The position numbers and the translations under genes were made by a program. From the IMG/VR virus record IMGVR_UViG_3300032308_001221, positions 1 to 22,490 of that record: DNA of 22,490 nt; one strand, 5' to 3'. Positions 1 through 22,490 of the stretch are shown one piece after another. How positions within the stretch are numbered: position 1 is the first letter of the stretch; the number at the start of each line of letters is the position of its first letter. This DNA comes from a virus. The notes below the pieces were generated by a model. That model searched no databases. It was not told the origin of the DNA and was given only the letters and a program-made list of their open reading frames with translations.

Positions 1-657
1 GCAAGAGTCAGACAAAAATACTGCTCACATGACTGCGCTCACCTAGCCGACCGAAACAGGCTGAAAGTAACTTGTGTTCGGTGCGGAGAGGTATTTGAGG
101 AAACTGCCTGCCGAGCCAACGCCCGACGTTTTTGCTCTTGGGCGTGCTGGCGGCCCGCGGCCCCAGCATGCAAGTGCCAGCAATGCGGAAAAGAATTCAA
201 GAGAAAGGCGCGCAAGCACGCATGGCAGGGCAAGAACAAATTTTGTTCTCGCGAGTGTGCGTGGGATCATAGATGGGGAGCCGACCGCCCGCGGAAAGCG
301 ACATCGGAGAAGGCGAAGCGGAGTTGGGCACAAAGGTCGAGGGCTACAACACTCAAGCACAGGTGCCGTTACTACGAATGCGAGTTTGATCCTGAGTGCA
401 CACGCGAGGCTGTTTGCGACCGAGACGGCTGGGTTTGCCAAGACTGCGGCGTTCGGTGCCACAAGGGAGAGTGGCGGATCGACAAGAAGACGCGAAAGGC
501 ATCCCCGCGAAACGCAGAGCACGATCACATCTGGCCGCTCTCTGTTCGCGGCGGGCCGGGCAACGTGATGCACAACTCTCAGTGCCTTTGCAGAAAGTGC
601 AACGGAAAGAAGCGGAATCGTCGCAAGGGACAGATGCGAATCAACCTCTCGGTGTGA
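1..657 (+). CDS. HNH endonuclease with tandem Cys zinc-finger motifs (5' partial)
   Basis: The frame is open from base 1 to TGA at 655-657 with no usable ATG near the left edge, so the start lies outside the window. Numbering codons from base 1, the N-terminal half carries repeated CxxC-type motifs: KYCSHDC, then CVRCGEVF with FCSWAC, then CQQCGKEF with FCSREC. These look like two to three small FCS-type zinc fingers. The C-terminal half is an HNH nuclease: C146, C149 and C153, the EHDHIWPL motif with H174-D175-H176, N188, H191, then C195, C197 and C200 of the zinc-binding knuckle. HNH proteins encoded next to terminases take part in DNA packaging and cleavage in many HK97-like phages, and the small terminase follows 3 bases later. 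A homing nuclease is the alternative but fits the position less well. The HNH call is firm; the packaging role is inferred. Confidence 0.85.
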   Translation, partial: ARVRQKYCSHDCAHLADRNRLKVTCVRCGEVFEETACRANARRFCSWACWRPAAPACKCQQCGKEFKRKARKHAWQGKNKFCSRECAWDHRWGADRPRKATSEKAKRSWAQRSRATTLKHRCRYYECEFDPECTREAVCDRDGWVCQDCGVRCHKGEWRIDKKTRKASPRNAEHDHIWPLSVRGGPGNVMHNSQCLCRKCNGKKRNRRKGQMRINLSV

Positions 658-660
658 ATT

Positions 661-1164
661 ATGGGAAGACGCGGACCACGACCGCAGCCGACAAGCCTCA
701 AGATCCTGCGCGGCAACCCCGGCTGCCGGCCGATCAACGCAGCCGAGCCGAAGCCGCCGGCCGATGGCATCGCGATGCCGCCGCATCTAGGCGAGATGGC
801 CGCGGCGAGGTGGCGGGAGTTGCTGCCGATGCTCCAGGCGACGCGAGTGATGACCCGGGCCGATGTCGAGGCGCTCGCCCGCTACTGCGACACATACGAG
901 TGGTGGCTTGCAGTGCGTGCAAAACTCAAGGCGGAAGGCGACACCTACCCGATCCTGAACGACGGCGGGCAAGTGAAGTACATCGCCCAGCGGCCGGAAG
1001 TTTCGATTGCCCACAAACTCGCGCAGCAGTTGCGGCAACTCGAAGCCGACTTCGGCCTCTCGCCGGCGGCTCGCGTCTCGTTGAAGGTTGAGTCGGATGC
1101 CCAGCAAGAGAGCACCATCGAAAAGTTCCTCAAGCTCAAGGTTGCCGCCAAGAAGGCAACGTGA
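661..1164 (+). CDS. terS: Terminase small subunit, P27 family
   Basis: This 167-residue protein begins MGRRGPRPQP, the usual opening of P27-family phage small terminases, followed by LKILRGNPG and a helical segment. The small subunit recognises phage DNA and regulates the large subunit during packaging. Mid-protein features include a DVEALARYCDTYEWW-like helix and a QRPEVSIAHKLAQQLRQLE segment, both typical of the family, and the length is normal. The ATG lies 3 bases after the HNH stop with no clear Shine-Dalgarno, which suggests translational coupling. Its end overlaps the start of the large subunit gene in another frame by about 68 bases. Family membership is recognised by recall of the conserved opening and helices; no similarity search was possible. 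Confidence 0.88.
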   Translation: MGRRGPRPQPTSLKILRGNPGCRPINAAEPKPPADGIAMPPHLGEMAAARWRELLPMLQATRVMTRADVEALARYCDTYEWWLAVRAKLKAEGDTYPILNDGGQVKYIAQRPEVSIAHKLAQQLRQLEADFGLSPAARVSLKVESDAQQESTIEKFLKLKVAAKKAT

Positions 1165-2728
1165 GGCGGTTCCCGGTTTTGAGTGGGACGAAAACGCCTC
1201 GTCGCTGGTGGTGAACTTCATCGAAGGCGTGTGCTGCCACACGAAGGACTCTCCGACCGCGAAGGCCGGCGAGCCTATGAAACTCCTGCGGTGGCACGTC
1301 GAAGACGTGATCGAACCGCTCTACGGGTGGAAGGTCAAAGGCGAGGACACGCGGAGATTCAGACTCGCCTACCTAGAAGTTCCGAAAAAAAACGCCAAGT
1401 CAACGCTCCTCTCATGCCTTTCTATCTGGCATCTCATCATGGAGGGCGAGGGCGAGCTCGGGTGTATCGCGGCGAAGGATCGCAACCAGGCGGCGATCAT
1501 CTTTGACGAGACGGCCGCGATGGTGAACCGCTCGCCGGAACTTCGACAGATGCTCGAAGTGGTGGACTCTCGCAAGACGATCGTCTGCGCCGCGACCGGG
1601 TCGAGTATGCGGGTGATTTCCCGCGATGCCGGGGCGGCAGAAGGCCCGTCCTACTCGTTCGTATTTTGCGACGAACTGCACGCCTGGCCCGACCGGCGTC
1701 TATTCGAGGCACTCCGCTACTCGGGCCGCTCCCGTCGAGCTCCGCTACTCGCGACGATAACCACGGCCGGCGACCGGCGGGACACGATTTGCTGGGAGCA
1801 GCACGAATACGCGGAGCAAGTCATCGCCGACCCAAAGTATGACCCGCGGTTCTACGGCAAGATTTTTGCGGCGCAGACGGGCGACGACTACTTCTCGCCC
1901 GCCGTGTGGAAGCGGTGCAATCCTGGCATGGGCATCACGATGACTGAGGAGGCGTTCGCCGCCGATGCCCAAGAGGCCCGCAACAAGAGCAGCAAGTTGA
2001 ACGGCTGGCTGCGGTACTCGCTCGGAGTGTGGGTAGAGAGTTCGCAGAGGTGGATCGACCCCGAGAAGTGGGCCGCTTGCTCCTCGCCCCCGCCCGAGCC
2101 GCTCGCGGGCCGGCGGTGCATCCTGGGCATGGACTTGTCGAAGAGCACCGACTTGTCGGCGTGCGTTGCGGTCTTCCCGAATGACGACGGGACGTTCGAC
2201 GTGGAGCCGATGTTCTGGGCTCCCCGCGATCTCATCATGGAGCGGGAGCGAACCGACCGGCAGCCGTTCCAGCACTGGGTCAATCAAGGCTGGATTCACG
2301 CGACAGACGGCAATGTGATCGACCACGCCGCGATTCGCGAATACGTGCTGGAATACGCCAAGACGCACCAAGTACAGAAGGTCTTGATGGACATCAGCGG
2401 TGCCGTCCAGTTGTCGGTGGAACTGCAAGGGGCGGGGCTGGACGTGGAATCATACGGACAAGGGTTTCGGCACATGAGCAGCCCCACGAAGCTCCTTGAG
2501 TCGCTGACGCTCCAGCAGAAAATCCGCCATGCGGGAAACCCAGTCCTGTCGTGGATGGCCGGATGCGTGACCGTGGAGACGAATGCGTTTGAAGACGTTC
2601 GCCCAGTGAAGAAGAAAAGCACAGGCCGCATCGACGGCATCGTGGCTCTCATCTTCGCCTTGGGCTACTGGGAAGCGAATAGCATCACCAACGCCGCCGG
2701 AAACGGCCCCGACTTGTTTTTCATATGA
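1097..2728 (+). CDS. terL: Terminase large subunit (ATPase-nuclease)
   Basis: This is the motor that translocates DNA into the prohead and cuts it. With the ATG at 1097 as residue 1 (543 residues), the ATPase domain has a Walker A-like PKKNAKST at about 96-103 and Walker B FVFCDE with D192 and E193. The C-terminal RNase H-like nuclease shows the expected three acidic positions: D346 in GMDLSKS, D432 in LMDISG and D513 in GRIDGI. Length is normal. A TTG three codons upstream (1088) is possible, but the ATG is preferred. The gene starts inside the small-subunit gene and its TGA overlaps the portal ATG (ATGA at 2725-2728), so the three packaging genes are translationally linked. The Ser/Arg-rich first 25 residues are probably a flexible or DNA-binding tail. 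Confidence 0.95.
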   Translation: MPSKRAPSKSSSSSRLPPRRQREAVPGFEWDENASSLVVNFIEGVCCHTKDSPTAKAGEPMKLLRWHVEDVIEPLYGWKVKGEDTRRFRLAYLEVPKKNAKSTLLSCLSIWHLIMEGEGELGCIAAKDRNQAAIIFDETAAMVNRSPELRQMLEVVDSRKTIVCAATGSSMRVISRDAGAAEGPSYSFVFCDELHAWPDRRLFEALRYSGRSRRAPLLATITTAGDRRDTICWEQHEYAEQVIADPKYDPRFYGKIFAAQTGDDYFSPAVWKRCNPGMGITMTEEAFAADAQEARNKSSKLNGWLRYSLGVWVESSQRWIDPEKWAACSSPPPEPLAGRRCILGMDLSKSTDLSACVAVFPNDDGTFDVEPMFWAPRDLIMERERTDRQPFQHWVNQGWIHATDGNVIDHAAIREYVLEYAKTHQVQKVLMDISGAVQLSVELQGAGLDVESYGQGFRHMSSPTKLLESLTLQQKIRHAGNPVLSWMAGCVTVETNAFEDVRPVKKKSTGRIDGIVALIFALGYWEANSITNAAGNGPDLFFI

Positions 2729-4869
2729 TCGCCAAATCCGAGCACCGTATCCTCTGGCTGCCCAACGAAGAGCGCATGTGGGACGACGAAGGCGGCGGCT
2801 CGCGAAACGCCGCCGGCGTGCGGATCGACTCCAGCAATGCCCACTCGGTCGCGGCGGTCTTCTCCTGCCTGCGGGTGATCGCGGAGACGGTGGCGAGCCT
2901 GCCGCTCCATGTGCTTGAGCGGACACCAGGGGGCGGCAAGCGGATCGCCCGCGAGCTCCCGCTCTACCGCCAACTCCACGCGCAGCCGAACGGCTGGCAG
3001 ACTTCGTTCGAGTGGCGAGAGCAGGCAGTCTTCCACATCGGGCTCTGGGGCGACGCGTTCTCTGAACTCAAGGCCGCGCAGATCGTGCCGCTGCACCCGA
3101 GCCGCATGAAGGTGGAACGGGTCGAGAACGGAAAGATTCGCTACAAGTTCCGCGAGGACAAAGGCACCGAGACGATCTACTCGAACGAGCAGATCCTCCA
3201 GATTCGCGGCCCGAGCGACGACGGCATCAACGGGATGTCGATTGTGGAAGAGTGCAAGGACGCGATCGCACTGGCCCGGGCTTGCGAGTTGCATGGGGCT
3301 CGCTTCTTCGCGGCCGGTGCCCGCCCCGGGTTTGTACTCTCGACTGACGGCAACCTGAACGCGGAGGCCCGCGAGTCGCTGCGGTCGCAGTGGGACCGGC
3401 GTCACGGCGGCGTCGGCAACTCTCATAACACGGCGGTGCTCACGGGTGGGCTCAAGCCCTACGAGATTCCGCAGAGCAGCAATAGCGATGCTCAGTTTCT
3501 TGAGCTTCGCCGCTACCAGTTGGAAGAGATCGCACGCCTCTTCCGGTGCCCCGGTCATCTGCTCGGCATCGGGGCCGGCAGCGCGCAAGCCGACATCGAG
3601 TTCGTGCAGCACACGATCCTCCCGTGGCTGCGTCGATTTGAGTCGGCGTTCATGCGCGACCTCATCGAAGACGACGATCGGTATCTGATCGAGTTCGACG
3701 TGCGCGGCCTCCTCCGCGGCGACTCTTCGAGCCGGTCGGCCTACTACCGGGCCATGTGGGACATCGGCGTTTTGAACACCGATGACATCCGCGAACTGGA
3801 GAACATGGACCCGGTCGAAGGCGGCGACGTTCGTTATCGGCCGCTGAACATGGGCACGCTGGGCGAGATGCCGACCGAAGGCGACGTGCTGGCCCAGCAA
3901 CAGCCGGGAAGCGGCATCGACGGCCAGGCGGTCGAAGGCGGGCTGGCCGCTGCGGCTGGCGAGCCGGTGGTGCCGGCGGTGCCGGGCGAGCCGGCAGAGA
4001 CAAGCCTCTCGACGGCCGAGGTCTCGTCGCTATTGACGGTGGTGAAGCAGATCACCGACGGGATGCTGACGGTGGACGCCGCTCGGGCGATCATTGCTGC
4101 GGCCTTCCCTGTGCTCTCTGCGGCCCGGGTCGAGACGATCCTGCAAGGCGTAGCGGTGAAGCAGGAAGAGCCGGCAGCACCCGCTCCCGTGCCGCAGACG
4201 CCGGCGGTCGGCCGCTCGCTAGAGGAGCGTGCCAAGCCGGGCAGTGTCTCCGAAGGCGACTTCGTGTCGTGGAATTCGTCGGGCGGTCGTGCCCGCGGGC
4301 GGGTCGATCACGTGATGGACTACGGCACGCTCGACGTGCCGGGCACCGACTTCAAGCTCGACGCGAGCGAGAAAGATCCGGCGGCCCTCATCACGGTCTA
4401 CGAACAGGTGGCCGGCGGCTGGAGACAGACCGACACGAAGGTCGGCCACAAGGTTCAGACGCTTACGAAGATCGACCCGCTGGCATCGCCGCCTGCGGAT
4501 TCGGAAGGTCGCTCGCTCCCCGAGTCGCGTGCCCTCACGATCAGTATGGACTTCGACCGCACGTTCGCGGCCGACCCGACCCTCTGGGGCGAGTTCGCCC
4601 GCAAGGCGGTCGCGGACGGGAACACGGTCGTGATGATCTCTCGCCGGCCCGAGCAGGACCGCCAGACGGTCGCCGAGACGCTGGGCGACTACGCCGACGC
4701 TTTCTCTCAGGTGCTCCTCGTGGGTGGCGACACGATGAAGGGGCACGCGGCCCAGGCGGCAGGCATCAGCGTAGACGTGTGGGTTGATGACAGCCCGCAG
4801 ACGATCACGCCCGCGAAGCCGTGCGGCGAGTGCGATGACAAGCCGAAGACGCGGAGCCGCAAGAAGTGA
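2725..4869 (+). CDS. HK97-family portal protein with C-terminal Tudor-like and HAD-fold domains
   Basis: Residues 1 to about 385 are a standard HK97-type portal, the dodecameric DNA entry ring of the capsid: VFSCLRVIAETVASLPLHV near the start, then GLWGDAFSEL, GIGAGSAQADIEFVQHTILPW and ENMDPVEGG. Family members are usually 380-480 residues; this one has 714. A low-complexity Gly/Pro/Gln linker (about 390-425) is followed by a helical segment (TAEVSSLLTVVKQITDGML), then a small beta domain at about 507-590 beginning GDFVSWNSSGGRARGRV that resembles a DUF2945/HVA1 Tudor-like fold. The last about 110 residues look like a HAD hydrolase: D609-F-D611-R-T613, S639, K672 and D688-D689, in the correct motif order I-II-III-IV. 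The portal call is certain, the HAD call good from motif order, the Tudor call tentative. What the extra enzyme acts on is unknown. The stop overlaps the next gene's GTG. Confidence 0.92.
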   Translation: MIAKSEHRILWLPNEERMWDDEGGGSRNAAGVRIDSSNAHSVAAVFSCLRVIAETVASLPLHVLERTPGGGKRIARELPLYRQLHAQPNGWQTSFEWREQAVFHIGLWGDAFSELKAAQIVPLHPSRMKVERVENGKIRYKFREDKGTETIYSNEQILQIRGPSDDGINGMSIVEECKDAIALARACELHGARFFAAGARPGFVLSTDGNLNAEARESLRSQWDRRHGGVGNSHNTAVLTGGLKPYEIPQSSNSDAQFLELRRYQLEEIARLFRCPGHLLGIGAGSAQADIEFVQHTILPWLRRFESAFMRDLIEDDDRYLIEFDVRGLLRGDSSSRSAYYRAMWDIGVLNTDDIRELENMDPVEGGDVRYRPLNMGTLGEMPTEGDVLAQQQPGSGIDGQAVEGGLAAAAGEPVVPAVPGEPAETSLSTAEVSSLLTVVKQITDGMLTVDAARAIIAAAFPVLSAARVETILQGVAVKQEEPAAPAPVPQTPAVGRSLEERAKPGSVSEGDFVSWNSSGGRARGRVDHVMDYGTLDVPGTDFKLDASEKDPAALITVYEQVAGGWRQTDTKVGHKVQTLTKIDPLASPPADSEGRSLPESRALTISMDFDRTFAADPTLWGEFARKAVADGNTVVMISRRPEQDRQTVAETLGDYADAFSQVLLVGGDTMKGHAAQAAGISVDVWVDDSPQTITPAKPCGECDDKPKTRSRKK

Positions 4870-5900
4870 TCGCCGTCTTTCGCCCAACGCGACCGGGCGA
4901 CGCCGACGCCGTGCTGCGGTGCGTGCGGATGCTCAAGGCCGTGCGTGCGGTGATTGAGCGACGCGCCTTTTGCCCGACGGGCAAGGGCGGCGGGGTGGAC
5001 AATTCCTGCGGGTCGAATAAGGGTGGTGGCGGTGGGGGGGCGGGCAATGCAGCCACAATCGGCAGCGAATCCGGTGCCGTAAGCCATGAACAAGCCAAAA
5101 GGGTTTTCCGAGGAGCGTCCGAAAAGGCTATCAGTCCAGACCACGGAGGCACACCAGAGCAAAAAGCAGAGCGCGCAGAGTTCAAAAAGCGCGTAGTTGA
5201 GGAGACGGTAAGCCGCGTGAAGGAGCGATTGTCGGAGGACGATGTGCCGGAAAGTCTTCTAAAAGCAATGCGATTTGATCGACCTGAGTATTCAGAGGGG
5301 TCGGCGGGCGGAGAGCAGAAAAGGACTGCGCTCGTTCGCGGGATGGTCGATCGGTGGGCGGATACTTCTGGCGACTCAGATCCACCCGCGGTCGGAGTGC
5401 AGCGAGCGATTGCTGCGGAACTCTCGCGAGAAATCCCGGACTTGAAGGATTCTGAGCTCAAGCATCTCGGCCAGTATGGGCGCAGGCCGATTTCTACTGA
5501 AGACATCTTGAAGGCAAGGCAGATCGAAACGCTTGTTGGCGAAAGCGGGGCTGTCAGGGCTGTTGTCAGAGCACAGTACGAGGCAACGCAGCAATACTTT
5601 AAAGAGCAAGGCATCAAGGAGTTGACTCTGCATAGAGGCTTTCATGCGCCGAACCTAAAGGAGTCCGACGACGCCGAGATTCTCATGCAGCCCGCTTCTA
5701 GCTTTTCCCTCAATCGCCGCACGGCCGAGATGTTTGCGAACGACATGGAGTACGCGTTCTCTGGGCTCGCCACCGTGACCGTCCCAGTAAGTCGCGTCTT
5801 CTCCACGCCGGCCACCGGGTTCGGTTGCCTGCCAGAACAGGAAGTTGTCGTGCTGGGCGGGAAGGTGCGTGGCAAACTCAAGGTGGGCGGCAAGAAATGA
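4866..5900 (+). CDS. Putative ADP-ribosyltransferase-fold protein (R-S-E type) with N-terminal Cys/Gly motif
   Basis: Read from GTG 4866, which overlaps the portal stop (GTGA), this is 344 residues; an in-frame ATG at 4929 is a possible alternative start. The N-terminus has C36 and C48 bracketing PTGKGGGVDNS, then SNKG and a glycine run. The middle (about 60-250) is charged and helical. The last about 90 residues carry the three ADP-ribosyltransferase signatures in order: R257 in LTLHRGFHAP, S278-S281 in PASSFSLNRRTAEMFA, and the E324-x-E326 pair in PEQEVVVLGG, followed by the chain end, as in arginine-type R-S-E toxins. Such enzymes move ADP-ribose from NAD+ to a protein target. Sitting between portal and protease it could be a virion-packaged effector, analogous to ADP-ribosyltransferase domains on phage MuF-type head proteins. 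Target and activity are unknown; the fold call rests on motifs only. Confidence 0.68.
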   Translation: MIAVFRPTRPGDADAVLRCVRMLKAVRAVIERRAFCPTGKGGGVDNSCGSNKGGGGGGAGNAATIGSESGAVSHEQAKRVFRGASEKAISPDHGGTPEQKAERAEFKKRVVEETVSRVKERLSEDDVPESLLKAMRFDRPEYSEGSAGGEQKRTALVRGMVDRWADTSGDSDPPAVGVQRAIAAELSREIPDLKDSELKHLGQYGRRPISTEDILKARQIETLVGESGAVRAVVRAQYEATQQYFKEQGIKELTLHRGFHAPNLKESDDAEILMQPASSFSLNRRTAEMFANDMEYAFSGLATVTVPVSRVFSTPATGFGCLPEQEVVVLGGKVRGKLKVGGKK

Positions 5901-7231
5901 CCGTGTCAATAAACATTGACGAGGATCTGCGGAATGCAGACTGGGTCAAGAAATCGAATGACAGGATTTCGTTCCTGGCTTCCGTAAAACCCGCCGCCCG
6001 CGCATGGTGCAAAGGCGCATCCCCGCCGGATAACTCATGCCCTCCATCGAATAAGGGCAAGGGCGGAAAGGGCTCTGGCGGCGGTGGTGTTAAAGGAAAG
6101 AGCAAGGGCGACAAAGGCGGAAAGGGCTCGAAGGGACGCAAGTCATCGAAGGGTTTTGATCCCGACAAGTCTTCTGCCGCGATCGTGAAGAAACTTGCGT
6201 CTGTGGATGCGAAGGTCGAGAAGAAGATTAATGCGGCTACGAAGAAAGAGGAAAAGGCAAAGGCCGCCACCGCCACGGCGTTCGACAAGATACGTTCGTT
6301 TGATACGGCGTGGGTTGCCGCTAGAGATGCGCTTGATAAAGATCCTGGCAACGCATCAAGGAAGCGAGCGCTTGATCGGATAAACAAGCAAATGCAGGCT
6401 GCGGCAGAGGCACACGCAAAGAACAAAGATGCGTATCAGACCGCAAGACAGCAGCGAGAGCTCGCCGTACAAGATCGAGCCAAGGCAGGCCGCGAAGTGT
6501 TGCGTCAAGAAATATCTCGGGAGATTCTGGAGATCGCAGGCACAGACGGCCTCGCGACCATCTACGAATCATCTAAGGCGACAATCCAGAAGACTCACGC
6601 CGACAGGCTCAAGAAAGTCAGAAACCCGGAGGCCAGGAGCCGAGTGGCAGACGCCTACGCTTTCATGCTTGAGCACACCAACCCGGCTATTCACGCTGGG
6701 GCGTTGCAGCCGAAGCTCTCGATGCGTGGCAATGTTCGGGCCTATGCAAAACGCGGCGGTTTTGACAGCGAGACGTTTGAGCCTACCGGAGCTCCAGAGG
6801 TCGTTGTTTCCTCCCGTGAGTCGCCGAGCGTGATCGCCCATGAGATCGGGCACTGCGTTGAGTACAACCCGGAAGCTACCCGACTGGCTCAAGAGTTTAG
6901 GTCGCGACGCACCGCCGGGTCGCAGGAGGTTTCGTTTCGCAGCAAGTTTGGCCGCGGATACAAGAGGGACGAACGCGGTGCACCCGACGATTTCAAGAAG
7001 GCGCACCTTGCCGCCGGGTATGACGAGAAGGAAGCAGATCACCGTGCGCACTACACCGGAAAGCGATACGCAAGCGGCAGCACCGAAGTGATTTCGATGG
7101 GCGTCGAGTTGCTCAAGAAAGATCCGGCCGCGTTTGCCAAATCTGACCCTGAATGGTTTGCCTTCACTACTGGCATAATGACGGGACGGCTACTGAACGA
7201 GTCCAGGCAAAAGAAAAAGGCGCGAGCGTGA
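5897..7231 (+). CDS. Putative HExxH zinc metallopeptidase with N-terminal Cys motif and Lys/Gly linker
   Basis: The start is placed at ATG 5897, which overlaps the previous stop (ATGA), giving 444 residues; reading further upstream would only add translation of the preceding gene's end in another frame. Layout: residues 1-50 with C38 and C48 around a DNSC..SNKG motif matching the upstream protein; a Gly/Lys/Ser-rich disordered stretch (about 50-95); a long Ala/Lys/Arg-rich helical region (about 95-230) likely to be coiled; then a C-terminal domain with H315-E-I-G-H319, a gluzincin-type zinc site, and a plausible third ligand E397 in GSTEVISMGVE. The very basic linker could bind DNA inside the head. 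I propose a peptidase-like effector or a morphogenesis factor; the substrate is not inferable. The motif spacing supports the catalytic assignment, but the family is not identified. Confidence 0.62.
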   Translation: MTVSINIDEDLRNADWVKKSNDRISFLASVKPAARAWCKGASPPDNSCPPSNKGKGGKGSGGGGVKGKSKGDKGGKGSKGRKSSKGFDPDKSSAAIVKKLASVDAKVEKKINAATKKEEKAKAATATAFDKIRSFDTAWVAARDALDKDPGNASRKRALDRINKQMQAAAEAHAKNKDAYQTARQQRELAVQDRAKAGREVLRQEISREILEIAGTDGLATIYESSKATIQKTHADRLKKVRNPEARSRVADAYAFMLEHTNPAIHAGALQPKLSMRGNVRAYAKRGGFDSETFEPTGAPEVVVSSRESPSVIAHEIGHCVEYNPEATRLAQEFRSRRTAGSQEVSFRSKFGRGYKRDERGAPDDFKKAHLAAGYDEKEADHRAHYTGKRYASGSTEVISMGVELLKKDPAAFAKSDPEWFAFTTGIMTGRLLNESRQKKKARA

Positions 7232-7494
7232 AGGCTGTTATCACCGCCGGCGAGACCGTGATCGAACTGTCGGAATCCGCTTCCGAGACGGGACCGCGTT
7301 TCCTTGTCTCTGGTCGCATCTCGCCACAACTGAAGGCCGCGGTTGAGTCAACGGTGGAGGCGGCCGACGCGGCGTATGACTCGCCTGCCTACGGCACTCG
7401 GATCGGCTGGGCGGCATCTAGCGTCGCGGATTCCTTGGGCGGTGAGTTTGTGATTGAAGACGAACCGCCAGAAGAAGACGGGGTCGTGTACTGA
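7228..7494 (+). CDS. Small acidic protein of unknown function
   Basis: From GTG 7228, overlapping the upstream TGA (GTGA), this gives 88 residues; its own stop overlaps the next ATG. It is rich in Glu, Asp, Ala and Ser, ends in an acidic tail (EDEPPEEDGVVY), and has no membrane segment or cysteine. I do not recognise a family. Position directly after two toxin-like genes and the acidic character allow the idea of an inhibitor or immunity partner for the basic metallopeptidase, but small acidic phage structural accessory proteins are equally likely. The overlaps at both ends and the uninterrupted frame support it being a real gene. No individual regulation is visible. Confidence 0.7.
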   Translation: MKAVITAGETVIELSESASETGPRFLVSGRISPQLKAAVESTVEAADAAYDSPAYGTRIGWAASSVADSLGGEFVIEDEPPEEDGVVY

Positions 7495-7772
7495 TGGCCG
7501 CTCGCTATGACCACATCGACTTCACGCCGCCGGCTGGTGTCCGCGACGAAGCCGCGAAGGGTCTCGCGTGGCGCAGCGAGTACGGCCGGGGCGGCACGGC
7601 GGTCGGCATCGCTCGGGCTCGCGACCTCTCGAACGGCGCGACGATCTCGCCCGAGACGGCCCGCCGCATGAAGGCGTATTTCGACCGCCATGAAATCGAC
7701 AAGCAGGGAAAGGGCTACCGCCCAGGCGAAGAAGGTTGGCCGTCGGCCGGCCGCATCGCCTGGGCGCTTTAA
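7494..7772 (+). CDS. RHEVDK/WGGD-domain phage protein, apparently truncated by an in-frame TAA
   Basis: This 92-residue product opens YDHIDFTPPAGVR and continues GLAWRSEYGRGGTAVG, RARDLSNG, YFDRHEIDKQGKGY and PSAGRIAWAL. I recognise this from memory as a conserved small phage domain found beside, or fused to, prohead proteases and head proteins; its function is unknown. Homologues as I recall them run on through a WGGD motif and a WANK..KQM helix. Here TAA (7770-7772) falls right after IAWAL, yet the same frame continues LWGGDPGQDWANKLVKQM (7773-7826) straight into the prohead protease reading frame. The encoded domain is therefore cut about 18 residues short, or is finished by readthrough. 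Relative to the remembered family, codons CTT-TAA look like a 6-base insertion before CTA-TGG. The protein presumably acts in head assembly. Confidence 0.75.
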   Translation: MAARYDHIDFTPPAGVRDEAAKGLAWRSEYGRGGTAVGIARARDLSNGATISPETARRMKAYFDRHEIDKQGKGYRPGEEGWPSAGRIAWAL

Positions 7773-7853
7773 CTATGGGGCGGAGACCCCGGGCAAGATT
7801 GGGCAAACAAGCTGGTGAAACAAATGAACGCCGCAGACGAGGAGAACCGAAGC

Positions 7854-8540
7854 ATGGTCAACGCAATCGAACGCCGCTCCCTAATCCTTGACGAAGTCGA
7901 ATCCGACACGCCGCTGCTCGCAGTCGAGACGCGGAGCGAGGAAGGCGAAAGCGAGTCCCGCGAGTGGATTGTCGGCTATGCCGCGAAATTTGGAGTTCTC
8001 AGTTTGGACTTAGGGGATTTTGTGGAGCGGCTAGACCCCGGCGCGTTCGGCCTCGTCACCGAGCGGCGTGGCCGCAAGAAGCCGCTCCAGACCCGGGCCT
8101 TGTGGAACCACGACGCAAACTTCCCGCTCGCCCGCTACCCCGAGACGCTGCGGCTGACGGTTGACGACATCGGGCTCCGATACGAGTTCCCGGTGCCCGA
8201 CACGACCTATGGCCGCGACATCGCCGCCAACATTCGAGCGGGGATCGTGAAGGGCAGTTCCTTCGCGTTCCAAGTCGCCAAGGGCGGCGATGAGTGGAGC
8301 GTCGAGGAAGGACGCAGCGTGCGGACGATCAAGGCGGTCGATTCTCTGATAGACGTTTCCCCGACCACGTTCCCGGCTTATCCAGACTCCGACGTGGCGG
8401 TGGCGAAGCGGTCATTCGACCAGTTCCGCCAGACGCGCGAAGCGGAGGTCGAGAGGCGTGCCGCCTCGCTTGCCAAGCGTGCTACGTTTCGCAAGCAGGC
8501 GAACAAACTCCGCGAGTACCTGGGCAAGCATGGCCGCTAA
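7854..8540 (+). CDS. HK97-family prohead (maturation) protease
   Basis: Starting at ATG 7854 this is 228 residues. That start is favoured because GAGGAG lies 9 bases upstream. Earlier in-frame starts (GTG 7815, ATG 7824) would add residues that really belong to the end of the preceding WGGD domain. The serine protease removes scaffold or delta segments from the assembled prohead. Family hallmarks are GYAAKFGVLS, the FVERLDPGAFG motif, catalytic H86 in LWNHD, the LRLTVDDIGLRYEF strand pair, and the conserved Ser in GSSFAF (S135/S136). The C-terminal 40 residues are basic and helical. It precedes the capsid gene as usual, separated by a zinc-ribbon gene that overlaps its end by 11 bases. Length and motifs are typical. 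Confidence 0.92.
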   Translation: MVNAIERRSLILDEVESDTPLLAVETRSEEGESESREWIVGYAAKFGVLSLDLGDFVERLDPGAFGLVTERRGRKKPLQTRALWNHDANFPLARYPETLRLTVDDIGLRYEFPVPDTTYGRDIAANIRAGIVKGSSFAFQVAKGGDEWSVEEGRSVRTIKAVDSLIDVSPTTFPAYPDSDVAVAKRSFDQFRQTREAEVERRAASLAKRATFRKQANKLREYLGKHGR

Positions 8541-8706
8541 ATCGGGCGACGACTGCCCGCAGTGCAAGTGCGGGCGTCTGTTGGTGGCATCGAGCCAGCG
8601 GCAGGGCGAGTACCAAATTCGGTACTTACGCTGCCGCGATTGCGGCTGCACAGACAAGCACGTGTTGCCGTCTGCCGAGGTTCGCCGGCTCAAGGCCGCG
8701 GGCTAG
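8530..8706 (+). CDS. Zinc-ribbon miniprotein
   Basis: A 58-residue protein starting at ATG 8530, inside the protease gene's last codons in a different frame. It has two Cys knuckles, CPQCKCGRL near the start and CRDCGCTDK about 30 residues on, separated by a beta-rich RQGEYQIRYLRC segment. This is the classic shape of a small zinc ribbon, similar in size to Ogr/Delta- or Com-like phage proteins, though I cannot assign it to either. It probably binds nucleic acid or protein. Its placement between protease and capsid could allow control of late gene translation, as Com does for Mu mom, but that is speculation. Conserved cysteine spacing and the overlap with the protease support a genuine gene; the function is unassigned. 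Confidence 0.75.
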   Translation: MAAKSGDDCPQCKCGRLLVASSQRQGEYQIRYLRCRDCGCTDKHVLPSAEVRRLKAAG

Positions 8707-8812
8707 TCCTTTACTGCCCGCCGTGCGTGTGCTGCAAGGGTTGGGCCTCGTCTCCGTAGCGTGAGGGTATCGGCGGCATCGGTCGCCGCCCCCGAACACA
8801 GGAGACGCTCAC
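8707..8812 (+). promoter_or_regulatory. Capsid leader: small hairpin and Shine-Dalgarno
   Basis: This 106-base gap before the capsid gene holds a 6-bp perfect stem, GGCGGC (8772-8777) with GCCGCC (8785-8790), closing a 7-base loop. It is followed by AGGAG (8800-8804) placed 8 bases before the capsid GTG. There is no T-run, so it is not a rho-independent terminator. A stable leader hairpin may protect the capsid message or mark a processing site. I see no convincing promoter boxes. Confidence 0.45.
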
Positions 8813-10183
8813 GTGGCTGTCGAAAAGCTCAAGGCTCTGCTCGATGAACTCGCTGCCGTTGTCGCCGAGATGGAGGCGATGACCGAAGACGCCCCCGAGG
8901 GCGAAGAGGCCGCGCCGATGACCGAGGAGCAGGAGGCGTCCCTTCGTTCACTCGAAGGCCGGGCCGACAAGCTCCGCGAGCGGATTGAGTTCGTGCAGCG
9001 CGTTCAGGTGAAGGAAAGCGAACTGCGGGCCGTTTTGGAGCGTGCTGCTCCGGCTAAGGCGATCGAGACCCCCGAGTCGAAGGAGACTGCCGTGGAGAAG
9101 CGTGAGTATGCCGTGCCGAAGTCGCACAACAACCTCCGCGCGTTCAAGGACGCCGAGACCGCGTACCGTGCGGGAATGCACTTGAAGGGCTACGTGTTCG
9201 GCGATGCCGAAGCCCGTCGGTGGTGCCAGGATCACGGCGTCGAGACCCGCGCCCAGGCCGGCGGAATCAATTCGCTCGGCGGTGTACTTTCGAGTCCTGA
9301 ACTCAGCAATGAGATCATCCGGCTTGTCGAGGAGTTTGGCGTGTTTCCTCAGTACGCGAAGCGTGCCGTGATGAACAGCGACACGCTCGTGTACCCGCGT
9401 CGCACCGGCGGGTTGGTCGCCCGCCCCGTCGGCGAGAACGTCGAAGTGACCCAGAGCGACGTGACGTTTGACAACGTCGAGCTCAACGCGCGAATCTGGG
9501 GCGTGGCGAACCGCACCCCGAACTCGCTGCTCGAAGACTCGGTGATTGACCTCGCCGATGCGATGGCGGTCGAAGTGGGCCAGGCGTTTGCCGAAGCCTT
9601 CGACAACGCCGGCTTCATCGGTGACGGCACGCTGGCCTACCACGGCGTGACCGGCGTGGCGACGAAGGTTCTCCAGTCGGCCTACTCGGCGAGCGTCGTG
9701 ACTGCCACCGGCAACACGACCTTCGGCGACCTGACCATGCGGAACTTCACCGACGTGCTGGCCCGGCTCCCGCTCTTTGCGAGGAACCGGAACGCTCGCT
9801 GGTACATCTCCCCGGCTGGCTGGGGCTCCGCGATGCTTCGGCTCGCCATGCTCCCCGGCGGCACGTCCAACGCTGGCGGCAACAACTCGGGCAACATCGC
9901 CGCCGGTTTCGGCGAGACGTTCCTGGGCTACCCCGTCACGCTGGTGCAGCCGATGGAGAGCCGCGTGACCGGCACGACCGGCCAGGTGGCCGCCCTGTTC
10001 GGCGACTTGAGCCAGGCGGCGATCTTCGGCGAGCGGCGTGCCATCTCGATCAAGACCGCCAGCGAGCGGTACATCGAGTTCGATCAGACCTTGACGTTTG
10101 CCACGGCTCGCAATGCGATGGTCGTGTCCGACCTGGGCTCGACCACGAAGGCCGGCCCGCTCGTTGCCCTCAAGTTCGGCTGA
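8813..10183 (+). CDS. Major capsid protein, HK97 fold
   Basis: This 456-residue protein starts at GTG 8813 with a clear AGGAG. Residues 1 to about 95 are acidic and strongly helical (KLKALLDELAAVVAEMEAM, then LEGRADKLRERIEFVQRVQ), matching the delta or scaffold domain removed by the prohead protease. The rest is the HK97 fold: GGINSLGGVLSSPELSNEII, the E-loop-like LVYPRRTGG, VANRTPNSLLEDSVIDLADAM along the spine helix, the FIGDGT motif, GFGETFLGYPVTLV, then the C-terminal strand near RYIEFDQTLTFATARNAM. It assembles as hexamers and pentamers forming the icosahedral shell. The cleavage site is not determinable by eye but should fall around residues 90-150. Abundant in virions; the terminator downstream suggests its message ends soon after the next gene. 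Confidence 0.95.
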   Translation: MAVEKLKALLDELAAVVAEMEAMTEDAPEGEEAAPMTEEQEASLRSLEGRADKLRERIEFVQRVQVKESELRAVLERAAPAKAIETPESKETAVEKREYAVPKSHNNLRAFKDAETAYRAGMHLKGYVFGDAEARRWCQDHGVETRAQAGGINSLGGVLSSPELSNEIIRLVEEFGVFPQYAKRAVMNSDTLVYPRRTGGLVARPVGENVEVTQSDVTFDNVELNARIWGVANRTPNSLLEDSVIDLADAMAVEVGQAFAEAFDNAGFIGDGTLAYHGVTGVATKVLQSAYSASVVTATGNTTFGDLTMRNFTDVLARLPLFARNRNARWYISPAGWGSAMLRLAMLPGGTSNAGGNNSGNIAAGFGETFLGYPVTLVQPMESRVTGTTGQVAALFGDLSQAAIFGERRAISIKTASERYIEFDQTLTFATARNAMVVSDLGSTTKAGPLVALKFG

Positions 10184-10212
10184 TAACGACACCCTTTAGG
10201 AGACCCTGACCC

Positions 10213-10662
10213 ATGAATTTTGGTGCTGCACAGAAGTCGGTGTCGAAGGCCGAAGCCTCAGTGGCCTCGAACGCGACCCACTCTCTTGAAATCGACACGC
10301 TCGGGTTTGCTTACGCGTCGATCGACGTTCTCTTCACGCCGTTCACGGCCGCTGCCGCCACCGCTGCGACGGCCGCCACGGTGCTGCGTCTGGCCCAGAG
10401 CGACACCAGCGGTGCCGCGGGCACGGCGAACCTCTACGTGCAGGGCGTCGATTACACGGTGGCCGCTGGCACGACCGCCACGGCCGGCGTGGGCTACGCC
10501 CACCGCTTCGACGTGGACTTGAGGGGCAAGAGACGTTACCTCACGGTGTTCGCGACCCCGGTTTCCACGGTTGGTATCGTGACCTCGTGCCGTCTCTCGA
10601 AAAGCGAGGCAGGCGCGATGTCGGCAAGCGACAAGAACGTGAACACGCAAGCCGTCGGCTGA
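10213..10662 (+). CDS. Probable capsid decoration/stabilisation protein
   Basis: A 149-residue protein with its own good Shine-Dalgarno (TAGGAG, 10197-10202), lying between the major capsid gene and a strong terminator. It is rich in Ala, Thr, Ser and Val in short beta-strand-like runs (TAAAATAATAATVLRLAQSD, then LRGKRRYLTVFATPV) and has a basic patch before its end. There is no signal peptide or transmembrane segment. Genes in this slot commonly encode decoration or cementing proteins, made in amounts near that of capsid. I do not recognise a named family, so the assignment rests on position, beta-rich composition and sharing the high-expression segment with the capsid. A tail or fibre accessory role is less likely. 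Confidence 0.5.
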   Translation: MNFGAAQKSVSKAEASVASNATHSLEIDTLGFAYASIDVLFTPFTAAAATAATAATVLRLAQSDTSGAAGTANLYVQGVDYTVAAGTTATAGVGYAHRFDVDLRGKRRYLTVFATPVSTVGIVTSCRLSKSEAGAMSASDKNVNTQAVG

Positions 10663-10687
10663 TCGGCTTGACACGCGGACGAAAGTA

Positions 10688-10728
10688 GACGGCGGGAAGG
10701 CGACGAGCCTCCCCGCCGTCTCTCTTTT
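10688..10728 (+). terminator. Rho-independent terminator after capsid and decoration genes
   Basis: GACGGCGGGAAGGC (10688-10701) pairs with GCCTCCCCGCCGTC (10707-10720): 14 pairs with a single A/C mismatch around a 5-base GACGA loop, followed by TCTCTTTT (10721-10728). This is the clearest terminator in the window. The last T of its tail is the first base of the Shine-Dalgarno of the next gene (TAGGAG, 10728-10733), so downstream genes rely on readthrough or antitermination unless another promoter exists. Confidence 0.88.
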
Positions 10729-10739
10729 AGGAGCTCGCC

Positions 10740-11474
10740 GTGATCGTTCAAGTTGGTGATTCCCGCGTCGAAGTGCGTGCCGAAGCCGTGCTGTCTGGCC
10801 CACGATTCGGGCCGCTGATCAACGCCTTCGGGTTCATCGAAGCCCTCATGCCGCTGCACATCCGCCCGACGCTCGGGCAGGGAGCCTACTGGAGCCAGGT
10901 GCTCACGAGGATGCTAGAGCAGTTCGAGCCGACTACAGAGGCGATTATCACGCTGGACATGGACAGCTTCATATCCAAGGAAAGCATCGAACATTTGTTC
11001 GCGTTGTTCATGACCTTCCAGTGCGATGCCCTCGCGCCGCTCCAAACGAAACGCGAGGACGGCAGGCCGATGCTCACACTCCTCGACACCCTCGACAATC
11101 CTCCCGAAGGCGGCGTCACGTCAGTGCCCGTGGAGTGGTTCGGTCACCCTGTGCAGCAAGTCGATACGGCGCATTTTGGATGCACCATCATCTCGACCGC
11201 GGCTCTGCGGCGGATGAAAAAGCCGTGGTTCTACGAGCAACCAGATCCGCAAGGCGGGTACGGCGAAGGCCGAGTCGATGCCGACATCGGGTTCTGGCGT
11301 CAGTGGAAGGCTTCCGGCAACCGGCTCTACGTGACGCCTCGCGTGTGCATTGGGCATGGCGAATACGTGATCACGTGGCCCGGGAAGAACCTGAGCGGCC
11401 CGGTCTATCAGTACACGACAGAGTGGCAGAACACGCGGAAGCCGCCGGAAACTGCATGGAGGGTGGGCGAATGA
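10740..11474 (+). CDS. Putative GT-A-fold glycosyltransferase
   Basis: From GTG 10740, with TAGGAG 6 bases upstream, this is 244 residues. It shows AIITLDMDSF with a DxD motif (D73-M-D75) that in GT-A enzymes binds a metal and nucleotide sugar. Further on are DTAHFGCTIIST, the paired acids D180-A-D182 in RVDADIGFW, and a G-x-R-L-Y strand before CIGHGEY with H206, the usual layout of the acceptor half of GT2-like enzymes. It would transfer a sugar to a protein or glycan; virion decoration or tail glycosylation is plausible given the slot between decoration and neck genes. There is no membrane segment, so it is cytoplasmic. It lies just after a terminator and overlaps the next gene's ATG by 4 bases, so it shares the neck-gene operon. 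Sugar and acceptor are unknown. Confidence 0.65.
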   Translation: MIVQVGDSRVEVRAEAVLSGPRFGPLINAFGFIEALMPLHIRPTLGQGAYWSQVLTRMLEQFEPTTEAIITLDMDSFISKESIEHLFALFMTFQCDALAPLQTKREDGRPMLTLLDTLDNPPEGGVTSVPVEWFGHPVQQVDTAHFGCTIISTAALRRMKKPWFYEQPDPQGGYGEGRVDADIGFWRQWKASGNRLYVTPRVCIGHGEYVITWPGKNLSGPVYQYTTEWQNTRKPPETAWRVGE

Positions 11475-11686
11475 CGAAGATAGAAATGGTGCGGCTACGG
11501 ATGAGGAAGGCACACGGTGCCTACCGGGTCGGCGAGATCGTGGAACTGCCCGAGCGTGACGCCGAGTCGCTGATCGCCTGGGAGTACGCGGAGCGGGCCG
11601 CAGACAAGCAGACGATGATCGAGACCGCCAGCGTGGAGCCGGCGACACAGACGGCCGACGTGACGCCGCGGAGACGACGCAAGTGA
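11471..11686 (+). CDS. Small basic phage protein of the neck region
   Basis: A 71-residue protein from ATG 11471, which overlaps the glycosyltransferase stop (ATGA). It begins MTKIEMVRLRMRKAHGAYRVGEIVELPERDAESLIAWEYAE (quoted in two parts: MTKIEMVRLRMRKAHGAYRV and GEIVELPERDAESLIAWEYA), a pattern I recall in many small phage proteins just before the gp6-like connector: a beta-hairpin with GEIVELPE followed by a helix. The last ten residues are basic (TPRRRRK). Function is unknown; it probably sits at or near the head-tail interface. The end overlaps the next gene's GTG start, so translation is coupled. Confidence 0.65.
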   Translation: MTKIEMVRLRMRKAHGAYRVGEIVELPERDAESLIAWEYAERAADKQTMIETASVEPATQTADVTPRRRRK

Positions 11687-12267
11687 TACCGCAACGCTAC
11701 CGCAGCCTGAAGCGAACCGCCGCCCCGGTGGTCGAGCCCGTGACGCTCGCCGAGGCCAAAGCCCACTGCCGGGTCGATGCGTCGGCCGACGATACGCTGA
11801 TCACGAATCTGATCACGACTGCCCGCGAGCTCGTGGAGGACTACATTGACCGGGCTCTCGTGACCCAGCGGCTCGTCATGAAATTCGACCAGTTCCCGTC
11901 TGAGATCGAACTGCCCCGCCCGCCGATGGCGTCTAGCGGAACCGTCACGGCAGTGACGATCACGTACACGATCGCCGATAGCAGCACGGCGACGCTTGCG
12001 GCCACCGACTACCGGGTGGATCGAGACTCCACGCCGGGCCGCATCCGCACGACCTACAACGGCTCCTGGCCGTCGGCGTTACTGGATGCGAACGCGATCA
12101 CGGTCACATGGTGGGCTGGCTACGGCTCCTCAAGCGACATCCCGCAGCGGGTGAAGTCGGCCATGCTTATGACGATCCTCGAACTCTATGAAAAGCGTGG
12201 CGACGGGCAGATGCCCGATGGTGCCAAGCGGCTGCTCGATACCGTCTCGTGGGGGAGCTACACGTGA
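11683..12267 (+). CDS. Head-tail connector protein, gp6/phiE125 gp8-like
   Basis: From GTG 11683 (overlapping the previous TGA) this encodes 194 residues. It starts with PVTLAEAKAHCRVD, then DDTLITNLITTARELVEDYIDRAL, the signature of the gp6-like connector or phiE125 gp8 family. The middle is a beta-rich insertion (VTAVTITYTIADSS, LAATDYRVDRDS, GRIRTTYNGSWP), and the end returns to helices (QRVKSAMLMTILELYEKRG). These proteins form a ring under the portal that extends the DNA channel. Length is typical for the longer gp8 type. The stop overlaps the following GTG. Confidence 0.85.
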   Translation: MIPQRYRSLKRTAAPVVEPVTLAEAKAHCRVDASADDTLITNLITTARELVEDYIDRALVTQRLVMKFDQFPSEIELPRPPMASSGTVTAVTITYTIADSSTATLAATDYRVDRDSTPGRIRTTYNGSWPSALLDANAITVTWWAGYGSSSDIPQRVKSAMLMTILELYEKRGDGQMPDGAKRLLDTVSWGSYT

Positions 12268-12716
12268 GCCTTTCCGCAGAAGTGTTCTTCAGCATCGTCG
12301 CGGTGGAGACCGACACGGCCGACATTGCAAGAAACAGCCGCGTTACGCGGGCGGATTATTTCCAAGCGCTCACCGAAGGGACCGCCGCGAACCAAGCACA
12401 GATCGTGTGGAGCGATTCGCGGGTGAGCAGCGGCAGCGGCACCGACACGCTCCAGTTGGATAACCTGTCCGACACCCGCGAAGGCGCAAGCGTGTCAGTG
12501 GTTTTTTCCGCCGTGAAAACGATATACGTTCGCAACACCGGCAGCACACACACGCTCACGCTGACCGGCTCGTTTTCTGGCAGCGTTGCCCCCGGCGGCA
12601 TCTTTGCAGTCGTGAACCCGACGGCGACGGGGGCTTCGGCTGCGACGCTGTTCGTCTCCAGTACAGTCGGCGCGACCTATGACATCGTCGTGGTCGGCGA
12701 GGGCACGATCATATGA
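12264..12716 (+). CDS. Beta-rich phage structural protein of unknown function
   Basis: A 150-residue product from GTG 12264, chosen because it overlaps the upstream stop (GTGA); an earlier GTG (12249) would only extend into the connector gene. It opens SLSAEVFFSIVAVETDTADI, then a run of Thr/Ser/Gly-rich strands (SGSGTDTLQLDN, KTIYVRNTGSTHTLTLTG, PTATGASAATLFV, TYDIVVVGEGTII). It is predicted all-beta, soluble and without cysteines. I do not recognise a family. Its neighbours are a connector and a head closure protein, so it may be a neck accessory or decoration protein. Two 15-base pieces of its coding sequence reappear near the end of the gp10-like gene about 1.3 kb downstream. Confidence 0.7.
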   Translation: MSLSAEVFFSIVAVETDTADIARNSRVTRADYFQALTEGTAANQAQIVWSDSRVSSGSGTDTLQLDNLSDTREGASVSVVFSAVKTIYVRNTGSTHTLTLTGSFSGSVAPGGIFAVVNPTATGASAATLFVSSTVGATYDIVVVGEGTII

Positions 12717-13030
12717 TCGACGCCGGGCAACTCCGCGAGCGCATTACGGTAGAGCAGCCGACCGAATCGCGGAACCGGCTGGGCGAGACGACCTACACGT
12801 ACTCGTCATTCGCGGAAGTATGGGCCAGCGTCACGGGCGTGACGGCCCGTGAGTTTCTTCTGGCGAACACCCAGCAAACAGAGATCACGCACCGGATTCG
12901 GATGCGTTATCTGACGGGGCTCACGAACCAGATGCGGATCTCGTGGCGTGGCCGAACGCTTCAGATCATCTCGGTGCTTGAGCGAGAGAACCGGAGTGAG
13001 CACGAGCTGATCTGCTCGGAGACCGTCTAG
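12713..13030 (+). CDS. Head closure / head-tail joining protein
   Basis: A 105-residue protein from ATG 12713 (ATGA overlap). It follows the pattern of the head-tail joining family (SPP1 gp16 / HK97 gp7-like): IDAGQLRERITVEQPT at the start, NRLGETTYTYSSFAEVWASV, GVTAREFLLANTQQTEITHR, then IRMRYLTGLTNQMRISWRGR and the closing IISVLERENRSEHELICSE. It is expected to form the stopper ring beneath the connector. Length (100-115) and strand order are typical. Its TAG overlaps the following GTG by one base. Confidence 0.87.
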   Translation: MIDAGQLRERITVEQPTESRNRLGETTYTYSSFAEVWASVTGVTAREFLLANTQQTEITHRIRMRYLTGLTNQMRISWRGRTLQIISVLERENRSEHELICSETV

Positions 13031-13848
13031 TGGCTGTCGGCGGCGTCCAGATCAATATCAACGCCGAAGAACTGCGCGGCTTGCGTGACAAGCTCGCCAC
13101 GTTCTTCCCGAACAAGCAGGCCGCCGACGTGATCGGCGACGCGGTGCGGAAGGCGATCCAGCCGATGACACGCAGGCTGCGAGAGATCACGCCCGTCGGC
13201 CCGACGGGCAACTTGAAGCGGGCAGTCGCGTCGAAGGTCGTGAAGTACAAGCAGACCGGCGTGGCGGTCGGGATCGTGGGATACACGCGAGCCGGTCAGA
13301 GCAGTTCCGCGTCGGCGGCTGGCGGGTCCGTTCGCGTTGGTAAAGACCGAGCCTTCCATCAGTGGCTCCTCGAATTCGGCACTAAGCGCCGCGTGCTTAC
13401 AAAAATCTCGAACAAGCCATACCAACGCAAAAGCCCGACGACGCCGTTCACTCGCGTTCGCCTGGGGCAACAGGAGACCGTTCGCGGAAAAGGCGTTGTG
13501 CATTGGGTCAGCGGCCAGAACGCCGCGATAGCAAGTTCGTTCAACAGGCTCGGGCCGTTTCAAGTCGTGAAAAACCGGAGCGACCGCGCAGGCGTGCAGA
13601 CCGACCCGAACTACCCTGCGGCGTTTTTTAAGAAGGCAAAAAAGGGGCAGCCGCTCATCATCGAGGCTTCCCCGGAAGGCGGCGTGAAGGGCATACCCCC
13701 GGTGCAGACCGCTTTCAACCAGACGCAAGGCGAGATCGCCTCCATCCTCCAGCGGGAGCTCTCGCTGTCGCTGTCTCAGGCGTGGTCGTCGCTCCGCATC
13801 CGCAACACCGGCAGCGTCTCGGGCACCGACACGCTCGCACCGGGCTAA
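13030..13848 (+). CDS. HK97 gp10-like neck/tail completion protein, enlarged
   Basis: This 272-residue protein starts at GTG 13030. Family features: ITPVGPTGNLKRAVASKVV, VAVGIVGYTRAG, FHQWLLEFGTKRR, and a late PPVQTAFNQTQGEIASILQR that matches the usual final helix. Ordinary members have about 110-160 residues. Here about 100 extra residues separate EFGTKRR from the final helix, including WVSGQNAAIASSFNRLG and FFKKAKKGQPLIIEA. The chain ends with RNTGSVSGTDTLAPG, which resembles strings in the protein encoded at 12264. It is likely a neck or tail-completion component linking head closure to the tail. The gp10 assignment is good; the insertion's role is unknown. Confidence 0.72.
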   Translation: MAVGGVQININAEELRGLRDKLATFFPNKQAADVIGDAVRKAIQPMTRRLREITPVGPTGNLKRAVASKVVKYKQTGVAVGIVGYTRAGQSSSASAAGGSVRVGKDRAFHQWLLEFGTKRRVLTKISNKPYQRKSPTTPFTRVRLGQQETVRGKGVVHWVSGQNAAIASSFNRLGPFQVVKNRSDRAGVQTDPNYPAAFFKKAKKGQPLIIEASPEGGVKGIPPVQTAFNQTQGEIASILQRELSLSLSQAWSSLRIRNTGSVSGTDTLAPG

Positions 13849-13889
13849 CGCTGCAAGCGTCGGGGGTGCCGCCGGCACAATCGGGGTAT

Positions 13890-14309
13890 ATGGCCCTCAA
13901 GAGCCCAGAAGCCGCGATCCGTTCCGCCCTGGTCGCCGACGCCAGCGTTGCCCGGCTCTTGGGCACCCGGATCTATCCAGTCATCGCCCCGGCCTCCGCG
14001 GCGGCTCCTTTTGCCACGTACCGCCGGTCGGCTGTCCAGCGGTCGCACAGCCTTGCCGGCCCGACGGGCGTCACCACCGTGCTTCTGGCCCTCGACCTCT
14101 ACGCCGAGTCCTACGAATCAGTAAGGGAACTGGCGGACGTGTGCCGGGTCGCGCTGGATGGGTACGGGGGCGTTTCGGCAGACTCGGTATTAGTGAACAA
14201 CGTCTCCCTCGACAACGAGGCTGACGGGTTTGCACAACTCGCCGGCGGCGAGGCACCACCGCTTTATTCGGTTTCGCAAACGTACTCGATCCTCTGGCAG
14301 GAGACCTAA
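13890..14309 (+). CDS. Tail terminator / tail completion protein (DUF3168-like)
   Basis: A 139-residue protein from ATG 13890, 41 bases after the previous stop; GTG 13866 is a possible alternative start. It has the shape of DUF3168 (gp17-like) tail-terminator proteins: ALKSPEAAIRSALVADASVA, then LLGTRIYPVIAP, PFATYRRSAVQRSHSL, VTTVLLALDLYAESYESVRE with an ELADVCRVALDGY helix, and a final PPLYSVSQTYSILWQET strand. It caps the tail tube and joins it to the head. An AGGAG that serves the next gene overlaps its last codons. The gap before it (13849-13889) holds no feature I can support. Confidence 0.78.
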   Translation: MALKSPEAAIRSALVADASVARLLGTRIYPVIAPASAAAPFATYRRSAVQRSHSLAGPTGVTTVLLALDLYAESYESVRELADVCRVALDGYGGVSADSVLVNNVSLDNEADGFAQLAGGEAPPLYSVSQTYSILWQET

Positions 14310-14312
14310 AGA

Positions 14313-14699
14313 ATGTCGGCAACCCCGCATGATGGAGCCGGAACAACGCTTCGGCTCGGCGCGACCCTTTACACCGTGACGAACATCGTCGTTTCGTTCA
14401 CTGACCCGACTGCCGACCAAGAAAAGATCGACGTGTCGCACCTCGGCCTGACGGTCGGCAATTCGATCAAGACCATCGACCGCCCGCTTCAAGGCTCGAC
14501 GAGCGACACGGGCCGAACGGTGCAGTTCGACTACCTTGGCACCGTGCTTATCGCGGACGCTTCTACCGGCACTTGCACGATCACAACCGGCGGCGGCACT
14601 CTGCTTTCGGCAGTTCCCTACACGGTGAATGCCTCGACCTTGACGCTTGCGACAAACGACGCCATCCGCGGTCAGGCTACGATTCGCATAGCCCGTTAA
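14313..14699 (+). CDS. Tail tube-like protein (first of two)
   Basis: A 128-residue protein from ATG 14313, with AGGAGA (14299-14304) 8 bases upstream. It is beta-rich: TTLRLGATLYTVTNIVVSFT, KIDVSHLGLTVGNSIKTIDR, then TVQFDYLGTVLIADASTGTC. Position just after the tail terminator and before the chaperone genes is where the major tail tube gene sits in siphoviruses, and the strand-rich content with a DVSHLG-type loop fits. The next gene (14721) encodes a similar-sized beta-rich protein, so which one makes the tube and which is a minor tail component is open. No signal peptide. Confidence 0.55.
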   Translation: MSATPHDGAGTTLRLGATLYTVTNIVVSFTDPTADQEKIDVSHLGLTVGNSIKTIDRPLQGSTSDTGRTVQFDYLGTVLIADASTGTCTITTGGGTLLSAVPYTVNASTLTLATNDAIRGQATIRIAR

Positions 14700-14706
14700 T
14701 TGCCGT

Positions 14707-14720
14707 GACGGAGGCCCGTC
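14707..14720 (+). promoter_or_regulatory. Hairpin holding a Shine-Dalgarno sequence
   Basis: GACGG (14707-14711) pairs with CCGTC (14716-14720) around a 4-base AGGC loop. The ribosome site GGAGG (14710-14714) lies inside it, and the stem abuts the ATG at 14721. This could reduce or time translation of the second tail-tube-like gene. The stem is short, so the effect is uncertain. Confidence 0.4.
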
Positions 14721-15086
14721 ATGGCAGATACACAATCGGCTTCGTACATAGAATTTACACAAGCCGGCGGACGTTGGTGTGAAGGCGTCAAGGCTTCCTG
14801 GGGAAGCGACTCACTCGGGCTCGTTACCGAGATCGACGTGAACGTGGGCGGTAGCCTCCCGCTCGGACGCGACTCTACGTTTTCAGTTGACGCAGGGACT
14901 ATATCTATAAAGTTCCTGAGCACGAAAGCGCTCGACTTATCGCAATACGGTCTTCAAGGCACGCTCGGCATTGATGGCGGCGGGCTCACGCTGACCACGA
15001 AGGCGATCTGCCAGACGTTGACGCTCTCGGGCCGGGTCAATGACGTGGCTCGGTATGGCGCGACCTTCAAACTTGTGAGGCAGTGA
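14721..15086 (+). CDS. Tail tube-like protein (second of two)
   Basis: A 121-residue protein from ATG 14721, with GGAGG (14710-14714) sitting inside a short hairpin. The sequence is beta-rich: SASYIEFTQAGGRWCEGVKA, LVTEIDVNVGGSLPLGR, SVDAGTISIKFLSTKALD, TLTLSGRVNDVARYGATFKL. The final YGATFKLVRQ strand is the kind seen in tail-tube proteins. It precedes the chaperone gene by one base. It could be the major tube protein with the preceding gene as a partner, or the reverse; a paralogous duplication is not obvious by eye. One cysteine, no transmembrane segment. Confidence 0.55.
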   Translation: MADTQSASYIEFTQAGGRWCEGVKASWGSDSLGLVTEIDVNVGGSLPLGRDSTFSVDAGTISIKFLSTKALDLSQYGLQGTLGIDGGGLTLTTKAICQTLTLSGRVNDVARYGATFKLVRQ

Positions 15087-15087
15087 T

Positions 15088-15432
15088 ATGGCTTTGACGG
15101 CAGACCAGATTCTTGCGGCAGACGACCTTGGCTTGAAGGAAGTCAAGGTGAAGGAGTGGAACGGCAGTGTGTTCATCCGCGTGATGTCCGTGGCGGAACG
15201 CGACGCCTACGAGCGGATGTGGATCGGAAAGAGAGACAGCGGCGTGGCGAACTTCCGCACCGAGTACCTCGTGCGGCTCCTGTGTGACGAGAAGGGCGAA
15301 CTTCTCTTCACGAAGGAGCAGATCGAGAAGCTCGGACAGAAGAGCGGTGCGGTAATGGCTCGCCTGTTCGACGCCGCGATCCGCCACAACGCAATGTCGG
15401 AGGCGGATGTCGAAGAGTTGGGAAAAGGCTAA
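15088..15432 (+). CDS. Tail assembly chaperone, gpG-like
   Basis: A 114-residue protein from ATG 15088: MALTADQILAADDLGLKEVK, VFIRVMSVAERDAYERMW, YLVRLLCDEKGELLFTKEQI and a C-terminal helix ending EADVEELGKG. This is the gpG-like shorter tail chaperone that coats the tape measure and recruits tube subunits. The end of the gene holds the slippery sequence GGGAAAA (15420-15426) two codons before its TAA, and a fraction of ribosomes should shift -1 into the next frame to make gpGT. Length and position right before the frameshift and tape measure are typical. Confidence 0.85.
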   Translation: MALTADQILAADDLGLKEVKVKEWNGSVFIRVMSVAERDAYERMWIGKRDSGVANFRTEYLVRLLCDEKGELLFTKEQIEKLGQKSGAVMARLFDAAIRHNAMSEADVEELGKG

Positions 15433-15474
15433 ACGTCTCGCCAGTTCGTCGGTTCATGTTCCGGCTGGCGGGAC
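15420..15474 (+). promoter_or_regulatory. Programmed -1 frameshift site with downstream stem-loop
   Basis: The slippery heptamer GGGAAAA (15420-15426, read G GGA AAA in the gpG frame) is followed by an 8-base spacer that contains the gpG TAA. Then GTCTCGCCAG (15435-15444) pairs with CTGGCGGGAC (15465-15474), ten pairs including one U-G, around a 20-base loop. Spacing and layout match -1 frameshift signals such as lambda G-T, where GGGAAAG is used. A slip leads into an uninterrupted second frame whose product is the expected gpT domain. Confidence 0.88.
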
Positions 15475-15740
15475 ACTTGAAGATGACGGTTGGCGAGTTG
15501 TCTCGCCGGATGGATTCACAAGAACTCGCGGAGTGGATGGCGTATACGAAGTATTTCGAGGCTATCGGGAACCCGTGGGCAGAGACCGGACTGATCGTGT
15601 CGGCCCTGCTCGCCCCGCACGCCCCGCGTGGCAAAGCACCGAAGCCGAGCGACTTCATTCCGATCGAACCGGCACCACAGCATGAGGTTCAAGCCCGCGA
15701 AGTTCTTTTGGATTTGAAACGGCAACTAGGGATCGAGTGA
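15426..15740 (+). CDS. gpT domain of tail chaperone gpGT, made by -1 frameshift
   Basis: After the slip, reading resumes with AGG at 15426 and runs to TGA 15738-15740. It adds 104 residues to the first 113 of gpG, a 217-residue gpGT fusion. The shifted part reads RLNVSPVRRFMFRLAGHLKM, TVGELSRRMDSQELAEWMAY, which is the typical gpT opening (helix with MTVxEL, SxELxEWxAY). The rest holds LIVSALLAPHAPRG and an acidic end. An ATG at 15456 inside this region has no clear Shine-Dalgarno, so it is unlikely to be a separate start. gpGT bridges the tape measure and tube proteins and is absent from the finished virion. The tape measure gene starts one base after its stop. Confidence 0.85.
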   Translation, partial: RLNVSPVRRFMFRLAGHLKMTVGELSRRMDSQELAEWMAYTKYFEAIGNPWAETGLIVSALLAPHAPRGKAPKPSDFIPIEPAPQHEVQAREVLLDLKRQLGIE

Positions 15741-15741
15741 G

Positions 15742-18700
15742 ATGGCGACGATTCTCGGACTGGCGCTCAAGATCAACGCGGACGCGAGCGGCGTCCCGCG
15801 TTCGCTCACGCCTGTCGAGAAGGCGTTGCAGTCGCTCGACGTTGAAGCGGCGAAGGTCACGAAGGTATTCGAGAACTTTGCCCAAGCCAGCGGCGCGGCC
15901 GCTGACGTGCAGAGACGATTTGAGTCGGAGATCCAAAATCTCACCCAAGCCCTGCAAGCCGGTGAGATCAATGGGCAGCAGTTCGCGGATGGGTTCGCGG
16001 CGATCCGGCAGGAAGCATCCGCGACTGCTGACGCCTTCGCCGAAGGGGCGAGGATTTCAGAGAAGTACCGCACCGACCAAGATCGTCTCGGGGAGGCGAC
16101 GGCCAGGCTTGACCGCCTGCTCAAACTCGGGGCGATCACACTGCGCGAATACAACGCGGAAATGATGGAGGCGACGGGCGTGAATGCCCAGATCGCCAAG
16201 GCGGAACGCGATCGTGCCGAACTTTCGACCCGCGCGGCCCGCGTGCTTGAAGCTAACCTCACGGCGTCTGAGCGGGCACAGAACGCATACAACTCCGAGG
16301 TTCAGGAATACCAATCGCTCCTGCGGGCGGGCGCGATCACGCAGGAAGACTTTAACAAGGCCGTCGATCGCAGTGCCGCATCGTTTGCCAAGGCGACTAT
16401 CGAGGCGAACAAAACCGGCACCGCAGTCGACACCGCGGGCAAGGGCGGCAAACTCCAGTTCAACGAACTCTCTGGCATCCTGTCGGCACTGCCCGGGCCG
16501 CTGGGGAGTGTCGCTGGCCGTTTCTCGGGGCTTGCTAGTGCCGGCGAAGGGCTGTCTCGTGTGTTTGCCGGAGGGCTCTCGGCTGGTATCTCTAGCGTCG
16601 GCGCTAGCGTGGCGGCGTTGGTCAATCCGTTCACGCTCGCGGTGGGTGGTGTGGCGGCGTTTGGGGCTGCGTCCCTTGCTGTCGCTCGCGGGCTTGCAGC
16701 CTTGGAGGATCGTGTCGAGAACCTGGGCAACATTGCCGACAAGCTCGGCGTGTCCTTTGAGTTCATCCAGACGCTCGAAGAGGCGGCGAACCGCAGCGGC
16801 ACAAGCATCGACGCAGTGAGTGCTGCGTTCGGTCGGCTTCAGAAGAGCGTGCTCGGCGTGGACGAGGAGAGCAAGGCCGCGCAGAAGGCGCTTTCGGAAA
16901 TTGGCGTTACCTCGGAGGAGTTGGCAAAACTCTCCCCGGAGGATCAGTACCAGCGAATCGGGGCGGCTCTCGCTGGCATCGAAGACCCCGCACGTCGAAC
17001 GGCCACGGCGACGGCACTGTTCGGCAAGGCTGGCTCAGACCTCATTCCGTTCTTCAATAATCTCCCCGGAGCCACGGCCGACATCGAGCGGTTCGGCCGT
17101 TCTCTTACCGCCCTCGACCGTCGTCGCATTGACGAGTTTGGCGCTGGGCTCGACGCACTCGGCGTTGCCACGCAAGGTCTCGGTCAAACTCTACTCCTGC
17201 CGTTCGTCGGCCTGGGCGAAGGGGTGGTGACAGCGTTTGCAGAGATCACGGCCGGCATCACGGCGATCATCGACCCAATCGGCCAGATCCTCGACCCCGT
17301 GCTGACGCAGATCGGGCGAATCATTCAACTGATCGGCACAGGAATCGGCAACTTGGGCCGCGTAATTGGTGCAGTGTTTCAGCCGTTCGCGACAGTTGCG
17401 CAAACCGTATCGCAAGCCTTGGAGCCGCTGTACGACGGGCTGTTTGGGTTCTTGGCAGGATTCAGCGACGCCTCCGTTCAAGTTACGGAGTTTCTCGTTT
17501 CGTTCACGCCGATCGGTGCAATCGCAGCGAACGCTTCCGCTCTCGGCGATACTCTGAGCCGCGTCGTGACGATCGTCACGACGGCGTTTTCTCGCATCGG
17601 CGAAGTGATCGGCAACACGCTCGGACAGGCGGTTGAGTGGGTGTCGCGCGGCGTGTCTGCGTTCGTTGAGTTCACTGGGCTCGGCCCGACGCTTGAAGCG
17701 ATCGGCAGCACGATCAGCGGTGTCTTCGGCGCTGTGTCGTCTGTGTTCCAGACAATCGCCAGTGCCATCGGCGGCACGGTCGGTCGGTTGCTCACGATTG
17801 CCGAGAACTTCTTGGGCATCGAGCGATCCGCCGAGTCGGCGTCTTCCGGTGTCGATCAAGTGACCAACTCGACCGCCCAACTCACCGAAGAACAAAAACG
17901 CGCCGCTGGCGAAGTGCAGAAGGCCGTCGAGAATAGTTCCGGCGTTCTCGACACTGCGATCCAGAAGGCCGGCGAGTTCGGGCAGGCGGGCTTTGAGGCA
18001 GCACTTCAGTTCCAAGAGGCACTCGCCGACCTCAAGGAGCAGGCCGACGCCAACGAACTCAACGCCGAGCAGTACAGTCGAGGCGTTGCGCTCGCGACCG
18101 CTGAGTTCGACAAGCAGGTTGACCGCCTGAAGCGAATTCAAGACGAGACCCGCAAGGCAGCCGAAGAGGCACAGAAGCGAGTCGATGCCGACCGGCAGGT
18201 GGCTGACTCGTTGCTGGAGCAGGCTCGCATCAACGAACAGTTTGGCGGCGACGCATCGCGTGCGAAGGCTGCCGAAACCGTGTTGGCGGTCGAACGCGAG
18301 ATCGCTCGCATCAAGGAGTCAATTGGCACGGCTCGCGACAGCGGCGACACCCAAGCGGTGGCGGCCGGCGAAGAGCGGATTCGGCAACTCACAGAAATCC
18401 AGAACCAGCAGGCCGCGATTGCCGACGGTTCCGCGAAGGCGGCATCTGACGAAGCCAAGCGAGTCGAGGATCAGAAGAAGCGGGTGGACGCTCTAATCGC
18501 AGCCAGTGACACGCGGAGCGAACTAGAACAGCAACTCATCGACGTTCAAGAGCAGCAAAAGATCACGCTTGATCAACTCATCATCGCTCGCCAGACGTTT
18601 AATAGAGAGCAGGCTGACGCTGCCGCTGGCCGTCTTGCCCAACTAGACCAACTGCAAGCAAAACTAGACGATCAGCAGCAAGCCGTCGAGCAAGGATTCG

Positions 18701-19593
18701 GGGAAGGCTTTACCCAAGCGTTCCAAGAAACCGACCGCGGCATCGACGCGTTGATCGTCAAGGCGCAGGATTTTGGCAACGTCGGCGCGCTAGCGGCCCA
18801 GGCCCTAGAGCAAGGCATCGCCCAGGCTCAGGCCCAGGCCCGCGACGGCATCCTCACGCAAGAGACCTACGAGCGTGAAGTCGCCAAGCAGCGCGACATC
18901 TTCCAGCAACGCCTCGACGCTGCTGGCCGCGTCGAGGAGTTCCTGCGGAACGGCATCGACGCTCGGCAGCAGGCCGAACTCAAGGCGACCGAGGAACTGG
19001 AGAAGCGGAAGAAAGAGGCGGCGACCAACGTCCAGGCGATCGAGGCGAAGCTGGTTGAGGAGCGAAAGAAGTTAGAAGAGGCCCGCGAGGCGGGGGACCT
19101 CCGCGGCGCTCGCGCGGGTGCGACACGCGTCCGCGAACTGGAGCGTGTGCAGCGGCAGGAGCAGCAACTCGCAGACGGTCGCCTGAGGCAGCAAGATCAG
19201 ATCGGCCAGCGGCTTGTTTCTGGCATCAACACCGCCCAGCAATTTCAGAGCCTTGTCGCACAGAGCAACGACAACTTCCTGCGATCGTTCAACAACACCT
19301 ACGCGGGGGCGAACCAAGCCCTCGCCGCTAACGCCGCCGCTGCCGCAGAGCAGGCGGCGAAACTGGAGCGGCTGCTTACGCCTACAAACCAACTTGCGAA
19401 CACCGCTGATATTCGGACGCAAGAAGGCCAGAACATCGTCCTCGGGCTTGCTGAAAGTGCGCAAGACCCCAGGTTGATCGAGGCGAGGTTGCAAACAAAG
19501 CAGTTGCAACTCATCGCGCAAGGCATCGGTCAAGCGGCAAGCAACTACTTTAATTCGCCTGTCGCTATCGTCGGCGGCGCAGTTCTTAGGTGA
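15742..19593 (+). CDS. Tail tape measure protein
   Basis: A 1283-residue protein, the longest here, from ATG 15742. It sets tail length; at about 0.15 nm per residue it predicts a tail near 190 nm. Residues 1-220 are helical; about 235-330 contain a Gly/Ala-rich hydrophobic stretch (SGILSALPGPLGSVAGRFSG, PFTLAVGGVAAFGAASLAVA). The LGVSFEFIQTLEEAANRSGT and AAFGRLQKSVLG region (about 330-390) is the familiar tape-measure core. A second hydrophobic block lies about 480-680 (LILPF-like, ITAIIDPIGQIL). From about 700 to the end it is a long Ala/Gln/Glu/Arg coiled coil with an internal duplication (about 737-898 versus 1002-1146). No lysozyme or peptidase domain is evident by eye. No strong Shine-Dalgarno, so it is probably coupled to the gpGT stop. 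Confidence 0.95.
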   Translation: MATILGLALKINADASGVPRSLTPVEKALQSLDVEAAKVTKVFENFAQASGAAADVQRRFESEIQNLTQALQAGEINGQQFADGFAAIRQEASATADAFAEGARISEKYRTDQDRLGEATARLDRLLKLGAITLREYNAEMMEATGVNAQIAKAERDRAELSTRAARVLEANLTASERAQNAYNSEVQEYQSLLRAGAITQEDFNKAVDRSAASFAKATIEANKTGTAVDTAGKGGKLQFNELSGILSALPGPLGSVAGRFSGLASAGEGLSRVFAGGLSAGISSVGASVAALVNPFTLAVGGVAAFGAASLAVARGLAALEDRVENLGNIADKLGVSFEFIQTLEEAANRSGTSIDAVSAAFGRLQKSVLGVDEESKAAQKALSEIGVTSEELAKLSPEDQYQRIGAALAGIEDPARRTATATALFGKAGSDLIPFFNNLPGATADIERFGRSLTALDRRRIDEFGAGLDALGVATQGLGQTLLLPFVGLGEGVVTAFAEITAGITAIIDPIGQILDPVLTQIGRIIQLIGTGIGNLGRVIGAVFQPFATVAQTVSQALEPLYDGLFGFLAGFSDASVQVTEFLVSFTPIGAIAANASALGDTLSRVVTIVTTAFSRIGEVIGNTLGQAVEWVSRGVSAFVEFTGLGPTLEAIGSTISGVFGAVSSVFQTIASAIGGTVGRLLTIAENFLGIERSAESASSGVDQVTNSTAQLTEEQKRAAGEVQKAVENSSGVLDTAIQKAGEFGQAGFEAALQFQEALADLKEQADANELNAEQYSRGVALATAEFDKQVDRLKRIQDETRKAAEEAQKRVDADRQVADSLLEQARINEQFGGDASRAKAAETVLAVEREIARIKESIGTARDSGDTQAVAAGEERIRQLTEIQNQQAAIADGSAKAASDEAKRVEDQKKRVDALIAASDTRSELEQQLIDVQEQQKITLDQLIIARQTFNREQADAAAGRLAQLDQLQAKLDDQQQAVEQGFGEGFTQAFQETDRGIDALIVKAQDFGNVGALAAQALEQGIAQAQAQARDGILTQETYEREVAKQRDIFQQRLDAAGRVEEFLRNGIDARQQAELKATEELEKRKKEAATNVQAIEAKLVEERKKLEEAREAGDLRGARAGATRVRELERVQRQEQQLADGRLRQQDQIGQRLVSGINTAQQFQSLVAQSNDNFLRSFNNTYAGANQALAANAAAAAEQAAKLERLLTPTNQLANTADIRTQEGQNIVLGLAESAQDPRLIEARLQTKQLQLIAQGIGQAASNYFNSPVAIVGGAVLR

Positions 19594-19596
19594 TCT

Positions 19597-20472
19597 ATGC
19601 CAGGCACAATCGTCGCAACACGAGAACTTGCCCGCAGTTTCGAGAACGAGGTCGGTAGCGTTGGCGGCACAGCCAAGCGTCGCTGGGTGTGCATGTTGTC
19701 GGACAACACGCTTACCAGCGGTGGGCCGCCCGACATCAACACGATCATGGCGGCTACGGCCGGCAACTCGTTCGGCGCATTTCACCCGGTGCATACCGCA
19801 CTGCGACTGCGAAAGGTGGGGGTGAACGAGCGTTTCGATGACAACCCGTATGCCCTTGAAGTCGTTGCCGAATACAGCGTCGTGACCTCTGCCGAGTTGC
19901 TGACGCCTGTTTCGCGGCCGTCTACGTGGGCATTTGAGTCGCAGCCCGGCAGCGTGCCCGCCCTTTTTTATTACGATGGCTCGACGCAGTATCCGCTGAC
20001 AAACTCTGCCTACGACTATTTCCCAGGCCTCACGACCGAGGAGAGTCTGGTACAGATCAAGGTCACGAAGAATTTCGCCAACTACCCCAGCGCATGGCTT
20101 GCGCTCCAGAATCACGTCAACTCATCGTCGTTTCTTGGGTGCGCGCAGGATACGGTGAAGGTTACGGGCATCGAATCTTCATCTGTCACCGAGGAGTTCA
20201 GCAACGCCTTGGTGACGTACTACGCAACGACTGCAACTCTGGCGTTTCGTCAGTCTGGGCACAATCTTCTGCTGCCCGACGTTGGCTTTAACTTCATCGA
20301 CGGCGGCCAGAAAAGGCGCGCGATGGTGTTTGATTTTCAGAATTCTGAGTGGGTTCCAAGTCCCAACCCGGTCGGCCTTAACGGCAGCGGGGGGCAGACC
20401 CTCGGCGCTCCTGCGATCCTGACGCGGCGCGTTAACCCACGAGCTGACTTTTCCACATTTGGTACGCCTTAA
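19597..20472 (+). CDS. Unknown distal tail protein
   Basis: A 291-residue protein from ATG 19597, 3 bases after the tape measure stop. In siphoviruses this slot usually holds the distal tail (Dit) protein, but no Dit signature is evident. It reads TIVATRELARSFENEVGSVG and KRRWVCMLSDNTLTSGG at the start, then strand-rich segments (YALEVVAEYSVVTSAELLTP, STWAFESQPGSVPALFYYDG, FANYPSAWLALQNHVNSSSF, LPDVGFNFIDGGQKRRAMVF). There is no transmembrane or coiled-coil region. A baseplate hub or Dit analogue is the best guess from position alone. Its TAA overlaps the next ATG by one base. Confidence 0.6.
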   Translation: MPGTIVATRELARSFENEVGSVGGTAKRRWVCMLSDNTLTSGGPPDINTIMAATAGNSFGAFHPVHTALRLRKVGVNERFDDNPYALEVVAEYSVVTSAELLTPVSRPSTWAFESQPGSVPALFYYDGSTQYPLTNSAYDYFPGLTTEESLVQIKVTKNFANYPSAWLALQNHVNSSSFLGCAQDTVKVTGIESSSVTEEFSNALVTYYATTATLAFRQSGHNLLLPDVGFNFIDGGQKRRAMVFDFQNSEWVPSPNPVGLNGSGGQTLGAPAILTRRVNPRADFSTFGTP

Positions 20473-20984
20473 TGGCAAGCCCGCGCGACCCGACGCAGTT
20501 CACACGCGAGAGCGCCGAGCGGATCGCCGCCGTGGTGCGCGCGGCCGAACTCGCATCGCCGGCGGCGAGGCCACTGTCGTTCGCCCGCGAAGATTTTTTT
20601 CGCAACCGGAAGGTTTTCCGCATGGCGACATTCGCCGGCGCGTGGCCGATAGGCGTCGAGAAGGCGGTCACCTTCAAGTATGAGACGGCGACGCCCAACA
20701 CTGCGTCGGCGCTGAACCTGTTTTTCCCGTTTACGGAAACGGCTGCGGCTGGCGATTGCGCGATAGCAAAAGACGGGACGGCGTGGTTTTTGATCGCCGT
20801 GCCTTTCGAGACGGCCACGGCGATTTTTATAGGGGCGACGGCTTCCACGTCTGTGCTGCGAGACGTGACGCTCTCGGCTTCGTTCAACACGTCTGCCTGC
20901 ACCATCAGTATTGGAAAGACGCTCGTGACAAATTCGATATCAATTGTGTCTTCCACGTTTACCTCAACGTTCCTTCGGTTTTAG
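20472..20984 (+). CDS. Unknown tail-tip protein
   Basis: A 170-residue protein from ATG 20472. The N-terminal third is charged (TQFTRESAERIAAVVRAAEL, FAREDFFRNRKVF); the rest is strand-like and Thr/Ala/Ser-rich, ending ISIVSSTFTSTFLRF. No family is recognised and no enzymatic motif is visible. A final hydrophobic strand at the very C-terminus is typical of phage proteins that assemble into rings or trimers. It likely belongs to the tail tip with its neighbours on both sides. The start overlaps the previous stop (TAATG). Confidence 0.55.
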   Translation: MASPRDPTQFTRESAERIAAVVRAAELASPAARPLSFAREDFFRNRKVFRMATFAGAWPIGVEKAVTFKYETATPNTASALNLFFPFTETAAAGDCAIAKDGTAWFLIAVPFETATAIFIGATASTSVLRDVTLSASFNTSACTISIGKTLVTNSISIVSSTFTSTFLRF

Positions 20985-20992
20985 GTGTACAG

Positions 20993-21640
20993 ATGGCTTG
21001 TCCATGCTGCGGGCCTCCTCCGCCTCCGCCTCCGCCGCCGCCGCCGCCTCCGCCGCCGCCGCCTCCGCCTCCGCCGCCTACGAATGATTGCAGGGCTTGT
21101 GATGTTCCTTGTAGATTAGGCGGCGTGACGGGGGGGGCTTACTTCAAGTTGCAAGAAGTTGGCATTGAGTGGCTACCGGAACTCCCAGAATTCCTTGGGT
21201 ATCCTGGCTCCTCAAGAAGTAAAGAAGTCTGGAAGTACGGAGTCGGCTCAGGCCCCCAAGTACCGCCCTACTTCCCGCCAGGCTTTACGTGGAACCCTGG
21301 ATACCCTGAGAAATTTGCGGGTTGCCTGTATGTTGTTTTAGACTTTGCAACAGCAATTAGCTACGGCACGGAATGCTGCGCCATTGACCTCGGCGAGCTC
21401 AGGTGTGGATCTAGGCGGGCAGTGGGTTCTTACAAATACAAATATAGATGGCGGTTTATGGTGCTGGATTGCGATTCGCGAGGCTTCACCGAAGTTACCG
21501 GCGATGCTGTCACGCCGACTGATCCCTTTGAAGGTTTAGTTGACCTCTTGGATACGCCGCTAGACAGGGATTGCGAAACCAAAAAATTTACGGCGTTGCC
21601 TGATTTTTTCGAAGACGTGCTGCCAGTAGTTTGCGAATGA
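20993..21640 (+). CDS. Polyproline (22 Pro) and Cys-rich tail-region protein
   Basis: A 215-residue protein from ATG 20993. It begins MACPCCG, then 22 consecutive prolines (residues 8-29, encoded by alternating CCG and CCT), then TNDCRACDVPCRLGG. The CPCC and CRACDVPC groups flank the proline tract and could bind a metal or form disulfides. The body is Pro/Gly/Tyr-rich (WLPELPEFLGYPG, PQVPPYFPPGFTWNPGYPEK) with YKYKYRWRFMVLDC, and the end is acidic. No fold is recognised. The rigid polyproline arm may place a binding domain away from the tail; ribosomes would need EF-P to read it. A G8 run (21130-21137) just after the proline tract could slip. ATG 20993 is chosen because an earlier start would overlap the preceding gene entirely. 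Confidence 0.65.
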   Translation: MACPCCGPPPPPPPPPPPPPPPPPPPPPPTNDCRACDVPCRLGGVTGGAYFKLQEVGIEWLPELPEFLGYPGSSRSKEVWKYGVGSGPQVPPYFPPGFTWNPGYPEKFAGCLYVVLDFATAISYGTECCAIDLGELRCGSRRAVGSYKYKYRWRFMVLDCDSRGFTEVTGDAVTPTDPFEGLVDLLDTPLDRDCETKKFTALPDFFEDVLPVVCE

Positions 21641-22179
21641 GCGACGCCAGCCTGTGGAGAACAACCGAGGCGATATTCGCGGAGCACTGCGAGAGCTTTG
21701 GATGTTCTCAGTCGGAGCTGTCGAAATTCATTGTTGACCGCGAATCTGGCTGGATTTTCGTTGACGTGACCAATCCATTCTTTCCAAGAATGCCTAGGTT
21801 TGCCCTGTCGGCAGGCGGCGCTCGGGAAGTTGCGCAGGCGATTCCAGCCGCCGGCCCAGGCACCGAACTTTCCAACCTGTTAAAGCGCTTCGGAATTCAG
21901 CCTACCCCCACCTGCGCCTGCCGCGCCAAGGCGGCCGAGATGGACGCTTGGGGCTGCGACGAGGCCAGCAAGCCTGAGCGGATCGAAGAAGTGGTGGCCG
22001 TTATGCGTGAAGAGGCCAAGGCACGCGGCCTGCCGTTCCTTGACGTGGCCGCTAGGCTCCTCGTGAGACGGGCGATCCACAACGCCCGGCGAAAGGAATC
22101 GCTCGCTGATGCCGGAGGATCACCACATCACGATCGACGGGAAGAAGTGGCTCCTCCGGGTGACGCCTCTCAAGGGTGA
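21637..22179 (+). CDS. Conserved phage-type protein of unknown function with Cys cluster
   Basis: A 180-residue protein from ATG 21637, overlapping the polyproline gene's stop (ATGA). The central part reads GPGTELSNLLKRFGIQPTPT, then C93-x-C95-R-A-K-A-A-E-M-D-A-W-G-C107, followed by RIEEVVAVMREEAKARGLPF and AARLLVRRAIHNARRK. I recall this combination (GPGTEL, FGI.PT..C.C, MD.WG, LL.RRAI.NAR) from unnamed proteins in planctomycete genomes and phages; function is not known. The cysteines and helical C-terminus suggest a small metal-binding domain followed by a basic helix. Its last 71 bases overlap the next gene in another frame. The last about 20 residues may be disordered. Confidence 0.65.
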   Translation: MSDASLWRTTEAIFAEHCESFGCSQSELSKFIVDRESGWIFVDVTNPFFPRMPRFALSAGGAREVAQAIPAAGPGTELSNLLKRFGIQPTPTCACRAKAAEMDAWGCDEASKPERIEEVVAVMREEAKARGLPFLDVAARLLVRRAIHNARRKESLADAGGSPHHDRREEVAPPGDASQG

Positions 22180-22390
22180 CGCCAGCGGCTGGACGTTCTT
22201 CGACGGGGCGGCGAACCCTCGCATCTTGATTGACGAGAAGTGTCGCGGGTGGAGTCGCGTCGAGACGATCCTGCACGAACTCGCCCACGCCGCACTCGGC
22301 CCGAACATCAGCGAAGAGGCGATCACCGAACTAGCCCGCGTCCAGCGGCGCGTGCTTGCGATGCTCTACACGATCACGCCGAAGGAGTGA
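22109..22390 (+). CDS. ImmA/IrrE-like HELAH mini-metallopeptidase
   Basis: A 93-residue protein from ATG 22109, starting inside the upstream gene. It has WSRVETILHELAHAALG with H56-E-L-A-H60, a zinc-peptidase motif, and downstream acids (E69, E70, E74) in SEEAITEL that could supply the third ligand. The upstream strands DGKKWLLRVTPLKG and NPRILIDEKCRG resemble the beta-sheet edge of small ImmA/IrrE-type or SprT-like domains, where a short beta segment precedes HExxH. Such proteins can cleave repressors, but a size near 93 residues means only the core is present. The TGA is followed by a 2-base gap before the next ATG. Function beyond the zinc-site motif is unknown. Confidence 0.65.
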   Translation: MPEDHHITIDGKKWLLRVTPLKGDASGWTFFDGAANPRILIDEKCRGWSRVETILHELAHAALGPNISEEAITELARVQRRVLAMLYTITPKE

Positions 22391-22392
22391 CC

Positions 22393-22490
22393 ATGGCAAG
22401 GAAGCCGGTGTTGCTTGATGCGGTGCTCGGGCGGGTGCGGAACAACAGGGGAGGCCCGCGCTCTTGGTTTCAGCGTCTGCCTCCAGATGC
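22393..22490 (+). CDS. Start of an unidentified gene (3' partial)
   Basis: ATG 22393 opens a frame that continues to the window end with no stop: MARKPVLLDAVLGRVRNNRG, then GPRSWFQRLPPDA. GAAGGAG (22381-22387) 5 bases upstream is a good Shine-Dalgarno. The short basic start with an RGGPRSWFQRLP element looks like a small DNA-binding or regulatory protein, but 32 codons are too few for a family call. Confidence 0.5.
   Translation, partial: MARKPVLLDAVLGRVRNNRGGPRSWFQRLPPD

Follow-up and report, generated by a model that had tools for sequence, protein, structure and literature searches.

A putative GT-A glycosyltransferase encoded behind the major capsid gene in a lineage of HK97-type siphoviruses

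The window, that is, the whole stretch of DNA analyzed here, is a 22,490-base IMG/VR virus record and carries the head-tail module of an HK97-type siphovirus, with genes for terminase, portal, prohead protease, major capsid protein, connector, head completion, and the tail. On the + strand, an HK97-fold major capsid protein of 456 aa is encoded at 8813–10183 (PF05065, E 3.6e-33; phrog_10), and a 149-aa protein rich in Ala, Thr, and Ser, possibly a decoration protein, at 10213–10662; the latter has no significant match in Pfam or PHROG. The next ORF on the same strand, at 10740–11474, encodes a protein of 244 aa, hereafter “window GT.” It starts with GTG, and a Shine-Dalgarno sequence, AGGAG, is found 6 bases 5′ of this start (10729–10733, + strand), as are AGGAG-type sequences 5′ of several of its relatives. 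An in-frame stop at 10728–10730 lies nine bases 5′ of the GTG, and therefore no start farther upstream is available. Downstream, the genes are tightly packed on the + strand: the ATG of a 71-aa ORF (11471–11686) overlaps the stop of the window GT gene in the sequence ATGA (11471–11474), and the stop of this ORF overlaps, in GTGA (11683–11686), the start of a gp6-like head-tail connector gene (11683–12267; PF05135, E 5.8e-11; phrog_442), which is followed by a gene for a head completion, or head-closure, protein (12713–13030, + strand; PF05521, E 1.5e-25; phrog_25). A homologue of the 71-aa ORF is present in 109 of 112 loci and, in the gene orders listed, comes next to the GT gene on its 3′ side. 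An earlier reading of this DNA, made from the sequence only, had pointed out a DMD triplet (D73-M74-D75), a DAD triplet (D180-A181-D182), and H206 in the ORF and had coupled the gene to the neck genes. Indeed, all of these residues are present at those positions, and the gene is located between the major capsid gene (PF05065) and the connector gene (PF05135).

Other parts of the module are less constant. A 155-aa gene in the gap between the connector and head completion genes (12249–12716; phrog_22694, E 1.4e-5, function unlisted) is matched in no more than 34 of 112 loci, and one locus (L075) has two other small ORFs in its place. Two ORFs between the portal and protease genes, at 4866–5900 and 5825–7231, have matches in only 4 and 3 of 112 loci, respectively, many of which end before this region; because of this rarity, the pair, and not the GT gene, looks like an accessory cassette of the head module. 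One ORF of the pair has no Pfam match and contains the sequences LTLHRGF, ASSFSLN, and EQEVVV, which we take to be an R/STS/ExE pattern like that of ADP-ribosyltransferases, and the other has a HEIGH zinc-peptidase motif and a match to a minor-head PHROG. At its C terminus, the portal protein (2725–4869) is extended by a region that includes a TUDOR-like domain (PF11160, E 1.1e-6) and a segment that matches phrog_4919 and phrog_4256 (E about 1e-11) and presumably resembles a HAD phosphatase. Farther downstream, the ORF at 20756–21640 has a tract of 22 prolines (21014–21079) after a Cys-rich start, and a related record has near the same place an ORF (L335, 12457–13566) in which a Cys-rich start is followed by a long run of serines.

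Spurious long ORFs are plentiful in the G+C-rich window. For the window GT, full-length homologues free of stops are found at 296 loci, which include contigs fetched more than once and from which genes truncated by a contig end or not within 235–290 aa were dropped; these represent 185 gene sequences that differ as DNA and 170 distinct proteins, and the lowest identity to the window GT across the latter is 55%. A scan of viral contigs with the window GT protein gave 73 relatives, and one with an alignment gave at least 598 confirmed relatives among IMG/VR contig stretches; the set was enlarged by chained scans with more distant members, the best 80 of each being taken, and by a scan with the capsid protein. 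In 16 pairwise comparisons with the window gene, dN/dS was 0.06–0.26, values that show strong purifying selection. Judged from these comparisons, the ORF at 10740–11474 is not a chance ORF.

The leader of the gene contains a GC-rich, terminator-like hairpin at 10687–10721 (+ strand), between the upstream gene and the GT start, with 14 pairs, one A-C mismatch, and a T-rich tract on its 3′ side that stops a few bases short of the ribosome-binding site. A rule demanding a hairpin and a T-tract was passed by 125 of 156 distinct leaders, compared with 4 of 156 shuffled leaders and 4 of 447 random 85-mers from the same loci, and the stem sequence varies, with 37 different stem tops among the leaders. 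Six of the 31 leaders failing the rule were inspected by eye and have a stem with a bulge or fewer T. The hairpin of the window is not listed by a general terminator scan, perhaps because of the A-C mismatch. Such a hairpin is also found where the capsid gene directly adjoins the GT gene, for example, in L240. The capsid gene of T7 has a terminator after it. By analogy, the hairpin is likely a partial transcription terminator, by which the capsid genes would be expressed far above the GT and neck genes. The hairpin and the ATGA overlap group the GT gene with the neck genes, and this is counted against the explanation favored below.

The window GT protein alone finds nothing significant in Pfam, in PDB sequences, or in phage records; a look-up in the phage records at E up to 10 gave ten weak matches, the best at E 3. 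Against phrog_1574, it gives only E 0.04 on its own, and 72 of 74 relatives match this PHROG at E ≤ 0.1 (best 8.5e-9), so that the match to PHROG 1574 is significant at the level of the family (74 members). No glycosyltransferase model of Pfam is found for the window GT up to E 1. The GT2 model PF00535 appears at E ≤ 1 in 18 of 74 relatives, with a best value of 0.07, and is above its curated cut-off in none of nine records; by this sequence measure, assignment to GT2 does not hold. DUF3954 (PF13128) matches 18 of 74 members (best 5e-4) and was rejected as a short local match covering only 12 residues around H206 in the window GT, and an acyl carrier protein, at E 1 the sole match in the search of PDB sequences with the A6 profile, was dismissed as chance.

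A bridge to known enzymes is provided by a cellular protein (L115), found by the family profile at E 1.1e-8. It matches phrog_1574 (4.9e-21), two glycosyltransferase PHROGs, and PDB entry 2c0n (1.6e-7), and furthermore genes of mycobacteriophages, for the most part annotated as glycosyltransferases, and of cyanophages, for the most part annotated as hypothetical. When L115 itself was searched against viral contigs, no relative was found. From outside the family, the proteins STIV A197 and Redno2 gp14 and those of the tailed viruses ctvy9321, vir323, S-SCSM2R, and S-SM2 were combined into a six-member profile, with L115 excluded. The archaeal-virus gene among these, vir323_00011, is itself labelled PHROG 1574. 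The window GT is found by this outside profile at E 6.7e-4; in a set of 3,453 ORFs and 1,000 shuffles, the profile picks out 116 of 116 family ORFs, its sole extra matches being a family fragment (L073) and L115. Because the six homologues came via L115, which had been found by the family profile, the test is not fully independent, and the recovery shows specificity rather than full independence of these sequence relationships. Searched singly against 4,344 sequences (best shuffle, E 0.29), the family profile matches the proteins of S-SM2 (3.3e-5), S-SCSM2R (7.1e-5), and ctvy9321 (2.2e-4), and none of Redno2 gp14, A197, and vir323 up to E 10; the latter three are tied to the family via fold, L115, or the joint profile. 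In a profile–profile alignment by hhalign, the family and seven outside homologues including A197 are related at a probability of 96% and E 4.4e-9, and their catalytic residues line up. Homology to A197-like viral glycosyltransferases is thus found by the joint profile only.

An AlphaFold2 model built from 74 sequences reached a pLDDT of 89.6 and a pTM of 0.89; a model from the single sequence (pLDDT 31.1) was discarded, and nothing was concluded from it. The top PDB match of the former is 2c0n, A197 of STIV (Foldseek E 7.7e-8; Z 17.5, rmsd 2.8 over 175 residues). Ranks 2–15 are entries of the LH3 glycosyltransferase domain, mimivirus R699, and ColGalT1 (Z 14.7–16.2), followed by B4GALNT1, Mnn9, and others. 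LH3, ColGalT1, and, as we take it, R699 are collagen-type protein glycosyltransferases, and these neighbors of the modelled fold hint at a protein as the acceptor. The list comprises 96 PDB chains at Foldseek E ≤ 0.001, with A197 and other glycosyltransferases on top and some nucleotidyltransferases having the same Rossmann-type core (PpNeuA, KdsB, GlmU, and UDP-glucose pyrophosphorylase); TarP, TarS, and RmlT, presumably wall-polymer glycosyltransferases, are among the lower-ranked matches. In the profile alignment, D73 and D75 fall on the DxD of A197, D61-E-D63, D182 on D151, and H206 on H172. Across the 170 distinct proteins, 63 residues are invariant, including D73, D75, D142, D180, D182, H206, and the block K104–M111. 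The published catalytic base of A197 is Asp151 (PMC4187194), and the window GT has all of the predicted GT-A fold, the DxD motif, and an acidic residue matching this base. Since the L115 bridge, the matches to phrog_1574 and the outside profile, and the predicted fold agree, its assignment by class as a GT-A glycosyltransferase is well supported by sequence and model. The sequence-only reading had proposed a GT-A-like enzyme and a structure prediction to be compared with the GT2 and GT-A families; the former is borne out, with the motifs lying on the A197 sites, and of the latter, the GT-A fold with its DxD stands and the GT2 label falls at the curated Pfam cut-off.

The same reading regarded the gene as an insertion outside the core module, which the gene order contradicts. 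A major capsid gene is located upstream of the GT gene in all of the 251 loci with enough upstream sequence (45 of 296 loci with less than 700 bases upstream were left out); the GT gene follows it directly in 47 and after one small gene, like that for the 149-aa protein, in 204. Most of these loci had been found via the enzyme, and therefore a second set was fetched via the capsid protein, namely, the best 80 of 471 by capsid similarity, with 63 new loci, some of them on contigs already fetched via the enzyme. The GT gene is present in 70 of 70 loci of this set with at least 900 bases after the capsid gene; the other ten have less and were not counted, and six of them still show part of the GT gene. 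Recent insertion is rejected on these counts of 251/251 and 70/70, and the latter counters the idea that the fixed slot is an artefact of searching with the enzyme. In the 70 capsid-ascertained loci, the median identity to the window is 82.5% for the capsid and 81.9% for the GT, the GT being the more conserved in 32; in 112 enzyme-ascertained loci, the medians are 70% for both the connector and the 149-aa protein. Four capsids from loci lacking the 149-aa gene are 36–38% identical, over their length, to the window capsid, and across this deeper split the GT sequence, at no less than 55% identity in the whole set, holds better than the capsid. In one locus (L175), the capsid is 76% and the GT only 60% identical to those of the window, and therefore enzyme subfamilies and capsid types have been re-paired within one slot. 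Taken as gene order and sequence, the window GT gene looks like a core gene of its lineage and not a stray insertion. Outside the lineage, six distant capsid homologues from Planctomycetota genomes (26–36% identity) have no family member within flanks of up to about 1.5 kb on both strands, one of these loci (L182, 2,665 bases) being cut. The GT gene may therefore not be general among HK97-type phages, and the trait may belong to one lineage. Moreover, two cyanophage homologues lie near baseplate genes and one pelagiphage homologue among replication genes, so that membership in the wider family does not imply a place near the capsid gene.

The closest known protein is A197 (PDB 2c0n) of the archaeal virus STIV, which is the best fold match, has the aligned catalytic residues, and is likewise a single small domain. 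It differs in that the identity is 15% over 175 residues and that STIV belongs to another realm, with a double-jelly-roll capsid. The A197 gene adjoins A223 and C381, which are turret genes (PMC10551542). According to the same source, the STIV capsid protein is glycosylated, loss of A197 leaves no detectable viral genomes, and D151E delays replication; donor and acceptor of A197 are described there as unproven. By analogy, STIV offers a suggestive precedent for virion glycosylation. Among tailed phages, the uncultured and otherwise different phage ctvy9321 has a capsid gene, a 100-aa gene, and then a homologous putative glycosyltransferase gene; it is named as Myoviridae, has a separate scaffolding gene, and gives only 18.4 bits to the family profile. 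In Mycobacterium phage Redno2 (Omegavirus), the gp13 capsid gene is directly followed by that of the glycosyltransferase gp14, and later by those of a glycosyltransferase, gp22, and a connector, gp23. Redno2 gp14 is related to L115 (tblastn E 2e-3, residues 123–195) and differs in that its cassette also encodes four other glycosyltransferases as well as a kinase and a methyltransferase; since it is not matched singly by the family profile, it is a weaker precedent than ctvy9321. In the two cyanophages looked at, the homologues are not in the capsid slot. Some mycobacteriophages are reported to have their capsid and tail tube glycosylated by phage-encoded glycosyltransferases (PMC12363180, PMC12619734). 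For example, Che8 gp110 and Corndog gp38 are phage-encoded enzymes of capsid glycosylation (PMC12363180), likened to the window GT here by description only, and in the cluster F1 phage Maravista, glycosyltransferase genes are described near the 3′ end of the genome (PMC11256854).

Probably, at a rough probability of 60%, the window GT is a metal-dependent enzyme that attaches a host-derived sugar to a protein of the virion, with the major capsid protein as the likeliest target. The sequence-only reading had suggested virion proteins such as the decoration or tail proteins, and a target in the virion is plausible. A small, single-domain GT-A enzyme would be made together with the head and neck proteins and would draw a nucleotide-sugar from the host pool; D73 and D75 would bind the metal and the diphosphate, D182 would serve as the catalytic base, the role proposed for A197 Asp151, and H206 would complete the site. 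The sugar would then be transferred in the cytoplasm to a virion protein, for which the 149-aa protein or a tail protein may be considered besides the capsid. The 149-aa protein as the sole acceptor is ruled out, as its gene is missing in 47 of 251 loci, where the GT gene comes directly after the capsid gene; the likeliest target accordingly shifts to the major capsid protein. Two observations favor the capsid: in loci that lack the 149-aa gene, the GT gene still lies beside the capsid gene, and in ctvy9321 and Redno2, wider-family glycosyltransferases follow the capsid gene. Since the paired capsids differ widely (36–38%, and the case of L175), an acceptor site would have to survive much change of the capsid.

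In some relatives, the glycan may comprise more than one sugar. No second enzyme of the GT family is found in eight long related records, and no GT25 gene in seven of them. The exception is a 53.9-kb record (G396), in which two PF01755 GT25-type stretches over the cut-off lie near tail genes at about 30.3–31.9 kb (L335, 11286–11942; L337/L338). That record also has a GT2-like ORF (L334, 8458–9336; PF13704, E 8.7e-5), below the cut-off. Three of the records (G397, G398, and G399) have another weak GT2-like ORF, which lies apart from the head genes and does not reach the Pfam cut-off; a weak GT2-like match in G396 is doubtful, and two other weak matches are the family gene itself. 

Other functions were weighed against modification of the virion. 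An active GT that merely sits in the late operon may instead modify the host surface, a receptor or an envelope glycan, against superinfection or re-adsorption. Host-range genes tend to vary, and for such a gene, a capsid-side slot in 251 of 251 loci and conservation equal to that of the capsid would be unusual; hence this role appears unlikely, even with TarP, TarS, and RmlT among the lower fold matches. Phage glycosyltransferases are known to modify hosts (PMC12619734, PMC10955285), and some are known to hypermodify DNA (PMC12619734, citing Pyle 2024), which suggests a further alternative, glycosylation of modified bases in the phage DNA. The latter, which would confer resistance to restriction, recalls the pelagiphage homologue among replication genes, but the window GT gene is placed among head and neck genes, and we give this function little credence; the Pfam scan for base-modification genes covered 10 ORFs of one related 53.9-kb record. 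Equally improbable is a non-catalytic GT-A fold kept as a structural or chaperone part of head–neck assembly. Its small size, its constant position between capsid and connector, and its capsid-like conservation would suit a part of the virion, but D73, D75, D142, D180, D182, and H206 are invariant in 170 of 170 proteins, and D73, D75, D182, and H206 align with D61, D63, D151, and H172 of A197. Glycosylation of a virion protein is thus preferred.

For the host, the sole lead is a 14.9-kb contig with this gene order, binned in a Planctomycetota MAG. The family profile, run against 392 Planctomycetota genomes, matched two, of which one is the MAG of L075 itself. Because a binning error is possible, a Planctomycetota host is not claimed. 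A literature search, mostly without subscription papers, found no paper on the GT family in this phage lineage and no biochemical or mass-spectrometry data for it.

Glycosyltransferases acting on phage virions are already known, and the window GT would be a new, widespread, and apparently obligatory one. A probable function is thereby offered for PHROG 1574, which is listed with unknown function, and for at least 598 IMG/VR contig stretches. The pair of capsid and enzyme can be co-expressed and the product read by mass spectrometry without the host of the phage. The finding suggests that virion glycosylation in tailed phages may extend beyond the few mycobacteriophages reported. A wider claim is that head maturation in these very common HK97-type siphoviruses requires capsid glycosylation throughout the lineage, by a single dedicated GT whose gene has kept its place behind the capsid gene while its neighbors, and even the sequence of the capsid, changed; this claim is tentative, and on balance we doubt it. 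If it is true, virion glycosylation would be a basic trait of assembly or stability and not an accessory one, as may be compared with A197, which is apparently essential for STIV.
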